Part shown: one piece after another, positions 1-64,000 of the stretch
Layout: the number at the start of each line of letters is the position of its first letter
Numbering within the stretch: the stretch's first letter is position 1
Source: Plantactinospora endophytica
GTDB lineage: Bacteria > Actinomycetota > Actinomycetes > Mycobacteriales > Micromonosporaceae
Assembly: GCF_016862915.1 (NCBI RefSeq)
Contig: NZ_BONW01000034.1
Span: 1-64,000 of the forward strand
Direction: 5' to 3'
DNA: 64,000 nucleotides
Translations under genes and position numbers: made by a program
Notes under the pieces: model-generated
What the model was told of the DNA's origin: nothing
What the model saw: the letters and a program-made list of their open reading frames with translations, nothing else
Databases searched by the model: none

Positions 1-468
1 CCCGGAAGCCTGCCGACCAGCCCAGGCCACAGGCCTTGGTACTCGGTCGTACGCGTAATGTAACGACCGGCCACCCCCGATCATTCCCGCAGACCGGGTT
101 GATCATGGAATCTGGCGAGGGTCATTCGACTGGTGCCGGACGGCGATGACGTTCCGGACATCGGGCACGGTGCCCGCAGAGCGGCTCCAGCGACCCCGAA
201 GCGAACACGGCCAGCACCCGCATCGGAGATCGGACAGGTTCGCACACGTCAGGCGATGAGGCAGCGCCTTGGGCGCATACGCATCTAGCCGTGGCCGGGG
301 CGGACGAAGCGGCGGTGCGGGCGCTGCGCAAGCTCGCTGTTCCAGCCACAGCGGGACCAGGCCCGTCACGAGTGGTCTCGGCAGCGGCAGATCCCCTCGG
401 AATCCCCTGGTCGTGGACGTGGCAGACTGATCGGATCGGCTGGGGAGGGTGTCGGGGAGTGGCCCAGG
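1..468. other. No gene recognised at left edge
   Basis: I see no convincing gene here. Open frames on both strands are low-complexity Arg/Ala/Pro-rich translations with no family resemblance and no good ribosome-binding sites. A Shine-Dalgarno-like GGGGAG at about 454-459 belongs to the acetyltransferase that starts at 469. Confidence 0.5.
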
Positions 469-1110
469 ATGATCGAAATCCGTAGCTTCGCGGAGACCGA
501 CCGTGCAGCGTTGCGTGAGCTGTTCGGCCGGGCCGGCGAGGGGTCTCCGGCTTCGTTGTTGTGGGGGCACGAAGAGTCGGAGGCGGCCATGTACCTGGAG
601 CCGTACATGAGCCAGGAACCGGACTCGTTGTTCGTCGCCGTGCGGGGTGGCCATGTCGTCGGCTACCTGGCGGGGTGCCTGGACAGTTCGACCCTGCCCA
701 GCGAGAGAAAGCGCATGGAGCGGGCGATCGCGAAGTATCGGCTGGTATTCCGACCCAAACCCGCAGCCTTCTTCGCTCGCGGCATGGTCGACATGGCGTC
801 GGCCGCGGTCCTGGGAAAGCCCACCGCGAGGGGCTTCGCCGATGCCCGTTGGCCGGCCCATCTGCACATCAACGTGACGCCCTTGGCACGGGGAACCGGC
901 GCCGCCGACGGCCTGATGAAACGGTGGTTCGACCGACTCGTCCAGACCGGCTCGCCCGGGTGCTACCTACAGACCTTGGCCGAGAACACGCGTGCGGTGC
1001 GGTTCTTCGAACGCGTCGGCTTCGCCAGACACGGTCCGACTCCGGTAGTTCCCGGCGCCCGGCAGGGCGGCAGGCAGCTCCATCAGCAGACGATGGTCTG
1101 GCAGCCGTGA
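469..1110 (+). CDS. GNAT family N-acetyltransferase
   Basis: Predicted 213-residue cytosolic enzyme of the GCN5-related fold, which moves an acetyl group from acetyl-CoA to an amine; the acceptor is unknown. The acetyl-CoA pyrophosphate loop is visible as R141-G-T-G-A after a beta strand (HLHINV, about residues 131-136). The late GNAT strand and helix appear as EN-x-RAVRFFERVGF (about 172-185). The ATG at 469 follows GGGGAG with a spacing of about 9 nt. The gene stands alone, with the next gene on the same strand 119 bp away. Family assignment is firm, substrate is not predictable. Confidence 0.85.
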   Translation: MIEIRSFAETDRAALRELFGRAGEGSPASLLWGHEESEAAMYLEPYMSQEPDSLFVAVRGGHVVGYLAGCLDSSTLPSERKRMERAIAKYRLVFRPKPAAFFARGMVDMASAAVLGKPTARGFADARWPAHLHINVTPLARGTGAADGLMKRWFDRLVQTGSPGCYLQTLAENTRAVRFFERVGFARHGPTPVVPGARQGGRQLHQQTMVWQP

Positions 1111-1229
1111 CTGGCCGGGCTCACCAGCAGGCACCGTAGGGATCCGCGGCGATCAGACGGTGGAGGCAGAGCCCGGCTGGACGGCCGGTCAGCCAGCGCC
1201 GGGATAACAGTTCGAGGGCGGACGGCCGC

Positions 1230-2162
1230 GTGCGGCAGGATGTGCGCGTGATCCTGTTGGTTCCCGCGAATCCGCTACGGCCACGCCAACCGGACGAGCA
1301 CTTCGCGGCGGAGGCACAGGCCGCGCGTGCTGCCGGGTTCGAGGTGGCGGTGGTCGACCACGACGCGTTGGCACGGGGCGGAGATGCGCGTCGGGCGGTC
1401 ACATCGGTCTCCGGCAGCGGTACGGCCGTGTACCGCGGCTGGATGCTTCGCAGCGAGCAGTACGCCACGTTCGCCGAGCTGCTCGCCGAGCGCGGTGTGG
1501 TGTTGAGGACTGATGCTGAGCAGTACCGGCGGGCGCACGAGCTGCCCGGCTGGTATGCCGCTCTGGCCGCGGTAACGCCGCCGTCGGTGTGGACCACCGG
1601 CTCGGACCGGGCCGACTTCGACCGCGCGCGTGTCGAACTGGGCGCGGGACCGGCGGTGCTGCGTGACTACAGCAAGTCGATGAAGCACTACTGGGACGAG
1701 GCCGCGTTCATCCCGCACCTGGAGGACGGCGCGGCTGCGTGGAGCGTGGCGAGCCGGTTCTTGGAACTGCGCGAGGACGACTTCGTGGGCGGGTTCGTGC
1801 TGCGGCGCTTCGAGCGGTTCGCCCCCGCCGAAGTACGCACGTGGTGGGTCGACGGCGTATGCGTCCTGGTCGGACCGCATCCCGACAGCCCGAACGATTC
1901 TGTCCCGGTCGAGATCGACCTCGCCCCGGTCGCACCGTTGGTCGCCGGGCTCGGCCTGCCCTTCGTCACGGTGGACCTCGCTCTCCGCACCGACGGCGTG
2001 TGGCGGGTCGTCGAACTCGGCGACGGGCAGGTCAGCGACCGGCCAGCCGCCATCGAACCGGAAAAGATGATCTCGGCCCTGCTTGCCGCGTTCTCCCCTG
2101 CCGATGAGCAGATGGCCAGGGATCCCGCGCGAGGCCAGCCTGCCGACGTGCCGCCGGCGTGA
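1230..2162 (+). CDS. ATP-grasp domain protein (DUF4343-like)
   Basis: 310 residues. The C-terminal half resembles the ATP-grasp-type domain of DUF4343 proteins: a strand carrying acidic residues (VTVDLALRTDGVWRVVE) followed by the ELGDGQVS motif near residues 271-278, the usual metal/ATP site of the family. ATP-grasp enzymes normally ligate a carboxylate to an amine through an acyl-phosphate, but no substrate is known for this branch. GTG at 1230 is chosen because GAGGG lies upstream; GTG codons at 1242 and 1248 are alternatives. It is followed by 380 bp without a gene, so it looks monocistronic. Confidence 0.7.
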   Translation: MRQDVRVILLVPANPLRPRQPDEHFAAEAQAARAAGFEVAVVDHDALARGGDARRAVTSVSGSGTAVYRGWMLRSEQYATFAELLAERGVVLRTDAEQYRRAHELPGWYAALAAVTPPSVWTTGSDRADFDRARVELGAGPAVLRDYSKSMKHYWDEAAFIPHLEDGAAAWSVASRFLELREDDFVGGFVLRRFERFAPAEVRTWWVDGVCVLVGPHPDSPNDSVPVEIDLAPVAPLVAGLGLPFVTVDLALRTDGVWRVVELGDGQVSDRPAAIEPEKMISALLAAFSPADEQMARDPARGQPADVPPA

Positions 2163-2545
2163 CGATCACGCGAGGCATCCGCAGTACCCGGATACGGACG
2201 TCGGTCGAGCGATGCGTCCGACCTGACCGTGGTCTCCGGGACGGTCGGCGTGGGACGACGGGCTGGCGCATGCGCCCCGTCTCACGCCAGGCGATCCGTT
2301 GCCGACGCTGACCCGAGCGGGAATTCGGGATGGTGTTCGGCCCAGGTCTCCTCATCGCCCTGGTCCGGCTGTCCACGACGGCGTACGGCTGGTTGGGGTC
2401 GTCCAAGGCGTCTGCGGGTGACGACTGACCTGCCTGCACGCCTCGTCGACCGCACCCACACACATGCTGCGCCGCGCCGGGTCGCCGCCGCCGGACCACT
2501 GCCTGTTCGCCCCTGGAGTGCGCCCTTGTCGGTCCGGGTCTCACC
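2163..2545. other. Intergenic, nothing recognised
   Basis: This is the convergent gap between the ATP-grasp gene and the TetR gene. Arg/Pro-rich open frames exist on both strands but none resembles a family or has a good start, and no clear terminator hairpin was found by eye. Confidence 0.4.
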
Positions 2546-3172
2546 TCAGGTCAGGAGTTCGCGGGCCAGTACCTCGGTCCACCAGCGTTCGACGCGATCG
2601 GGTTGCCAGCCGCGTTCGTCGATCAGTGTGGTGTAGACGTCGATGTTGCAGATCGCCGCGTAGACGTCGACCGCCGACGGTACGTCCAGGCCGTTCCGGA
2701 GGACGCCGTCCGGCCACGACGAGAACACCTGGTTCCGGGTGTCGTCCGCCCGCCGACGGCCCTCGCGGTAGACGGTCGCCAGCGTGGGCTCGGTACGACC
2801 CGCCTCGCGTACGAGCGTGATGACGTCACCGGCACGCTCGAAGAGACGCCGGTCGTAGCCGGCCATCGCCGCGAGCTGCCGTACCGGATCGTCGGCGGCG
2901 CCTTCGAGTTCGGCGAGTAGCTGCGACGGATCCGCGGCCGCGTCCGCCGAGTCGGCCAGGGCTTGGACCAGCCCGGTCTTGTTGCCGTACGCCGCGTAGA
3001 CGGTCGGCACCGAGACGCCGGCCTCCCGCGCCACGTCTCGTACCGTGGTCGCCGCCCAGCCCTGGGCGAGGAACAGCCGACGGGCGGCGCTGGCGATCCC
3101 ACCCCTGGTCTCTGCCGCTTGCGCCGCCCGGCGCAGTGACTCGTACCGGCGCCTGCCTGCCTCGGCGGTCAT
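2546..3172 (-). CDS. TetR/AcrR family transcriptional regulator
   Basis: 208-residue one-component repressor. The N-terminal TetR helix-turn-helix is clear at about residues 20-65: an AARRLFLAQGW helix, then TTVRDVAREAGVSVPTVYAAYGNKTGLV. The C-terminal ligand domain is diverged as usual. ATG at 3172 is preferred because GGGG/AAGG-rich sequence precedes it; a longer frame reaching 3256 would run into the divergent gene. It is divergently arranged with the membrane-protein gene at 3211, separated by only 38 bp that contain a palindrome. It therefore very probably controls itself and that neighbour. Confidence 0.85.
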   Translation of the reverse strand: MTAEAGRRRYESLRRAAQAAETRGGIASAARRLFLAQGWAATTVRDVAREAGVSVPTVYAAYGNKTGLVQALADSADAAADPSQLLAELEGAADDPVRQLAAMAGYDRRLFERAGDVITLVREAGRTEPTLATVYREGRRRADDTRNQVFSSWPDGVLRNGLDVPSAVDVYAAICNIDVYTTLIDERGWQPDRVERWWTEVLARELLT

Positions 3173-3198
3173 ACCTTGCCCCTTCGGTTTTCGGGTCT

Positions 3199-3211
3199 TA
3201 TATTGAATATA
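3199..3211. promoter_or_regulatory. TetR operator candidate / overlapping promoters
   Basis: The perfect odd palindrome TATATTGAATATA lies in the 38-bp gap between the divergent TetR and membrane-protein genes. It is strikingly AT-rich against its surroundings. It touches the ATG at 3211, which has no Shine-Dalgarno sequence, so the membrane-protein transcript is probably leaderless with a -10 element inside the palindrome. TetR binding here would block both promoters. Assignment rests on position and symmetry. Confidence 0.6.
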
Positions 3212-3975
3212 TGTCGCGTAAATCTGGCATCGAACCGAACACCTGGACGTTCTCACGGATCGCCGGACTCGCCGGACTCGGCTTCGCGATCCTGATCGCC
3301 ACCACCAACGCCGTCCTGGTACCAGCCGGACTCCCGCACGCCGGTGCGGAGGGCGCCGACGTCGTCCAGTTCTTCACCACCCACCGGACGACCGTCGGCC
3401 TCGCGTCGGCACTCGCACCGATCGCCTGGGTGCTGGCCACCCTGTTCGGCGCCGGCGCGGTCGCCGTGCTGTGGCGATCCGACCGCGAGCAGGGCACGGC
3501 CTGGTCCCTGGTCGGGTTCGCCGGGGTGATCATGCAGAACGTCACCTTCACCGGCGTGATGGCCACCCGGCTCGCGCTCGCGTCGACGACCGTGCAGGAC
3601 AGCGGCACGATCGCCGGCCTCTGGGCGCTGCACAACGCGCTGTTCGTCTTCAACGGCACCTTCCTGGCACTGGCCATGACCGGCCTGTCCATCAGCGGCC
3701 GACGCGCCGGCCTGATCCGCCGCTGGCACGGCGTGATCGGCCTGCTGGCCGCCGCACTCCAGTTCGGCTCGGCCGTGCTGAGTCCGCTGGTCGTCGACGA
3801 CCCCGGTCCGGTCGGCCTCCTCGGCCTTGTCGGCTGGCTGATCTGGATCGTGTGGATCGTCGCCTACGGCGGCACACTGGTCCGCCGGACACCGGTCGCC
3901 CGACCCGAGGGCACCGGACGACCGGGCGCACCACTCCTGTCGGACCATCTCGACCGATCCGGCGGCAGGTCGTAG
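3211..3975 (+). CDS. DUF4386-like integral membrane protein
   Basis: 254 residues with six predicted hydrophobic segments (about 16-38, 60-85, 100-118, 135-155, 170-190 and 200-222) and a hydrophilic Gly/Arg-rich tail. The layout resembles DUF4386-type membrane proteins, which have no established biochemical role. ATG at 3211 sits directly at a palindrome with no ribosome-binding site, suggesting a leaderless mRNA. The divergent TetR gene is the likely regulator. By context it may respond to a small molecule sensed by TetR, but this is inference. Confidence 0.65.
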   Translation: MSRKSGIEPNTWTFSRIAGLAGLGFAILIATTNAVLVPAGLPHAGAEGADVVQFFTTHRTTVGLASALAPIAWVLATLFGAGAVAVLWRSDREQGTAWSLVGFAGVIMQNVTFTGVMATRLALASTTVQDSGTIAGLWALHNALFVFNGTFLALAMTGLSISGRRAGLIRRWHGVIGLLAAALQFGSAVLSPLVVDDPGPVGLLGLVGWLIWIVWIVAYGGTLVRRTPVARPEGTGRPGAPLLSDHLDRSGGRS

Positions 3976-4121
3976 AGACGTTTCCGCAGCGCCCACGATC
4001 CGACATCGGTCCCGCACCACCGCGCCGCACGGTACAGGTTGAACAACGTTCGGTGGCCTGCCACATCCGGACCTGCCGACTACCGACGGAGACAGCGGCT
4101 CCCGCGACCACCACCGGAGTA

Positions 4122-5198
4122 CTAACCCGCGTTGACGCGGCGGGCGGTGCTGAACCGTCGTTGATAGGCGGCGGGGCTGATCGAGAGCTTCCTGGCGAAG
4201 ACCCGTCGCATGCTCTCGTAGCTGGGGAACCCGGCCAGGGTCGCGGCCTGCGTCGCGGTGTGTCCCCGGTCGAGCAGTGCCCTGGCCAGGTCGAACCGGA
4301 TGCTTTCCACGTAGCGGGCCGGTGTCGTGGACAGCTCGTCGTGGAAGAGCCGGGTGAGGTGCCGGGTACTCACGTTCAGGTGTTTGGCGAGTTCACCGAG
4401 CGAGTGGTCGCCGCGCGGGTTCGCCGTCACCAGGTCGGTGACTCTGCGCAGCGCCGGCGAGCTGGGCGGCGGCCCCTGCAGCGGCGCCGAGAACTGGGAC
4501 TGGCCGCCCGCACGCTGCATGTACACCACCAGGGCGCGTGCCACGTCACGCGCCAGGTCGGGTCCGTGGTCCTCCTCGACGAGCGCGAGCGCCAGATCGA
4601 TCCCGGCCGTCACCCCTGCCGAACTGTACGTGGTGCCGTCGCGGACGTAGATCGCGTCGGGCTCGACCCGGCACGTCGGATGACGGGCGGCGAGTTCGTG
4701 CGCGACCTGCCAGTGCGTGGTCGCACGCTTGCCGTCGAGCGCACCGGCGGCGGCGAGGACGAACGCCCCGGTGCAGATCGACGCGACCCGACCGGCCACG
4801 GACGCCGGTATGCGTACGGCGTCCGCCAGGTCCGTCGGGACCCGGGCGCGCGGATAACGGTCGGACCCGGCCACCAGCAACGTGTCGAAAGCCGGCTCCG
4901 CCCCGACGGCACCGTCGACGCCGATCCGGACGCCGAGGTTCGACGGTACGTCCGCACCGGTCGGCGACAGCAGCACGATCCGGTACTCGGCACCGAACCG
5001 GTTCGCCACCTTGAACACCTCCGCAGGACCGGCCACGTCCAGCAACGTCACCCCGTCGTAGACGAGGATCCCGACGCGATGACGGCCGGCCTCCGGCATT
5101 CCGGTCCCGTCCGACCCGAATCCACCCGGCGAGCGGCCGGAACCCGGCGACACCGACCGCCTTCTGGTCGACGTCGACGGAACAGGAGGCACGGACAC
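4122..5198 (-). CDS. GlxA-type AraC family regulator with DJ-1/PfpI domain
   Basis: 358 residues as read from GTG 5198. An N-terminal DJ-1/PfpI glutamine-amidotransferase-like domain (about 38-215) begins GILVYDGVTLLDVAGPAEVF and keeps the nucleophile-elbow cysteine C142 in SICTGAF. A C-terminal AraC helix-turn-helix pair (about 255-350) follows, with SLGELAKHLNVSTRHLTRLF and the typical second helix ATQAATLAGFPSYESMRRVF. Proteins of this layout are transcription factors, and the amidotransferase-like part usually senses rather than catalyses. The first 33 residues are low-complexity, so ATG at 5099 is an alternative start. It is divergent from the HD hydrolase/oxidoreductase pair, its likely target. 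Confidence 0.85.
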   Translation of the reverse strand: MSVPPVPSTSTRRRSVSPGSGRSPGGFGSDGTGMPEAGRHRVGILVYDGVTLLDVAGPAEVFKVANRFGAEYRIVLLSPTGADVPSNLGVRIGVDGAVGAEPAFDTLLVAGSDRYPRARVPTDLADAVRIPASVAGRVASICTGAFVLAAAGALDGKRATTHWQVAHELAARHPTCRVEPDAIYVRDGTTYSSAGVTAGIDLALALVEEDHGPDLARDVARALVVYMQRAGGQSQFSAPLQGPPPSSPALRRVTDLVTANPRGDHSLGELAKHLNVSTRHLTRLFHDELSTTPARYVESIRFDLARALLDRGHTATQAATLAGFPSYESMRRVFARKLSISPAAYQRRFSTARRVNAG

Positions 5199-5396
5199 CG
5201 CTTATTCGTAGCACGCCATTACCGGCGAGAAAGGAGATCCTCGTGGCGGTGTCGCTCACGTTACGACTACCGCAGGCGAGAATGCCCTGTCCGGATATGA
5301 GTGATTCGTGGCCGGAAGAGGGCGGCGCCGTACGACGATCGGTGGGCAGCATGGCGGACGCACACGGTCCGCACACTTGCCGAAAGGTCGGAGATC

Positions 5397-6035
5397 ATGC
5401 CAGAGGTAGTCGCAGGGTTGGAGATTCCCGAGACGGCGGCGGTCGCCGAGGCGACCAGGCACATTCAGGCGACGACCGGTCCCCTCATCTACCACCACTC
5501 CCGACGGGTCTTCTTCTTCGGCCTGATGCACGCGCACAAGCTCGGCATGAAACCAGATCCGGAACTGCTCTATCTGGCGGCCATGTTCCACGACACCGGC
5601 CTCCAGACTCCCTTTTCCGACACCGAGCAGCGCTTCGAGGTCGACGGGGCCGACCACGCGCGCAGGTTCCTCCTGGACCGGGGTTTCTCGACGTCCGCCG
5701 CCGAGACCGTCTGGACGGCGATCGCGCTGCACACCACGCCGGGCATCCCCGACCGGATGGCCCCGGAAATCGCGGCCACCTACCTCGGCGTACTGACCGA
5801 CGTGCTCGGGCTCGGCCTGGACGGACTGGAACAGGGTCAACTGGACGAGATCCTCGCCGTCCACCCACGGGGGGACTTCAAGAACGAGTTCCTGCGCGCC
5901 TACGTCGACGGATTGAAGAACCGCCCCGAAACCACGCTCGGCACCGTCAACTCCGACGTACTCGAACACTTCGTCCCCGGTTTCCAGCGGGTGACGACGG
6001 TCGAGCGCGTCGTCAACTCACCCTGGCCGAGCTGA
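5397..6035 (+). CDS. HD domain metal-dependent hydrolase
   Basis: 212-residue HD-superfamily protein resembling the cyanamide-hydratase-like group. Likely metal ligands are visible in order: H34 (HHSRRVF), H65-D66 (MFHDTGL), H112 (ALHTTPG) and D135 (LTDVLG). The substrate is unknown; HD proteins hydrolyse phosphoesters or hydrate small nitriles. ATG 5397 has AAAGG upstream with a spacing of about 11 nt. The stop is 14 bp from the next gene, indicating co-transcription with the quinone-oxidoreductase-like enzyme and probable control by the divergent GlxA-like regulator. Confidence 0.8.
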   Translation: MPEVVAGLEIPETAAVAEATRHIQATTGPLIYHHSRRVFFFGLMHAHKLGMKPDPELLYLAAMFHDTGLQTPFSDTEQRFEVDGADHARRFLLDRGFSTSAAETVWTAIALHTTPGIPDRMAPEIAATYLGVLTDVLGLGLDGLEQGQLDEILAVHPRGDFKNEFLRAYVDGLKNRPETTLGTVNSDVLEHFVPGFQRVTTVERVVNSPWPS

Positions 6036-6049
6036 GAAAGGATTCGCAG

Positions 6050-7009
6050 GTGCGAGCAATCATCGTACGAGACCGTGACGCGGGCGTCGGCGGGCTCACC
6101 CTCACCGACATGCCCTACCCGCACGCCGCGGAGAACGACGTCGTCGTACGCGTACACGCCGCCGGCTTCACTCCCGGGGAACTCGACTGGCCGGCAACGT
6201 GGACCGACCGCGCCGGTCACGACCGGACACCCAGCATCCCCGGCCACGAGTTGTCCGGAGTCGTGGCCGAACTCGGCTACGGGACCACCGGCCTCACCGT
6301 GGGCCAGCGGGTGTTCGGACTGACCGACTGGGCCCGCAACGGATCCCTGGCCGAGTACACCTCGGTCGAGGCGCGCAACCTCGCCCCCCTCGCGGCCGAC
6401 ATCGAGCACACGGTCGCCGCCGCGCTGCCCATCTCCGGACTGACCGCATGGCAGGGCCTGTTCGACCACGCCCACCTCACGACCGGGCAAACCGTCCTCG
6501 TCCACGGCGCCGCGGGCGGCGTCGGCTCGATCGCCGTACAGCTCGCGCGGGAGGTGGGCGCCCGCGTGATCGGCACCGGCCGGGCCGACGACCGTGACGT
6601 CGCACTCCGCCTCGGCGCGCAGACCTTCCTCAACCTGGACGCCGAGGACGTGCGGCAGGCCGGCGAGGTCGACGTGGTGTTCGACGTCATCGGCGGGGAC
6701 ATCCTGGAGCGATCGACCGCGCTGGTACGCCCGGGCGGCACCCTCGTCACGATCGCCGCGCCACCCACGGTGCAGCCCCGGGACGGGCGAGCGATCTTCT
6801 TCGTCGTCGAACCTGACCGTGCCCGGCTGACCGATCTCGCGCAGCGTCTCCGGACCGGGCGGCTCAATCCCGTCGTCGGCGCTGTGCGGCCGCTCTCCGA
6901 AACACCCGCCGCGTTCGCCCGCCACCGCCGCACCCCGGGCAAGACGATCATCCAGGTCGCGGACGAACAGGGAACGGTCGCGGACGAACAGGGAACGCCA
7001 CAGTCGTGA
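6050..7009 (+). CDS. NADP-dependent quinone oxidoreductase-like enzyme (MDR family)
   Basis: 319-residue medium-chain dehydrogenase/reductase. The GroES-like N-terminal domain (about 1-125) contains PSIPGHELSGVV. The Rossmann domain has VLVHGAAGGVGSIAVQLA (about 148-165), the NADPH-binding loop of zeta-crystallin-type quinone reductases. The cysteine cluster of zinc alcohol dehydrogenases is absent. GTG 6050 is the start because AAAGGA precedes it and conserved sequence begins there; the frame remains open far upstream only because of high GC. The C-terminus carries a tandem 7-residue duplication VADEQGT x2 encoded by two 21-bp copies at 6956-6997, an apparent recent slippage event. Confidence 0.85.
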   Translation: MRAIIVRDRDAGVGGLTLTDMPYPHAAENDVVVRVHAAGFTPGELDWPATWTDRAGHDRTPSIPGHELSGVVAELGYGTTGLTVGQRVFGLTDWARNGSLAEYTSVEARNLAPLAADIEHTVAAALPISGLTAWQGLFDHAHLTTGQTVLVHGAAGGVGSIAVQLAREVGARVIGTGRADDRDVALRLGAQTFLNLDAEDVRQAGEVDVVFDVIGGDILERSTALVRPGGTLVTIAAPPTVQPRDGRAIFFVVEPDRARLTDLAQRLRTGRLNPVVGAVRPLSETPAAFARHRRTPGKTIIQVADEQGTVADEQGTPQS

Positions 7010-7118
7010 CCAGTGTGCGGATGCCAGCGGCTCCATCGCCGGGACGACAGCGGCCCGGCACGGGAAAGCGCGACGATCGTGGAGAGTTCCGGGCGGAACG
7101 ACGGACGAGCCTGCTCGG

Positions 7119-9737
7119 TCACGGCAGGATCTCGACGTACCCGTCGGTTCCGTGCACGCGGATCCGCTGCCCGTCCCGGACGAGTCGGGTGGCGTCCAGC
7201 ACACCGACGACGGCCGGCAGGCCGTACTCCCGGGCGATCACCGCACCGTGGGTCATCAGGCCGCCCACCTCCGTCACCAGGCCCGTGATCGCGACGAACA
7301 GCGGCGACCAGCTCGGATCGGTGTAGGCCGTGACCAGGATGTCCCCCGGCTCGAAATCGGCCTCCGCGATGTCGAGGACGACCCGGGCCCTCCCCTCGAC
7401 GGTACCGGCGGAGACCGGTAGGCCGACCAGGGCGCCGGCCGGCACGCCGTCGCGCCGGTACGCCCCGACGACGGCCTCGCCGTCCGAGGTGAGCACCCGG
7501 GGCGGCGTGAGCCCCTGGTACGCCCGGAACGCGTCCTTGCGCCGCCGGATGAGCTCGTCGTCGGCCCTGTTCGAGCGCACGACGTCGTGCAGTTCCTGGA
7601 ACGTGAGAAAGAAGACGTCTTCGCGGTCCGGGATCACGTCGGCCCGCACGAGGCGGTCGGCCTCGGCCAGCAACGCCTGCTTGTAGACGAAGTAGCGGCT
7701 GACGATGCCGTACTTCGGGTACTCCCGGTACCCGATGAAGGTCCGGACCCGGTCGATCATCCACTTGGTCTCGGCGGCCTTCCGCTCCCCGTCCGGCAGG
7801 GCCCGCAGTCGGGCGAGTATGTCCCGTTCCTTCTGCTCCGCCTCCTGCCGTCCCTGCGCGAAGCGCCGCTCGGCGGCGCCCGGCTCGAAGTTCCTGACAT
7901 GGTCCAGGATCAGCGGCACGAGGGTACTGGGGCGTTCGCTCCAGCGCGGCCTCGTGATGTCGATCTCGCCGGCGCAGCGCATGCCGTACCGGTCGAGGTA
8001 TGCCTCGATGGCGTCGCGCGCCTCGGTACCGCCCGCGAGCTTCGGCAGGTCGTCCAGGAAGCCCTCGCCCCCGACACTCCGCAGGAACGCCACCACCTCC
8101 GGGTACGGGCGGATCACGTCGGCGACGTCGAGCAGCGCCAGTCCCATCTCCGAGGTGACGTTGTCCGGGGCGGACAGCGTGAGCGTGTCGGCCGCGTTCC
8201 TCTCGCCCAGCCACTCCTGTAGCTGGTCGTTGAGCCACCAGGTGGCCTCCATCCCCGCCATGATCGCCTGCATGTTCAGCGGATCGCCGAGAACCCGCTT
8301 GTGCTCCTCAAAGGCCCCCAGCAGGAAGTCGAACAGTGCCGGCCCGGTCAACGTCGCGATGTCGCGCCGGAGGGCCGCGATGGACGCCTGGCTGCGCCCG
8401 ACCAGCTCGGTGACGATGGCCGGGTCGTTCTCGATCGGGGTCGGCGCACCGCCGGGAGCTGGCGCCGAGCGGGCTGATCCTGCTGACCGGTCCGCTGCGT
8501 CCGGAAGCGACGGAAGGAAGTCGTCCCGGTCGAGAATGGTCTCCAGTGCGTCCCGGAGCAGCGGATCGGACCTTCCCACCATCTCCAGGAAGCCGGCGCG
8601 GCTCGTCGGCGAGGCCAGCCGCCGGGTGGCGTCGACGAACAGCCTTCCGCCGGCCTCGTGCATCGGCGCCATGGCCGTCAACTGCCACACGGAGATCCCC
8701 AGTGGCTTCATGGGGTCGGTCATCATCTGTTGGTGCCCGACCGAGATGTAGACGTGGTTCTCCGCGTCGCCGGTCTCGGGAATGGGGAACAGCGTGGTGA
8801 TCGGCCTGCTCTGGACGACCTGGAACTCGTCGTCGACGAGGCACCACTCGATGTCCTGCGGGCTGCCGAAGTGCGCCTCGATCCGCCGGCCGAGCTGCAC
8901 GAGCCGTACGACCTGCGCATCCGTCAGCGCCGGCTGCTCCTGACGCTGCGGGTCGACCACCACTTCGCCGGTACCGCCGGCTGGCAGGGCGTGCACGGCA
9001 CGCTGCTTGGCGGCGATCGTCCTGGCGACGATCCGGCCGTCGCGCACCTTGAAGACGTCCGGGTTGACCAGGCCGGAGACCAGGGCCTCGCCGAGACCGA
9101 AGCTGGCATCCACGGTGGCGACCTTCCGGTTGCCGGTGACGGGGTCGGCCGTGAACAGGATGCCGGCCGCACGTGGGAAGACCATCTGCTGCACGACCAC
9201 GGCCATCTGGACCGTACGGTGGTCGATGCCGTTGCGCTGGCGGTAGGTCACGGCCCGCTCGGTGAACAGCGACGCCCAGCACCGGCTGACGTGCCGGAGG
9301 ATCGCCGCCGGTCCCACGACGTTCAGGTACGTGTCCTGTTGGCCGGCGAAGGAGGCCGTCGGCAGGTCCTCCGCCGTCGCGCTGGACCGCACGGCGTAGC
9401 CGACCTGCTCGCCGGGTCGAGCGAGCGCGCCCGTGATCGCCGCCGCGAGATCGCCCGGAACGGCGATCTCTTCGATGGTCCGGCGGACCTCCGCGCTGAG
9501 CGTGCGGATCGCCTCCCGATCGTCCGGCCGCAGGCGTGAGAGCCGATCGAGGCGGTCGTCGATCGACGGCGCCTCCGCCATGATCCGCCGAAAGGCGTCC
9601 GTCGTCACGCAGAAGCCGGTCGGCACCCGGATGCCTTCGACCCGGGTCAGCTCGCCCAGGTGCGCGCCCTTGCCGCCGACGACCGCGACCCGCGTCTCGT
9701 CGACATCTTGAAGATCCAACACGTACTGCTCGATCAT
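7119..9737 (-). CDS. rph: Rifamycin-inactivating phosphotransferase
   Basis: 872 residues, the usual length for Rph. The enzyme uses ATP and water to phosphorylate the ansa-chain hydroxyl of rifamycins, releasing AMP and phosphate, which gives resistance. Domains in order are a PPDK/PEP-synthase-like ATP-grasp domain (about 1-320, starting with VGGKGAHLGEL and containing AVRSSATAEDLPTASFAGQQ), a rifamycin-binding middle with the family-typical ENHVYISVGHQQMMTDPMKPLG, and a C-terminal swivelling domain. Its catalytic histidine is H830 in GGLMTHGAVIAREYGLPAVVG, matching the position in Listeria RPH. ATG 9737 has GGAGGT upstream. The RAE at 9932-9950 strongly supports the assignment and implies rifamycin induction. 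Confidence 0.95.
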   Translation of the reverse strand: MIEQYVLDLQDVDETRVAVVGGKGAHLGELTRVEGIRVPTGFCVTTDAFRRIMAEAPSIDDRLDRLSRLRPDDREAIRTLSAEVRRTIEEIAVPGDLAAAITGALARPGEQVGYAVRSSATAEDLPTASFAGQQDTYLNVVGPAAILRHVSRCWASLFTERAVTYRQRNGIDHRTVQMAVVVQQMVFPRAAGILFTADPVTGNRKVATVDASFGLGEALVSGLVNPDVFKVRDGRIVARTIAAKQRAVHALPAGGTGEVVVDPQRQEQPALTDAQVVRLVQLGRRIEAHFGSPQDIEWCLVDDEFQVVQSRPITTLFPIPETGDAENHVYISVGHQQMMTDPMKPLGISVWQLTAMAPMHEAGGRLFVDATRRLASPTSRAGFLEMVGRSDPLLRDALETILDRDDFLPSLPDAADRSAGSARSAPAPGGAPTPIENDPAIVTELVGRSQASIAALRRDIATLTGPALFDFLLGAFEEHKRVLGDPLNMQAIMAGMEATWWLNDQLQEWLGERNAADTLTLSAPDNVTSEMGLALLDVADVIRPYPEVVAFLRSVGGEGFLDDLPKLAGGTEARDAIEAYLDRYGMRCAGEIDITRPRWSERPSTLVPLILDHVRNFEPGAAERRFAQGRQEAEQKERDILARLRALPDGERKAAETKWMIDRVRTFIGYREYPKYGIVSRYFVYKQALLAEADRLVRADVIPDREDVFFLTFQELHDVVRSNRADDELIRRRKDAFRAYQGLTPPRVLTSDGEAVVGAYRRDGVPAGALVGLPVSAGTVEGRARVVLDIAEADFEPGDILVTAYTDPSWSPLFVAITGLVTEVGGLMTHGAVIAREYGLPAVVGVLDATRLVRDGQRIRVHGTDGYVEILP

Positions 9738-9931
9738 CGCCGTACCTCCGTGGCACCCGTACTCCCCCGCACTCCGCTGCCCGATCGGGCCACCCACGCC
9801 TCCACCGCCGCTCCGGGCACCGGCACGGCCTCGCCGTCACCGCGTCCCTCGTAGGTCGACCCCGACACACGCACGTCGTGCCCCCATTTCTGCAGGTTGT
9901 GGCCTCGGCCGACGATTCTGCGCCAGGACAC

Positions 9932-9950
9932 GGGTCTTGCCGCAAGCCCC
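9932..9950 (-). promoter_or_regulatory. Rifamycin-associated element (RAE)
   Basis: On the minus strand the 19-mer reads GGGGCTTGCGGCAAGACCC: 9-bp arms around one central base, one mismatch between the arms. This closely matches the RAE described upstream of actinobacterial rifamycin-resistance genes (rph, helR and others), where it mediates rifamycin-inducible expression. It lies about 195 bp before the rph start. A possible -10 (TATAAC, minus strand, 9958-9963) sits just upstream of it. Recognition is from memory of the published consensus. Confidence 0.85.
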
Positions 9951-9973
9951 CGGGTGCGTTATACGTTAAGAGT

Positions 9974-9995
9974 GGCAGGGAGACATTTCCCTGCC
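9974..9995. promoter_or_regulatory. Inverted repeat between rph and LysR gene
   Basis: A perfect 8-bp inverted repeat, GGCAGGGA-6 nt-TCCCTGCC, followed on the plus strand by TTTGT. It lies 24 bp from the RAE in the region between divergent rph and the LysR gene. It could be an operator, or a hairpin in the leader of the LysR transcript; the sequence alone does not decide. Confidence 0.45.
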
Positions 9996-10100
9996 TTTGT
10001 CCTTGCCGCCCGCCGGAATCGGCAAGCTTCCTGCGCAGCGGTTCGGCACCGGGTCGAGGCAACATCCGACGACCTGGGTTGGCCGTGATAGCTGTTGTCC

Positions 10101-11129
10101 ATGGACGTGCACCTGCGCGAGCTGCGCTACTTCGTCGCCGTGGCCGAGGAGCTGCACTTCACCCGGGCGGCCGAACGACTCTTCGTGTCCCAGCCGGCGC
10201 TGTCCAAACAGATCCGGGCGCTGGAGACGCGGCTCGGCTTCCCGCTGTTCGGCCGGACCGCCGCCCGGGGAGTCTGGCTCACCCCGGCGGGCGGCGCCCT
10301 GCTGCCGGCGGCCCGACAGACACTTGCCACGTTCGAGGAAGGGCTGACGGCGGCCCGACCACTGGCCCGGCGTCGGACGTTCACGGTGGGCATGCAGACG
10401 GCCGTCGGTCGGGATCTGCAAGGGCCGGCTCTCCAGGCGTTCCAGGCTTCGGCCGAGGGCTGGACGGTCTCGATTCGACTCGTCGGCTGGACCGACCCGA
10501 CCGCCGGCCTGGCCGACGGGAGCAGCGACGTGGCGTTCGTCTGGCTGCCGGTACCCGCCGACGGCCTCGACACCCGCACGCTGGCCCGGGAACGACGTTG
10601 GGTGGCCCTGGCCGCCAACCACCGGCTCGCCGGCACCGTCGGTCGTCACCTGGACAGCGGCGGCACCGGGCTCCGGCCGGCGGGCACCGGAGAGGCCGGT
10701 GCCGGTCCGGCCGGGATCGCCGTCGGCGGGGCGGTCGTAACCGGTCCCGACCCGAACGGTGCCGATCCGGCCGGGGTGGCCGAGCCGACCGCCGTCCGGT
10801 TCACCGACCTGCTCGCCGAGCCGTTCGTCGCGCTGCCCGCCGCCGCCGGACCGCTGCGGGACTTCTGGCTCGGGCTGCCGGAGCGGGGCGGCCGGGCGCC
10901 GGTGGTGGCCGGCGAGGCGAGTACCCCGGACGAGGTGTTCGAGATGGTCGCCGCAGGGCTGGGCGTGGCACTGCTCGCCGAGGGCAACGTCGACCTGTAC
11001 CGGCGGCGGGGCGTGGTGTGCCGTCCGGTACACGGCCTCGCGCCGGCCGAACTCGCCGTGGCCTGGCGGGTCGGCGACGAGCGGAAGGTGGTGGCGGACT
11101 TCCTCCACCGGCTGCCGGCACCGCTATAA
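10101..11129 (+). CDS. LysR family transcriptional regulator
   Basis: 342 residues. The N-terminal winged helix-turn-helix (about 1-60) is textbook: LRELRYFVAVAEELHFTRAAERLFVSQPALSKQIRALE. The effector-binding domain follows but is interrupted by a Gly/Ala/Pro-rich insert of about 45 residues (around 178-225) between its two halves, unusual for LysR proteins. ATG 10101 is preferred over TTG 10095, six bases upstream. It is divergent from rph with the RAE and a second inverted repeat between them. Regulation of rph by it is possible but RAE control does not require a LysR protein. Confidence 0.85.
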   Translation: MDVHLRELRYFVAVAEELHFTRAAERLFVSQPALSKQIRALETRLGFPLFGRTAARGVWLTPAGGALLPAARQTLATFEEGLTAARPLARRRTFTVGMQTAVGRDLQGPALQAFQASAEGWTVSIRLVGWTDPTAGLADGSSDVAFVWLPVPADGLDTRTLARERRWVALAANHRLAGTVGRHLDSGGTGLRPAGTGEAGAGPAGIAVGGAVVTGPDPNGADPAGVAEPTAVRFTDLLAEPFVALPAAAGPLRDFWLGLPERGGRAPVVAGEASTPDEVFEMVAAGLGVALLAEGNVDLYRRRGVVCRPVHGLAPAELAVAWRVGDERKVVADFLHRLPAPL

Positions 11130-11188
11130 CCGGTGGTTATCGAGTCGGGTCTTGGACGCCGGCACCGGCGGCGATCCACGATCGGGCC

Positions 11189-11698
11189 ATGCGCAGACCG
11201 CTTGCCACCACCCTGATGGCCGTCATCGTCGCCACCCTGACCGCCGCCTGCGGCACCGCCGAGCCGAGTCGGTCGGTCGACCCGCCACGGACGTTCGGCA
11301 GCCCGTCGGCGATCAGCCCGACCGCGTCGGCGCCCGTCGACGTCTCGCCCGGCGTGGCGGACGACGACCGGGCGGCGATCGAGGAGGTCGCGGCACGGTT
11401 CGCCACGGCGGCGAACGCCGGGGACGAGGAGGCGGTGGCCGCGCTCTTCGCCCCGGACGCACGCTTCGACAGCGTGGGCCGAATCTATCCGTCCCGGGAC
11501 GACATCATGACCCGGTTCCTGGTCCCCGAGGTGCTCCGGGTCGGCGGACGGTACGAGCCCGGCGAGCGGCGGTGGGACGGTACCCGACTGACCGTGACGT
11601 ACCGGTTCACCACCGCGTCCGGGGGGCGGGAGGAGTTCACCTACGCCTACCTGGTCCGGGACGGTCTGATCCGGGACGTGGTCGGCCGGTACCTCTGA
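11189..11698 (+). CDS. Putative lipoprotein with SnoaL/NTF2-like fold
   Basis: 169 residues. A signal sequence (MRRPLATTLMAVIVATLTAAC) ends in a lipobox-like TAAC with the lipidated cysteine at about residue 21. A Ser/Pro-rich spacer and a domain resembling NTF2/SnoaL cone folds follow, with AAIEEVAARFATAANAGDEEAVAALFAPDARF as the helix that opens such domains. The export and anchoring prediction is good. The ligand is unknown, and these domains often merely bind small molecules or dimerise. It starts 59 bp after the LysR gene and may share its transcript. Confidence 0.65.
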   Translation: MRRPLATTLMAVIVATLTAACGTAEPSRSVDPPRTFGSPSAISPTASAPVDVSPGVADDDRAAIEEVAARFATAANAGDEEAVAALFAPDARFDSVGRIYPSRDDIMTRFLVPEVLRVGGRYEPGERRWDGTRLTVTYRFTTASGGREEFTYAYLVRDGLIRDVVGRYL

Positions 11699-11821
11699 TT
11701 TCCGAACCGCCGTCGTCCCGGACGACCAGCTCGTGCCGCCGGCCGGCTCCGGTGCGAGCCGGTCGGCGGAGACCTCGGACTCGGCGGCTACGGACTCACA
11801 CGGACCGGTGCACGCCAGGGT

Positions 11822-12409
11822 TCAGGCGGCATCGAACCACGGCTCACCCGCCGCCCAGTGTCGGACCCAGCCGAGGAATCCCGACGTGCCGGTGGTGTGC
11901 CCGAACTCCCGGCCGAACGGGACCGCCCCCTCGCCGCTGATGTTCCAGATGTGGCCGCGATGCGGCCCCGTCACGACGAGATGCCAGTACATCCCGCAAC
12001 CGTCCGTGCCCAGGACGATCGATCCGTGGTCGAAGACCGGGTCGAGCAGCGGTTGGATCTCCGCGTACGGTCGGGGATCCTCCTCCCAGAGCCACGCCCG
12101 AGTCAGCGGAAAGGTGGCGCTCAGGTCGCGTACGGGGCGGGAGTCACCCCAGTCCTCGGGCATCTCGGCCAGCCCGACGAGGCCGAAGTCCGGCGGCCCG
12201 GAGAAGGACCCGTCCGTGATCTCCGCGACGAAGGACCGGTACGGCTCGGGCAGGACGATGCCGTGCTCCGCCTCGAAGGCGTACACCCCGGCCCAGCCCA
12301 GTGCCGACTCACCCGCATCGTCGACCTGGAGAGCAGCGCGGAGTTCGGCCAGGTGGTCCGGGTCGGCGTGATCCGTGTTCACGGGCGCAGAGTGTGCCAC
12401 ACGTCCCAC
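11822..12409 (-). CDS. SMI1/KNR4 family protein
   Basis: 195 residues with the SUKH/SMI1-KNR4 pattern: a short N-terminal helix, then AFEAEHGIVLPEPYRSFVAEITDGSFSGPPDFGLVGL, and later the family-typical GCGMYWHLVVTGPHRGHIWNI. SUKH proteins are often immunity proteins against polymorphic or contact-dependent toxins, or intracellular protein-binding modules. No toxin gene lies next to it, so it may be an orphan immunity protein. ATG 12409 lacks a strong ribosome-binding site, and GTG 12382 is an equally possible start. Confidence 0.75.
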   Translation of the reverse strand: MGRVAHSAPVNTDHADPDHLAELRAALQVDDAGESALGWAGVYAFEAEHGIVLPEPYRSFVAEITDGSFSGPPDFGLVGLAEMPEDWGDSRPVRDLSATFPLTRAWLWEEDPRPYAEIQPLLDPVFDHGSIVLGTDGCGMYWHLVVTGPHRGHIWNISGEGAVPFGREFGHTTGTSGFLGWVRHWAAGEPWFDAA

Positions 12410-12436
12410 CGTGTGCGCTCGACACCGCCGGCAGCT

Positions 12437-13903
12437 CTACCGCCCTTGCCGCTGCCGCCGACGTGGCAGGGCGCTGAGCAGGGGCGGAGACGTCCAGGCG
12501 GGTTCCCCTCGGCTCTGCCAACGTTCCAGGTCCGGCGTTTCCAGACGTGGCCGGCCCGACAGGTACAGCGCGGTTGCCCCGACGAGCCCGACGACGGCGA
12601 TGGCGAGACAGATCCAGAGCGCGTCGCGGGTACCGGCGATCTGGTTGTCGCCAAGTGTTCCGGCGAGGAACACCAGGATCGGGGCGGTCAGGAAGGCGGT
12701 CACGGCCCGCAGCAGTTCGATCAGGGCGAACACCCGTTGCAGTTGCTTCGACCGCAGGGACAGACCGGCCAGGAAGAGGGCCGGCGAGACCGCCGCCGCC
12801 ACGCCGAGCCCGATCAGGCCGGTGGCCGCCGCGAGGGCGGGATCGACCGCCGGAACGGTGACCATCAGCAGCGCGACGGCTGCCACGACCATCAGCAGCC
12901 CGGCGGCCGGCAGCAGCGGGGTGAACCGGGTACGGAACAGGACCGCGAAGAGTGCGGCGACGGCGATGGCCGCGACGAACTCCGGAAGGAAGACCAGCGC
13001 GGTGGTGGTCGGTGTGCTGGCGGTACGCAGCACCGCCAGGAGCAGCTCCATCGCCCCGAAGGCGGCGGCGCTGGTGGTGAGCGCGGCGAGAATCCCGGCC
13101 AGGGGCACGGAGGTGGCGAGCGCCTTGACCGGTACGAGCGGATTCGGCAGCCGGTACTCGTAGGCGACCAGGAACGCGATCAGCGCGGCCCCGGCGGCGA
13201 GCGGGACCACCGACTGCACGTCGGCGGTCATGCTGGCCTGTAGTTGGCCCGCGCCGTAAAAGGCCGCGCCACAGCCGGTGATGCCCAGGGCCAGTGCCAC
13301 GAAGTCCCAGGGTGCGCCGGGATCCTGGGCCGGTGTGTCGCGGAAGGTCAGTACCGCGAACAGCAACGCCAGGCCGGCAACCACCGCGACGCCCCAGAAC
13401 AGCCATCGCCAGCCGTGCGCGGCGGCCTGCAACGCGCCGACGGTCGGGCCGACGGACACGGCACCGAAGATGCACAGGTTCAGGATGCCGGCGCTGATCG
13501 GCATCTTGCGCGCCGGCCAGGAGGTGACCAGCGGGGGCAACGCGGCGATCAACATCAGGCTGGTCAGCAGCCCCTGGGCGATGTAGGCCCCGATGAACAC
13601 CGTCGCGTTCGGGGCTGCGGCGGCGAGTACGGAGGCGGCGAAGAAGCACACCTCGTAGCCGATGAGCATCCGGCGCGGCGGAAGGTGCAGGGCGAACTGC
13701 GCGGCCAGCAGGGTGCCGACGGCGTACGCCCCGGCGGAGAGGCTGACGGTCACCAGCAGGGCGGGGCGGGACATGCCGAGGTCCATGGAGATGATCTCGC
13801 TGAGCGGGAACACCGCCACCGTCAGGACCAGGTACGGGACCAGGGAACAGACGACCAGGGTCACCGCCCCGGGGTAACTGTTCGCGAGCGGTCCCTGGCG
13901 CAC
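12437..13903 (-). CDS. MFS transporter, DHA2-like (about 14 TM)
   Basis: 488-residue polytopic membrane protein with about 14 hydrophobic segments. The layout is that of the 14-helix drug:H+ antiporter family, and conserved charges occur in the loop after TM2 (ALHLPPRRMLIGYEV). It would export small hydrophobic compounds using the proton gradient. The start follows a divergent region shared with the epoxide hydrolase gene at 14098, which contains three inverted repeats. This suggests both are controlled by one TetR-like regulator encoded elsewhere. The short cytoplasmic tail is Arg-rich. Confidence 0.85.
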   Translation of the reverse strand: MRQGPLANSYPGAVTLVVCSLVPYLVLTVAVFPLSEIISMDLGMSRPALLVTVSLSAGAYAVGTLLAAQFALHLPPRRMLIGYEVCFFAASVLAAAAPNATVFIGAYIAQGLLTSLMLIAALPPLVTSWPARKMPISAGILNLCIFGAVSVGPTVGALQAAAHGWRWLFWGVAVVAGLALLFAVLTFRDTPAQDPGAPWDFVALALGITGCGAAFYGAGQLQASMTADVQSVVPLAAGAALIAFLVAYEYRLPNPLVPVKALATSVPLAGILAALTTSAAAFGAMELLLAVLRTASTPTTTALVFLPEFVAAIAVAALFAVLFRTRFTPLLPAAGLLMVVAAVALLMVTVPAVDPALAAATGLIGLGVAAAVSPALFLAGLSLRSKQLQRVFALIELLRAVTAFLTAPILVFLAGTLGDNQIAGTRDALWICLAIAVVGLVGATALYLSGRPRLETPDLERWQSRGEPAWTSPPLLSALPRRRQRQGR

Positions 13904-14015
13904 CTGGGCGCGTTACCCACGGCGTACCCGGATAAACCGAGAGTGACGGTCCGCAGCTCGCCCGGAAGCGGGTGGGGTCTCGGCGTGACGAGCCTTACAA
14001 ACCGTTCGGGGCACC

Positions 14016-14066
14016 AACGATGGGGGGTATCGTTCGTCGGGCTAACGTTAGTGCGGTAAACGTTTA
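14016..14066. promoter_or_regulatory. Stacked operator palindromes, MFS / epoxide hydrolase
   Basis: Three symmetric sites lie in the divergent gap: AACGAT-7 nt-ATCGTT (14016-14034), CTAACGTTAG (14042-14051) and TAAACGTTTA (14057-14066). The last two are perfect 10-bp palindromes with the common core AACGTT and centres 15 bp apart. They are AT-richer than the surroundings and lie 31-56 bp before the epoxide hydrolase ATG. This looks like a double operator for a TetR- or MarR-type repressor acting on the hydrolase, and perhaps on the MFS gene. Confidence 0.6.
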
Positions 14067-14097
14067 GTCGTCCAACGAATCTTCCGGAGTCAGGACC

Positions 14098-15204
14098 ATG
14101 ATCAAACCGTTCCGTATCGACATCCCCCAGGCCGACCTCGACGACCTGACCGACCGGCTCGCCCGGACCCGCTGGCCCAACGAGGTCACCGACGCCGGAT
14201 GGGACTACGGCTTCCCGCTGGCCCGGCTCAGGGAACTGGCCGAATACTGGCGCACCGGCTACGACTGGCGCGAGCACGAGGCCAAGCTCAACGAGCTTCC
14301 GCACTTCACCACCGAGATCGACGGCCAGAACATCCACTTCGTCCACGTCCGGTCAGGTAAACCGGACGCGCTCGCGCTGGTCCTCACCCACGGCTGGCCC
14401 GGTTCGTTCCTGGAGTTCCTCGACGTGATCGAGCCGCTGTCCCGCGACTTCCACCTGGTGATCCCGTCCATCCCGGGATACGGCTTCTCCGGGCCGACCC
14501 ACGAGCGCGGCTGGGACATCGTCCGGGTGGCGCGGGCCTGGGCCGAACTGATGCGCCGGCTCGGGTACGAGCGCTACGGCGCGCAGGGTGGCGACTTCGG
14601 CTCGGGCATCTCGACCGCGCTCGGCGCGGTGGCGCCTGACCAGGTCGTCGGGGTACACGTCAACTACCTGCCGACCCGACCGGTACCGGACGCCGACATC
14701 GAACTGTCCGAGACGGACGAGGCCCGGCTGGACAAGATCAGGAAGCTGATGGCGAATCGTCCGCCGTACCAGGCTCTCCTGGCCAGCACGCCACAGACCA
14801 TCGGTTACGCGCTGACCGACTCGCCGGTCGGCCAGTTGGCCTGGATCGCCGAGCGCTTCGCACAGTGGACGGATCCCCGCTCACCGATCAGTGACGAGCG
14901 GATGCTCACCGACATCTCGCTCTACTGGCTGACCGCCACCGCGGCATCTTCGGCGCGGCTGCACCGGGACGCGCCGCGACGGCTCGAACCGTGCCCGGTA
15001 CCGGTCGGCGTGGCGGTGTTCGCGCACGACATCACGCAGTCGGTGCGACCGCTGGCCGAGCGGCTGTACGACATCAGGCACTGGTCGGAGTTCGAGCGGG
15101 GCGGCCACTTCGCCGCGATGGAGGTGCCGGAACTGCTCGCCGAAGACGTCCGGCAGTTCTTCCTCAGCCGGATCGAGGACGACCTCCCGAGCGCCACTCG
15201 CTAG
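14098..15204 (+). CDS. Epoxide hydrolase, EHN-type alpha/beta hydrolase
   Basis: 368 residues, like microsomal/juvenile-hormone-type epoxide hydrolases. The N-terminal EHN segment (about 3-108) carries RLARTRWPNEVTDAGWDYG. The alpha/beta hydrolase core follows, with the oxyanion motif HGWPGS (98-103), nucleophile D166 in GGDFGSG and catalytic H337 in GGHFAAME. It would open epoxides to diols through an ester intermediate. The ATG follows a GGAGTCAGGACC leader. The upstream double palindrome implies repressor control, and the divergent MFS exporter suggests a detoxify-and-export pair. Confidence 0.9.
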   Translation: MIKPFRIDIPQADLDDLTDRLARTRWPNEVTDAGWDYGFPLARLRELAEYWRTGYDWREHEAKLNELPHFTTEIDGQNIHFVHVRSGKPDALALVLTHGWPGSFLEFLDVIEPLSRDFHLVIPSIPGYGFSGPTHERGWDIVRVARAWAELMRRLGYERYGAQGGDFGSGISTALGAVAPDQVVGVHVNYLPTRPVPDADIELSETDEARLDKIRKLMANRPPYQALLASTPQTIGYALTDSPVGQLAWIAERFAQWTDPRSPISDERMLTDISLYWLTATAASSARLHRDAPRRLEPCPVPVGVAVFAHDITQSVRPLAERLYDIRHWSEFERGGHFAAMEVPELLAEDVRQFFLSRIEDDLPSATR

Positions 15205-15249
15205 CAGGCCAACGCCGGCCACGAACACCCGGGCACCTGGGCATCCGGG

Positions 15250-15370
15250 CACCCGGGCATTCGTGGCACCTGGTCAGTTGCGGCACCTTTGGGTAGCCGG
15301 GCATTCGCGGCACCTTGGTAGCCGGGCGATTGCGGCACCTGGGCAGGCGGGCATTCGCGGCGCCTCGGAC
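15250..15370. repeat. Degenerate tandem repeats, about 25-bp unit
   Basis: About five imperfect copies of a unit like GCATTCGCGGCACCTTGG followed by TAGCCGG fill the gap between the epoxide hydrolase stop and the convergent helical-repeat gene. Copies begin near 15258, 15278, 15301, 15327 and 15351 and differ by small indels. No coding potential is evident. It could form hairpins at the 3' ends of both convergent transcripts. Confidence 0.7.
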
Positions 15371-15380
15371 CCCGGCCGGT

Positions 15381-17165
15381 CTACCCCGGCTCTGCGCCGA
15401 CCAGGCCGCAGCGGCGCGCGAGGTCCAGCGCGTCGGACGACTGGCCGTGCCGGGCCAGCATCATCGCGACGCGGCCGGCCACCCGCCACGTACTCTCGGC
15501 GTCCGGCGCCGCGCCGAGCATGGCGGCGAGCAGCGCGGAGTCGCCGGCCCGCTCGGCGAAGCGCGCGATGACGACGACCTGGCGGCGATTGTCGGCCGGT
15601 ACCGCCGCGACCGCGTCCGACACGACCGGGCGGGTCTCGGCGTCGAGGGTCGGCAGCAGAGCCTCGGCGAACCACCAGTAACCGTCCGACAACGCGCCGG
15701 CCACCAGCCGGGTGAACAGCTCGCGGTCCCGTGCCAACAGCCCGGCGCGAGCGGCCAGCCGGGCCAGCACCAGGCTCAACCGCGAGTCGGTACGCCCGTT
15801 GGCAGCCTGCGCGAACACCGGGTCGAGCGCCGTGGCGTCACCCGCTTCGACAAGCGCGGCGCCGAGCCCGGCGTCGACCAGCAGCCCGGACCGGGTGTTC
15901 CGCAGGCGTGCCCGCAGCCGAGGCACGTGCACGTCGACGATCTCGGCGCGCATCCGCTCGTCGGCCAGGCCGTGCGCCAGCGGTACGACGTCCGCGACCA
16001 CGGCGGCGAGTTCCTGGGGGATGACCCCCGGGCCGACCAGTACGTCCAGTACGGCGCAGAGCCGCTCGGAGGTTGCCGCCTCGCGCCGCCCGTCGAGCCA
16101 GCGCAACACCTCCAGCGCGAGCGGACCCGGCCCGTACCCCGACACGCGGCAGTCCCGCATCCGGCCCAGTACGGCAAGCGCGTCGTCGACCCGCTCCAGG
16201 GCCAGGAACAGCCGGGCGAACCGGTGCTGGTAGATCATCTGTACGTCGCGTTCGCGGCCCCCCTTCGGGCACTTCCGGAACGCGGCCACGAGCGCCTTGG
16301 CCCGTGCCGGGGGAAGTCCGGGCGTCGCCAGCGTCAGCAGTGCGCGCTGCTGCCGACTCGGTTCGAGCCGTGTCGCCAGGGTGAGCGCGTCGTCGAACCG
16401 GTCCGCCGCGACGAACGCGGCGACGAGCCGGGTACCGTCGATCTCCCTGACGGTTCCGCAGCGCCGGTCGACCTCGGCGAGACCGAGCGGCCCGAACAGG
16501 GCGGCTGCCGCAGCGAGGCAGGGCTGGTCGTCTGCGGCCAGCAGCGCCGCCGACCAGCGGTCGAGACGGTCAGGCTCGCCGACGTACGCCTCGGCCAGTT
16601 CCGCGAACACCGCCGAGATGCGCGCGGCCCGGAGATGAGCCCATCGCCGGTCCTCGTCCGGCCGGATCATCAGCACGGCCCGGAGCAGCGCCTCCTCCGC
16701 GTCGGGGTCGCCGGCCACCAGGCGGGCGAGCGTCCCGGCGACCGCGTCCTCGGGGCCGGAGCGCCCGCTCTTGAAGGAGCGATAGGGATGCTCGCCGTCG
16801 AGCGCGGCGACCGCGAACCGTACAGCCTGCTCGCCGGCAAGGATCCGCGGCGCCGCTTCGGCGAACTCCCTCGGGATCCAGCCGTCCAGGCACGCCGTCA
16901 GGTCCTCGGCGGCACCGACGTGGTCGCCGCCGTCGAACCGGGCCACCGCCCACCCGATCCGATCGGCCGGATCCACCTTCGACTCGGACGACAGGGCGTC
17001 GAGACGTGCAAGAGCGGCTCGGGCGCGATCGGCGAGATCGGGAAGCTCGACGCGGTCGGCGGAATCGGCGCGGTCGGCGGAATCGACGCGGTCGGCGGAA
17101 TCGGCGCGGTGGGCGGGATCGTCGTGGTCGGCGCGGTTGGTGGCGGTGCTCAGGTCGACTGACAC
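15381..17165 (-). CDS. Large alpha-helical repeat protein, function unknown
   Basis: 594 residues, rich in Ala/Leu/Arg and almost entirely helical by pattern. After an N-terminal low-complexity tract (six-residue units like RADSAD, about 10-40) come consecutive 30-40 residue helix pairs, for example RFDDALTLATRLEPSRQQRALLTLA and RVDDALAVLGRMRDC. They resemble TPR/HEAT-type solenoids, which usually bind proteins. I do not recognise a family. No signal peptide, membrane segment, enzyme motif or nucleotide-binding loop is evident. Solitary gene; codon use fits its neighbours, so it is a real gene. Confidence 0.65.
   Translation of the reverse strand: MSVDLSTATNRADHDDPAHRADSADRVDSADRADSADRVELPDLADRARAALARLDALSSESKVDPADRIGWAVARFDGGDHVGAAEDLTACLDGWIPREFAEAAPRILAGEQAVRFAVAALDGEHPYRSFKSGRSGPEDAVAGTLARLVAGDPDAEEALLRAVLMIRPDEDRRWAHLRAARISAVFAELAEAYVGEPDRLDRWSAALLAADDQPCLAAAAALFGPLGLAEVDRRCGTVREIDGTRLVAAFVAADRFDDALTLATRLEPSRQQRALLTLATPGLPPARAKALVAAFRKCPKGGRERDVQMIYQHRFARLFLALERVDDALAVLGRMRDCRVSGYGPGPLALEVLRWLDGRREAATSERLCAVLDVLVGPGVIPQELAAVVADVVPLAHGLADERMRAEIVDVHVPRLRARLRNTRSGLLVDAGLGAALVEAGDATALDPVFAQAANGRTDSRLSLVLARLAARAGLLARDRELFTRLVAGALSDGYWWFAEALLPTLDAETRPVVSDAVAAVPADNRRQVVVIARFAERAGDSALLAAMLGAAPDAESTWRVAGRVAMMLARHGQSSDALDLARRCGLVGAEPG
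17052..17120. repeat. 18-bp in-frame repeats in N-terminus of helical protein gene
   Basis: Near-identical 18-bp units, GCGGTCGGCGGAATCGGC and variants, occur about four times in tandem and encode the ADSADR hexapeptide repeats. The whole-codon unit length means copy number can change without frame loss. Confidence 0.75.
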
Positions 17166-17296
17166 GCGCCGACCCTACCCAGGTCGGGGTACCAACGCGG
17201 GGCAGGACCGCTCGCCGGGACGAGCGCCGGGGCAACGGTCCACAGTGCTCGGCGGGTTGGAGGTTCGACGATGTCTGCCCCGGCCCGGTGGTGCGT

Positions 17297-17313
17297 CCGG
17301 CCCGTCAGGCCGG
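17297..17313. terminator. Possible terminator hairpin
   Basis: CCGGCC-CGTCA-GGCCGG gives a 6-bp GC stem with a 5-nt loop, about 85 bp downstream of the minus-strand flavoprotein stop. There is no U-tract, as is common in high-GC actinomycetes. Confidence 0.35.
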
Positions 17314-17397
17314 AGGAACCGTACGCGCCGCCACCACGTTCGGCCACGTCGAGGAGATGTTTCGAGAAAGCTCCGGAATGTTGGCCGGGGGCTGCGG

Positions 17398-18510
17398 TCA
17401 GCTCAGCAGGGCGAGCGCGGCGCGTACCCGGCGACGCTCCAGGGTGTGGTCGAAGGTGGTCTCGCCCCGGCAGAACGACGTGAACATGCGCCAGCCGGGC
17501 GGTGTGGCCAGGGCGGTGTGGAAGACACCAGGATGGCGGGAGAAGGCGGCGAGGATCTGGTGCCCGGCCCGCATCGGCGGAACGAGCTGGTCGTGCACCG
17601 CCCGGACGTACCCGTCGAGGTCGCCGCCGGCCGCCGCCGTGCCGGCGAGCGTGCCGGAACGCAGCGCGAAGCTGATCCCCTCCCGGGTCCACGGCTCCAG
17701 CAGGCCGGCCGCGTCCCCGGCGACCAGCACCCGGCCGTGCCGCAGCGGGGAGTCGTCGCTGCGGCACCGGGTCAGGTGGCCCGAGTCGTGCGCCGGCTCC
17801 AGGTCGGCCAGACCCAGCCGCTCGACGAACTGCCGCAGGTAGCGCCGGGTCCGCTCCCCCTCGCCCCGCGCCGCGATCACGCCGACCGTGAGCCGGTCGC
17901 CCTTGGGGAAGACCCAGGCGTACGACCCGGGCAGCGGGCCCCAGTCCAGCAGCAGCCGACCACGCCAGCGCTGCTGGAGCGGCGCCGGGACCGGGATCTC
18001 CAACTCCAGCCCGAGGTCGACCTGGGAGAACCGCACGCCGACCTGACGAGCCGTCACCCCGGCCGAGCCGTCGGCACCGACGACCACCCGGGCGCGCAGT
18101 TCGGCACCGTCGGCGAGCCTGACGCGTACGCCGTCGGGGTCCTGCTCGACCCCGCGCACCGCGACCCGTTCCCGGATCTCGGCGCCCGCGCCGACGGCGG
18201 CGCCGCGCAGCCGGTCGTCGAACTCCTCCCGCCGCACCATGGTCAGCAGTTGACCCGGCCGGTGCCGGCGGGTGAACTCCCGCCGCCCGTCGGCGGTGAA
18301 CGTCACCTGGTCGACCCGGTCGTCGGCGGGTACCTCGATCCGGGCCGCCGCAGCCGCCAGCGAGGTGCCGATCAGGCCACCGCCGCAGGTCTTGTACCTC
18401 GGATGCGCGGACTTCTCCAGCACGATCGTCCGCGCTCCGGCCTGCGCGGCGGCGAACGCGGCGGACAGCCCGGCCGGTCCGGCCCCGATCACGGCCACGT
18501 CCCAGATCAC
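17398..18510 (-). CDS. Geranylgeranyl reductase family FAD-dependent oxidoreductase
   Basis: 370 residues. The Rossmann FAD-binding motif starts almost at once (VAVIGAGPAGLSAAFAAAQAG, residues 5-25). The PHBH/GGR-type second motif GDAAGLLEPWTREGISFAL and a conserved CGGGL at about residue 42 follow. The family hydrogenates isoprenoid chains (menaquinone, archaeal-type or carotenoid lipids) or hydroxylates aromatics; menaquinone side-chain reduction is a plausible role here. GTG 18510 is the start because the FAD motif begins five codons later; longer readings add unrelated sequence. Confidence 0.85.
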   Translation of the reverse strand: MIWDVAVIGAGPAGLSAAFAAAQAGARTIVLEKSAHPRYKTCGGGLIGTSLAAAAARIEVPADDRVDQVTFTADGRREFTRRHRPGQLLTMVRREEFDDRLRGAAVGAGAEIRERVAVRGVEQDPDGVRVRLADGAELRARVVVGADGSAGVTARQVGVRFSQVDLGLELEIPVPAPLQQRWRGRLLLDWGPLPGSYAWVFPKGDRLTVGVIAARGEGERTRRYLRQFVERLGLADLEPAHDSGHLTRCRSDDSPLRHGRVLVAGDAAGLLEPWTREGISFALRSGTLAGTAAAGGDLDGYVRAVHDQLVPPMRAGHQILAAFSRHPGVFHTALATPPGWRMFTSFCRGETTFDHTLERRRVRAALALLS

Positions 18511-18666
18511 GGGTAGCAGCCTAGCGACGGGCCGATCGGCCCCAGGAACGGGACCACGGCCGGCCGTTGGGAACGAAACCGTCTCAGGGTGCATCAACGC
18601 CGTGTCGGTGGGTAATCGCGGCCTCGCGAACTGCCCGACGTGTTGTACGCGGGCGAGGAGGTCACC

Positions 18667-18903
18667 ATGCAACAGCTTCGGCTCACTGACATCGAACAGC
18701 GGGTGTACCAGGCGGTCACCACGCTGGAGGCCCGGGGACAGGTGCCGTTTCCGGAGGCCATCGCGGAGGAGGTCGGGCTTCCGCCGGACCAGTTGACCAC
18801 GCCGCTGCACGTACTCGGCGAGAAGAACCTGCTGCACCGCGAGGACTCCCCGATGGAGGGTCTGGACTTCGGTCCGCGCTGGTGCTCGCAGCAGCTCGCC
18901 TGA
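18667..18903 (+). CDS. Small winged-helix-like protein
   Basis: 78 residues. The pattern of a short helix (DIEQRVYQAVTTLEARGQV), a recognition-like helix region (PEAIAEEVGLPPDQLTTPLHVLGEKNLL) and a wing resembles a compact MarR/PadR-type winged helix without a dimerisation domain. ATG 18667 has a perfect GAGGAGG ribosome-binding site at a spacing of about 6 nt, making this a strongly supported small gene. It is divergent from the flavoprotein gene and could regulate it. I do not recognise the exact family. Confidence 0.7.
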   Translation: MQQLRLTDIEQRVYQAVTTLEARGQVPFPEAIAEEVGLPPDQLTTPLHVLGEKNLLHREDSPMEGLDFGPRWCSQQLA

Positions 18904-19069
18904 CCCGGCACCTGACGGCACCTGACCGGGCACACCGGCCTGGCGGGCGCGTCGGGCGCGGATGCGGACCGGCGTACCCGACAGCCCGCTCGCCACGCCG
19001 CTGACCAGGCGATGGGGGGCATTTGCGGTAGTCTGTCCCCGGCAGCCACCGTCCGCAGCCCACGACTCG

Positions 19070-19103
19070 GACGCGGCACAGTCAGTGACGCGGCAGAGTC
19101 AGT
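19070..19103 (+). repeat. 17-bp tandem direct repeat before MFS gene
   Basis: GACGCGGCACAGTCAGT is followed directly by GACGCGGCAGAGTCAGT, one mismatch, ending 10 bp before the putative MFS start. Tandem placement in a 5' leader suggests two adjacent protein-binding half-sites, or slippage. Confidence 0.6.
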
Positions 19104-19112
19104 GAGGCCCGA

Positions 19113-20756
19113 TTGAGCGTGGCAGACCGCAACCCGCCGGACCCCGGCGGACGGCCCGGACCGGGCGACCGGGACGGGCCGGGCGATGAGGGTCGGCCCC
19201 GCGACCGGGGTGGGCCGGGCGAGCAGGGTGGACCGGGTGAGCAGGGTCGACCCGGCGACCGGGGTGGACCGGGCGACCGGGCTCGAACGGCGGAGGTCGA
19301 ACCGGATCCACTGGCCGGCCTGGACGAGCGGACCGCCGCCCGGCGGCGCCGGCAGACGCTGACCATCGGACTGGTCGCCGCGTTCATGACACTGCTCGAC
19401 GTGAGCATCGTGAACGTCGCGATCCCGTCGATCGACCGGGCCATCCGGGCCGACCCGAGTGATCTCCAGTGGATCCTCTCCGGCTACGCGCTGACCTTCG
19501 GCCTGATGCTGGTACCCGCCGGCCGGTTCGGCGACGTCCGGGGGCGGCGCAACGTCTTCATCCTCGGCCTCGCGCTGTTCACCGTGACCAGTGCGGCGGC
19601 CGGGCTGGCCGAGTCACCGGCCTGGCTGATCGGCGCCCGACTGCTCCAGGGTGCGGCGGCCGGCCTGGTCAACCCGCAGGTGATCGGGCTGATCCAGCAG
19701 CTCTACCGGGGTGCCGCCCGCAGCCGGCCGTTCGGGCTGCTCGGCGCCACCATCGGCATCTCCACCGGCGTCGGGCCGCTGCTCGGCGGCGCCCTGATCG
19801 AACTCGGCGGCCAACACCTCGGCTGGCGGCTGGTCTTCTTCGTCAACGTACCGGTCGGCATCGCGACGATCGTCTTCGCCTGGCGACTGCTGCCGACCGC
19901 CCCTGCGCGACGGGCCGTTCGGAAGGGCCTCGACCCGGTGGGCGTACTGCTGCTGGGGCTCGGCGTGGTCCTGCTGCTGCTGCCCCTGGTGCAGCGGCAG
20001 CAGTGGCACGGGCCGATCAAGTGGCTGCTGATCCCGGGCGGCCTGCTGGTGCTGCTCGGTTTCGTCGGCTGGGAACTGCGGTACCGGCGACACCGGGAGC
20101 CGCTGTTCGACCTGGCCCTGTTCCGGCTCCGGTCGTACTCGCTCGGCACCCTGATCGGGCTGCTCTACTTCGGCGGCTTCGTCGCGGTCTTCTTTCTCTT
20201 CACGCTCTTCCTGCAGAGCGGCCTGCGCTACAGCGCCCTGGAGGCGGGCGTGGCGATCACGCCCTTCGCGGTGGGTTCCGCGATCACCGCGGCACTCGGC
20301 GGGCGGATCGTCAACCGGTTCGGCCGGCCGCTGGTCGCGGTCGGCCTGGCCACCGTCGCGCTCGGGCTCGGCGGCGTGATCCTCGCCCTGCACTTCGTAC
20401 CCGGGCACGGCGCGCCGTTCGCCACCGCCGTACCGCTGCTGGTCTCCGGGCTCGGCAGCGGGCTGGTGATCACCCCCAACCAGAACCTCACCCTCTCCGA
20501 GGTACCGGTCGCCCAGGCCGGCAGCGCGGCCGGCATGTTGCAGACCGGCCAGCGGATCGGCGCCGCCGCCGGAATCGCCGGAGTCGGGGCGATCTTCTTC
20601 AGCACGCTGGCCCAGACGCACGACGGGTGGTCCCGGGCCTTCCGGGACGCCTTGCTCGCCACCATCGGGTTCGTGCTGATCGCGCTGGTCGCGGCGATCG
20701 TGGACAGTTGGACCGAGCGGCCGGGCACCCCGGCCGGCCCCGGCCGGACCAACTGA
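19113..20756 (+). CDS. MFS transporter, DHA2 family (14 TM), with Gly/Pro/Arg repeat N-terminus
   Basis: 547 residues. Residues about 5-65 are a charged low-complexity extension of GDRGGP/GEQGGP hexads. About 14 transmembrane segments follow. Motif A appears as GRFGDVRGRRNVF after TM2, the antiporter motif C-like region as GATIGISTGVGPLLGGAL, and motif D1 as LDVSIVNVAIPSI in TM1. This is the EmrB/QacA-like drug:H+ antiporter layout. The start is uncertain: TTG 19113 and GTG 19119 both lie upstream of the hexad repeats, and no strong Shine-Dalgarno sequence exists. It has a separate promoter region with a 17-bp tandem repeat. Substrate unknown. Confidence 0.85.
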   Translation: MSVADRNPPDPGGRPGPGDRDGPGDEGRPRDRGGPGEQGGPGEQGRPGDRGGPGDRARTAEVEPDPLAGLDERTAARRRRQTLTIGLVAAFMTLLDVSIVNVAIPSIDRAIRADPSDLQWILSGYALTFGLMLVPAGRFGDVRGRRNVFILGLALFTVTSAAAGLAESPAWLIGARLLQGAAAGLVNPQVIGLIQQLYRGAARSRPFGLLGATIGISTGVGPLLGGALIELGGQHLGWRLVFFVNVPVGIATIVFAWRLLPTAPARRAVRKGLDPVGVLLLGLGVVLLLLPLVQRQQWHGPIKWLLIPGGLLVLLGFVGWELRYRRHREPLFDLALFRLRSYSLGTLIGLLYFGGFVAVFFLFTLFLQSGLRYSALEAGVAITPFAVGSAITAALGGRIVNRFGRPLVAVGLATVALGLGGVILALHFVPGHGAPFATAVPLLVSGLGSGLVITPNQNLTLSEVPVAQAGSAAGMLQTGQRIGAAAGIAGVGAIFFSTLAQTHDGWSRAFRDALLATIGFVLIALVAAIVDSWTERPGTPAGPGRTN

Positions 20757-20845
20757 CCGGTACCGCCGGGATGCCGTGTGGGACCGATCGTCGCGCTGTC
20801 CCGCCGGTTCCAGGGGTCCGGCCGCATCGCCCGGGGTGAACCGAC

Positions 20846-21442
20846 TCAGGCCGCCTCGCCCGGGGTGAGCCAGCGGTAGCAGTCGCCGGCCTCCTCGGTG
20901 AGCCAACCGTGCAGACTGTGCAGCCCTCGGTCGTTGACCTGCGCGTCGTGGATCCCGTACGCCCGCTCGGGTGCGACGGCCCGAACGAAGTCGATCGCCT
21001 CGTCGGTCTTCAGCCACGACCCCTGCACCGGGACGAGTAGCGTCTCCACCGGCACGCCCGGCCGGTGCACCGAGTCGCCGGGATGGTAGACCCGCTCCTC
21101 GACCAGGTACCCGAGATTCGGGCAGTCCGGCTGGCCCCCGTAGATGGTGGCGTGCCGGCCGCCGAAGGCGCGTACCCGGAGACCGGCGGCGGTGAACTCC
21201 TGGCCCGGTGCGACGGAGTGCACGTCGAGGTCGGGGATCCGCGCCCCGGCCGGGGCGTAGACCGGGACGCCCAGGCCGGCCAGCCGTAGCGTGTCGACAT
21301 GGTCGGTGTGCTCGTGGGTGACCAGGACGGCGTCGGCGCCGCGTAGCGCCGAGGGCTCGCTCCAGACGCCGGGGTCGATGACCAGCACCGCGCCGTCGAC
21401 TTCGAGTCGGACACAGGCGTGGGTGTACTTGGTGAGCCGCAC
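20846..21442 (-). CDS. MBL-fold metal-dependent hydrolase (UlaG-like)
   Basis: 198-residue compact metallo-beta-lactamase fold. The zinc motif is THEHTDHVDTL (about 42-52); an early histidine lies in KYTHACVRLE, later ligands in FGGRHATIYGG and VYHPGDSV, and a final histidine in YGIHDAQV. The order and short length resemble the UlaG-like lactonase/hydrolase branch found widely in actinomycetes as a single gene. The reaction is unknown. Convergent with the MFS gene. Confidence 0.85.
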   Translation of the reverse strand: MRLTKYTHACVRLEVDGAVLVIDPGVWSEPSALRGADAVLVTHEHTDHVDTLRLAGLGVPVYAPAGARIPDLDVHSVAPGQEFTAAGLRVRAFGGRHATIYGGQPDCPNLGYLVEERVYHPGDSVHRPGVPVETLLVPVQGSWLKTDEAIDFVRAVAPERAYGIHDAQVNDRGLHSLHGWLTEEAGDCYRWLTPGEAA

Positions 21443-21589
21443 CCGGCCACGCTACCCAGCGCCCGAACGGAGACGATCAGCGCGTGGCGAGTGACGCAGA
21501 TCACATATCTGCCCGGACCGGCGGGGTTCGACTTCTCCCCCAGCGTGTAAGCCAGTGCCGACCCGCCGCATCCGAATGGGGAGGAACCC

Positions 21590-21778
21590 ATGTCCCGCCA
21601 ACAGTTCGGTTTCGTCATCGGATTCCTCATCGCGGCGGTCTGGGCCGTCGCCGGCTTCGGTGCGGCGGCGGGGGCGGTACTCGCCGGCCTCGTCGGGTGG
21701 CTCGCCGTACGAGTCATCGACGGTGACCTCAGCGTCGCCGGCCTCGCCGACCGGGCGGCCGCGTCCCGACGACGCTGA
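21590..21778 (+). CDS. Small membrane protein of Asp23/AmaP operon
   Basis: 62 residues with two closely spaced hydrophobic helices ([18 protein letters not shown] and [16 protein letters not shown]) and a basic tail, the shape of DUF2273-like small proteins that head Asp23 operons. The ribosome-binding site GGGGAGGAACCC is strong. It is the first gene of a six-ORF plus-strand cluster ending at 24176. Likely sits in the cytoplasmic membrane as part of an envelope-stress complex; no direct function is known. Confidence 0.75.
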
Positions 21779-21915
21779 GCGGCCCGGACGATCCGGGGCG
21801 CCCCATGTGGCGCGGCGACCATCGCGACCACGCGCCAGCGGCGACCCGGAACCCGTGGTACTACCGGCGGCCCGTCCCGGGGCGGGCGACCAGCGGCAGG
21901 AGATGAGGGCAGCAG

Positions 21916-22410
21916 ATGGCTGACAGCAGTACGGCCACCAAGAACGACAACCGGGAGAAGGCGGGGTCGCCGGGCCCGATGGTCCGGCCGGACGGCGGCG
22001 GGCCGGCGCGGGCCGAGCTGACCACCCAGTCCGGCAAGACCCGCATCGCGGAAGGCGTGGTCGCCAAGATCGCCGGCTTCGCCGCCCGGGAGATCCCGGG
22101 CGTGCACTCGATGGGCGCGGGCCTGGCCCGACGGGTGGGACAGCTCCGCGGCCTGGTGCCGGGCGGCACCGAGACGATCCGGCAGGGCGTCTCGGTCGAG
22201 GTCGGCGAACGCGAGGCGGCGATCGACCTGGACGTCGTCACCTACTACGGCCAGAGCATCGTCGACGTCTCCGAGGCGATCCGCCGCAACGTGGTGGACC
22301 GGGTGCAGGCGATGACCGGGCTCAAGGTCGTCGAGGTGAACATCAACGTCGACGACGTCTTCGTCGAGGGCGACCAGGACGGCGACGACAGTCAGCAGCG
22401 GACGCAATGA
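21916..22410 (+). CDS. Asp23/Gls24 family envelope stress protein
   Basis: 164 residues. The Asp23 domain (about 45-150) is clear: TRIAEGVVAKIAGFAAREIPGVHSM, then a beta strand with SVEVGEREAAIDLDVVTYYGQSI and VQAMTGLKVVEVNINVDDVFVE. In Staphylococcus, Asp23 is held at the membrane by AmaP and supports cell-envelope homeostasis; the actinobacterial role is inferred from that. A flexible charged N-terminus precedes the domain. Its stop overlaps the next start (ATGA), showing translational coupling. Confidence 0.9.
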   Translation: MADSSTATKNDNREKAGSPGPMVRPDGGGPARAELTTQSGKTRIAEGVVAKIAGFAAREIPGVHSMGAGLARRVGQLRGLVPGGTETIRQGVSVEVGEREAAIDLDVVTYYGQSIVDVSEAIRRNVVDRVQAMTGLKVVEVNINVDDVFVEGDQDGDDSQQRTQ

Positions 22411-22913
22411 GCAGCCGGGCGACGAAGAGCGGCGCCGGCCGGACCGGCCGGATCACGTCCGAGTCCGACCGGGCCGCGCGCGGTCGCGACAACCGGAACC
22501 GCCGTACGTCGGCGCAGCCCGGCCCGACGGCGGCGGGCGCCCCGGGTGCCGGAGCGGGAACACCGGAGCGCCGCCGGAACGCCGCCGGGCCGGCCCGGGA
22601 GGCCGATCCCGGCACGGTGGCCAGGCGGATCCGGGACGCGGTACTCGCGGTACCCGGCGTGACCGGCCTGACCCCGGGCGGTGGCGTCGAGGTGGCCACC
22701 CTCTTCCCCGGTGGCAAGATCGCCGGCATCCGGCTCGGTGACCCGGTCGAGGTGCACGTGGAGGTCGGCCCGGTCGCGATCGCCCCGGTGGCCGAGCAGA
22801 TCCAGGCGGCGGTCCGGGGCGTACTCGACACCTTCGGTCGGGACTCGGCGGTGGAGGTGGTGGTCGAGGACATCGAGCTGCCGGTGCCGACCGGCCCGGT
22901 GGGCGGGGACTGA
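22407..22913 (+). CDS. Asp23-like protein, diverged
   Basis: 168 residues: an Arg/Ala/Gly-rich disordered N-terminus (1-70), then a shortened Asp23-like domain (VARRIRDAVLAVPGVTGL, EVHVEVGPVAIAPVAEQIQAAVRGVL and EVVVEDIELP). It looks like a diverged paralogue of the preceding gene. Such second Asp23-like proteins are usual in actinobacterial versions of the operon. The ATG overlaps the upstream stop by 4 bp. Probably part of the same membrane-associated assembly. Confidence 0.75.
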   Translation: MSSRATKSGAGRTGRITSESDRAARGRDNRNRRTSAQPGPTAAGAPGAGAGTPERRRNAAGPAREADPGTVARRIRDAVLAVPGVTGLTPGGGVEVATLFPGGKIAGIRLGDPVEVHVEVGPVAIAPVAEQIQAAVRGVLDTFGRDSAVEVVVEDIELPVPTGPVGGD

Positions 22914-22915
22914 CC

Positions 22916-23467
22916 GTGCGTCTGGTCAACCGGCTGGCCACCCTGCTGCTCGGCTGCGTACTGCTCGGCGGCGGGCTGCTGCTGATCGTCGAGGTCTTCG
23001 CCGTGGCACTGCACCGCGAGTCGGTGGTCGTCGACCGGGCGGACTGGTACGGCACGCTGACGAGTACCCGGTTGGAGGATCCCTGGGTACGCACCGGGGT
23101 CGTCGCCGCAGGCGTACTCGGGCTGCTGATCCTCTTCGGACAGCTCGTCCGCTGGAAACCCACCCGGCTGCCCACCCGGCTGGCCGACGGCTGGCACCTC
23201 CAGCGCCGGTCCGTCGAACGCCAACTGGCGACGGCGGCGAACACGGTACCCGGGGTGGAGTCGGCGAGCGCCCGGGTCCGCCGCGAGGGCCTCGGCTGGC
23301 GTACCCGGATCCGGGCCGTCGGCGACGCCTCGGTCGGCTCGACCGTGGAGTCCACCATCCGGAGCGAGTTGGAGCGGCTCGGCGCGTCGCCGGACGACCA
23401 CGTCGGCGTGCACATGGTTCGGCCGAGCGGTGCGGCCCGCGCCGGCGTACCCCGGGTGGAGGGCTGA
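22916..23467 (+). CDS. DUF6286-like membrane protein
   Basis: 183 residues with two predicted transmembrane helices (about 8-30 and 62-80) and a cytoplasmic C-terminal alpha/beta domain containing ERQLATAANTVPGVESASARVRREG, reminiscent of the Asp23/AmaP fold. DUF6286 proteins occur in this operon position in actinomycetes. GTG 22916 lies 3 bp after the previous stop. Its own TGA shares an A with the start of the next ORF (TGATG). Confidence 0.75.
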   Translation: MRLVNRLATLLLGCVLLGGGLLLIVEVFAVALHRESVVVDRADWYGTLTSTRLEDPWVRTGVVAAGVLGLLILFGQLVRWKPTRLPTRLADGWHLQRRSVERQLATAANTVPGVESASARVRREGLGWRTRIRAVGDASVGSTVESTIRSELERLGASPDDHVGVHMVRPSGAARAGVPRVEG

Positions 23468-23577
23468 TGCGACGGCGTGCGGGCCTGGTACGGCGGTGTC
23501 CGGAGCTGACCCGGCGGTGTCCGGAGCTGGTGCGGCGACGGAGGGGGCCGGTGCGGCGGCGTGGAGGGTCGGCATGA
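23467..23577 (+). CDS. 36-residue Arg-rich microprotein, coupled at both ends
   Basis: A 37-codon ORF fits exactly between two operon genes. Its ATG overlaps the upstream stop (TGATG) and its TGA overlaps the AmaP start (ATGA). The product is very basic (MRRRAGLVRRCPEL...), with a tandem CPELxRR unit encoded by repeated TGTCCGGAGCTG. It may be a real microprotein, or a translation bridge that hands ribosomes to amaP. No family recognised. Confidence 0.45.
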   Translation: MRRRAGLVRRCPELTRRCPELVRRRRGPVRRRGGSA

Positions 23578-24176
23578 CGAACAGTGCCATCCGGACGCTC
23601 TGGACGGTGATCGGCATCGTGCTGACCGCCATCGGCGTGGTGGGGCTGATCGCCAGCCTGGGTCACCTGGCCGGGGTCGACAACACGGCGCCGTTGCTCT
23701 GGTCGGGCCTGCTCCGTACCTGGCGCGACCTCGACCCGTGGGGCCTGGTCATCCTCGGGCTGCTCGGCGTGCTTTTCGCCTGGCTCGGGTCGAGCCTGCT
23801 CGGCCGGGTGCTCCGGGCCCGCCGCTACCCCGTGCTCGGCGACCTCGACCTGCGGTCGGTCACCGGCCAGGCCGCCGTCACCGGTCCGGCGCTGCCCGGC
23901 GCCACCCGCGTCCGGGGTGCCCGGCTGGTCCGTGGACTCGAACGGGACCTCGCGCGGGATCCGCAGGTCCGCCGGGCCTCGGTGACGCTGGCCGGGACGG
24001 CGCCCCGGCCGGAACTCTGGATCGAGCTACAGCTCAACTCCCGAGCCGGGCTCACCGCCGTCCGGGAGCACGTGTCGGCAGCGGTCGAACGGTTCCGGAC
24101 CACCTCCGGGCTGGCCCCGCGCCGACTGGAGGTGACCGCCCGGATCGACACCGCCAGGCCGATCCGGGTGCACTGA
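23574..24176 (+). CDS. amaP: AmaP-like alkaline shock membrane anchor protein
   Basis: 200 residues: two N-terminal transmembrane helices (about 8-30 and 52-75) with a short loop, followed by a cytoplasmic domain containing VRGARLVRGLERDLARDPQVRRASVTLAG and REHVSAAVERFRTTSGL. This is the arrangement of AmaP, which anchors Asp23 oligomers at the membrane. ATG 23574 overlaps the stop of the 36-codon ORF. Last gene of the operon; the next gene is convergent. Confidence 0.75.
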   Translation: MTNSAIRTLWTVIGIVLTAIGVVGLIASLGHLAGVDNTAPLLWSGLLRTWRDLDPWGLVILGLLGVLFAWLGSSLLGRVLRARRYPVLGDLDLRSVTGQAAVTGPALPGATRVRGARLVRGLERDLARDPQVRRASVTLAGTAPRPELWIELQLNSRAGLTAVREHVSAAVERFRTTSGLAPRRLEVTARIDTARPIRVH

Positions 24177-24362
24177 GCGCGGTGTCGCCGCAGCCGGGCG
24201 TGGACGACCGCCCCGAAGTCCGAAGTGCTGGTGGCGGTCGTCCGGGACAGCCGTGCCGGACGGTGGTGCACGTCGGATCATCGAACGCCGGAGGCTGGAC
24301 CCGGAGTCCCTGCCCGGTGCTCGCCGCGACCGCCGGCCGGGCCGCCGTCGGGCAGGTCCGGG

Positions 24363-25634
24363 TCAGCCGAACGTCAGTTCCGGATACTGCGGATCCGGGC
24401 CGCCCAGCACCGCCGGTACCGGCCGGTCGCGCAGCCACGCGTCGAAGAATCCGACAAGCAACGCCCGGGTCAGCTCGGTCGCCCGGCCATTGTCCCCGGC
24501 GCCGAAGTTGAACCGGTAGGTCTCCTCGCTGGTCCGCAGGTCGACGCCGCCGGCCCGGGCCCAGAGACCCAGGTCCGCGAAGGAGTAGTGACCGGAGCCG
24601 GCGACGGTGACCACCCGGTGCCAGCCACGCAGCGCCGGCAGGAAGGTCTCCCAGGACGGGTCGATCCGGGTGGTGTGCGACGGTTGCCGCAGCACGAGGA
24701 ACGGCCGGTCCAGCCCCTCGACGGCGACGGGTCCGGCGACCAGACCGTCCAGGTTCACGCCCGCCCTGACCCGGCCGTCGGCGTACGCCGCACCGGCCGC
24801 GGTGGCACCGCCCAGCGAGTGGCCGAGCACACCGGTCCGACCAAGGTCGATCCGACCGGCCAGGCCGACCGGCACCGGGCCCCGTACGCCGATGTGCTCC
24901 GCCGTGGCCGGCGCCCCGGACGGGCCGGTCCCGGCGACTCGGCCGAGCGCGTCGAGTACGGCGCGCACGTCTGCCACCCGCACCTCGACCTGGGCCACCA
25001 CGGCCGGCCCGGTCAGCTCCTCCCGGGAGATGTCCTCGGGCAGCTCCGGCTTGGTCCGGCCGACCAGTTGCCCGTCCGGTGACGAGCCCTCCAGGGCGTC
25101 GCCGAGGTGGTCCACGGCGACGACGAGGTAACCGTGGCTGGCCAGTTCCTCGGTCAGCGCGGTGTTGTCGGTGCGGTTGCCGCCGTCGCCGGGCGAGAAG
25201 ACCAGCACCGGCAGCACTCCGGCGTCCCGGCGGACCGGTGCCTCCTCGGTGGCGTGCCCGCGCAGCGCGACGAGGCTCTCCGCCGCGAAGCCGTACCGGC
25301 GGGCGGCCTGCCGGGCCACGTTCGGATGCGCCCACGGTGCCGACTCGCCCCGGTCCTGCGCCGGGTACCAGAGCTGCACGGTGAGGTCGCGGTCCTGGCC
25401 CGGGCGCCACGGGTCGGGTCGGCCGGTGCCGTCGATTTGCCAGGCCACCGTGCCGACCGGGTACGGCCCGGTCGGCTCGGGCAGTGTCGCGGTGAACCGG
25501 GCCAGCTCCCGCGCCCTGATCCCCCGCGTGGTCGCGTCGGCGTCGGCGGAGACGTTCAGGACCGCGACGACGCCGCTGCCGACGAGGACGGCAAGTAGGA
25601 CGGCGAAGGCGACCCGGGACGGCGGTCGGGACAT
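24363..25634 (-). CDS. Membrane-anchored or secreted alpha/beta hydrolase (PAF-acetylhydrolase-like)
   Basis: 423 residues. A hydrophobic N-terminal segment (about 8-28) suggests a signal anchor. The serine hydrolase elbow is GHSLGG (about 275-280), with strand motifs DRDLTVQLWYPA, PVLVFSPGDGG and a late AGSGHYSFAD carrying the likely catalytic histidine. The pattern resembles dienelactone/PAF-acetylhydrolase-type esterases, giving cleavage of ester or acyl groups outside the membrane. ATG 25634 has GAGGAG upstream. It is 60 bp downstream of the ABC permease gene and probably the last gene of the GntR-controlled operon. Confidence 0.75.
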   Translation of the reverse strand: MSRPPSRVAFAVLLAVLVGSGVVAVLNVSADADATTRGIRARELARFTATLPEPTGPYPVGTVAWQIDGTGRPDPWRPGQDRDLTVQLWYPAQDRGESAPWAHPNVARQAARRYGFAAESLVALRGHATEEAPVRRDAGVLPVLVFSPGDGGNRTDNTALTEELASHGYLVVAVDHLGDALEGSSPDGQLVGRTKPELPEDISREELTGPAVVAQVEVRVADVRAVLDALGRVAGTGPSGAPATAEHIGVRGPVPVGLAGRIDLGRTGVLGHSLGGATAAGAAYADGRVRAGVNLDGLVAGPVAVEGLDRPFLVLRQPSHTTRIDPSWETFLPALRGWHRVVTVAGSGHYSFADLGLWARAGGVDLRTSEETYRFNFGAGDNGRATELTRALLVGFFDAWLRDRPVPAVLGGPDPQYPELTFG

Positions 25635-25694
25635 GCGAACTCCTCTGAGCGGAACCGTCGACAGCGAAGGCGGGGGCGGGGCAAGCGGGGGCGG

Positions 25695-26408
25695 TCAGTC
25701 GGGTCGGATCGGGGTCGGGCGTACCAGGGTGACGGCGGGACGACGGACGGGCAGGGCGGGCCGGAGGCCGAGCGCGAACAGCGTGCCGACCACCGCCAGG
25801 GCGGTCAGCCCGAGCAGCAGCCCGGAAGCGCCGAGCTGGACGGCCCAGAAGTCGTCCTGCCAGCCGTCCGGCACCCAGCGGGGCAGCCCGTTGTCGAAGA
25901 GCAGTTGGGTGGCCATCCATCCGCCGGCGGTCACCGCCACCGCGCCGACGGTACGCCGCAGCACGGCACCGGCGAGCAGGCCGAGTGCCAGCATCCAGAC
26001 CGCCCGGGCGTACGGGCTCAGGCCGGCGGTGTCGAGCCCGTCGACCGGCGCCGGCAGCAGGGCGGGACGTCCCCGACCGCCTTCGGCGAGCGCGATCACC
26101 GCGCCGTGCACCACGGCGGTGCCGGCGAGAGTGATCGTCAGCGCGACGGCGCAGCGACCGGCCAGCCAGCGGACCCGGGTCACGCCCTGGGTCCAGACCA
26201 TCCGGTAGGTGCCGTGCTCGAACTCCTGGGCGAGCAGCGGGGCGCCGAGCAGTACCCCGACGAAGAGGCTCAGGTAGATCGACAGACTGCGGGTCATCCC
26301 CGACAGTTCCTCGGTACGCTCCAGCAACGCCAACGCGGTGAAGCCGAGTGTCACGGCGAGCAGCCCGTACCCGGCCGAGCGGGCCTGCCGCCAGGCGACC
26401 CAGGTCAT
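25695..26408 (-). CDS. ABC-2 type transporter permease
   Basis: 237 residues with about six hydrophobic segments. The region EFEHGTYRMVWTQGVTRVRWLAGR (about 72-95) is the typical cytoplasmic coupling loop of ABC-2/ABC-3-type permeases. Its ATG overlaps the stop of the upstream ATPase gene (ATGA), so the pair works together as an exporter. Substrate unknown; GntR/YtrA-linked exporters often respond to cell-wall antibiotics. Confidence 0.8.
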   Translation of the reverse strand: MTWVAWRQARSAGYGLLAVTLGFTALALLERTEELSGMTRSLSIYLSLFVGVLLGAPLLAQEFEHGTYRMVWTQGVTRVRWLAGRCAVALTITLAGTAVVHGAVIALAEGGRGRPALLPAPVDGLDTAGLSPYARAVWMLALGLLAGAVLRRTVGAVAVTAGGWMATQLLFDNGLPRWVPDGWQDDFWAVQLGASGLLLGLTALAVVGTLFALGLRPALPVRRPAVTLVRPTPIRPD

Positions 26409-27358
26409 CGCGACTCCTCCGAAGCGGTGGGCGCGGTCTGCACGGGGCGCAGTCCCGGGGACACCTGGCGCAACAGGGTGGGCCGGGGCAGCGCGCTCGC
26501 CTCCGGTGCCCGCAGGTACGCCAGCACGATGTCGCCGATCGCCGGGGTGCGGACCGCCCAGCGCGGGTCGGGCGGCGGTCGGTCGGACCGCCAGAGCAGG
26601 CCGGCGTGTTCGCCGGTCCGGGTGGCGTGCACCACCGTCCCCGCGTCGGGCAGTGCCGCGACCAGCGAGGCCGGGCCGCTCAGCGCGTGGTGCCCGGCAC
26701 GGACCTCGTCGAGGTCACCGGCGAGCTGGACCCGCCCGTCGCCGAGCAGGACCAGGTGGTCGCAGGTCTCCTCCAACTCGGCGACGACGTGCGAGGAGAG
26801 CACGACCGTCATCCCGGTCTCGGCGGTGAGTGCCATCAGGTCGGACATCACCTCGTGGCGGCGCAGCGGATCGAGGTCGGCCAGCGGCTCGTCCAGCACC
26901 ATCAGGTCGGGCCGCTTCGCCATCGCCAGGGTGATCGCCACCTGTGACCGCTGGCCGCCGGAGAGCCGACGGACCGGGCGGTCCGCCGGGATGCCGAGCC
27001 GACCGAGGCGCTCGGCGGCCAGCTCGTCGGACCAGCGCGAGTTCAGGTGCCGGCCCAGCCGCATGGTCTCGGCGACGGTGAAACTGCCGTAGAGCGGCTT
27101 GTCCTGGGCGAGGAACGCGACCCGGTCCAGGATGGCCGGGTCGCCGCCCGGCTCCCGGCCGAAGATCCGGACCTCGCCCCGGTCGGGTCGGAGCAGACCG
27201 ACCATCAGGTGCAGCAGCGTCGTCTTGCCGGCACCGTTCGGGCCGATCAGCCCGACCACCCGGCCGGGCGGGACCGACAGCGAGCAGTCGCGCAGGGCGG
27301 GTGTCCGACCGTGCCGGTAGCCGACGCCGGTCAGCAGCACCGCGGGCAGCTCGGCCAT
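26405..27358 (-). CDS. ABC transporter ATP-binding protein
   Basis: 317 residues. Walker A is GPNGAGKTT (about 38-46), the Q-loop region is VAFLAQDKP, the signature is LSGGQRSQ, Walker B is DLMVLDEPL and the switch histidine lies in VVLSSHVVAELEE. A C-terminal extension of about 95 residues follows the core. Its start overlaps the GntR stop by one base (27358), so it is translationally coupled to the regulator. It powers the permease encoded directly downstream. Confidence 0.9.
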   Translation of the reverse strand: MAELPAVLLTGVGYRHGRTPALRDCSLSVPPGRVVGLIGPNGAGKTTLLHLMVGLLRPDRGEVRIFGREPGGDPAILDRVAFLAQDKPLYGSFTVAETMRLGRHLNSRWSDELAAERLGRLGIPADRPVRRLSGGQRSQVAITLAMAKRPDLMVLDEPLADLDPLRRHEVMSDLMALTAETGMTVVLSSHVVAELEETCDHLVLLGDGRVQLAGDLDEVRAGHHALSGPASLVAALPDAGTVVHATRTGEHAGLLWRSDRPPPDPRWAVRTPAIGDIVLAYLRAPEASALPRPTLLRQVSPGLRPVQTAPTASEESR

Positions 27359-27768
27359 CAGGCCACCTCCCCGGTCCGCTGCGGGTAGCTGCGGCGTACC
27401 GCCGTGTTGACCAGGGCCACTACGTCGTCGGCGCTCAGCCCGGCCGCCTGGGCCCGGTCGACCCAGGCGGTGAGCTGGTCGCGCAGCACCGGATGGTCGG
27501 GTACGGCCGGCACGGCGACCCCGACGCGGACGAAGGTGCCGCGCCCGGGGTGCGCCTCGACCAGCCCGCCGCGCTCCAGTTCCCGGTACGCCTTGAGCAC
27601 CGTGTTCGGGTTGATGGCGAGTTGGGCCGACGCCTCCTTGACGGTGGGCAGCCGGTCACCGGGGTGCAGCGCCCCGACCCGGAGGGCGTGTCCGACCTGC
27701 TGCACCAGTTGCAGGTACGTCGGGATACCGGCGTGACGATCCAGATAGAACTCCAGCACGCCGTACAT
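27358..27768 (-). CDS. GntR family regulator, YtrA type
   Basis: 136 residues: an N-terminal winged helix (YLQLVQQVGHALRVGALHPGDRLPTVKEASAQLAINPNTVLKAYRELE, about 19-66) and a short C-terminal helical part, the YtrA subclass size. YtrA regulators repress the ABC exporter operon they head. Here the order GntR-ATPase-permease-hydrolase fits. A 6-bp-arm inverted repeat lies 8 bp upstream of its ATG. Confidence 0.85.
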   Translation of the reverse strand: MYGVLEFYLDRHAGIPTYLQLVQQVGHALRVGALHPGDRLPTVKEASAQLAINPNTVLKAYRELERGGLVEAHPGRGTFVRVGVAVPAVPDHPVLRDQLTAWVDRAQAAGLSADDVVALVNTAVRRSYPQRTGEVA

Positions 27769-27775
27769 CTTAATT

Positions 27776-27799
27776 ACCTATGGTGTTAGTGCAATAGGT
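27776..27799. promoter_or_regulatory. GntR/YtrA operator candidate
   Basis: Inverted repeat ACCTAT-12 nt-ATAGGT, in an AT-rich island immediately before the GntR start. Position, symmetry and AT content suit autoregulation by the YtrA-type GntR protein. Confidence 0.55.
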
Positions 27800-27821
27800 T
27801 GTTTCGGATCCGATCGGGCGG

Positions 27822-28505
27822 TCAGATCCAGCCGTAGCGGCGGGCGATCGCCACCGCCTCGTGCCGGTTGGCGGCGCCGACCTTGCCGGCCGCCGACGAG
27901 AGGTAGTTCCGCACCGTCCCCGGGGAGAGCGAGATGCGCTGCGCGATCTCCTCGACCGGAGCGCCGTCGGCGGCCAACTCCAGCACGTCGGCCTCGCGCG
28001 GGGTGAACGGGCTGTCCCCGGCGCTGATCGCCTCGGCGGCCAACTGCGGATCGACGTACCGGCCGCCGCCGTGCACGCTGCGGACCACGTCGGCGAGTAC
28101 CTCGGCGGAGACGGTCTTCGGCAGGAAGCCGCGTACCCCGACCGAGAGCGCCCGTTTGAGGTGCCCCGGCCGGCCGTGGCTGGTGACGATCATCGTCCGG
28201 CAGCCCGGCACCTCGGCCCGGATCGCCTCGGCGACCGCGATGCCGTCCAGCTCCGGCATCTGTAGGTCGAGCATTGCCACGTCGGGTCGCAGCGCCCGGG
28301 CCAGCGACAACGCCTGGCCGCCGGTCGCGGCCTGACCGATGACCAGCAGGTCGTCGTGCAGGCCGAGCAGTGCGGTGAGCGCGCCACGGATCAGGTGCTC
28401 GTCCTCGGCGAGCAGGATCCGGATCGGCTCCGGTGCACCGGCACCGCCCGGGTCGCCGGCCACGCCGGCCTGCACCGGGCCGGGCGGCCCGACCGGGCCG
28501 GTCAC
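27822..28505 (-). CDS. NarL/LuxR-type response regulator
   Basis: 227 residues: a Gly/Pro-rich extension (1-27), a receiver domain (28-145) with acidic pair E34-D35, phospho-acceptor D80 in VAMLDLQMPELDG and lysine in FLPKTVSA, and a LuxR-type helix-turn-helix (about 160-222) with TPREADVLELAADGAPVEEIAQRISLSPGTVRNYLSSAAGKVGA. The GTG at 28505 overlaps the kinase stop (GTGA). It is the partner of that kinase and likely regulates the ABC exporter genes directly upstream. Confidence 0.9.
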   Translation of the reverse strand: MTGPVGPPGPVQAGVAGDPGGAGAPEPIRILLAEDEHLIRGALTALLGLHDDLLVIGQAATGGQALSLARALRPDVAMLDLQMPELDGIAVAEAIRAEVPGCRTMIVTSHGRPGHLKRALSVGVRGFLPKTVSAEVLADVVRSVHGGGRYVDPQLAAEAISAGDSPFTPREADVLELAADGAPVEEIAQRISLSPGTVRNYLSSAAGKVGAANRHEAVAIARRYGWI

Positions 28506-30007
28506 GACCGGCTCCGGTGCGCGGGAGCGGCACCAGCTCCGGCGTCCTCCGCGACAGCACCCTCGCCGCCGGGCGCCCGGACCGACTCGGCCGTCCCGGG
28601 GCCGGCCACAGCCCCGCCATGCCCGCGCCGGGCGTCGGACCCGGGCGACACGTCGACCGTGACATCGGACGCGGGTACGCCGGCAGGTCCGGACGACGCG
28701 TCGGACGGCCCACCAGCGGCCGGCGGCAACTGTGCGGCCAGCGGCAACTGTGCGGTCAGCCGGAACCGGTCCCGGCCCGGCCGGGTGGCCGCCACCCGGC
28801 CGCCGAGCGGCGCCAGCCGCTCGCTGAGCCCGAGCAGCCCGTTTCCGAACACCGGCGGACCACCGGGCCGTACCCCGTCGTTCTCCATCACCAGGGTCAC
28901 CACGGACGTCACCTCGGACGGGACGGCGGCGTACCGGGCCGGGTCGTCCGCGTCCTCCACGGCGGCGTCCGGACCGGGCGTCGGCCGACCGTGGCGCAGC
29001 GAGACGGTGCAGGTCAGCGCCTCGCTGTGCCGCAACACGTTGGTGGTGCCCTCCCGGACCACCCAGCCGAGCGCGCTCTGCGCCTGCGGGCTCAGCTCGT
29101 GCCCCTCCCCCAGCACCCGGCACCGCACCCCCGCCGACGTGAGCACCGCCCGGGCGCCGGCCAACTCCGCGTCCAGGTCCACGGCGCGGTACCCCCGGAC
29201 GACCTCGCGTACCTCGGCCAGCGAGTCCTGCGCGATCTGGCGTACCTCCAGCATCTCCTCCACGGCCCGGGGCCGGTCCCGCTTCGCCAACTGGGCGGCG
29301 AGTTCGCTCTTCAGTGCCACCACCGAGAGGTTCCGGCCGAGTACGTCGTGCAGGTCCCGGGCGAACCGCAGCCGCTCCTCGGCCACCGCCAGCCGTACCT
29401 GGTTGCCCCGGGAGCGCTCCAGTTCCCAGAGCACCCCGAGCATCCACAGTGAACACCGGAAGGTGAAGAGCAGTACCAGGAAGCCGAAGCAGAGCGCCGT
29501 GAGCGACTGGAGCAGCAGACCGGGCGGCGCCCCGTCGAGCAGCCCGACCGCCAGTACGACGCCGGCCAGCCCGACGGCGCCGACGGAGGCGTACCGGGGC
29601 GTGGTCATGGTGCAGAGCGCACCCAGGAAGTAGCAGGAGACCAGCACCGTCACCCGTAACGTCCACCGGCCCTGGTCGGGCTCTGGCGGCAGCAGCCCGT
29701 CGGCGAGCTGGGCGGCGACGACGGTGGCCAGGGTCAGCCAGCCCACCCCGACGACCAGCCGGATCGGGCGGTCCCGGCGACCGAGGAAGTGCTCGACCCC
29801 GGCCCGCACGGCGAGCAGGCAGAGCACCGTGTGCACGACGCCGAGCCCGAGCACCACCATCCGGCCGGCGGTCGGCGCACCGACGGCGGTCGCGTTGAAC
29901 AGTGCAACCGGCTCGGTCGCGAGTACCAGGTAGAGAGTGGCCCGGGTGACCAGGTCGAAACGTTCGGGCTGGCCGCGCCTCGCCCACCAGCCGATCAGGT
30001 CGCGCAC
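28502..30007 (-). CDS. NarL-type (HisKA_3) sensor histidine kinase
   Basis: 501 residues: about five or six transmembrane helices (25-190) with little extracellular domain, then HisKA_3 dimerisation with phospho-acceptor H220 in RFARDLHDVLG, and an HATPase domain with NGLLGLSERL. The final 110 residues or so are Gly/Ala/Pro-rich low complexity, unusual for the family. GTG 30007 is chosen for its GGGAGG ribosome-binding site. Such membrane-embedded kinases paired with ABC-2 exporters typically sense envelope-active antibiotics. Coupled to the response regulator by a 4-bp overlap. Confidence 0.9.
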   Translation of the reverse strand: MRDLIGWWARRGQPERFDLVTRATLYLVLATEPVALFNATAVGAPTAGRMVVLGLGVVHTVLCLLAVRAGVEHFLGRRDRPIRLVVGVGWLTLATVVAAQLADGLLPPEPDQGRWTLRVTVLVSCYFLGALCTMTTPRYASVGAVGLAGVVLAVGLLDGAPPGLLLQSLTALCFGFLVLLFTFRCSLWMLGVLWELERSRGNQVRLAVAEERLRFARDLHDVLGRNLSVVALKSELAAQLAKRDRPRAVEEMLEVRQIAQDSLAEVREVVRGYRAVDLDAELAGARAVLTSAGVRCRVLGEGHELSPQAQSALGWVVREGTTNVLRHSEALTCTVSLRHGRPTPGPDAAVEDADDPARYAAVPSEVTSVVTLVMENDGVRPGGPPVFGNGLLGLSERLAPLGGRVAATRPGRDRFRLTAQLPLAAQLPPAAGGPSDASSGPAGVPASDVTVDVSPGSDARRGHGGAVAGPGTAESVRAPGGEGAVAEDAGAGAAPAHRSRS

Positions 30008-30029
30008 TCCGGGCCTCCCTCTCCTCCGT

Positions 30030-30210
30030 GCCGGTCCGGTGTCGCCGGATCTCCGACGACACCGGACCACCGTCGCGGCATCCGGCGAACCCGAACCACT
30101 GTCGCGGGTCCCCGTGGAACCGGACCACTGTCGCGGGTTCAGCAGAACCGGATCACGTTCGCGGGGTCCGGCGAAACCGGGCTAGTGTCGCGGGTCCCAG
30201 CGGAACCAGC
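30030..30210. repeat. Imperfect tandem repeats, 28-30 bp unit
   Basis: Five clear copies (about 30058-30201), plus a possible diverged sixth on the left, of a unit like AACCGGACCACTGTCGCGGG followed by TTCAGCAG or similar. They fill the gap between the ABC permease stop and the kinase start, and the last copy covers the permease stop codon. Because the region is transcribed, repeats may form successive stem-loops that set the permease/kinase expression ratio. Confidence 0.75.
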
Positions 30211-31021
30211 GGCGGGTCGCCGAGACGCCGATGGCCAGCCACAACAGTATGATCACAGCCGGTTCCCGGGCCTCGGACAGTACGCCGACGAAGTCTCGCG
30301 GCGCGTCGGTGCCGGCGGTACCCAGCCAGCCGAGCCGGACCAGGTCGAGCACCGGGGTCAGCGGCAACAACTGGAACACCCGGGCGAGCGCGTCCGGCAG
30401 CGACTCCACCGACCCGGTGACCCCCGATCCGATCATGGAGAGGATCAGCACCGGCAGGGTGGTGATCTGCGCGCTCTCCACCGTCCTGGTGAAGCCGGAC
30501 GACGCGGTGGCGAGCAGGACGAAGATGGCACAGCCGGCCAGCACCGCCGCGAGCAGCAGCGGGATGTTGACCGGCATCGGCAGGTCGAACAGGACCAACG
30601 CGGCGACGACGGTGAGCACCACCTGCGCCAGGGCCAGCGCCAGGGCCGGTACCGCCGCGCCGACCAGGATCTCCGCGTCGGTGACCACCCCGGTACGCAG
30701 CCGCTTGAGCACCCGCTCCTCGCGCCGGGCGACGTACGTGGTCACCAGGTTGTAGTACACGACGTAGAGCAGGACGAAACCGAACATGGTGGTGGCCAGC
30801 AGCGCGCCGGTGGAGACGTGCCCGTCCCCGCTGAGGAACGTCGAGAAGAGCGCCACCGTGGCCAGCGGCAGCAGCAGTGCCGTGGTCGCGGCGGTCTTGT
30901 TGCGCAGCAGGAGGATCATCTCGGCCCGGCCGAGCACGCCGATCCGGCGCAGGCTCACCGGACCGAGCCCGAGCCGGCCGAGGAGCCGCCCGTTCCTGCT
31001 CACCGTCGCCGGTGCCGTCAT
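30182..31021 (-). CDS. ABC-2 type transporter permease
   Basis: 279 residues with six predicted transmembrane segments. Near the N-terminus is the cytoplasmic stretch RAEMILLLRNKTAATTALLLP, common in ABC-2 permeases. The conserved loop after TM2 is YVARREERVLKRLRTGVVTDAEILVG. Its ATG overlaps the ATPase stop (ATGA). It forms an exporter with that ATPase and lies upstream of the two-component system, a frequent arrangement for self-regulated drug exporters. Confidence 0.85.
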   Translation of the reverse strand: MTAPATVSRNGRLLGRLGLGPVSLRRIGVLGRAEMILLLRNKTAATTALLLPLATVALFSTFLSGDGHVSTGALLATTMFGFVLLYVVYYNLVTTYVARREERVLKRLRTGVVTDAEILVGAAVPALALALAQVVLTVVAALVLFDLPMPVNIPLLLAAVLAGCAIFVLLATASSGFTRTVESAQITTLPVLILSMIGSGVTGSVESLPDALARVFQLLPLTPVLDLVRLGWLGTAGTDAPRDFVGVLSEAREPAVIILLWLAIGVSATRRWFRWDPRH

Positions 31022-32016
31022 CGGATCTCTCCCTCGGTCGATTCCTCGGAATGTGCCACGGCGAGGAACGCCTCCTCCAGGGAGGCGGCCCGGGCGTCCA
31101 GCCCGGCCAGTTCGAGGCCGCGTTCGTTGGCCCAGCCGAGCAGCGTGGTCAGGGCCGGTTGGAGGGTGTCGGTGTAGAGCGTGAGCCGGTCGCCGGAGGC
31201 GGCGGGCGCACCGGACGGTGGCGGCTGCGCGCCGGGCAGCGCCGGTAGGTCGGCCCGGCCGAGCCCGTCCGGCAGTGCGAAGCTGATCCGCGCCGGGTGC
31301 GCGGCGACCACCTCGGCGACGGTACCGGCCGTGACGATCCGGCCCCGGTGCATGATCGCCAGCCGGTCGGCGAGTTCCGCCGCCTCCGCGAGGTAGTGCG
31401 TGGTCAGCAGCACGGTGAGGCCGTCGACGAGCAGAGCCCGGACCAACTGCCAGGTGTTGTGCCGACTCTCCGGGTCGAGCCCGGTGGTCGGCTCGTCGAG
31501 GAACAGCACGTCCGGCCGGCCGAGGATCGCCATCGCCAGGTCGAGGCGGCGTCGCTCACCGCCGGAGAGCTGCTTGACCTGGGTACGCGCCCGGTGGCGC
31601 AGGTCCACCAGTTCGAGTGTCCGGTCGACCGGTTGCGGGTCGGGCAGCGTACCGGCCCACATCCGGGCGGTCTCCGCCACGGTAAGGTCGGCGGGAAAGC
31701 CGCCCTCCTGCAACATCACCCCGGTCCGGGGGCGTACCGCCGCCCGGTCCCGGTACGGGTCGTGGCCGAAGACCCGCACCGTGCCGCCGCTGGGCAGGTC
31801 GAGCCCTTCGACGAGTTCGAGGGTGGAGGTCTTGCCCGCACCGTTGGTGCCGAGCAGCGCGAAGAGTTCGCCCCGGCCGACCGAGAAGGAGACGCCGCGC
31901 ACCGCCTCGAAACCGCCGCTCCCGCCGTACCGTCGCCGTAGGTCGGTGACCTGGACGACGGTCTCCCGGTCGGGCGGGGCGAGCGCCGGGTCGGCGGCCG
32001 TCATCGTGTGGTTCAT
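31018..32016 (-). CDS. ABC transporter ATP-binding protein
   Basis: 332 residues from ATG 32016 (ATG 32004 is an alternative). Walker A is LGTNGAGKTS, the signature LSGGERRR, Walker B DVLFLDEPTTG and the switch histidine is in LLTTHYLAEA. The C-terminal part after about residue 225 is the accessory domain of DrrA/CcmA-type exporters. The region before the start is AT-rich (AAAAATAATCG), likely a promoter with a very short leader. First gene of a unit with the permease, kinase and response regulator. Confidence 0.9.
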   Translation of the reverse strand: MNHTMTAADPALAPPDRETVVQVTDLRRRYGGSGGFEAVRGVSFSVGRGELFALLGTNGAGKTSTLELVEGLDLPSGGTVRVFGHDPYRDRAAVRPRTGVMLQEGGFPADLTVAETARMWAGTLPDPQPVDRTLELVDLRHRARTQVKQLSGGERRRLDLAMAILGRPDVLFLDEPTTGLDPESRHNTWQLVRALLVDGLTVLLTTHYLAEAAELADRLAIMHRGRIVTAGTVAEVVAAHPARISFALPDGLGRADLPALPGAQPPPSGAPAASGDRLTLYTDTLQPALTTLLGWANERGLELAGLDARAASLEEAFLAVAHSEESTEGEIR

Positions 32017-32126
32017 GTGTCGATTATTTTTGCCGTCGGCCGTCGGCGGCAGTGCCACCACTCACCGCTTCCCGTGTGCGCCGCCCGGCCCCACCCGTGA
32101 CGAATGTCAGGCCGGAGGCAGCGCGG

Positions 32127-32543
32127 TCAGGGGGCCGGGACCACCGGAACCGGTCGGGGCGGCTCGGCGGAGAGGTCGACCACCCGGGCGGCGCCGAGCG
32201 GCGCGTCGAGCGGTACGACGGTGGTCTCGACCCGGGCCGAGTTGGGCACCTCCTCGGCCGGACCCGGAGCCCGCTCGCGCACCCAGACCAACAGTCCCAG
32301 CTGGTCGCCGTCGCGGCGCTGCTCGACCCGCTCGACACCGTCGGCCAGCGCGGACATCCCGACCCGGATCCGCAGTTCGCGGTCGGCCGGGCCGGGGCTG
32401 TGGTCGAGGGTGAGGCTCAGTGCCGGAACGACCCGGGGTGTCGTCGCGTCTTTGCCGGGTTCGCCGCCCGCGCACGCCACCGGCGTTGCCGCCACGGTCG
32501 AAAGTACGACCATGGCGGCAACCCGGCGGAGCATGGTACCCAT
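32127..32543 (-). CDS. Hypothetical lipoprotein
   Basis: 138 residues. A signal sequence ends with the lipobox-like PVAC (cysteine at about residue 24) before GGEPGKD. The mature part is a small beta-rich domain (LSLTLDHSPGPADRELRIRVGMSAL). No family recognised. Its ATG shares a base with the stop of the upstream S1 protease (TGATG), so the two are translationally coupled and may act together at the cell surface. Confidence 0.65.
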   Translation of the reverse strand: MGTMLRRVAAMVVLSTVAATPVACAGGEPGKDATTPRVVPALSLTLDHSPGPADRELRIRVGMSALADGVERVEQRRDGDQLGLLVWVRERAPGPAEEVPNSARVETTVVPLDAPLGAARVVDLSAEPPRPVPVVPAP

Positions 32544-33622
32544 CAGCTCAGATTACGCACCGCCGCATAGAGATTCGACACTCCGTCACCGAAGTACGGC
32601 CCGTAGATCTGCGTCAGGTCGTTGCCGACGTGGTAGCTGTTGACGCTGATCGTGTAGCCCGAGTTGCCGTTGAAGTCGGCCAACCAGGCGCCGCCGCTGC
32701 CGCCGCCCTGGATGGTGCAGGCCAACTTCAGGTCGCCCCAGAGGACGTACCGCCGGGACGTCGCACCGTCACAGGTGATCAGGTCCTCGCCGTCGAACGG
32801 GGAGTTCAGCGGGAACCCGAAGTGCCACACCGACGGGGTCGCCGGCCCGTTGATCCGGATACCCTGGCTGCCCGTGACGTCGGCGAGCCGCCGCCCGGCG
32901 TTCAGGTGCATCACCGCGACACCGACGTCGTACGCCCGGTCGCCGTTGTTCATCCAGCCGTTCAGCGACCACAACTGCCGCGCGCTCCAGGTGCCGAGCG
33001 GCCGGTCGCCGTAGTAGTAGTCCGGGATGAAGGTCCAGTTGGTGTTCTGCCAGCCGCCACCCGGGCCGCCGTGCACACAGTGTCCGGCGGTGAAGACCGT
33101 GTTGCGGGCCTCGCTGCTGACCACCACGCCCGAGCAGTGCCAGAGCCCGCCGTTGTGCTGGTACAGCACCTTGCCGTTGGTCAGCGACACCCAGTCGTGC
33201 CGCCACGGCCAGGAGGTGCCGACCGCGCCGGCCATCACCGAGGCGTCGCCGCGCCCGGCCTTCGCCGCGCCGGACCGGCCGTCGAGGTTGGCCGCCGAGG
33301 CGCGCGGCGCCAGACCGGCCACGACGGTCTCCCCGAGTACGGAGGACTGCGCGGTCTTGCGGAGTTCGGCGAGCGAGACACCGTTGTCGGCCGGCCGGGC
33401 CGCGGCGATCCGCTCCTTGGTCCAGAACCTGGCGAGGGCGATCTCCGGAGTGCTGCCCAGCGCGGCGGCCTCGGGGCTGAGCTTGACCGACGTCGAGCGG
33501 ACGCCGGCCGGGTCCGCCGACGCGGCGGCGGCACCGGTGGCCGCCATGGTCGACGGCAGAACCGTGACGGCCAGGGTGACGATCGTCAGAGTGGTGGTCC
33601 GAAGAGATGGTCGTAGTCGCAT
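32543..33622 (-). CDS. Secreted trypsin-like serine protease (V8/glutamyl endopeptidase-like)
   Basis: 359 residues: a signal peptide (1-35, cleavage near ASA), a propeptide (about 36-130) and a mature protease domain (about 131-359). The catalytic triad is visible: H181 in FTAGHC, D232 in AYDVGVAV and S309 in GGGSGGAW. Cysteines C163/C182 and C284/C302 could form disulfides. The layout matches secreted chymotrypsin-fold proteases of the V8-like group, here processed from a proenzyme. Divergent from an M28 aminopeptidase across a 441-bp region with a long inverted repeat, suggesting joint control of extracellular protein breakdown. Confidence 0.9.
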   Translation of the reverse strand: MRLRPSLRTTTLTIVTLAVTVLPSTMAATGAAAASADPAGVRSTSVKLSPEAAALGSTPEIALARFWTKERIAAARPADNGVSLAELRKTAQSSVLGETVVAGLAPRASAANLDGRSGAAKAGRGDASVMAGAVGTSWPWRHDWVSLTNGKVLYQHNGGLWHCSGVVVSSEARNTVFTAGHCVHGGPGGGWQNTNWTFIPDYYYGDRPLGTWSARQLWSLNGWMNNGDRAYDVGVAVMHLNAGRRLADVTGSQGIRINGPATPSVWHFGFPLNSPFDGEDLITCDGATSRRYVLWGDLKLACTIQGGGSGGAWLADFNGNSGYTISVNSYHVGNDLTQIYGPYFGDGVSNLYAAVRNLS

Positions 33623-33751
33623 GGATGTCCCATCTGATGCGAAGCCAATCAGGACCGGCTCTCGAGTGCCGCACCGAAGCTATCGAGGAACATTCATATC
33701 GCTCTGTCGCCTGGACGCCACTGTCGGAAAGCGACACCGCGCCGTGACCAC

Positions 33752-35623
<1,872 letters not shown>

Positions 35624-35628
35624 CCGGG

Positions 35629-35675
35629 CGGCCCGCCGGGCGGGGGTGGCACGTCACCCGCTGCCCGGCGGGCCG
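35629..35675 (+). terminator. Rho-independent-like terminator after M28 gene
   Basis: A perfect 13-bp stem, CGGCCCGCCGGGC paired with GCCCGGCGGGCCG (35629-35641 and 35663-35675), encloses a smaller GGGTG/CACCC stem. It begins 5 bp after the aminopeptidase stop. No T-tract, typical for actinomycete terminators. Confidence 0.75.
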
Positions 35676-35882
35676 ACGCGTCGACGGGACGACCCGTGGT
35701 GGACGCCGGCCGGGTCAGGGGCTGCGGGCGGCGGCGTGCCGGCGTCAGGGCCGGCCAGGGTTACCCCGGGTGCGGCAATCCGGGCTCGGTCGGCTCCGCC
35801 GGGCCGCAGTCTCGATACCTGACGGCGCGTCCCCTCGTACGACGCGCGTCGCACCGGCCACCGCGTCCGACGGGAGTCCACC

Positions 35883-37097
35883 ATGTCCACCGGATCCGAC
35901 ACGTCCACCCCGACGCCACCCATGGCGGTCCTCGCCACCGAAGTCGCCGCACTGCGGCCCCGGATGGAGGCGGTGAGCCTGGCCATCCACGGCCGGCCGG
36001 AGCTGAAGTTCGCCGAGTTCCACGCCCAGGAGCTGCTCACCGACTGGCTGGCCGAGGCCGGGTTCACCGTGCAGGCCCCGGTGGGCGGGGTGGCGACCGC
36101 CTTCGCGGCCGTACACCAGGGAAGCCGACCGGGGCCGTACGTCGCCGTGCTCGCCGAGTACGACGCGCTGCCCGGCGTCGGGCACGGCTGCGGCCACAAC
36201 CTGATCGCGGCCGGCGCGGCGGCGGCGGCGATCGCGGCCGTCCGGGCGCTGCCGGACCATCCCGGTACGGTCGCCGTGCTCGGCACCCCCGGTGAGGAGA
36301 TGGGTGGCGCCGGCAAGGTGCTGCTGGCCGAGGCCGGCGTCTTCGACGACGTCGACGCGGCGATGATGTTCCATCCGGGCGACCGCTCGCTGACCACCCG
36401 GACCGGGCTGGCGGCGGCACACCTGCGGATCGGCTTCACCGGGGTCAGCGCACACGCCTCGATCTCACCGTGGCTGGGCCGCAGCGCGCTGGCCGGAGCG
36501 CAACTGTTCCTCCAGGCGATCGACGCGATGCGACAGTTCGTGCCGCCCACGGTCCGATTGCACGGCATCGTCTCCGACGGCGGACAGGCCCCGAACGTCG
36601 TACCCGCGTACGCGGCGGTGGACCTCTACGTCCGGGACCGGACGGCCACGTCGGTCGAGGCGCTGCTGGGTCGGGTACGCGACGCGGCCGAGGGCGCCGC
36701 GCTGGCCACCGGTACCGAGGCGATGGTCCGGGAGACCGGCCCGTTGTACGCGGAACGCCGCGACAACCTGGTGCTGGCCGAACGGTTCGGTGCGGCGGTA
36801 CGCGCCCTCGGGGTGGAGATCCGGCCCGGTGACCCGGACAGCCCGGCCGGGTCCTCGGACATCGGCAACCTGTCGCGGCTGCTGCCGGTCATCCACCCGT
36901 ACATCCAGATCGCCGACACGGGCACGCCGAGCCACTCGGGTGCGATGCGGGAGGCGGCGGCGACACCGCTGGCGCACGACCGCACCCAGGTGGCGGCGAC
37001 CGGGCTCGCCCGGGTGGTCACCGAGCTGCTCACCCGGCCGGACCTGCTGGCGGCGGCGCGGGCGGAGTTCGCGGCGCGGGCCGAGGCGGTGGGATGA
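35883..37097 (+). CDS. M20 family amidohydrolase/peptidase
   Basis: 404-residue cytosolic metallo-amidohydrolase of the M20D type (aminobenzoyl-glutamate/N-acyl amino acid hydrolase-like). Metal motifs are GHGCGHN (about 101-107, with Cys and two His), GTPGEEMGG (about 137-145, catalytic and metal Glu) and a late H in DTGTPSHSGAM. The lid domain starts at GFTGVSAHAS. It would cleave an N-acyl or aryl amide from an amino acid. It is followed after 27 bp by an ArsR-type regulator gene, its likely operon partner. Confidence 0.9.
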   Translation: MSTGSDTSTPTPPMAVLATEVAALRPRMEAVSLAIHGRPELKFAEFHAQELLTDWLAEAGFTVQAPVGGVATAFAAVHQGSRPGPYVAVLAEYDALPGVGHGCGHNLIAAGAAAAAIAAVRALPDHPGTVAVLGTPGEEMGGAGKVLLAEAGVFDDVDAAMMFHPGDRSLTTRTGLAAAHLRIGFTGVSAHASISPWLGRSALAGAQLFLQAIDAMRQFVPPTVRLHGIVSDGGQAPNVVPAYAAVDLYVRDRTATSVEALLGRVRDAAEGAALATGTEAMVRETGPLYAERRDNLVLAERFGAAVRALGVEIRPGDPDSPAGSSDIGNLSRLLPVIHPYIQIADTGTPSHSGAMREAAATPLAHDRTQVAATGLARVVTELLTRPDLLAAARAEFAARAEAVG

Positions 37098-37124
37098 CGA
37101 GTCGTCGACCATACACTCTGCGTC

Positions 37125-38198
37125 ATGTCGGTGGTGATCCTCCTCCAGGGGGTGGACCCGGACCGCTTCAGCGTCACCGTCTCACCCCTCGCGGAGCTGG
37201 CGGCGAGCCTGCACGTGCTGACCGGCCACGTCCACCATCCCGAGCACGCGTCCTGGGCGGCCGAGGTCGCCCGGACCGCGCCGCCCGCCTTCCGGGCCGG
37301 GCTGCGCCGATTCGCACCACTGTGGACGGCGCTGCGCTGGCGGGCCTTCTACCCGGGGACCGACCCGACCGTCCCGGCTGCCACCCTGACCCGGCTCTCG
37401 CTGCACCGGTTCGCCGAACTGACCGCGTTCACCTGTGCCAGCGGCTACCACGGCTTCGACTTCGGCCAGGTCCTGCACGACCCGGCGCAGGCCGCCGCGC
37501 TGCGCCAGGCCGCCTCCCGGCTGCCGGAGCCGCACCTGGCCCTCGCCGAGGACCTGCTGCGGGACCCCGAGGCACTCCGCGCGGACCTGCTCGGCTTCCT
37601 CGACCTGTGTCGCCAGGTCTTCTTCGCCGACCTCTGGGCCGCGACCGAGCCGTTGCTCACCCGCGCCGCGCACCGGGTACGGCAACGGTTGGCCGACGAG
37701 GGCCCGGCCGCCGCCCTGGTCGCGCTCAGCCCGTCCAGCGCCCGGCTGGCCGCCCCGTCGACCGGGCCGGCCCGGGTCGTCTTCGACAAGGTGCACCACG
37801 CGGTGATCAGCCCGTCGCGTACGCCGGTCCTGCTGATCCCGACCCGGTACGGCGCCCCGCACCTGCTGGTGAAGAACGAGCCGGGGCTGCCGCCGGTGGT
37901 GCACTTCCCGGTCGAGGCGCCGGACGTCGGCGTCACGCTGGCCCGCAGCCGCCTGCTGGCCCTCACCGACGCACGCCGGGTACGGCTGTGCCGGCTGATC
38001 GCCCGGCAGGCGATGACCACCGCCGATCTGGCCGACCGGCTGGCGATGACCCGTCCACAGGTCTCCCGGCATCTGCGGGTGCTGCGCGACCTGGGCCTGG
38101 TCCGGGTGGAGCGGCACGGCCGCTACGTGCACTACGGGCTCGACCTGCCGGCCGTCGAACGCATCGGGCGGGACGTGGCGACCGCGTTGCAGTACTGA
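37125..38198 (+). CDS. ArsR-type regulator with DUF5937 domain
   Basis: 357 residues. The large N-terminal DUF5937 domain (about 10-270) opens with the characteristic SPLAELAASLHVL. The C-terminal ArsR winged helix (about 280-350) has RLCRLIARQAMTTADLADRLAMTRPQVSRHLRVLRDLGLV. The metal-binding cysteines of classical ArsR are absent, so the DUF5937 part probably senses something else. Likely co-transcribed with the M20 gene. Confidence 0.85.
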   Translation: MSVVILLQGVDPDRFSVTVSPLAELAASLHVLTGHVHHPEHASWAAEVARTAPPAFRAGLRRFAPLWTALRWRAFYPGTDPTVPAATLTRLSLHRFAELTAFTCASGYHGFDFGQVLHDPAQAAALRQAASRLPEPHLALAEDLLRDPEALRADLLGFLDLCRQVFFADLWAATEPLLTRAAHRVRQRLADEGPAAALVALSPSSARLAAPSTGPARVVFDKVHHAVISPSRTPVLLIPTRYGAPHLLVKNEPGLPPVVHFPVEAPDVGVTLARSRLLALTDARRVRLCRLIARQAMTTADLADRLAMTRPQVSRHLRVLRDLGLVRVERHGRYVHYGLDLPAVERIGRDVATALQY

Positions 38199-38368
38199 AC
38201 CGGAAAGGAGAGTCCCGCCGGGAGGCGGTGCGGTGCGGTGCCGAGCCCGGGAACAGAGGTTTCGGCCGGGGACGTGACGGGTCACGGCGCGGAGCCCGGG
38301 AACGGAAGTTGCCGTACCGGGCAGCGCCACGCGTCGAGTCCGCTGGCCGGTGTTCCGGCTGGGCGGGA

Positions 38369-38971
38369 TCAGCCGGCGAGGTGGACCTTGGCGTCGTCGT
38401 AACCCGCGTCACCGGGTGCCGCCGCCGGCCCGTAGACCAGGTTGAGTACCCCGGTCGTGAAGGTCTCGGACGCGATCAGCCGCAGCGGGATCGGGGCGCC
38501 CTCGTCGAACAACCGCATCCCGCTGCGGACCGCGATGGGGTGCACCAGCAGGTGCAGTTCGTCGAGCAGGCCGGCGGCCAGCAGCGCCCGGACGACCGAG
38601 ACCGAACCGGCCAGACCGATGGTGCCGCCCGGCTCGGCCTTGAGGGCGGTGACCGCCTCTACGAGGTCCCCGGCGAGCTGCTCCGAGTTCCGCCAGGTGA
38701 ACTCCAGCTTGCGCGTCGACACGACGATCTTGCGGGCGTCACCGAGCCGCTTGGCGAAGTGGGCGTCCTCGCCGCCGGCCGCCTCCCGGTCGGGCCACGC
38801 GCCCGCGAAACTGTCGTAGGTGCGGCGGCCCAGCAGCAGGGTGTCGGCCGCACCGACGACCGCGTCCACGGCCGCGCCCATCTCGTCGTTGAAGTACGGG
38901 AAGTGCCACTGGTCCGGCGCTTCCACCACACCGTCGAGCGAGATGAAGAGGCTCGCGATGATCTTCCGCAT
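38369..38971 (-). CDS. Dihydrofolate reductase family protein (RibD C-terminal-like)
   Basis: 200 residues. It begins MRKIIASLFISLDGVVEAP, the standard opening of actinobacterial DHFR/RibD-C-like proteins. LLGRRTYDSFAGAWPD, VVSTRKLEFTWRNSEQL and the NADPH-site GTIGLAGSVSVVRALLAAGLLDELHLLVHPI follow. These are NADPH-dependent reductases of mostly unknown substrate and do not replace FolA. ATG 38971 has GGAGCATC upstream. Solitary gene. Confidence 0.85.
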   Translation of the reverse strand: MRKIIASLFISLDGVVEAPDQWHFPYFNDEMGAAVDAVVGAADTLLLGRRTYDSFAGAWPDREAAGGEDAHFAKRLGDARKIVVSTRKLEFTWRNSEQLAGDLVEAVTALKAEPGGTIGLAGSVSVVRALLAAGLLDELHLLVHPIAVRSGMRLFDEGAPIPLRLIASETFTTGVLNLVYGPAAAPGDAGYDDAKVHLAG

Positions 38972-39157
38972 GATGCTCCTCCGTCGTTCCGGTCCGTCGC
39001 CGAGCCGGCGCGACGGCACGACGGCACGACGCGGGAGGCAACTCGGCACAGCCGCCCTGGACAGGCGCGCGCCAGCCTAACGGGGTGGTCCGACATCGAG
39101 GAGTTCGACGGTGCGTACCGGGCCGGCGGGGCGGCGGGAGCCTGCGAGGATGGGCCG

Positions 39158-40597
39158 GTGGATCTGGACTCGGGTGCCGGCCTGCTGCACCGGCTGACGT
39201 CGTACCGGCTGGGTCGGGCGTGGGACGTGCCGGGTCGACGATCCACGGGTGCGGCACGACCTCGTGCCGAACGACCCGGGCACCCGGCCGGCACCGACGA
39301 AGACGTACGCCGGACTGCCCGTCGTGCCGTTGCCGCGCCGGCTGCCGGAGCCGGACGTCTCCGCCACCGAGGCGCTGGCCGGGCACCGGGCCGAGGTTCG
39401 GCCGCTGGACGCCGCGCAGCTCGGGCGGTGCTCTTCCTCGGCGCCGGAGTCGTCCGGGTCGCCGAACGCGACGGGATCGAGACGCCGTTCCGGGCGTCCG
39501 GCTCGGCCGGTGCACGCTTCCCGCTCGAGGTCTACGCCAGTACCCGGGGCGTGGCCGGGGTTCCCGACGGGGTGCACTGGTACGACGCGCGGGAGCACGC
39601 GCTGGTGCGGATCGGGCCGGCCGCCGTGGGTGACACGACGACGCTGGTGGTGACGGGTGTGCCGTGGCGGACCGGCTGGCGCTACGCCGAGCGGGGCTGG
39701 CGGCACCTCTACTGGGACGCCGGCACGCTGCTGTCGCAGTTGGGCGCGGCGGCTTCGAGTGCGGGGCTGGGGCCGCAGCTTCGCAGCCGGTTCCCGGACG
39801 TGCGGCTGCGGCAGCTGGTCGGCGCCGACGGCGTACACGAATATCCGCTGGCTCTGCTCTCCCTCGGCGGCGGCGTGCCGACGGTGACCCCCGGCGGGCC
39901 GGCCGCCACCGGGGCACTGCCGCCGGTCGAGTTTCCGCTCTGCACCGCCGCGCAGCGGGCGGGCGAGCGCGACGACCTCGGCCCGGCCTGGCCGCCGGGA
40001 TCCGAGCTGCCGGACGTGCCGGGGTCGGAGTCGGTGGACGAGGTGGTCCGGCGGCGCGGCTCGCAGCGCCGGATGGACCGCCGGGGATCGCTGCCCCGCG
40101 CACTGCTGGACTGGCCGCTGCGGGCGGCGCTGCGCGGTGTCGACGTGCCGCACTGGGTGGCCGTGCACGCCGTCGACGGGCTGGCGCCGGGCATCTACCG
40201 CTGGCCCGACCTGGACCGTCCGGTACGCGCCGGGGACCACCGGGCCGAACTGTTGCGCGTCTGCCTCGACCAGAGCCTGGCCGGCGACGCGGCGTACGTC
40301 GTGATCGCGGCGACGCCGCCGGCCGGGCTGGACGACCGCGGCTACCGTGACGCGCAGTTGGCGGCCGGCCTGGTGGAGGGGCGGCTGCACCTCGCCGCGT
40401 ACGCGCTCGGCGCGAGCGCCAGCGGCATGACCTTCGTCGACGCGGAGGTGCCGGCGCTGCTCGACGAGCCGGACGACCTCGTGACGCTGCTGTTCACCTG
40501 TGTCGGGGTGCCCGCCTACCGGTCGCGGCGCGGCGGCACCCCCGGCGCACCGGCCGCGTTCCGGCCGGTCACGCCCCGGCTCCGGCCGAGAGGCTGA
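39158..40597 (+). pseudogene. SagB-like nitroreductase-family dehydrogenase with two compensating frameshifts
   Basis: An open frame of 479 codons runs from GTG 39158 (GAGGA upstream) to 40597. It begins like SagB-type dehydrogenases (LLHRLTSYRLGRAWDVP) and is again family-like from VLFLGAGVVRVAERDG on, with the FMN nitroreductase domains after it (HWYDAREHALVRIGP, RHLYWDAGTLLSQL). Between about 39233 and 39428 the conserved sequence, VDDPRVRHDLVPNDP through PLDAAQLGR, continues in a different frame. One extra G near 39232-39234 and one missing G near 39427-39429 explain this. High GC leaves no stop, so a full-length protein with about 65 scrambled residues could be made. SagB enzymes oxidise azolines in peptide natural products; no YcaO or precursor gene is nearby. 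Confidence 0.7.
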
Positions 40598-40672
40598 CCG
40601 GCACCTCACACCGAATTCGGTAGGCCCGCGACGGACGGATCCGCCACGGGCCCGTACCGGACGGCGCTGCCG

Positions 40673-42421
40673 TCAGTTCGGGGCGTGCACCCCGTTGGCG
40701 GCGTAGTCCCTGGTGGCGCCCCGGACGTACATGGTCGACGACTGGTTTCCGGAGAAGTACTGCCGGATCGAGCCGGTGAACGGCGTACTGGAGGCGTTGC
40801 GGCCGTACACGTCGGTGTAGACCGTGGTCGAGCCGCTGTTCTGCACCGAGAAGGTGCCCGGTCGGAACTCCCGCAGGGTGCCCTTGAACGGCGAGCGCGG
40901 ATCGTCCCAGGCGAGGTTCTGCCCGGCCTGCCGGGCCTGGTTGCAGTAGTCGCCACCGGCCAGGTTCGTGTAGCACAGCTCCACGATCCGGCCCAGGTTG
41001 TTCGGCTTGGCCGGGTCGTAGTAACGCGACGGGTTGACCACGTAGAACAGCGGCGCGACCCGGACGTTCAGCCCGGAACCGGTGATCTGGAAGTCGGAGA
41101 ACCAGAAGTCGTCCATGTCGGAGACGGTGAACGGCACCGGGTTGGGGTAGAGCGGGTCGTAGTGGGTACGGCCCTCCCGGATCGCCTGCACGCAGCCCGG
41201 CTCGGTGATCAGTCGACCCAGCGAGCGGGTCTCCGACGGCGAGTCCGCCGGCACCGCCGGACCGACGTTGATGAACGCACCGCCGAACCCCGGACACTCG
41301 CTGGGGCTGAATCCTCCGGCCCGCCCGAGTGGGATCAGCGCGCTGAACCGGGCCTCGCTGACCTGGCCGCCGTTGCTCGCGGCGCAGCGCTGGTTGAGGA
41401 GCAGTTCGTGGATGTTGTTGGTGAACGCGTCCGGCGAGTGGGTGCCCTGGTGGAACTTGAGCAGTACGTCGCAGGTCGCGATCGTGGTGCCCTGCGGCGG
41501 GAAGAAGCTGGTGCCGTTGTCGCCCTGGATCACGTTGACGTTGTTCACCGTCAGTACCTTGTGCCCGACGTGGTCCTCGTGCCGGTGGCTGTGCTCGGGC
41601 ATGTTGCTCATCATCACTTCGCTGGTGTAGCCGAAGGCGGGCCAGCCGGCGGTGGCGTACAGGTCCGAGGGTCGGGGGTCGTCACCGTGCTCGTGGCCGA
41701 AGTTGCAGCCGCTGGGGTCGCGGTTCGGGTGCCAGGTCGGATAGACCTTGCCGTCGGGGCCGTACGTCCAGTAGCGGGAGTGGATCTCGACCGAGCACTC
41801 GCCGGACCTCGGCAGGTACCCCTTCTCGTTGGCGGTGGCGATCAGCTCGTAGGCCCGGCTCCTGACCGCGCTGGCCGGCGGCGGCGCCGTACCCCAGGTG
41901 GGGTTGCCCGGCGGCGCGGAGGTCGGCGGCGGAGTCGGCGGCGAGGTGGGTTGGGTCGTCGGTCCGGTGGTCGGTCCGGTGGTGGGGTTGGGGCCGGGTT
42001 GGCCGGTGCAGGTCGTGCCGTTCACGGCGAAGCTGGACGGTGCGGGGTTGCTGCCGGTCCAGGACCCGTTGAAGCCGAACGAGGTGCTGGCCCCGGTGGC
42101 AATGCTGCCGTTGTAGCTGGCGTTGCGGGCGGTCACCTGGCTGCCGCTCTGCGACACGGTGGAGTTCCATGCCTGGGTGACCCGCTGGCCGGCGTCGTAG
42201 CTCCAGGTGAGCGTCCAGGAGCTGATCGGGTCGCCGACGTTGGTGACGGTGACCGTCGCGGTGAAGCCGCCCTGCCACTGCGAACCGACGGTGTACGTGA
42301 CGCCGCACCCGGGGGCGGCGACTGCCGGCCCGGCGAGCATGACGGCCGTTCCGCTGGCGGCGATCACGGCTGCCACGGTCACGGCCGACCACAGCCGGGA
42401 TCGGGGACGATGTAGGCGCAT
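40673..42421 (-). CDS. Secreted CBM2 protein with His-rich C-terminal domain of unknown function
   Basis: 582 residues: a signal peptide (1-36, AVA-AP cut), a carbohydrate-binding module of family 2 (about 38-138, with C39 and C138 as the likely disulfide and [28 protein letters not shown]), a Pro/Thr linker (141-175) and a C-terminal domain (about 180-582) I do not recognise. That domain has possible metal sites: H231, H243/H245 (FGHEHGDDP) and [11 protein letters not shown] (277-287). It would bind cellulose or chitin outside the cell; whether the second domain is catalytic is open. ATG 42421 has GGAGGG upstream. Confidence 0.8.
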
Positions 42422-42883
42422 TGCTGGCCCTCCGAACGATGGTGGGTGAATCGACGGAAACACGCCTGGCGACAGGCGACCATGCCGGACGGCGGGACCG
42501 GGGCGTGTCTGCGTCGTGACGAGCGCGGGGCACACCGGCCACCGGAACGGCCGGGCGGACCCCCGGCGGGGTGGCGGTGAATCACCATCGATTGATTTCC
42601 ATCTATGTTACTGCCCGTGTCGGCCGTGTCAACGCGCGCCAGCCGACCGAACGTAACCACATTGAAATATGTGGATGCGAATCACGCCATCGGCCGGATG
42701 CCACGACACTCCACGGGCCGGGTTCTTACGCCGATCCGCGTCTCCGACACCGAGGTTTAGCTGCGCGATCGACGGGAACGGCCACGCCATGAGCATTACC
42801 GTGACCGTACGCGCGCCCTCGGACGACCGGACCGGACGGGCCGAGCGGGATCGTGCGGCCGAGCCGGACGGCGGGACCGAACG
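42422..42883. other. Divergent intergenic region with inverted repeat
   Basis: This region separates the CBM2 gene from the epimerase gene. It holds an AT-rich patch (about 42585-42615) likely carrying the CBM2 promoter, and the perfect inverted repeat CCACAT-6 nt-ATGTGG at 42657-42674, a candidate operator. A 32-codon frame from ATG 42789 ends in a GTGA overlap with the epimerase start but lacks a ribosome-binding site, so I do not call it. Confidence 0.45.
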
Positions 42884-43960
42884 GTGACCGTACGGGGCGG
42901 TACCGGTTCGGGGCTGCGGGTCGTGGTGGTCGGCGCGACCGGCAACGTCGGCACGAGCCTCGTCGAGACGCTGGGCCGGGAGCCGGCCGTCGGCAGCATC
43001 GTCGGGGTGGCCCGCCGACCGCCCCGCTGGCGGGCGCCGAAGACCGAGTGGGCCGAGGCGGACATCGTCGCCGCCGACCTCGTCGAGATCTTCGACGGCG
43101 CGGACGTGGTGGTGCACCTCGCCTGGCTCTTCCAGCCCACCCACCAGCCGCTCACCACCTGGCGGGTCAACGTGATCGGCGGGCGGCGGGTCTTCGACGC
43201 CGCGGCCCGGGCCTGCGTACCCGCGCTGGTGCACGCGTCGTCGGTCGGGGCGTACTCGCCGGGGCCGAAGGACCGGGCGGTCGACGAGAACTGGCCCACC
43301 GACGGCTGGCCGACCGCCGGTTACACGAGAGAGAAGGCATACCTGGAGCGCGCCCTCGACGCGTTCGAGCAGCGGCATCCGCGGATGCGGGTGGTGCGGC
43401 TGCGGCCCGGGTTCACCTTCAAACGGGAGGCGGCCAGCCAGCAGCGCCGACTCTTCACCGGCCCACTGCTGCCCGGTCGACTCGTCCGGCCGGGGCTGCT
43501 ACCGGTAATGCCCGACCTGCCAGGACTGCGGTTCCAGGCCCTGCACGCGGCGGACGTCGCCGAGGCGTACCGGCTGGCGGTGCTGGGCGACGTGCGCGGC
43601 GCGTTCAACGTCGCCGCCGAACCGGTGGTGGACGGGAAGCTGCTCGCCGATCTCCTGCGGGCCCGACCGGTACGCCTGCCGGCCGGGCCGGTACGCGCCG
43701 CGCTCGCCCTCGCCTGGCACCTGCACCTGGTACCCGCCGCACCGCACCTGCTCGACGCGGTGCTCCGCCTGCCGATCATGGACACCACCCGGGCCAGGAC
43801 CGAACTGGGCTGGTCGCCCCGGCACACTGCCCGGGAGGCGATCGAGGAGTTCCTGGACGGGCTGCGCGGCACCGGCGGAATGTCGACGGCGCCGCTGGCA
43901 CCCCGGCTGCGCGGCGGCCGGCTCGCCGAAGCGGGCACCGGCGTCGGCCAGCGCCCCTGA
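42884..43960 (+). CDS. NAD-dependent epimerase/dehydratase (extended SDR)
   Basis: 358 residues. The NAD(P)-binding motif is VVVVGATGNVGTSLVE (about 13-28). The SDR active-site region shows Ser (VHASSVGAYSPGP) and the YxxxK motif YTREK at about 147-151, with a C-terminal substrate-binding part. It could act on a nucleotide sugar or be an atypical reductase; the substrate cannot be deduced. The GTG start overlaps a short upstream frame by 4 bp. Terminated by a strong hairpin at 44019. Confidence 0.8.
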   Translation: MTVRGGTGSGLRVVVVGATGNVGTSLVETLGREPAVGSIVGVARRPPRWRAPKTEWAEADIVAADLVEIFDGADVVVHLAWLFQPTHQPLTTWRVNVIGGRRVFDAAARACVPALVHASSVGAYSPGPKDRAVDENWPTDGWPTAGYTREKAYLERALDAFEQRHPRMRVVRLRPGFTFKREAASQQRRLFTGPLLPGRLVRPGLLPVMPDLPGLRFQALHAADVAEAYRLAVLGDVRGAFNVAAEPVVDGKLLADLLRARPVRLPAGPVRAALALAWHLHLVPAAPHLLDAVLRLPIMDTTRARTELGWSPRHTAREAIEEFLDGLRGTGGMSTAPLAPRLRGGRLAEAGTGVGQRP

Positions 43961-44018
43961 CGCTCGCGCGACGGCCGACACGGCAGTCGGCGTGGGGGCG
44001 GCGGTGTCCGTCGGCGTG

Positions 44019-44044
44019 GGGGGCGACGGTGTCCCGTCGCCCCC
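44019..44044. terminator. Bidirectional terminator hairpin
   Basis: GGGGGCGACGG-TGTC-CCGTCGCCCCC: a perfect 11-bp stem with a 4-nt loop lies between the convergent epimerase and DUF1906 genes. It overlaps the second copy of a 24-bp tandem direct repeat (43986-44009 and 44010-44034). Confidence 0.75.
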
Positions 44045-44051
44045 GGCCGGT

Positions 44052-45770
44052 TCAGACCCGGGTGACCCGGACCGCGTCGGCGATGACGTAGCCGGTGCCG
44101 CTGGTCCACCGGCTCACCCCCACCCGGTCGCCGTCCCCGGCGGCCAGCGGGAAGACGCCGAGCGGCACCCACTGGCCACCGGTGAGCCGTTGGTTCACCC
44201 GTACCGTCTGGTTGCCGCTGGTGGTGGCGACGACGAACGGGGTCGAGTCGTTGTAGCCGGAGTCGGCCGGGTACCAGACCGAGACCTGGTAGTTGGCGGT
44301 CTCCGGCACGTTCACCCGGTACCACGCGACGTCGCTGGACGGGACCGGGTCGGCGAACCGGTAGTCGGTGCCGTGCCGCTGGGCGGAGTAGGTCGAGGTC
44401 CCCCAGTTGGCGCTCGCGGTGAACCGGCCGGCCGTGCTGTTGTCGACGATGCTGCTCCAGGTCGGTGGCTGACCGCCGCCGCCGTCGGTCGAGACGTCGA
44501 GGTAGTTGCGGTCGATCTGGATCCGCACCCCGCCCCAGGTCTCCTGGACGTCACCGGCGTACTGGTGCAGCCGTTGGTGGTTCGCGTAGTACTCCGCCGG
44601 GCAGTACGGGCCGGCGTCGAGGTTCGCCGCGTCGTTCCACCAGGCGAACCAGAGCTGGTCCACCCGGGTGTACGCCGGGTCGTTGTACGCGCCGCACAGG
44701 TCCGCGACCCCGGACGAGCCGCTGGAGTACATCCCCGAGAGGTAGCCGAGCGCGTGCAGACGTTCCGTCCAGCCGGACAGGTACGACAGCACGGCCGCCT
44801 TGCAGGACGCGTTGGACGGGTAGTGCTCGATGTCGTTGTAGATCGTGCTGCCGGCGAGGATGCCGAGGGCCTGCGCGGCACTGACCGCGCTGGTCGCCCG
44901 GCTGGCACCCTGGGACCGCGCCGTGGCCGGGTCGGCGGACATCTTCGGTGTCCGGGTGCCGCAGGGGGCCTGGCGGTCGAGTTCGATGGGGATCAGGCGC
45001 CAACCGTTGTTGGTCTGGTTGGTCACCCAGGTCGCCGTCAGGTTGGGTTGGGAGCACGAGCGGCTGGCTCCGCTGATGTAGATCCCGACGGCCCGGTACG
45101 GCGAACTGGTCCGCCACGCGTTCATCGTGGCCTGGGACGGCGCGGTGCAGGTGTCGAAGCCACGGCCGACGAAGGTGCCGGGCTGCGGGCCGGCCGCCGC
45201 CAGCGGGGCGGACGCGGCACCGGGCCGGGTCAACGCCTCGGTGGCGGCGGGCGGCGACACCGCGTCCGGGCCGAGGGTCGCGGTGCCGAGTACCCGTCGG
45301 ACGAGAGCCTCGGTCAGTGGGGTGTGCACCGCCGTGACGAGTACGCCGGCGTCCCGCACCGCGACCTGGATCGCGTCGTCCCGGGAGACGGGTGCGGCCA
45401 CGGTCGCCGCGCCGGGGGCGGTGGTGGCGGCAGCGGCCGGCAGCCGGTCCGCCGACCGGGCGTCGATCGGTTCGATGTGCAGCCCGGCGGTGCGCCCGAC
45501 CAGCCGGGACGGGCAGGCGGACTGGTTGCCCGGACGTCCGAGGTAGACCGCGGGCCGGTCGAACCGCAGACACGCGTGCGGCTCGGCGGCGAGGTCGACG
45601 ACCGGCCAGTTCTGCGGAACGGCGACCCGGTAGCCCTGGTAGCTGACCGTGCGGCTGCCCTCCGGCGCGGCCGGCACTGCGGGGAGGCCGGCCCGGGCCG
45701 GTGCGACCGCCAGCGCCGAGCCGGCGAGCACGGTGGCGAGGCCGGTCAGGCCCGCCATGATCCTCTTCAT
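44052..45770 (-). CDS. Secreted DUF1906 (glycoside-hydrolase-like) protein with golvesin-like C-terminal domain
   Basis: 572 residues: a signal peptide (1-27), a variable region (28-195), a DUF1906/Rv2525c-like TIM-barrel domain (about 198-425, starting GRGFDTCTAPSQATMNAWR, with the acidic strand ends IYNDIEHY and LWFAWWNDA), and a C-terminal golvesin/Xly-type carbohydrate-binding beta domain (about 432-572, TYRVNVPETANYQVSVWYP-like). Rv2525c-type proteins act in the cell envelope, probably on peptidoglycan or other glycans, but catalytic activity is unproven. The ATG follows GGAGGCTC. Solitary gene. Confidence 0.85.
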   Translation of the reverse strand: MKRIMAGLTGLATVLAGSALAVAPARAGLPAVPAAPEGSRTVSYQGYRVAVPQNWPVVDLAAEPHACLRFDRPAVYLGRPGNQSACPSRLVGRTAGLHIEPIDARSADRLPAAAATTAPGAATVAAPVSRDDAIQVAVRDAGVLVTAVHTPLTEALVRRVLGTATLGPDAVSPPAATEALTRPGAASAPLAAAGPQPGTFVGRGFDTCTAPSQATMNAWRTSSPYRAVGIYISGASRSCSQPNLTATWVTNQTNNGWRLIPIELDRQAPCGTRTPKMSADPATARSQGASRATSAVSAAQALGILAGSTIYNDIEHYPSNASCKAAVLSYLSGWTERLHALGYLSGMYSSGSSGVADLCGAYNDPAYTRVDQLWFAWWNDAANLDAGPYCPAEYYANHQRLHQYAGDVQETWGGVRIQIDRNYLDVSTDGGGGQPPTWSSIVDNSTAGRFTASANWGTSTYSAQRHGTDYRFADPVPSSDVAWYRVNVPETANYQVSVWYPADSGYNDSTPFVVATTSGNQTVRVNQRLTGGQWVPLGVFPLAAGDGDRVGVSRWTSGTGYVIADAVRVTRV

Positions 45771-45969
45771 CCGAGCCTCCTGGAGGAATCCTTACATCTT
45801 GTGTCGAGGTTTGGAGAATTCCTACCAGAGATCGACGGCGACCGCTAGACGGCGGTACACCGGATACACGGGGATCTCCACACCGGCCGACCCGGCCGCC
45901 GCCGGCCCACCGACCACTGCCGGCGGCGGGCGTGACCACAAAGACCACAACGAACTCCATGACCGTAAC

Positions 45970-46023
45970 GGTGACGGCCGTCACCTCGACCGGAAGCATC
46001 TACGCAACCCAGCGTTAACGCTG
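45970..46023 (+). promoter_or_regulatory. Two palindromes upstream of tct operon
   Basis: Perfect palindromes GGTGACGGCCGTCACC (45970-45985) and CAGCGTTAACGCTG (46010-46023) lie 71 and 33 bp before the tctC ATG. They are candidate sites for the response regulator encoded at 49361 or for another repressor. Confidence 0.55.
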
Positions 46024-46055
46024 CGGCAACAGCTGCGCATGTCGAGGAGAGACCG

Positions 46056-47141
46056 ATGACAGACCTTCGGAACGCGCCGGGCCGGCTCGCCGCCTCCCGC
46101 CCGCCCGGCGTCCCCGGCCGGGGTACGGCCGGCCGGCGGCGGGTCGCGGCGCTCGCCTGCGTACCCCTGATCGCGGTCGCGGCGGCCGGTTGCGGCGACA
46201 CCGGTGGCGCGGGCGGCGACAGCGCCGCGGTGAAGTATCCCACCCGGACCATCCAGTTGATGGCGCCCGCCGCGCCCGGTGGCGGCTGGGACAGCACCGC
46301 CCGGGCGATGCAGAAGACGCTCACCGACGGCAAGTTGGTCACCGAGTCGGTCGAGGTCACCAACGTGACCGGTGCGGGCGGCACGCTCGGACTGTCCCAG
46401 TTGGTCACCAAGAACAAGGGCGACGCGCACCACCTGATGGTGACCGGCCTGGTGATGATCGGCGGGGTGGTGACCAACAAGTCTCCGGTCAACCTCGGGC
46501 AGACCACTCCGATCGCGACGCTCACCGCCGAGCAGGAGGTCGTCGTCGTACCGGCGAACTCCAAGTACCAGACGTTGCAGGAGCTGATGGCCGACGCCAA
46601 GGCCAACCCGGGGTCGATCAACTGGGGCGGCGGCTCGGCCGGCGGCACCGACCAGATCCTGGTCGGACTACTCGCCAAGGCGGCCGGCGCGGACCCGAAG
46701 GCGATGAAGTACGTCGCCTACTCCGGCGGCGGCGAGTCGAAGGCGGCGCTGCTCTCCGGCGACCTGACCGCGGCCGTCTCCGGCGCCAGCGAGTACGCCG
46801 ACCTGGTCGCGGGTGGCCAGGTCCGCGCCCTCGCCGTCTCCGGCGCCACCGGCATCGACGTCGGCGCCGGCAAGCCCGCCCCCACCATCAAGGAGTCCGG
46901 GTACGACGTCGAGCTGATGAACTGGCGCGGCGTCGTCGCCGCACCCGGCATCTCCGACGGTGAGCGGGCCGCCATCATCGAGCTGGTCGACAAGCTGCAC
47001 GCCTCGGAGCAGTGGAAGCAGACGCTGGCCGCGCAGAAGTGGGACGACTTCTACCGCAGCGGTGACGAGGCGAAGGCGTACTTCGACCAGGAGAGCAAGC
47101 GGATCACCGACGTACTGACCGAGATCGGGCTGGCCGGTTGA
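46056..47141 (+). CDS. tctC: Tripartite tricarboxylate transporter, substrate-binding lipoprotein TctC
   Basis: 361 residues. A signal sequence ends in AAGC (lipobox). A Bug-type solute-binding fold follows, with IQLMAPAAPGGGWDSTARAMQ near the start and the conserved GGSAGGTDQILVGLLA that contacts the carboxylate of the ligand. It captures a tricarboxylate or related anion outside the membrane and delivers it to TctAB. GAGGAG precedes the ATG. Its stop overlaps the tctB start (TGATG). Two palindromes upstream suggest regulation. Confidence 0.95.
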   Translation: MTDLRNAPGRLAASRPPGVPGRGTAGRRRVAALACVPLIAVAAAGCGDTGGAGGDSAAVKYPTRTIQLMAPAAPGGGWDSTARAMQKTLTDGKLVTESVEVTNVTGAGGTLGLSQLVTKNKGDAHHLMVTGLVMIGGVVTNKSPVNLGQTTPIATLTAEQEVVVVPANSKYQTLQELMADAKANPGSINWGGGSAGGTDQILVGLLAKAAGADPKAMKYVAYSGGGESKAALLSGDLTAAVSGASEYADLVAGGQVRALAVSGATGIDVGAGKPAPTIKESGYDVELMNWRGVVAAPGISDGERAAIIELVDKLHASEQWKQTLAAQKWDDFYRSGDEAKAYFDQESKRITDVLTEIGLAG

Positions 47142-47800
47142 TGTCCTCGGAACCCGAGACCCGGGCAGGGGTGGCCGAGCCGGTCGCCCCTGCCCCGGCG
47201 CCCTGGGGAGCCCGCGTCCTCGGCGCCGTACTGCTGGCGGTGGGGCTCTTCCTGCTCTGGACGGCGTACCGGGCCGCCGGTGGTGACTACTCGGCCTCCG
47301 GGCCGTGGCTGGCCCCGCTGGTGGTGACGACCGGCTGGGTGGTGCTGGCGACCTGGTACCTGGTCGGCCAATTCCGCACGCCGCACCGGGTCGAGCCGGC
47401 AATCCTGGCCGAATCACACACTCCCCCCGGGCCGGAAGCCGCCGCCCGGCAGAACGACGAGCCGGACACGGCTGCCGCCCGGAAAGACGGGTCGAACGCC
47501 ACCGAGACCCGGAACGACGGGTCGGACGCCGTCGACGGTCGGGACGACGAGCCGGCGGCGGAGGTACGCGCGCTGCCGCCGGCCCTGGTCAGTGCCGCGC
47601 TGCTCGGTTACGTACTGCTGCTCGCCCCGGTCGGGTTCGTGCTCGCCTCGGCGCTGTTCTTCGTGGCCTGCGCCCGGATCCTCGGCAGCCGCGCCTGGCT
47701 GCGGGACATCGCCGTGGCGGTGCCGCTCGCGCTCGGCGTCTACTACGGCTTCACCCGAGGGCTCGACATCACGCTGCCGGCCGGGGTGCTGCCGCTGTGA
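47141..47800 (+). CDS. tctB: Tripartite tricarboxylate transporter small membrane subunit TctB
   Basis: 219 residues with four transmembrane segments (about 20-38, 52-70, 150-178 and 185-212). An unusually long hydrophilic middle (about 80-145) contains repeated NDE/DGS-type units ([26 protein letters not shown]), which is not part of a normal TctB. The subunit stabilises the transporter but is poorly conserved. Starts within the tctC stop (TGATG); its own stop overlaps the tctA start (GTGA). Confidence 0.85.
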
Positions 47801-49344
47801 ACGTCTTCGGCGACCTGCTCAGCGGCTTCGGCACCGTGCTGGAGCCGCAGTACCTGCTCTACGCCGCGATCGGCGTCACCCTCGGCACCTTCGTCGGTGT
47901 GTTGCCCGGGATCGGGCCGGCGCTGACCATCGCGCTGCTGCTGCCGGTCACCTTCAACCTGGACGACCCGATCGGCACGTTCATCATGTTCGCCGGCATC
48001 TACTACGGCGCCATGTACGGCGGCTCGACCACCTCGATCCTGCTCAACACCCCGGGCGAGTCGGCGTCGGTGGCGACGGCGATCGAGGGGTACCAGATGG
48101 CCCGGCGCGGTCGGGCCCGGGCCGCGCTGGCCACGGCGGCGATCGGCTCGTTCGTCGCCGGCACCATCTCGACGCTGCTGCTCACCCTCTTCGCCAAGCC
48201 GGTGGCCTCGCTCGCGGTCGAGTTCCGCGCGGCGGACTACTTCGCGCTGGCCCTGCTGGCGATGGTCGCGGTCACCGCGCTGGTCGGCCGGTCCCTGGTC
48301 CGTGGCCTGATCTCGCTCAGTCTCGGACTCTTCCTCGGACTGGTCGGGCTGGACGAGCTGACCGGGCAGGCCCGGTTCAGCTTCGGCACCCTCGAACTGC
48401 TCGACGGCATCGACGTGGTGGTGATCATCGTCGGGCTCTTCGCCATCGGCGAGACGCTCTACGTGGCCAGCCGGCTGGGACAGTTGCCCGACCGGGTCAC
48501 CCCGCTCGAACCGGCCCGGGGCGGCTTCGGCTGGCTGAGCCGGCAGGACTGGGCCCGGTCGTGGCGGCCGTGGCTGCGCGGCACCGCCGTCGGCTTCCCG
48601 TTCGGCGCGCTGCCGTCCGGCGGCGCCGACATCCCGACCTTCCTCTCCTACACCTACGAACGGCACCGGGCGAAGAACAAGGCCGAGTTCGGCAAGGGGG
48701 CGATCGAGGGGGTTGCCGGGCCGGAGGCGGCGAACAACGCGGCCTTCTCCGGGGTACTCGTGCCGCTGCTCACCCTCGGCATCCCCACCTCGGCGACGGC
48801 GGCGGTGATGCTGGCGGCGTTCCAGATCTTCAACGTGCAGCCGGGGCCGCAGCTCTTCGACAAGTCCCCGGAACTGGTCTGGGCGCTGATCGCCTCGCTC
48901 TACGTCGGCAACGTACTGCTGCTCCTGCTGAACCTGCCGCTGATCCGGCTCTGGGTGAAGGTGCTCCAGATCCCCCGGCCGATCCTCTACGCCGGCATCC
49001 TGGTCTTCGCCACCCTCGGCGTGTACGCGGCCACCAACAGCGTCACCCAGGTGCTGATCGCGTACGGGATCGGGGTGCTCGGGTTCTTCATGCGGCACTT
49101 CGAGTTCCCGATCGCGCCGGTGATCCTCGGCGCCATCCTCGGCCCGATGATGGAGTTGCAGTTCCGGCGCACCCTGGTGCTCTCCAACGGGGACCTGAGC
49201 GTCTTCGTCACCCGGCCGCTCACCGCCGTACTGCTCGGGCTGGTCGTGGTGGCGGTGCTGGTGCCGTTCCTGCCCCGGATCGTCGCCCGGCTGCGCGGCC
49301 GACCCGCCACCGCCGAACGGCTCGCCTTCGGCGAGGACGACTAG
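47797..49344 (+). CDS. tctA: Tripartite tricarboxylate transporter large membrane subunit TctA
   Basis: 515 residues with about 12 transmembrane segments. Hallmarks of TctA are present: [47 protein letters not shown] (about 69-94) and the second-half repeat [35 protein letters not shown]. It carries out cation-coupled uptake of the carboxylate delivered by TctC. GTG 47797 overlaps the tctB stop. Terminated by the hairpin at 49352. Confidence 0.95.
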
Positions 49345-49351
49345 CGGAACG

Positions 49352-49369
49352 GGAGCCCCGTCAGGCTCC
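49352..49369. terminator. Bidirectional terminator hairpin
   Basis: GGAGCC-CCGTCA-GGCTCC: a 6-bp stem between convergent tctA and the response regulator gene. The regulator's stop codon lies in the loop. Confidence 0.55.
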
Positions 49370-50035
49370 GCCGGTCCACCGGTAGCGTCGTTCCGGTCGG
49401 CCGGCGGAGCCGTACCGCAGGCTCACCCCGGCCTTTCCGGCGCCGACGAAGTGTTCCAGATAGCGGCGGGTGCTGACTCGGGACAGCCCGACCCGGTCGG
49501 CGCACTCGGTGGCGGAGAGGTCGCCGTCGGCCGACCGCAGTGCCGTGGCGACCAGTTCGGCGGTCGGCTGGGTGAGTCCCTTCGGCAACTCGATCGGGGC
49601 CGGGCGGAGCGCGACGAAGAGCCGGTCGACGTCGTCCTGGGCCACCTCACCCGAACCGGCCAGCCGCTGCTGCGCGGCGGCGTACCGCTCCAGCCGGTCG
49701 CGCAGGGCGTCCGAGGTGAACGGCTTGATCAGGTAGTGCACCACCCCGCCGCGCAGCGCGGTCCGGATCGTGTCCACGTCCCGGGCCGCCGTCACCGCGA
49801 GGACGTCCACCACCACCTCGCCCTCGCGGAGCCGGCGCAGCACCTCCAGCCCGGAGAGGTCCGGCAGGTAGATGTCGAGCAGTACCAGGTCGGGACGGAG
49901 CCGGTGCACCGCGTCCAGCGCCTCCGCGCCGGTGTGCGCCACCCCGACGACGGTGAACCCGGGCGTTCGCTCCACGAAGCCCCGCTGTACTCGAGCGACC
50001 ATGAAGTCGTCGTCGACCACCAGTACCCGGATCAT
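49361..50035 (-). CDS. CitB/DpiA-type response regulator
   Basis: 224 residues: a receiver domain (1-118) with D8-D9-D10, phospho-acceptor D54 in [13 protein letters not shown] and K104 in YLIKPF, then a DNA-binding helix-turn-helix (about 160-200, [24 protein letters not shown]) of the type paired with CitA kinases. It probably activates the adjacent tct genes when the cognate carboxylate is sensed. The ATG overlaps the kinase stop by 4 bp. Confidence 0.9.
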
Positions 50036-51621
50036 GCCGGCGCCCTCCCCCGCACCCCGACGGCGGCCCCGGCGGTGGCCGGCAGCGGCAGCCGGGCCCG
50101 GAACGCCGCGCCCGCCACCTCGACGCTGCCGCCCCGGCGCTGGCAGATGAGCCGGACCAGCGCCAACCCGAGCCCGTGGTGGCCCCGGGCCGGATCCTTC
50201 GTGCTGTAGCCCTGCCGGAACACCTCCTCGACGAGTTCCGGCGGCACCCCCGGGCCGGAGTCGCCGACCCGCACCACCACCTCGGCGTCGACCAGGGCGA
50301 CCGCGACCTCCACCCGGCCGCCGGAACCCACCGCGTCCAGCGCGTTGTCCACCAGGTTGCCGACCACGGTGACCAGGTCGCCGCCGAGTTCGTCGTCCAC
50401 CGCCGGCAGGTCCGACTCCGGGGCGACCGCAAGCCGCACCCCCTGCTCGGCGGCGAGGCTGGCCTTGGCGATCAGCAGCGCGGCCAGCGCCGGGTCGCGG
50501 ACCAGTTCGGTGACGTCCCGGTTCAGTTTCTCGTGCACCTGACTGGCCCGGGTCACGTAGCGGATCACCTCGTCGTGCTCGCCCAGCTCGATCAGCCCGG
50601 CGATGGTGTGCAGCCGGTTCGAGAACTCGTGCGCCTGCGCCCGCAGGGCGTCGGTGGTGTGCCGGCTGACGTCCAGCTCCCGGCGGAGCGCGGTCAGTTC
50701 GGTCCGGTCCCGCAGGGTGGTCACCGAACCGACCCGGCGGCCCCGGACCAGCACCGGCCGGCGGTTGAGCACGAGTACCCGGTCGTCGCTGAGCACGATC
50801 TGGTCGACCCCGGTGACCTTCCCGGTGAGTACGTCCCGCAGCCGGGGCTCCATCGGCTCGGCGTGCAGCGACCGGCCCACCGGCAGGGCCGCCAGGCCGA
50901 GCAGCCGGACCGCCTCGTCGTTGACCAGGGTCACCCGGTCCGCCGTGTCGGTGCCCAGCACTCCTTCCTTGATGCCGTGCAGCATCGCCTCCCGGTGCTC
51001 GACCAGGCCGGTGATCTCGCGCGGCTCCAGGCCCAGCGTCTGCCGTTTCACCCGCCGGGCCAGCAGCAGCGACCCGGCCAGCCCGAGCACCCCGCCGAGC
51101 AGCAGGTAGGTGAGCAGGTTGGTGAGCCCGGCGGCAAGCTGTTCGGGCAGCGTCGGATAGGTCTGGCCGACCACGATCAGGCCGAGGAACCGGCCGTCCC
51201 GCTCGTCGAGCACCGGCACGTGCGCGACCAGCACCTTGGAGCCGTCGTCCACCACACCGACCCAGGACCGGCCGGCGAGACCGTCGCTGCTGCCGAGCAC
51301 CATCGGCGAGCCGGCGTCCGGGCCGGTGACCAGCTTGCCGGTGGCGTCGGCGATCAGGACGTACGTCGCACCGGAGACCGCACGGGCACTCTCCGCCACC
51401 GCCGCCAGCGCCTCCTGGCCGTGCGGGTCGCCGATGCCCATCCGTACGGTCCGGTTGATCGCCGCGTTCTCCCCGACCGAGCGCAGCCGGGAGCCCTCGT
51501 CCCGGCGGAACGCCGCGTCGGACTCGGCGATCGAGACGGCCGCCACCGTGCAGACGACCAGCAGCACGATGCCGAGTTGCAGCAGCAGGAACTGACCGGC
51601 CAGGGACATCCGCTGCCGCAT
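50032..51621 (-). CDS. CitA/DcuS-type sensor histidine kinase
   Basis: 529 residues: TM1 (about 10-30), an extracytoplasmic PAS/Cache-like sensor (about 33-160), TM2 (about 167-188), a cytoplasmic PAS (about 205-310), a SPOB-type dimerisation helix with H331 in [14 protein letters not shown], and an HATPase domain ([38 protein letters not shown]). CitA kinases bind citrate or C4-dicarboxylates directly. Together with the divergent TctC-like lipoprotein it may sense ligand-loaded binding protein. ATG 51621 follows GAGGAGGA. Confidence 0.9.
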
Positions 51622-51655
51622 CGTTCCTCCTCGTCCGGTTCGTCCATCCGCCGCC

Positions 51656-51721
51656 CCCGGTTGCCGACGTCGCCCGGAGTCCCCGGCACGACGCACGGTA
51701 CGTGCCGGCACGGCAACCGGG
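51656..51721. promoter_or_regulatory. Nested inverted repeats between kinase and second TctC gene
   Basis: The outer repeat is CCCGGTTGCCG / CGGCAACCGGG (51656-51666 and 51711-51721) and the inner one is CCGGCACG / CGTGCCGG (51683-51690 and 51701-51708), all perfect. This can form a cruciform or two-step hairpin in the divergent promoter region. A plausible binding site for the CitB-type regulator. Confidence 0.6.
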
Positions 51722-51812
51722 AAGCTCTCACCTGACCAGCCCCGACGTCAACCGGCAAATTCCCCTGGCCACGGGTGGTGACAACCGGGCGTCGGCCGGT
51801 CAGGATCGGCGG

Positions 51813-52835
51813 ATGGCCCGCGCGACCCGTCCGAGGAGCAGATGGCTGGCCGGCGCGCTCGCCGCCGGCCTCGCCGTGCTGCTGGCCGCCGGGTCGGGCT
51901 GCGCCGACCGGCTCACGGACCGTGCGACCGGACTGCGGCTGCTGGTGCCCAACGCACCGGGCAGCGGCTACGACGTGACGGCCCGGACCGCCGCCAAGGC
52001 CATGGCGGACGCGGGCGTCGCCCGAGGGGTGGAGGTCTTCAACCTGCCCGGCGGCGGGGGCGTGGTCGGGCTCCGGCGACTCGGCTACGAGCGCGGCAAC
52101 CCGCACCTGATGATGCTGATGGGGCTCGGCGTGGTGGGCAGCCAGTTCGCCTCCGAGGCCCGGTTCACCCTCCAGGACACCACGCCGATCGCCCGGCTGA
52201 TCGAGGAGCCGGCGATCGTGGTGGTGACCCGCGACTCGCCGTACCGGGACATCGGCGGGTTGATCGCGGCCTGGCGGGCCGATCCGGCGAGCGTGCCGGT
52301 GGGCGGCGGCTCCTCCGCCGGTGGGCCGGACCACCTCGCCCCGATGCTGCTCGCGGACGCGGTCGGCATCCCGCCCCGGCAGGTGAGCTACCGGCAGTTC
52401 GACGGCGGCGGGGACCTGCTCGCGGCGATCCTCGACCACCAGGTCGACTTCGGTGTCTCCGGCCGCAGCGAGTACGCCGACCAGATCGCCTCCGGTCAGC
52501 TCCGGGTGCTCGCTGTGACCAGCGAGTTCCGCATCCCCGGCACCGCCGCGCCGACCCTGCGGGAGCGCGGTGTCGACGTGGTGTTCACCAACTGGCGGGG
52601 CATCGTGGCGCCGCCCGGACTGGCCGACCGGGACGTCGTCGCCATGCGTGACCTGGTCGCCCGGTTGCACGGCTCGGCGGAATGGCAGGCGGTCCTGGCC
52701 AAGTACGGCTGGACCGACGCGTACCTGGACGGCGCGGCGTTCGGTGACTTCCTCCGGGCCGAGAACGCCCGCCTCGCCCACGCCCTCGACGGGCTCGGCC
52801 TGCACCCGACCGGCCCGTCCGCTGCCGGCGGCTGA
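51813..52835 (+). CDS. TctC-like solute-binding lipoprotein, orphan
   Basis: 340 residues: a signal sequence with lipobox GSGC (cysteine about residue 30), then a Bug/TctC fold (LRLLVPNAPGSGYDVTARTAAKAM, VGGGSSAGGPDHLAPMLLADAV). It differs clearly from the first TctC and has no TctAB of its own. It is divergent from the CitA-type kinase, as in Bordetella where the BctC binding protein works with the BctDE two-component system. It may therefore be a sensing subunit as well as, or rather than, a transport subunit. ATG 51813 has AGGAT upstream. Confidence 0.85.
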   Translation: MARATRPRSRWLAGALAAGLAVLLAAGSGCADRLTDRATGLRLLVPNAPGSGYDVTARTAAKAMADAGVARGVEVFNLPGGGGVVGLRRLGYERGNPHLMMLMGLGVVGSQFASEARFTLQDTTPIARLIEEPAIVVVTRDSPYRDIGGLIAAWRADPASVPVGGGSSAGGPDHLAPMLLADAVGIPPRQVSYRQFDGGGDLLAAILDHQVDFGVSGRSEYADQIASGQLRVLAVTSEFRIPGTAAPTLRERGVDVVFTNWRGIVAPPGLADRDVVAMRDLVARLHGSAEWQAVLAKYGWTDAYLDGAAFGDFLRAENARLAHALDGLGLHPTGPSAAGG

Positions 52836-52973
52836 CCTCGGCGCCCCGGGTCTTCGGAGTCAACGGCGCGCGAACGACGGCCGGTCCATCCGGCGTCGGT
52901 GGTTGCCCCGGCGACCGGCGCACCGGCACGCGGACGACGGCACTCTTGCCCGTCCGGCGGCTGACCTCGGCGC
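52825..52973. repeat. 20-bp direct repeats flanking 109 bp
   Basis: CCGGCGGCTGACCTCGGCGC occurs at 52825-52844, covering the stop codon of the second tctC, and exactly again at 52954-52973, just before the 3' end of the STAND gene. The intervening 109 bp has no gene. It could be a local duplication or the scar of an insertion at the edge of the defence-like module. Confidence 0.65.
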
Positions 52974-52994
52974 GCGGGGCACCGGCGGGAGCGC

Positions 52995-55900
52995 TCAGCC
53001 CAGGGCGAGCCGGGCGAGGGCGTCCCGATGTGCCTGGATGCCCGCCCGCAGCTCCGTCGGCGCCGCCGGATGCCGGTCGAGCCACGCGTCGAGGTACCCG
53101 GTCGCCCGGCGTACGTCCTCCCCGGTGGCCCGCCCCGCGCCGGCATCGCGGCGCAACCGGTGAGCCACCTGCGGCAGCAGTTCGGCGGCGGTACCGTCGT
53201 CCACCCATACCTCGAGCCAGTCGAGCCCGACGGCCAGTATCCGGTCGGCCTCGGCGGGATCACCGGGGTTCCCGTCCCGCAGCACCGCGGCGAGCAGCCG
53301 GCCGGCACCGCTGACCCGCGAGGTCCCCGGCCCCAGTCGGGCGCAGGCGACGACCGAGGCGCGACGCCGCACCTCCGGCGGCAGGGTACGGTCCGTGAGC
53401 ACCCGGGCCAGCAGTTCGGCCGTCCGGCCGGATCCGGGGTTGCCCGCACACCACTCGACGCAGGTCGAGTGCAGTTCGTCCCGCACCGGCCCGTCGAGTA
53501 CGTCGACACCGCGCAGCAGGATCGGCAGCACCCACCCGGCCCGGACCGGCATCCCGTCGACGGCCAGTTCGCCGCACGCCCGGCCGACGAACCGGTTCCA
53601 CTCGGGCGTCGTCTCGGCGCGCTGCGTCAGCAGGACGTCCACCAGTCTGCGCCCCGAGTCGCCCAGCGGCAGCAGCCGGGAGAGCATCTGGACGGTACGG
53701 TCGACCAGCTTTCCCCGGTCTTCCCGGCTCGCCCGGGGGTTGCGCAGCGCGGCGGTCAGCAACTTGACCGCGCTCTCGTCGGACGGGTGCGCGCCGAGCC
53801 ACTCCAGCGTCGCGGCCAGCGCCGTCGCGTACTCCTCCGGAGTGAGGTCGTGGCGGGACAGCAGCGAGGTCATCGGGTAACTGGTGTGCGGGTCGCGGGG
53901 GTGACGAGCGACGTGTGCGAAGGTGAGGGCCAACAGGTCGGCCCGGAGGTCCGCCAGCCGGGACGTCTTGGCGAGCAGCGCCGGGAGCAGGTCCCGAGCC
54001 ACCGTCGGGCTCGGCGTCTCCCGGTACAGCGCCAGCGCCTCGTCCGCACACCGGCGCAGACTGTCGGCGTCGTCGTCGATGAGCCGGGTCTTCAGCAGCG
54101 CGCCGAGCACGCTGACCCGGGCGATCCGGGTCGTCTGCGGGCCGAAGAGCCAGCTCAGGGTGAGCGTGGCCAGATCCGCCGACTCGTCCTCGCTGAGCCG
54201 CGCCCACTTGTCGGTCTCCCGGCGGGCCAGGTGCAGCATGCGGTCGAGTACCCGTCCGGTCTCCTTCACGCCCGGGTTCTTCCGGAGCCAGTTCAGGGCG
54301 AGGCCCACGGCGTCGACGAAACTGTCCCGACTGCGGCGGTCGGGGATGATCAGGTTCTCCAGCACGTACGCGGCCTCGGGTCGCAGGCCGTAGCCCCGGG
54401 GATCCCTCAGCCACCGCAGCGACTCCTTCACCGCCTTCCTGACCACCGCGTCGGGCAGGTCGCGGCGCTGGCGCTGGCGGGCCAGCACGGCCTCCAGGGC
54501 GAAGCTGGCGTTGTACGGCTCCCGGGGCGCGATCCTGTCGAGCAGGAAGAGCGCGGTCGCCTCCAGGTCGGCACCGGTCAGCTCGGGACGCTGGACGAGC
54601 GGCGGGGCGACGTACGACGCGTTGCGGTGCGAGCCGTTGCGCCGCAGCCAGCCGAGGGCCCAGGCGACGACCCGGGCGGCGTGCGGATGGCCGGGTGGCA
54701 GGCCCAGCCTCCGGCTGTGGTCGAGCAGGTCGCGCAGCACGAACGAGGCGTTCGGGTGCGGCGCGTTCTGCGCCAGCCACCAGAAGGCCCGTTCCACCGT
54801 CCACTCGTCGTAGGCGGCATCGAGTCCCTCGGGCGGAGAGAGCCGGTGGAACGCGAACGCGGCCCGGGGGTTGCTGAGGTTGTGGCTGAGCCAGCCCATC
54901 ACGTACGGGTATCCGACCTGCGGGTCCAGGCACGAGGCGGTGGCGAGTACCCCGTCCCGGGATTTCGGGTCGCGGAAGTGCCGCCGTAGCCAGGATTCGG
55001 CGATCGGCTCGACCAGCCGGCGGATGCCCGGTCGCCAGCTCGGCAACCGCAGCAGGGTGTCCAGCGTCTGCCCGTCCGGGTCCCCGTCGAGCAGCGCGGT
55101 CAGTTTCTCGGCCTTGTCGACGCACCACTGCGCGACGGCGCTGTCGAGGGCCAGCCCGGTCGGCTCGCCGAGCGACTCCCGCAGCCGCTGCAACGCCACG
55201 GCCACGTTGCGCAGTACCCGCTGGTCGTCGAGGCCGGGTTTGAGGGTTCGGCGGAGTACCTTGACCCGGATCGCGCCGGAACCGTGGTCGTCCGTCCCGG
55301 AATCCGGTTCCACCAGCACCCTGGTGAGCAGGTGGTCGGCGTACAGGTCGTGCACCGTCCGAATGGTGTCGTCGCTCCGGCTCAGGATGCCGGCCCGGCA
55401 CAACGAGTCGAGTAGCCGAGAAGGCTGCCACGGATTGCCGAGCGGGCTGAGGATCTTGCCGCGCTTCTCCAGCGCCGACTCCAGCGTGCCGACGGACTGC
55501 GGGGTCGCGGCGGCGATCCAGGCCGCGGCGGTGAGCCGCCCGTCGGGCTTGGGGCTCGGTTCCCCCTCCGGCACCGACGGCAGCCGCAGTTCCTCCCGGT
55601 CCAGCACCTTGCCCAGCCAGCCGGCGACGTCGTCGCCGCCGAGCGGTACCGCCGTGCTGATGTCGAGCCCTTCGGACGCGGCATCGTTGTAGTAGCGGGC
55701 GAGCATCACCGCGATGGCCGGGATCCCCCGGCAGATCGTCAGCACGTGCGCCTCGCCCGTCTGGTCCACCGCCGCCCCGGCCGCGGTCCGCACCGCCCGG
55801 CGCACGATCGCGGCCTGGTAGCCGGGGTCGGCCCGGACCTCGATGACCTCGAATGCCCCTCCCGGCTTCAGCTTCCCACCGGTCCTGCGCAGCGCGGCGG

Positions 55901-57092
55901 TCCGGACGGGGCCGAGGACGGCCACCCGCGCGCCGACGTTGTGCGCGCCGTCCCGCAGCGCCCGGACCGTTTCCGCGGTGGTGTCGGCGAGCCATTCGAG
56001 GTCCTCGACGACCAGCAACACCGGCGCGGAGAGCACCTGGACACTTCGCCAGGCGTCCTCTATGGACGCCCGATGACCCGGTTCCCCGAGGTGGATGACG
56101 ACCCAACCCTCGCGCTCGGCGAGTGCGGCGGTTTCCAGGCAGAGGCGGGTCTTGCCCACTCCGGGTATCCCGGCCAGCATCACCCCGAGCTGCGGATCGG
56201 CGCTCTCCGCCGTACGGGTCAGCGCGGCGAGCACCCGGCCGGGTGAGCTCGGATGGTCGCCCGGATCCACGAAGGGCAGCCTGCCGGGGGTGAGGAACGG
56301 TTTCTCGGCGGTCAGCTTGTCGGCGTGGTCGCCGTACGCGGTCAGCGCCGGACAGCCGCGGTTCCAGCCGTCCGGTAGGACCGGGCGCGGATCCGGCTGG
56401 ATGTCCTCGGCGGCGAGGAGGTCCCGCCACCGTTGGTCGGTGACGGCGTCGAGCGCGCCGACCGTGTGCTGGCTGCCCCCGCCGTCCGGAAGGTGTTCCC
56501 GGAACACCCCAACGAGTAGGTGGGACTCGTCGGTGAAGACCGCCGCGCCGGACATTCCCCGCCAGGGGCTGTCGTCCGGCGTCGGCGCCGGCGCCGGCGT
56601 GGCGTCGAGCTGGAAGTCCAGCGTTCCGGGCCGGGCGGGATCGGCGCCGGTGAGGATGCGACCCAGGGTCTGCGTCCGGCCACGCCGTCCCTCCCCGGTC
56701 TCCCTGATCCTCAGTTCGGCGTGTTTCGGGAACCCCATCGCGACGGCGCTGACGGTCGTCGCCCTGGTCCGGTCCACCCGGCCCAGCCGGACCGGTGCGA
56801 CCTGCTCCGGCGGCGGCTCGTCGAGGCGTAACAGGGCGAGGTCGACACCGTCGTGGCCGCGCCACACGCAGGTCGCCCGCCGGCTCTTGCCGTCGCCGCC
56901 CAGCTCGACGAGGAGCGACACCCCGTCCGGGCCGCAGTCGGCCGGCACCTTGTCGAAGACGTGCCCGGCGGTGAGCACGAGTCGATCGGATATCTGGTAA
57001 CCGGTACCGAAGTAGGGGTACTCGGTTTCCGGGGGGCAGTGCACGAAGACTCCCGCCACCCGGCCGGGTCGAGGTTCGGTATCCCTGGCCAC
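52995..57092 (-). CDS. Trypsin-like protease / STAND NTPase / helical-repeat protein
   Basis: 1365 residues, no signal peptide. (1) A chymotrypsin-fold protease domain (about 8-230) has an intact triad: H44 in LTAGHVF, D84 in GVDLALLRL, S181 in WRGMSGAAVF. (2) A STAND-type NTPase (about 300-560) has Walker A GIPGVGKTR (308-316) and Walker B VLLVVEDLEWL (E363-D364). (3) A long helical solenoid (about 600-1365) includes repeats like FWWLAQNAPHPNASFVLRDLL, GWLRRNGSHRNASYVAPPLV and LRWLRDPRGYGLRPEAAYVLENL. This is the layout of NTP-dependent conflict switches: the repeats sense, ATP drives assembly, the protease is the effector. It lies 16 bp after a trypco2 gene in the same operon. Target unknown. 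Confidence 0.85.
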   Translation of the reverse strand: MARDTEPRPGRVAGVFVHCPPETEYPYFGTGYQISDRLVLTAGHVFDKVPADCGPDGVSLLVELGGDGKSRRATCVWRGHDGVDLALLRLDEPPPEQVAPVRLGRVDRTRATTVSAVAMGFPKHAELRIRETGEGRRGRTQTLGRILTGADPARPGTLDFQLDATPAPAPTPDDSPWRGMSGAAVFTDESHLLVGVFREHLPDGGGSQHTVGALDAVTDQRWRDLLAAEDIQPDPRPVLPDGWNRGCPALTAYGDHADKLTAEKPFLTPGRLPFVDPGDHPSSPGRVLAALTRTAESADPQLGVMLAGIPGVGKTRLCLETAALAEREGWVVIHLGEPGHRASIEDAWRSVQVLSAPVLLVVEDLEWLADTTAETVRALRDGAHNVGARVAVLGPVRTAALRRTGGKLKPGGAFEVIEVRADPGYQAAIVRRAVRTAAGAAVDQTGEAHVLTICRGIPAIAVMLARYYNDAASEGLDISTAVPLGGDDVAGWLGKVLDREELRLPSVPEGEPSPKPDGRLTAAAWIAAATPQSVGTLESALEKRGKILSPLGNPWQPSRLLDSLCRAGILSRSDDTIRTVHDLYADHLLTRVLVEPDSGTDDHGSGAIRVKVLRRTLKPGLDDQRVLRNVAVALQRLRESLGEPTGLALDSAVAQWCVDKAEKLTALLDGDPDGQTLDTLLRLPSWRPGIRRLVEPIAESWLRRHFRDPKSRDGVLATASCLDPQVGYPYVMGWLSHNLSNPRAAFAFHRLSPPEGLDAAYDEWTVERAFWWLAQNAPHPNASFVLRDLLDHSRRLGLPPGHPHAARVVAWALGWLRRNGSHRNASYVAPPLVQRPELTGADLEATALFLLDRIAPREPYNASFALEAVLARQRQRRDLPDAVVRKAVKESLRWLRDPRGYGLRPEAAYVLENLIIPDRRSRDSFVDAVGLALNWLRKNPGVKETGRVLDRMLHLARRETDKWARLSEDESADLATLTLSWLFGPQTTRIARVSVLGALLKTRLIDDDADSLRRCADEALALYRETPSPTVARDLLPALLAKTSRLADLRADLLALTFAHVARHPRDPHTSYPMTSLLSRHDLTPEEYATALAATLEWLGAHPSDESAVKLLTAALRNPRASREDRGKLVDRTVQMLSRLLPLGDSGRRLVDVLLTQRAETTPEWNRFVGRACGELAVDGMPVRAGWVLPILLRGVDVLDGPVRDELHSTCVEWCAGNPGSGRTAELLARVLTDRTLPPEVRRRASVVACARLGPGTSRVSGAGRLLAAVLRDGNPGDPAEADRILAVGLDWLEVWVDDGTAAELLPQVAHRLRRDAGAGRATGEDVRRATGYLDAWLDRHPAAPTELRAGIQAHRDALARLALG

Positions 57093-57108
57093 CGCACGAA
57101 CCCCCGAC

Positions 57109-57474
57109 CTATCGCGGCGGTCGCCGCACCCTGTCGTTCGTCTGTACCGGATCTCCGCCGGCAGTCCTGGCGTCGAGTTGGATCCGCAGGGTCTGTACGT
57201 CGCTGCGGCTCTCCGACGCCCTCGCCCCGGCCGAGATCACGTAGACCTTGATGCCGCCCTCGACGTCCCCGGCGCGGGTGAGCGTGGTCTGCAACTCCAG
57301 CTCGAGCGAGGAGACGCCGAGTCGTACCGGTCCGCCCTCGGCCTCGGCCGCCTCCATCGCCTCGGCGAGTTCCCTGCGGATCGCGCCGAGGGCGGCCGCC
57401 AGGCCGATCTTCTGGTCGTCTGCCAACGAACTCAGCACCCCCATGACTGGCCGGACTGCGGCAACTCCGGCCAT
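57109..57474 (-). CDS. Trypco2 (trypsin-co-occurring domain 2) protein
   Basis: 121 residues. After a helix DQKIGLAAALGAIRRELAEAMEAAE (about 20-45) comes a beta-rich core, VRLGVSSLELELQTTLTRAGDVEGGIKVYVISAGARASESRSDVQTLRIQLD. This is the signature of the trypco2 family, named for its co-occurrence with trypsin-like proteases in actinobacterial conflict systems. It probably links or gates the protease-STAND protein encoded 16 bp downstream. Start ATG 57474 or ATG 57444; neither has a strong ribosome-binding site. The C-terminal tail is basic. Confidence 0.8.
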   Translation of the reverse strand: MAGVAAVRPVMGVLSSLADDQKIGLAAALGAIRRELAEAMEAAEAEGGPVRLGVSSLELELQTTLTRAGDVEGGIKVYVISAGARASESRSDVQTLRIQLDARTAGGDPVQTNDRVRRPPR

Positions 57475-57596
57475 TCTCGCGCATTCGGTCCAGCATGGTC
57501 CACCGCGCTCCGCCGCCCTCCATCCTCATCGGACGGCGCGGTAGAGTCGCCCGCGACCGGCAACCCCGCCGGCACCTCCCCGGACAGGAGCCCGCC

Positions 57597-58637
57597 GTGG
57601 CCGCCTCCGCCCACCGGTCGGCACGGGCCGCCGCCGCTCTGCTCACCGCCGCCGTCCTCGGCACGGTCCCGACAACGCACGCGTCGGCGGGCACGGCGCC
57701 GGCCGGCGACACCGCCGTGGCGGCGGAACGGGTGCTGCGGGTCTACAACAACAACATCGAGAACCTCGTCGTGAACAACGCCGACGGCACCTGCACCCGG
57801 ATCTCCGGGCCGGACCACCTCACCTCGATGCTGGTCGACGACAGTGGACGGACCGGTACGGCCGGCGTGGTCGCCCCCGACCTGCTGATCGTGCAGCAGG
57901 TGCGGGGCACCGGGCAGGCGGAGGCGTACGCCGACCAGCTCTCGGCCAAGTTCGGCTACCCGGCCGGCACCTACGGAGCGATCGTGGCCTGGGCCGACCC
58001 GGAGCCCTGGGGCAGCACCCACAAGTGCAGCTCCCAGTCGCTCGGCGACCTGAAGAAGAAGCAGACCAACGGGATCCTCTACAACACCCGGACGCTCAGC
58101 CTGGCGGCCGGGGACGTCTCGAAGTACTGGAGTGCCGGCTGGCTGAGGCCCGGCACGGCGTACGCGAACGGTGCCGGCTGCACGCTCTACAAGCCGCCGA
58201 ACAGCGACCCGGACAGCACCGACTATTACAAGTGGAAGCGAACCAGCGCCATCGCGGCGAGGTTCACCGTCAAGGCGACCGGCACCACGGTCTTCGCCGC
58301 GACGATGCACCTGCCGCAGGAGAACCGGCAGAACGCCTGCGCCGGGGACGGCTACACCGGCATCGGCGGTACCGGCATCCACCTCGGTGCGGACGCGACC
58401 AGTCTGATGAACGCCTCGACGATCCGGGTCGTCGGGATCGACGCGAACCGCACCGGCATCCCGGCCAGCACGCTGAGCGGCTTCGGCATGACCGGTTACG
58501 GGACCGGCGCGACCAGCGGCTCCAGCAAGATCGATTATCTGTTCGTCCGGGGTACCGTGCAGCCGTCCGCCATCGGCCACACGGTGCGCGGAACCAGGTC
58601 GAACCACCTGGCCCTGTACGGCTTCATCACCTACTGA
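57597..58637 (+). CDS. Secreted endonuclease/exonuclease/phosphatase-fold protein, catalytic residues altered
   Basis: 346 residues with a signal peptide (1-31). The EEP fold is recognisable: LRVYNNNIENL (48-58), PDLLIVQQVRG (94-104), VVGIDANRTG, SKIDYLFVRG and RSNHLALYGF (334-343). The canonical metal-binding Glu of the LQEV motif appears as Gln (Q100-Q101) and the SDH motif is S335-N336-H337, with Asn for Asp. It may thus have weak or altered activity, or bind rather than cut. GTG 57597 follows AGGAG. Divergent from the trypco2 gene across 122 bp. Confidence 0.7.
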   Translation: MAASAHRSARAAAALLTAAVLGTVPTTHASAGTAPAGDTAVAAERVLRVYNNNIENLVVNNADGTCTRISGPDHLTSMLVDDSGRTGTAGVVAPDLLIVQQVRGTGQAEAYADQLSAKFGYPAGTYGAIVAWADPEPWGSTHKCSSQSLGDLKKKQTNGILYNTRTLSLAAGDVSKYWSAGWLRPGTAYANGAGCTLYKPPNSDPDSTDYYKWKRTSAIAARFTVKATGTTVFAATMHLPQENRQNACAGDGYTGIGGTGIHLGADATSLMNASTIRVVGIDANRTGIPASTLSGFGMTGYGTGATSGSSKIDYLFVRGTVQPSAIGHTVRGTRSNHLALYGFITY

Positions 58638-58817
58638 CGCCGCTGCCGACGCTCGTCGTCGGCCCGGCCGCCGGTCCCGCCCGCGTCGATCCCGTGCGCC
58701 TCCGAGGCGTGTACGGCGCGGCGACGCCCGCCGACGACCGGCATCCGGCCAGCACGGAGACGGCGACCGGTGCGGCCGGCGGGTAGCCCCGCCGACCGCA
58801 CCCGGCCCTAGGTCGGC

Positions 58818-59750
58818 TCAGCGCCGGGTCGAATGGATGGCCTGGAACAGTGAGATCCACTGCTCCGGCCAGACGTACCCGACCACGGTGTCGGCGGGCA
58901 CCCGGTTGGCCCGCAGCGCCGCGTCCACCCGCCGCGCCGGATAACCCCGGTGCAACGAGGCACGCAGCGAGCCGCCGAGCCCGCTGAAGCCGAGCGCGAC
59001 GAACCGTTCGTAGTCGGCGAGCTGGTGCAACGGCAGCAGATCCGTCGCACGGCGGTCCAGGCGGAGGATGCCGGAGTCCACCCGGGGCATCGGCCGGAAC
59101 CGCTCCCGGGGAATCCGGCCGGCCAGCTTCCACCGCAGCCACGGCCAGGTCTGCACCGTCCGCAGCGTCCACCGGCCGTAGTCGCCGGAGCGCTTCCGGG
59201 CGTACTCGAGCTGGGTGACGAGGGTCGCGCTGGTCAGCCAGGACGCGTCCAGGCACCAGTCGACGATCCGGCTGGTCGAGGCGTACGGGATGTTGCCGAC
59301 GACCGCGAACGGCTCGGTGGGCGGCCGGGCCGCGACGAAGTCGCCCGGTACGACCCGGAACCCGGGCGCCGTCCGGAACTCCTCGGCGAGCCGGGCGACC
59401 AGGCCCGGATCGATCTCGTACGCGACGACCCGCCGGCACCGCCGGACCAACTCCCTGGTCAGCGCGCCCTGCCCGGCGCCGACCTCCAGGATCAGCCCGG
59501 TCGGGTCCGGCCGGGCCGACTCGACGATCTGGTTGATGGTTCGCGCGTCGCGCAGGAAGTTCTGCCCGAGCACCCGGCGCGACCGGTCCGCACCGGTACG
59601 CGGCACCGCCGGCCGCCCGGGCCGGTCGGGTCGGCGCCGGGCCGGCGGGTCCGCCGGGCGGACGTGCGGGCGGTTCTCTCGATCCAGTTGGTGGTGCGGT
59701 TGGTGGTGCGGTTGGTGGTGCGGGTCATGGTGCGGGTTGTGGTGCGGCAC
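58818..59750 (-). CDS. erm: Erm-family 23S rRNA adenine-N6 methyltransferase
   Basis: 310 residues. Erm enzymes methylate 23S rRNA A2058 using S-adenosylmethionine, blocking macrolides, lincosamides and streptogramin B. Seen here are RRVLGQNFLRD (58-68), SAM motif EVGAGQGALT (89-98), YEIDP acidic loop (111-115), GDF (136-138) and catalytic N153-I-P-Y156. The C-terminal part is the RNA-binding domain. The first 55 residues are unusual, a His-rich PHHQ repeat then Arg/Pro-rich. GTG 59750 follows GGGAGGA. No translational attenuator leader was recognised. Confidence 0.9.
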   Translation of the reverse strand: MPHHNPHHDPHHQPHHQPHHQLDRENRPHVRPADPPARRRPDRPGRPAVPRTGADRSRRVLGQNFLRDARTINQIVESARPDPTGLILEVGAGQGALTRELVRRCRRVVAYEIDPGLVARLAEEFRTAPGFRVVPGDFVAARPPTEPFAVVGNIPYASTSRIVDWCLDASWLTSATLVTQLEYARKRSGDYGRWTLRTVQTWPWLRWKLAGRIPRERFRPMPRVDSGILRLDRRATDLLPLHQLADYERFVALGFSGLGGSLRASLHRGYPARRVDAALRANRVPADTVVGYVWPEQWISLFQAIHSTRR

Positions 59751-60049
59751 AGCCGTGTCCTCCCGCCCGGGGAAAGTCCGGGCCGGTAGTGGGACAGGCG
59801 GGCACGCGACGGCCACGACCTGTCCCGGAACGATCAGGACTCGGATGACCCTGGACGTGCGGATGTCAGCGGCTCGCGCGCACGCGTCATCGACGCGGTC
59901 GACCTCCCCGGGCCACGACGACGCGGTACGTCGGGTGGGCCGGGTGGAGGTTCACGGCGCGGTGCGCCACCGGGGAGACGAGGCTGGCGTCTGGCCCACG
60001 CCGCGTCGGCGGCGACGGCGGTCGGACGACCCGGATGCTGCTCCCGTGC
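59751..60049. other. Intergenic, erm upstream region
   Basis: No gene recognised. This stretch should hold the erm promoter. In-frame sense codons extend upstream of the erm GTG to about 59816, so an earlier start cannot be excluded. I see no clear leader peptide followed by pairing hairpins, and no obvious WhiB7-type promoter signature. Confidence 0.4.
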
Positions 60050-60166
60050 TCAGCCGGCCAGGGCGGCGCGGCGGAGCCGGTGGCGGTTCAGGATCTGGAT
60101 CGCCTGGTCAGCGGTGCACGTCCCGGTCAGGGAGCCGCGGATCAGGGCGTGGAAGGCGCGAGGCAC
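60050..60166 (-). CDS. Small ORF, 38 residues, basic C-terminus
   Basis: GTG 60166 to TGA 60050 encodes VPRAFHALIRGSL...ADQAIQILNRHRLRRAALAG. An in-frame TAG 12 nt upstream of the GTG fixes the 5' limit. About 36 of 38 third codon positions are G or C, the pattern of real genes here, and the ORF starts 14 nt after the GGDEF/EAL stop. No family recognised. Confidence 0.4.
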   Translation of the reverse strand: MPRAFHALIRGSLTGTCTADQAIQILNRHRLRRAALAG

Positions 60167-60180
60167 CCGGCCACCCTAGC

Positions 60181-62325
60181 TCAGTGGGTCGGTACCGGAT
60201 CAACCGGTTTTCCGCCCCGGCCGACGATCATCTCGGTCAGCACGTCCGGATCGCCCGGTCGGGCGAACCACCAGCCCTGGGCGTGGTCGCAGCCCATCGA
60301 ACGGAGCAACTGAGCCTGTTCGAGGGTCTCCACCCCCTCGGCGGTGACGGTCAGGTTGAGCCCGTGCGCGAGCGCGATCACACTGGCCACGATCTGCCGG
60401 TCGGCCGGCGTACCCGGATGTCCGGGAGCGAGCCCCTCGATGAAGGCGCCGGCGATCTTCAGCTCGCGTACCGGCAGTCGACGCAGGTAGGCGAGGTTGG
60501 AGTAGCCGGTCCCAAAGTCGTCCACCGCGACCCGTACGCCGTGCGCGGCCAGCGCCTGCAACACGTCCGCCGGGCCCTGGGCCGGACCGAGCAGGGCACT
60601 CTCGGTCAGTTCGACCTGCAACCGGGTGGGTGGCAGGCCGACCTCGGCGAGAGTCCGGAGCAGTTCCTCGGCGAGGCCGACGTCGTGCAGTTGCCGGGCA
60701 GAGAGGTTGACGCTGACGAACGGCGCCCGCTCGCCCAGCTCCCGGTACCAGCTCGCGGCCTGCTGGCAGCCCCGGCCCAGTACCCACCGGCCCAACTGCC
60801 CGATCAGGCCGATCTCCTCGGCGAGGTCGATGAAGATCTCCGGCGCGACCGGGCCGTGCTCGGGATGCGTCCACCGCAGCAGCGCCTCGGCACCGATCGG
60901 CACGCCGTCGGTCAGCCGCACGATCGGCTGGTACCGCAGGGTGAAGTCGTCCCGGTGCAGGGCCGAGCGGAGACCGGTGGCGAGCGTCGACCGGAGCGCC
61001 TGGGCGTCGTGCCGGCTCGCGTCGTAGACCTCGTAGCGGTCGCCGCCGGCCGCCTTCGCCCAGTAGAGCGCGATGTCGGCGGCCCGCATCAGGTCGGCCG
61101 GCTGGCTGTGCGGGATCCGGTCGTCGGTCACGCCGATGCTCACCGAGACCGAGAGCTGGTGTCCGGCCGCCGGGATCGGCTGCCGGACGGCCGACACCAC
61201 CCGCTCCGCCACCCGTACCAGTCGGGTCGGGTCCGGGCCTGCGGCGACGATGACGAACTCGTCGCCGCCGAGCCGCCCGGCCAGCCAACCGGGCTCGGCG
61301 ACGCAGCCGGCGAGCCGAGCGGCGACCGTGCGGAGCACGTCGTCCCCGGCCGCGTGGCCGAACGAGTCGTTGATCGTCTTGAAGCCGTCGAGGTCGAGGT
61401 AGCAGATCCCGACGTGCTCGTCCGGCCCGAGCCGGTCGATCAGCTCGTCGAGCCGGCGGAGCACCAGCGCCCGGTTGGGCAGGTTCGTCAGGGGATCGTG
61501 CAGGGCCTGGTGGGAGAGCGCGGATTGCAGATGGTAGCGCTCGGTGTCGTCCTGTGCGGTGACGACCAGGTGGGTCACCTCGCCGTGCGGTACCGGGGCG
61601 AGCGAGAGCCGGAGCCAGACCGTACCGCCGTCCGGACGGCCGAAGGCCGCGTCGAGTTCGGCGTGTGTCCGCCGCCCGGCGTGCAGTTCGGCGAGCGCCT
61701 CGGCGACGGCCGGACGGTGGCTCGGCTGAGCCAGCCCGGTCAGCCGCCGCCGGACCAGTTCGGCGACCGGACGGTCGAGCATCCGGGCCAGCGCCGGATT
61801 GGCCTGCACGATCCGGTTCTCCGGGTCGACGACGCAGATCCCGCTGGCCGAGGAGACGAAGAGCGCCTCGAAGCGCGCCTCGCTGGCCGCCCAGGCCTGC
61901 TCGGCGGTACGGCGGGCGGTCAGTACCGCCCGGATGATCGACTCCAGCTCGCGCTGGGTCCGTTCCCGCAACGCCTGGGCGTACCCGGCGGCGACCGCGC
62001 CGAGCAGTTCGGTCCGGGCGATCCGGTCCGGCCGACCCGGCTCGGCGGTGGTGGGCGGAAACCGTTCGGCCAGGGCGGAGACGGTGGCCTGCAACGCGGA
62101 CACGTTGGTGTAGCCGTCGTCGACCAGCGCCGCGCCCACCTCCCGGGCCGCGACCAGCCCGTCGGTCGAGCCGACCATCCGTTCGGCATGGCCGAGCAGG
62201 ACCTGGCCCAGGTCGTCCAGCCGGACGGGTACGTAGCTGGTCCGGGCCATCGACCGGGCCCAGTGCCGGGCGAACTCGTCGAGGGCCGCCGACACCGGCT
62301 CAGGCCCACGGCCCGGCCGGGTCAC
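60181..62325 (-). CDS. PAS-GGDEF-EAL cyclic-di-GMP turnover protein
   Basis: 714 residues, soluble: an N-terminal helical domain (1-140), PAS (about 147-262), GGDEF (about 268-432) with intact GGDEF at 353-357, and EAL (about 452-700) with E480-A-L, NLSARQL, ELTES, DDFGTGYS and EGVE. The segment usually reading KIDxxF is KIAGAF, so Asp is replaced by Ala. Synthase residues are complete and most phosphodiesterase ligands are present, so both activities are possible. No RxxD inhibitory site just before GGDEF. The GTG start overlaps the methyltransferase stop (GTGA). Confidence 0.9.
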   Translation of the reverse strand: MTRPGRGPEPVSAALDEFARHWARSMARTSYVPVRLDDLGQVLLGHAERMVGSTDGLVAAREVGAALVDDGYTNVSALQATVSALAERFPPTTAEPGRPDRIARTELLGAVAAGYAQALRERTQRELESIIRAVLTARRTAEQAWAASEARFEALFVSSASGICVVDPENRIVQANPALARMLDRPVAELVRRRLTGLAQPSHRPAVAEALAELHAGRRTHAELDAAFGRPDGGTVWLRLSLAPVPHGEVTHLVVTAQDDTERYHLQSALSHQALHDPLTNLPNRALVLRRLDELIDRLGPDEHVGICYLDLDGFKTINDSFGHAAGDDVLRTVAARLAGCVAEPGWLAGRLGGDEFVIVAAGPDPTRLVRVAERVVSAVRQPIPAAGHQLSVSVSIGVTDDRIPHSQPADLMRAADIALYWAKAAGGDRYEVYDASRHDAQALRSTLATGLRSALHRDDFTLRYQPIVRLTDGVPIGAEALLRWTHPEHGPVAPEIFIDLAEEIGLIGQLGRWVLGRGCQQAASWYRELGERAPFVSVNLSARQLHDVGLAEELLRTLAEVGLPPTRLQVELTESALLGPAQGPADVLQALAAHGVRVAVDDFGTGYSNLAYLRRLPVRELKIAGAFIEGLAPGHPGTPADRQIVASVIALAHGLNLTVTAEGVETLEQAQLLRSMGCDHAQGWWFARPGDPDVLTEMIVGRGGKPVDPVPTH

Positions 62326-63134
62326 CGCTTGCGTCCCACTCCGGCGTAGATCAGTGCGCCCCGGTAGCGGTCGTCGACCGTCTCGGTCGGATCCGGGCGC
62401 CAGTCCGGCAGGTTCACCAGCCCCGGCTCCACCAGCTCGAAGCCGGTGAAGAACCGCTCCGTCCCGGCCCGGTCGCGGGCGGTCAGCGGTGTCGGCGTAC
62501 GCCGGTAGAGTTCTTTGATCTTCTCGTCCGACTCGTCACTGGCGCCGTGCGCGCCCTGGGTCACCACCAGATAGCTGCCCGGCGGCAGCCCGTCGGTCAG
62601 TCGGTCGATCGCCCCGTGCGGGTCGTCCGCGTCCGGGATGAAGTGCAGCAGCGCGACCAGCAGCAGCGCGGTCGGCTGACCCAGGTCGAGCAGGCCGGCG
62701 TCGCGTACCTGGTCGAGGATGTCCTGCGGGCGCCGCAGATCCGCCTGGAGTACGGCCGTGCGCTCGTCGCCGCGCAGGATCGCCCGGCTGTGCGCCACCG
62801 CCACCGGGTCGATGTCCACATAGACCACCCGGGCCTCCGGGTCGAACTGCCGGGCGACCTCGTGCACGTTGTTGGCGGTCGGGATGCCGGAGCCGATGTC
62901 CAGGAACTGCCGGATGCCCTGGGCGGCGAGAAAGCGTACCGCCCGACGCAGGAAGGCGCGGTTGGCCCGGGCGTAGCGGACCGCGTCCGGCCAGGCCAGC
63001 TCGGTCTTGCGGGCGATCTCCCGGTCGACCTCGAAGTTGTGCGATCCGCCGAGCCACACGTCGTAGATCCGTGAGGCACTGGGCCGATCGATGTCGATGT
63101 CGTCGGGCGCCCAGTCCGGTTTGCTCACCGTCAC
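62322..63134 (-). CDS. SAM-dependent methyltransferase (PF04672-type)
   Basis: 270 residues of the actinomycete-typical family opening DIDIDRPSASRIYDVWLGGSHNFEVDR. It has the SAM-binding motif FLDIGSGIPTANNVHE (about 91-106), an acidic strand end in VVYVDIDPVAV and ADLRRPQDIL. The biological substrate of this very abundant family is unknown. GTG 63134 gives the conserved N-terminus; GTG 63128 is an alternative. It is the first gene of a coupled pair with the c-di-GMP protein. Confidence 0.9.
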   Translation of the reverse strand: MTVSKPDWAPDDIDIDRPSASRIYDVWLGGSHNFEVDREIARKTELAWPDAVRYARANRAFLRRAVRFLAAQGIRQFLDIGSGIPTANNVHEVARQFDPEARVVYVDIDPVAVAHSRAILRGDERTAVLQADLRRPQDILDQVRDAGLLDLGQPTALLLVALLHFIPDADDPHGAIDRLTDGLPPGSYLVVTQGAHGASDESDEKIKELYRRTPTPLTARDRAGTERFFTGFELVEPGLVNLPDWRPDPTETVDDRYRGALIYAGVGRKR

Positions 63135-63395
63135 ACTCCGCCAGTTCGGTGTTCGCCGTCCGGCCCGGACCCTGCCACCGCATCCTGGCCAGCCCGCGTC
63201 CGCACCGGTATCCGAAGTCGACAGCGTACCGATCAGAACCCGGCCGACGAACCCGCAGACATCGAGACACGCCACCGTCTTCGCCCGGCGACGGCGCCGA
63301 GAACCCTTGCCCCGACAGGGCTCCCGCCGTTCACCTGCCGCGACACTCCGCCGGGCGTGATGATCACGGTCCCGGGCCGGCGTTAAGGTACCCGG

Positions 63396-63767
63396 ATGGA
63401 AAAGCCCACCGTGGGTCTGGTCGACGGTCCGCCGCCGGCCGACCTCGTCATCGAGGACATAACGATCGGGAATGGCCAGGAGGTCCAACCGGGCCAATGG
63501 GCCGTGGTGCACTACGTCGGAGTCTCGTTCGACTCCGGCGAGGAGTTCGACTCGTCGTGGAACCGCGGTTCGCCGTTCAGCTTCCCCGTGGGTGGCGGCA
63601 AGGTCATCGAGGGTTGGGACCAGGGCGTACTCGGGATGCGGGTCGGCGGCCGGCGCAAGCTGGTGATCCCGCCGCAGCTCGGCTACGGCAACCAGGGCGT
63701 CGGCAACCGGATCAAGCCCGGCGCCACGCTCGTCTTCGTCGTCGACCTGGTCGACGTCAAGTTCTGA
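63396..63767 (+). CDS. FKBP-type peptidyl-prolyl cis-trans isomerase
   Basis: 123 residues, a single cytosolic FKBP domain. Typical motifs are VHYVGVSFDSGEEFDSSWNRGSPFSFPVG, VIEGWDQGVLGMRVGGRRKLVIPPQLGYG and ATLVFVVDLVDV. Active-site aromatics Y, F, W and the family Asp are all present. Assists prolyl isomerisation in protein folding. Own promoter region upstream, terminator-like hairpin downstream. Confidence 0.95.
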   Translation: MEKPTVGLVDGPPPADLVIEDITIGNGQEVQPGQWAVVHYVGVSFDSGEEFDSSWNRGSPFSFPVGGGKVIEGWDQGVLGMRVGGRRKLVIPPQLGYGNQGVGNRIKPGATLVFVVDLVDVKF

Positions 63768-63814
63768 TCCGTTCCGACGTCGAATCCTGACCCGGCCGGG
63801 TCCACCCCGGCCGA

Positions 63815-63847
63815 CGGGCCCCGGACGTCGACGACGCCCGGGGCCCG
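63815..63847. terminator. Terminator hairpin
   Basis: CGGGCCCCGG paired with CCGGGGCCCG: a perfect 10-bp stem with a 13-nt loop, between the FKBP gene and the convergent partial gene, serving both. Confidence 0.65.
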
Positions 63848-63872
63848 TGCAGCCGATCGGGCCGGTCCGCGC

Positions 63873-64000
63873 TCAGAAACCGAGCGCGGCCCGGCCGCCC
63901 ACCACCGGCAGGGTCAACGTGCTCGACTTGGGCAGCACGGTGAGCCGGGTGCCGGGCAGCGGCAGCAGGGTGTATTCCTGGTCACTGGAGAAGATCACCA
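63873..64000 (-). CDS. 3' end of an unidentified gene
   Basis: The last 41 codons of a minus-strand gene that continues beyond the right edge. The visible C-terminus includes VIFSSDQEYTLLPLPGTRL and ends VVGGRAALGF. Third codon positions are nearly all G or C. Too short to assign. Confidence 0.5.
   Translation of the reverse strand, partial: VIFSSDQEYTLLPLPGTRLTVLPKSSTLTLPVVGGRAALGF

Follow-up and report, generated by a model that had tools for sequence, protein, structure and literature searches.

A Trypco2 gene and a trypsin–STAND–solenoid gene side by side in Plantactinospora endophytica: a candidate NLR-like immune receptor with a protease effector

Two adjacent genes in a 64,000-nucleotide stretch of the genome of the soil bacterium Plantactinospora endophytica (contig NZ_BONW01000034.1, positions 1 to 64,000; hereafter the window) raise the question of why a small Trypco2 protein should be encoded directly in front of a protein that fuses a protease, a nucleotide-binding switch and repeats, and what the two might do together. 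A first-pass annotation, made from the DNA letters and translated open reading frames, had read them as a two-gene conflict system. The layout it described, a small trypco2 gene followed after 16 bp by a gene for 1365 residues, is indeed what the open reading frames give (Table 1), and the two genes form a head-to-tail unit; the strand, which it had omitted, is the minus strand. Scans for consensus promoters and terminators returned 0 sites, where chance alone predicts 0.1 and 0.7, respectively.

Table 1 Features of the gene pair in the window
Feature	Coordinates	Strand	Basis
Trypco2 gene, 121 aa, ATG start, first of the pair	57109..57474	-	Pfam Trypco2
Trypsin–STAND–solenoid receptor gene, 1365 aa, GTG start, stop codon within the coordinates	52995..57092	-	
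Trypsin-fold serine protease domain, residues ~29–236; H44, D84, S181	56385..57008	-	Pfam Trypsin_2
STAND NTPase and presumed winged-helix part, residues ~251–600	55293..56342	-	Conserved motif residues
C-terminal solenoid, residues ~766–1365, ~38-aa repeats, mostly degenerate in the window copy	52998..54797	-	Repeat profile
Cassette, approximate ends	52833..57537	.	Present in the window and P. mayteni, absent in G032

Domains of the gene pair

The smaller protein matches Pfam Trypco2 with 67 bits (cut-off 24.2). It consists of one small domain, about 100 aa with few conserved polar residues, and no nuclease, enzyme or other Pfam family exceeds its cut-off. In the receptor, residues 29–196 match Pfam Trypsin_2 (46.8 bits, cut-off 27.6), and the catalytic triad reported by the first-pass annotation is correctly placed and intact in the window copy, as are the switch residues. 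Among the trypsin-type members of the family described below, the triad His and Ser are each kept in 35/35 and the Asp in 34/35, the sole exception being L048, in which His replaces the Asp. Residue 175, presumably the S1 specificity position, lies six residues ahead of the catalytic Ser; it is Ser in the window protein and in 22 of the 35 trypsin members overall and Asp in only 1, which makes cleavage after Lys or Arg doubtful. PADLOC models gave weak matches to the protease part of the receptor (LmuA, 20.2 bits over residues 38–201; RT-Protease, 14.4 bits), and in NCBIfam only the protease part matched Avs1b, with 15.5 bits against a cut-off of 1500. A search of solved structures with the receptor protein alone returned no match, and profile searches gave general P-loop matches.

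The switch was aligned for 49 of the 51 family members; L059 was left out because its ORF stops prematurely, and L064 because a contig end cuts it. In the Walker A motif (residues 308–315), G308, G313 and K314, the lysine singled out in the earlier reading, are each kept in 49/49 members with T or S at 315, and the Walker B motif (359–363) has D or E at 363 in 48/49. P458 and H581 are kept in 49/49 members, D582 in 45/49 and D586 in 49/49; P458 belongs to a GxP-like motif and H581–D582 to an MHD-like motif. Judged at the level of its Walker A/B, GxP and MHD-like motifs, the receptor is a STAND (NLR-like) protein, and its arrangement, with an effector at the N-terminus and repeats at the C-terminus, is that of NLR-like STAND NTPases. 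Pfam nSTAND_NTPase5, with a cut-off of 34 bits, gives the window NTPase 21 bits when the whole protein is searched and 23 bits for the domain by itself; the domain scores 33.7 bits against AAA_16 (cut-off 32.6). At the level of sequence, the domains named in the first-pass annotation are confirmed. Among the 39 of 51 members whose switch was scanned with Pfam and PADLOC, nSTAND_NTPase5 matches 37 at E 1e-3, with NACHT and nSTAND3 matching 2/39 each. Of the PADLOC models at the same threshold, mad8 matches three members and SspF one; the window switch has no PADLOC match, and the Avs models match the STAND part of 0/39 members, so that we rejected membership of Avs.

The C-terminal part had been described as degenerate helical repeats with a recurring N-A-S/A-(F/Y) signature. 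The family repeat is about 38 aa long with the consensus ALxWLxxHGxxxxAxFVLxxLL, of which the N-A-S-F/Y signature is a part. With 56 repeats from 22 members that do not belong to the window's clade combined into a profile, the window solenoid scores 44.6 bits, and 200 shuffles of it reach at most 6.7, indicating that the repeats are real. They are weaker in the window copy than had been stated: compared with itself without gaps, the solenoid reaches no more than 12/35 identities, against 14 in the best of 10 shuffles, and two repeat copies are clear (residues 766–793 and 809–841). The profile finds repeats in 50/51 members, including 28 of the 29 that supplied no seed, the only member without them being L059 with its truncated ORF. 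Near-identical repeats occur in 13/49 solenoids (35-aa pairs with ≥26 identities, some 35/35; shuffles ≤15). The repeats would probably fold into a helical solenoid.

A STAND–solenoid family with exchanged N-termini

Searching 84,980 species genomes with the STAND alignment returned at least 48 loci, an undercount of the family because they came from a single peptide pattern; a first scan of the same kind with the whole protein confirmed 0/10 stretches. The hosts of the 48 loci are Actinomycetota, except for an Acidobacteria bin and a Sorangium. Within drawn genomes of the host's family, the whole protein was matched in 14/150 (own genome included), with nine matches spanning the STAND region. 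At higher ranks, where 2 to 10 candidates were scored per genome and the counts are therefore lower bounds, the STAND region was found in at least 7/200 genomes of the order and at least 3/394 of the class (own included in both) and in at least 1/296 of the phylum, namely the own genome; the whole protein was found in at least 1/296 of the class. The family is sporadic and mainly actinobacterial. Together with 9 further loci, the 48 loci make 57, from which 6 duplicates were dropped (L029, L030, L056, L058, L073 and L075, equal to L016, L017, L020, L022, L024 and L019, respectively), leaving 51 non-redundant members.

The N-termini of these members are trypsin in 35, transglutaminase-like in 5, caspase-like in 3, endonuclease-like in 3, short in 4 and other in 1, the transglutaminase-like, endonuclease-like and short classes having been assigned by reading motifs. 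Pfam at E 0.01 recognised Trypsin_2 in 35, Peptidase_C14 in 2 and Mrr_cat in 1 of the 51, and its transglutaminase models matched none. One member tallied as short, L069, has its trypsin encoded in an overlapping frame of its own that follows a Trypco1 gene (62.6 bits), and was treated as trypsin in the tree and in the count of independent pairs. An amyloid motif was considered for the short N-termini and set aside: with the motif patterns used, it occurs in only L037 of three loci, and no neighbour repeats it. Parsimony on a quick tree of the STAND domains of all 51 members gives 9 changes of effector, fewer being forced by the well-supported branches, and 12 changes of effector plus partner, against 22 with shuffled labels. 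The window clade holds 6 further members, all with trypsin and Trypco2 (SH-aLRT 100). By these comparisons, the window layout is one effector flavour of a wider STAND–solenoid family and not an isolated case.

The coupling to trypco2, first noticed in the window, extends through this family. Trypco2 lies directly upstream on the same strand in 28 of the 35 trypsin members (window included) and in 0 of the 16 others (Fisher p=3.4e-8, kin treated as independent). Only 2 independent pairs differ in trypsin on well-supported branches, too few for a kinship-aware test of this rule; Trypco2 follows trypsin in about 1/2 of these, and any trypco-like gene does so in 2/2, with none against. Seven trypsin members have no adjacent Trypco2. 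L071 has Trypco1 instead (71.6 bits). In five Micromonospora-type members, a single gene separates the receptor gene from an upstream gene for a ~128-aa Trypco2-like protein, and for L048, the member with the altered triad, a trypco-like gene upstream was not found. The one ~128-aa protein that was scanned has no Pfam match of its own, and the profile of these proteins aligns with Trypco2 over 65 columns (hhalign probability 93.4, E 2.4e-7). In five relatives, the trypco2 and receptor genes overlap by 4 or 14 bases, suggesting translational coupling. Across the 28 pairs, Trypco2 distances correlate with trypsin distances given STAND (partial r 0.66, p 0.0005) and less with STAND distances given trypsin (partial r 0.19, p 0.04); Trypco2 divergence thus tracks the trypsin domain more than the switch. 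Other effectors have other genes in front of them. In front of each of the three caspase members lies a gene whose alpha/beta-hydrolase matches all stay below cut-off. Of the five transglutaminase-like members two were scanned, and each is preceded by an LCAT-like gene (38 and 42 bits, cut-off 21).

The same parts recur in other systems. A Trypco2 gene precedes a trypsin gene by 6 to 27 bp in L026, L023 and L025, where the trypsin is accompanied by an NPHP3-type STAND, by nSTAND5 with TPRs and by nSTAND5 without recognised repeats, respectively. At L028, which encodes a trypsin-NACHT protein, the Trypco2 gene is on the opposite strand, and at L027 it lies beside a protein in which only trypsin was recognised. 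The solenoid in turn makes up the C-terminal end of two large proteins encoded on Streptomyces plasmids, which the repeat profile scores at 187 and 174 bits, whereas 200 shuffles reach no more than 6.3. Each has as neighbours a VMAP-M2 protein, with scores of 193 and 160 bits, and an ATPase gene, annotated as MoxR at one of the two sites and as AAA at the second; no vWA domain was found by Pfam in the two large proteins, for one of them among the matches listed (25 of 40 families).

Genomic site and divergence

On one side of the pair is a convergent TctC gene and on the other a divergent ORF that has no match in Pfam. Beyond these are genes for a two-component system, TctC/TctB (tricarboxylate transport), an rRNA methylase, a GGDEF-EAL protein and an FKBP. 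Ten neighbouring ORFs, picked by codon composition, were scanned with Pfam only. They include no defence gene and no MoxR, vWA or VMAP, on which latter ground membership of the VMAP ternary systems was rejected. The closest other relative of the receptor occupies the corresponding site of the P. mayteni genome, with two full-length ORFs and intact triad and switch residues. In another member of the genus (G032) the site is empty, the flanking genes being ~0.1 kb apart as compared with the 4.7-kb pair; no flanking repeat is obvious by eye at the cassette ends. The region's DNA was matched somewhere in 7/7 genus genomes, and the pair only in its own genome and in P. mayteni. The searches lend no support to an origin from a prophage or plasmid: phage records and PHROGs contained no match, none of 14 pattern stretches in viral contigs (one pattern) was confirmed, and plasmid records gave 5 partial matches, of which three lie in Streptomyces longwoodensis.

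Comparison with P. mayteni, by our own counting script and for this one species pair, gave a dN/dS of 0.64 for the receptor (trypsin 0.59, STAND 0.73, solenoid 0.66) and of 0.15 for Trypco2. Nine of the ten neighbours were compared in the same way, a glycoside-hydrolase-like gene being left out as it has no counterpart in the compared P. mayteni stretch; eight lie between 0.05 and 0.37 and TctB is at 0.66, the gene at 57495-58634 being compared over only 110 residues. A protease and a switch that change as fast as the solenoid fit an arms race or loosened constraint. The receptor value may reflect relaxed constraint, because it is below 1, is equally high outside the solenoid and comes from one species pair.

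Described systems and the proposed mechanism

Several described systems resemble the pair in part. In VMAP systems, according to Kaur et al. 2020 (PMC7159879), trypsin is paired with Trypco1 or Trypco2 and caspase with an alpha/beta hydrolase; the ternary MoxR–vWA–VMAP form has a trypsin-like peptidase with an adjoining Trypco1 or Trypco2, or as alternatives caspase (with alpha/beta hydrolase) and a transglutaminase-like peptidase. The ~38-aa solenoid is shared as well, through the two plasmid operons with VMAP-M2 proteins, but the window has a single STAND protein in place of the MoxR/vWA/VMAP core. In Avs1 (Avs/AVAST), a STAND-type protein carries an N-terminal trypsin-like protease and the partner gene lies directly upstream; Avs1 and Hachiman alike have, immediately ahead of the gene for the protease-fused sensor, one for a pro-nuclease that this protease cuts (PMC12799240). 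The Avs1 partner is an MBL-type nuclease, whereas the upstream gene of the window encodes Trypco2, and we rejected an Avs1-type nuclease–protease pair for that reason. In CARD-NLR/LypABC, a trypsin-fold peptidase is coupled to an NLR-like ATPase with TPR-like repeats, but the peptidase protein, with CARD and a divergent ATPase domain, is separate from the NLR-like protein (PMC13236601); the window has protease, switch and repeats in one chain and no CARD by Pfam. The weak LmuA match of the protease part recalls Lamassu, although no other Lamassu part adjoins the pair among the 10 neighbours by Pfam. The available text of Kaur et al. 2021 (PMC8195603) describes STAND NTPases with an effector–STAND–variable C-terminus order and an N-terminal trypsin or caspase, as in the window, but with an FGS domain as C-terminal partner instead of a solenoid of the window type; the word Trypco is absent from its main text.

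The literature searched holds no description of the exact layout. The earlier statement that no such system had been described therefore stands for the exact layout and has to be limited to it, because the protease–STAND/NLR pairings of Avs1 and CARD-NLR/LypABC are already on record. Trypco2, protease–STAND pairings, effector swapping and the general architecture are known; what is new is the variation on them, namely the exact layout, its effector-swap series and the partner rule.

We consider it likely that the pair encodes an NLR-like STAND immune receptor whose effector is a protease, in which Trypco2 is the partner of the protease and which would serve in defence. Such a receptor resembles the immune receptors of plants and animals. 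The conflict-system logic of the first-pass annotation gains from the effector swapping, the sporadic presence, the empty site, the high dN/dS and the parts shared with VMAP systems. In the mechanism that we propose, the C-terminal solenoid would sense an intruder or a disturbed host component, and binding of this ligand would release the STAND NTPase, a putative nucleotide-dependent on/off switch. Activation would probably join receptor copies through the switch (oligomerisation) and turn on the N-terminal trypsin-fold proteases, and the unleashed proteolysis would halt growth or kill the infected cell. The proteases may cleave host or invader proteins, as was supposed earlier, or, as a serious alternative, a dedicated partner, both kinds of target being putative. 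Trypco2 would be dedicated to the protease, as its gate, adaptor or first substrate, and not to the switch. That it regulates or adapts the protease is close to an even call; that it is a cleaved substrate or pro-effector is a tentative option, and a role other than these seems unlikely. A gate or adaptor is favoured over a pro-effector because Trypco2 holds an Avs1-like position but bears no sign of an enzyme.

Overlapping with this receptor reading is one in which Trypco2 would itself act as the final effector, made as a pro-protein for the trypsin domain to cut, with the receptor as no more than its activator. The gene order, which is that of the nuclease–protease pairs in PMC12799240, and the low dN/dS of Trypco2 together with its variation with the protease point this way; set against a protein of ~100 aa with few conserved polar residues and no enzyme family over cut-off, they leave it rather unlikely. 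The same architecture could also serve developmental or stress signalling, such as programmed cell death in mycelium differentiation, given that actinomycetes, with many Streptomyces among them, make up nearly all of the named hosts, that the neighbours are of housekeeping type and that LypABC, which is CARD-NLR-like, controls the release of gene transfer agents (PMC13236601). We regard such a task as improbable and favour conflict, because the pair is sporadic, is missing from the site in a congener, has a variable effector and shows a high dN/dS. Least probable is that the window pair is a degenerating copy without present function: the receptor dN/dS of 0.64 and the degenerate repeats of the window copy would fit decay, but the ORFs are full-length with intact triad and switch residues in both the window and P. 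mayteni, and dN/dS stays below 1 for the receptor and at 0.15 for Trypco2.

Beyond the favoured reading of the pair as a protease-bearing immune receptor, one broader and still tentative idea is that actinomycetes may hold a combinatorial immune kit, in which the one-chain STAND receptor and the multi-gene MoxR–VMAP machine would swap solenoid sensors and units of a partner gene plus an N-terminal peptidase, with Trypco proteins as a general protease-gating class, a bacterial counterpart of inflammasome-protease controllers. The units concerned are Trypco2–trypsin, Trypco1–trypsin, alpha/beta hydrolase–caspase and LCAT-like hydrolase–transglutaminase. For the study of Trypco proteins, the pair means that two genes, and no longer a multi-gene machine, are enough to test their role, and the family offers a natural series of effector swaps on one receptor core. 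If true, Trypco2–trypsin would be a protease–partner pair besides the pro-nuclease pairs of Avs1 and Hachiman, and STAND receptors and MoxR–VMAP systems would draw on one pool of protease–partner units and repeat sensors.

Protease and partner variation among trypsin-type members

The catalytic Asp of the trypsin domain is replaced by His in L048, the sole such case among the trypsin-type family members, and this locus is also the only one of them in which a trypco partner could not be found. At L069, the trypsin and STAND parts are split over two overlapping frames, preceded by a Trypco1 gene. At L057, the trypsin-STAND gene is separated from the Trypco2-like gene by a gene for a pentapeptide-repeat protein (46 bits), and other members of this clade carry a similar ORF at the same position.

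Coordinates of the features discussed
Locus	Feature	Position
L037	ORF with short N-terminus	9803-13375
L057	Pentapeptide-repeat protein gene	8412-9266
L069	Split trypsin and STAND frames	9303-9989 and 9695-13363
Window	TctB	47138-47797

Among the neighbours of the window cassette, the TctB gene has a dN/dS of 0.66 against its P. mayteni counterpart, far above the others.

Other N-termini

Both non-Actinomycetota members, L043 and L074 (Acidobacteria bin and Sorangium), have endonuclease-like N-termini. The L037 ORF begins with a short N-terminus containing a VVVQAQSISGGIHY stretch, similar to the amyloid signalling motifs of bacterial NLRs; this stretch is not repeated in any neighbour of the gene.

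The solenoid beyond the family and beyond its frame

The family solenoid also forms the C-terminus of the large third protein of operons that encode VMAP-M2 and MoxR/AAA proteins on Streptomyces plasmids (L093, L094). In Dactylosporangium aurantiacum (L022; L058 is the same locus), the final part of the STAND-solenoid ORF translates repeats out of frame, and the repeat profile detects additional copies in a second reading frame, with the array extending beyond the frame of the ORF. This frame change may reflect repeat slippage, strain variation or sequencing error.
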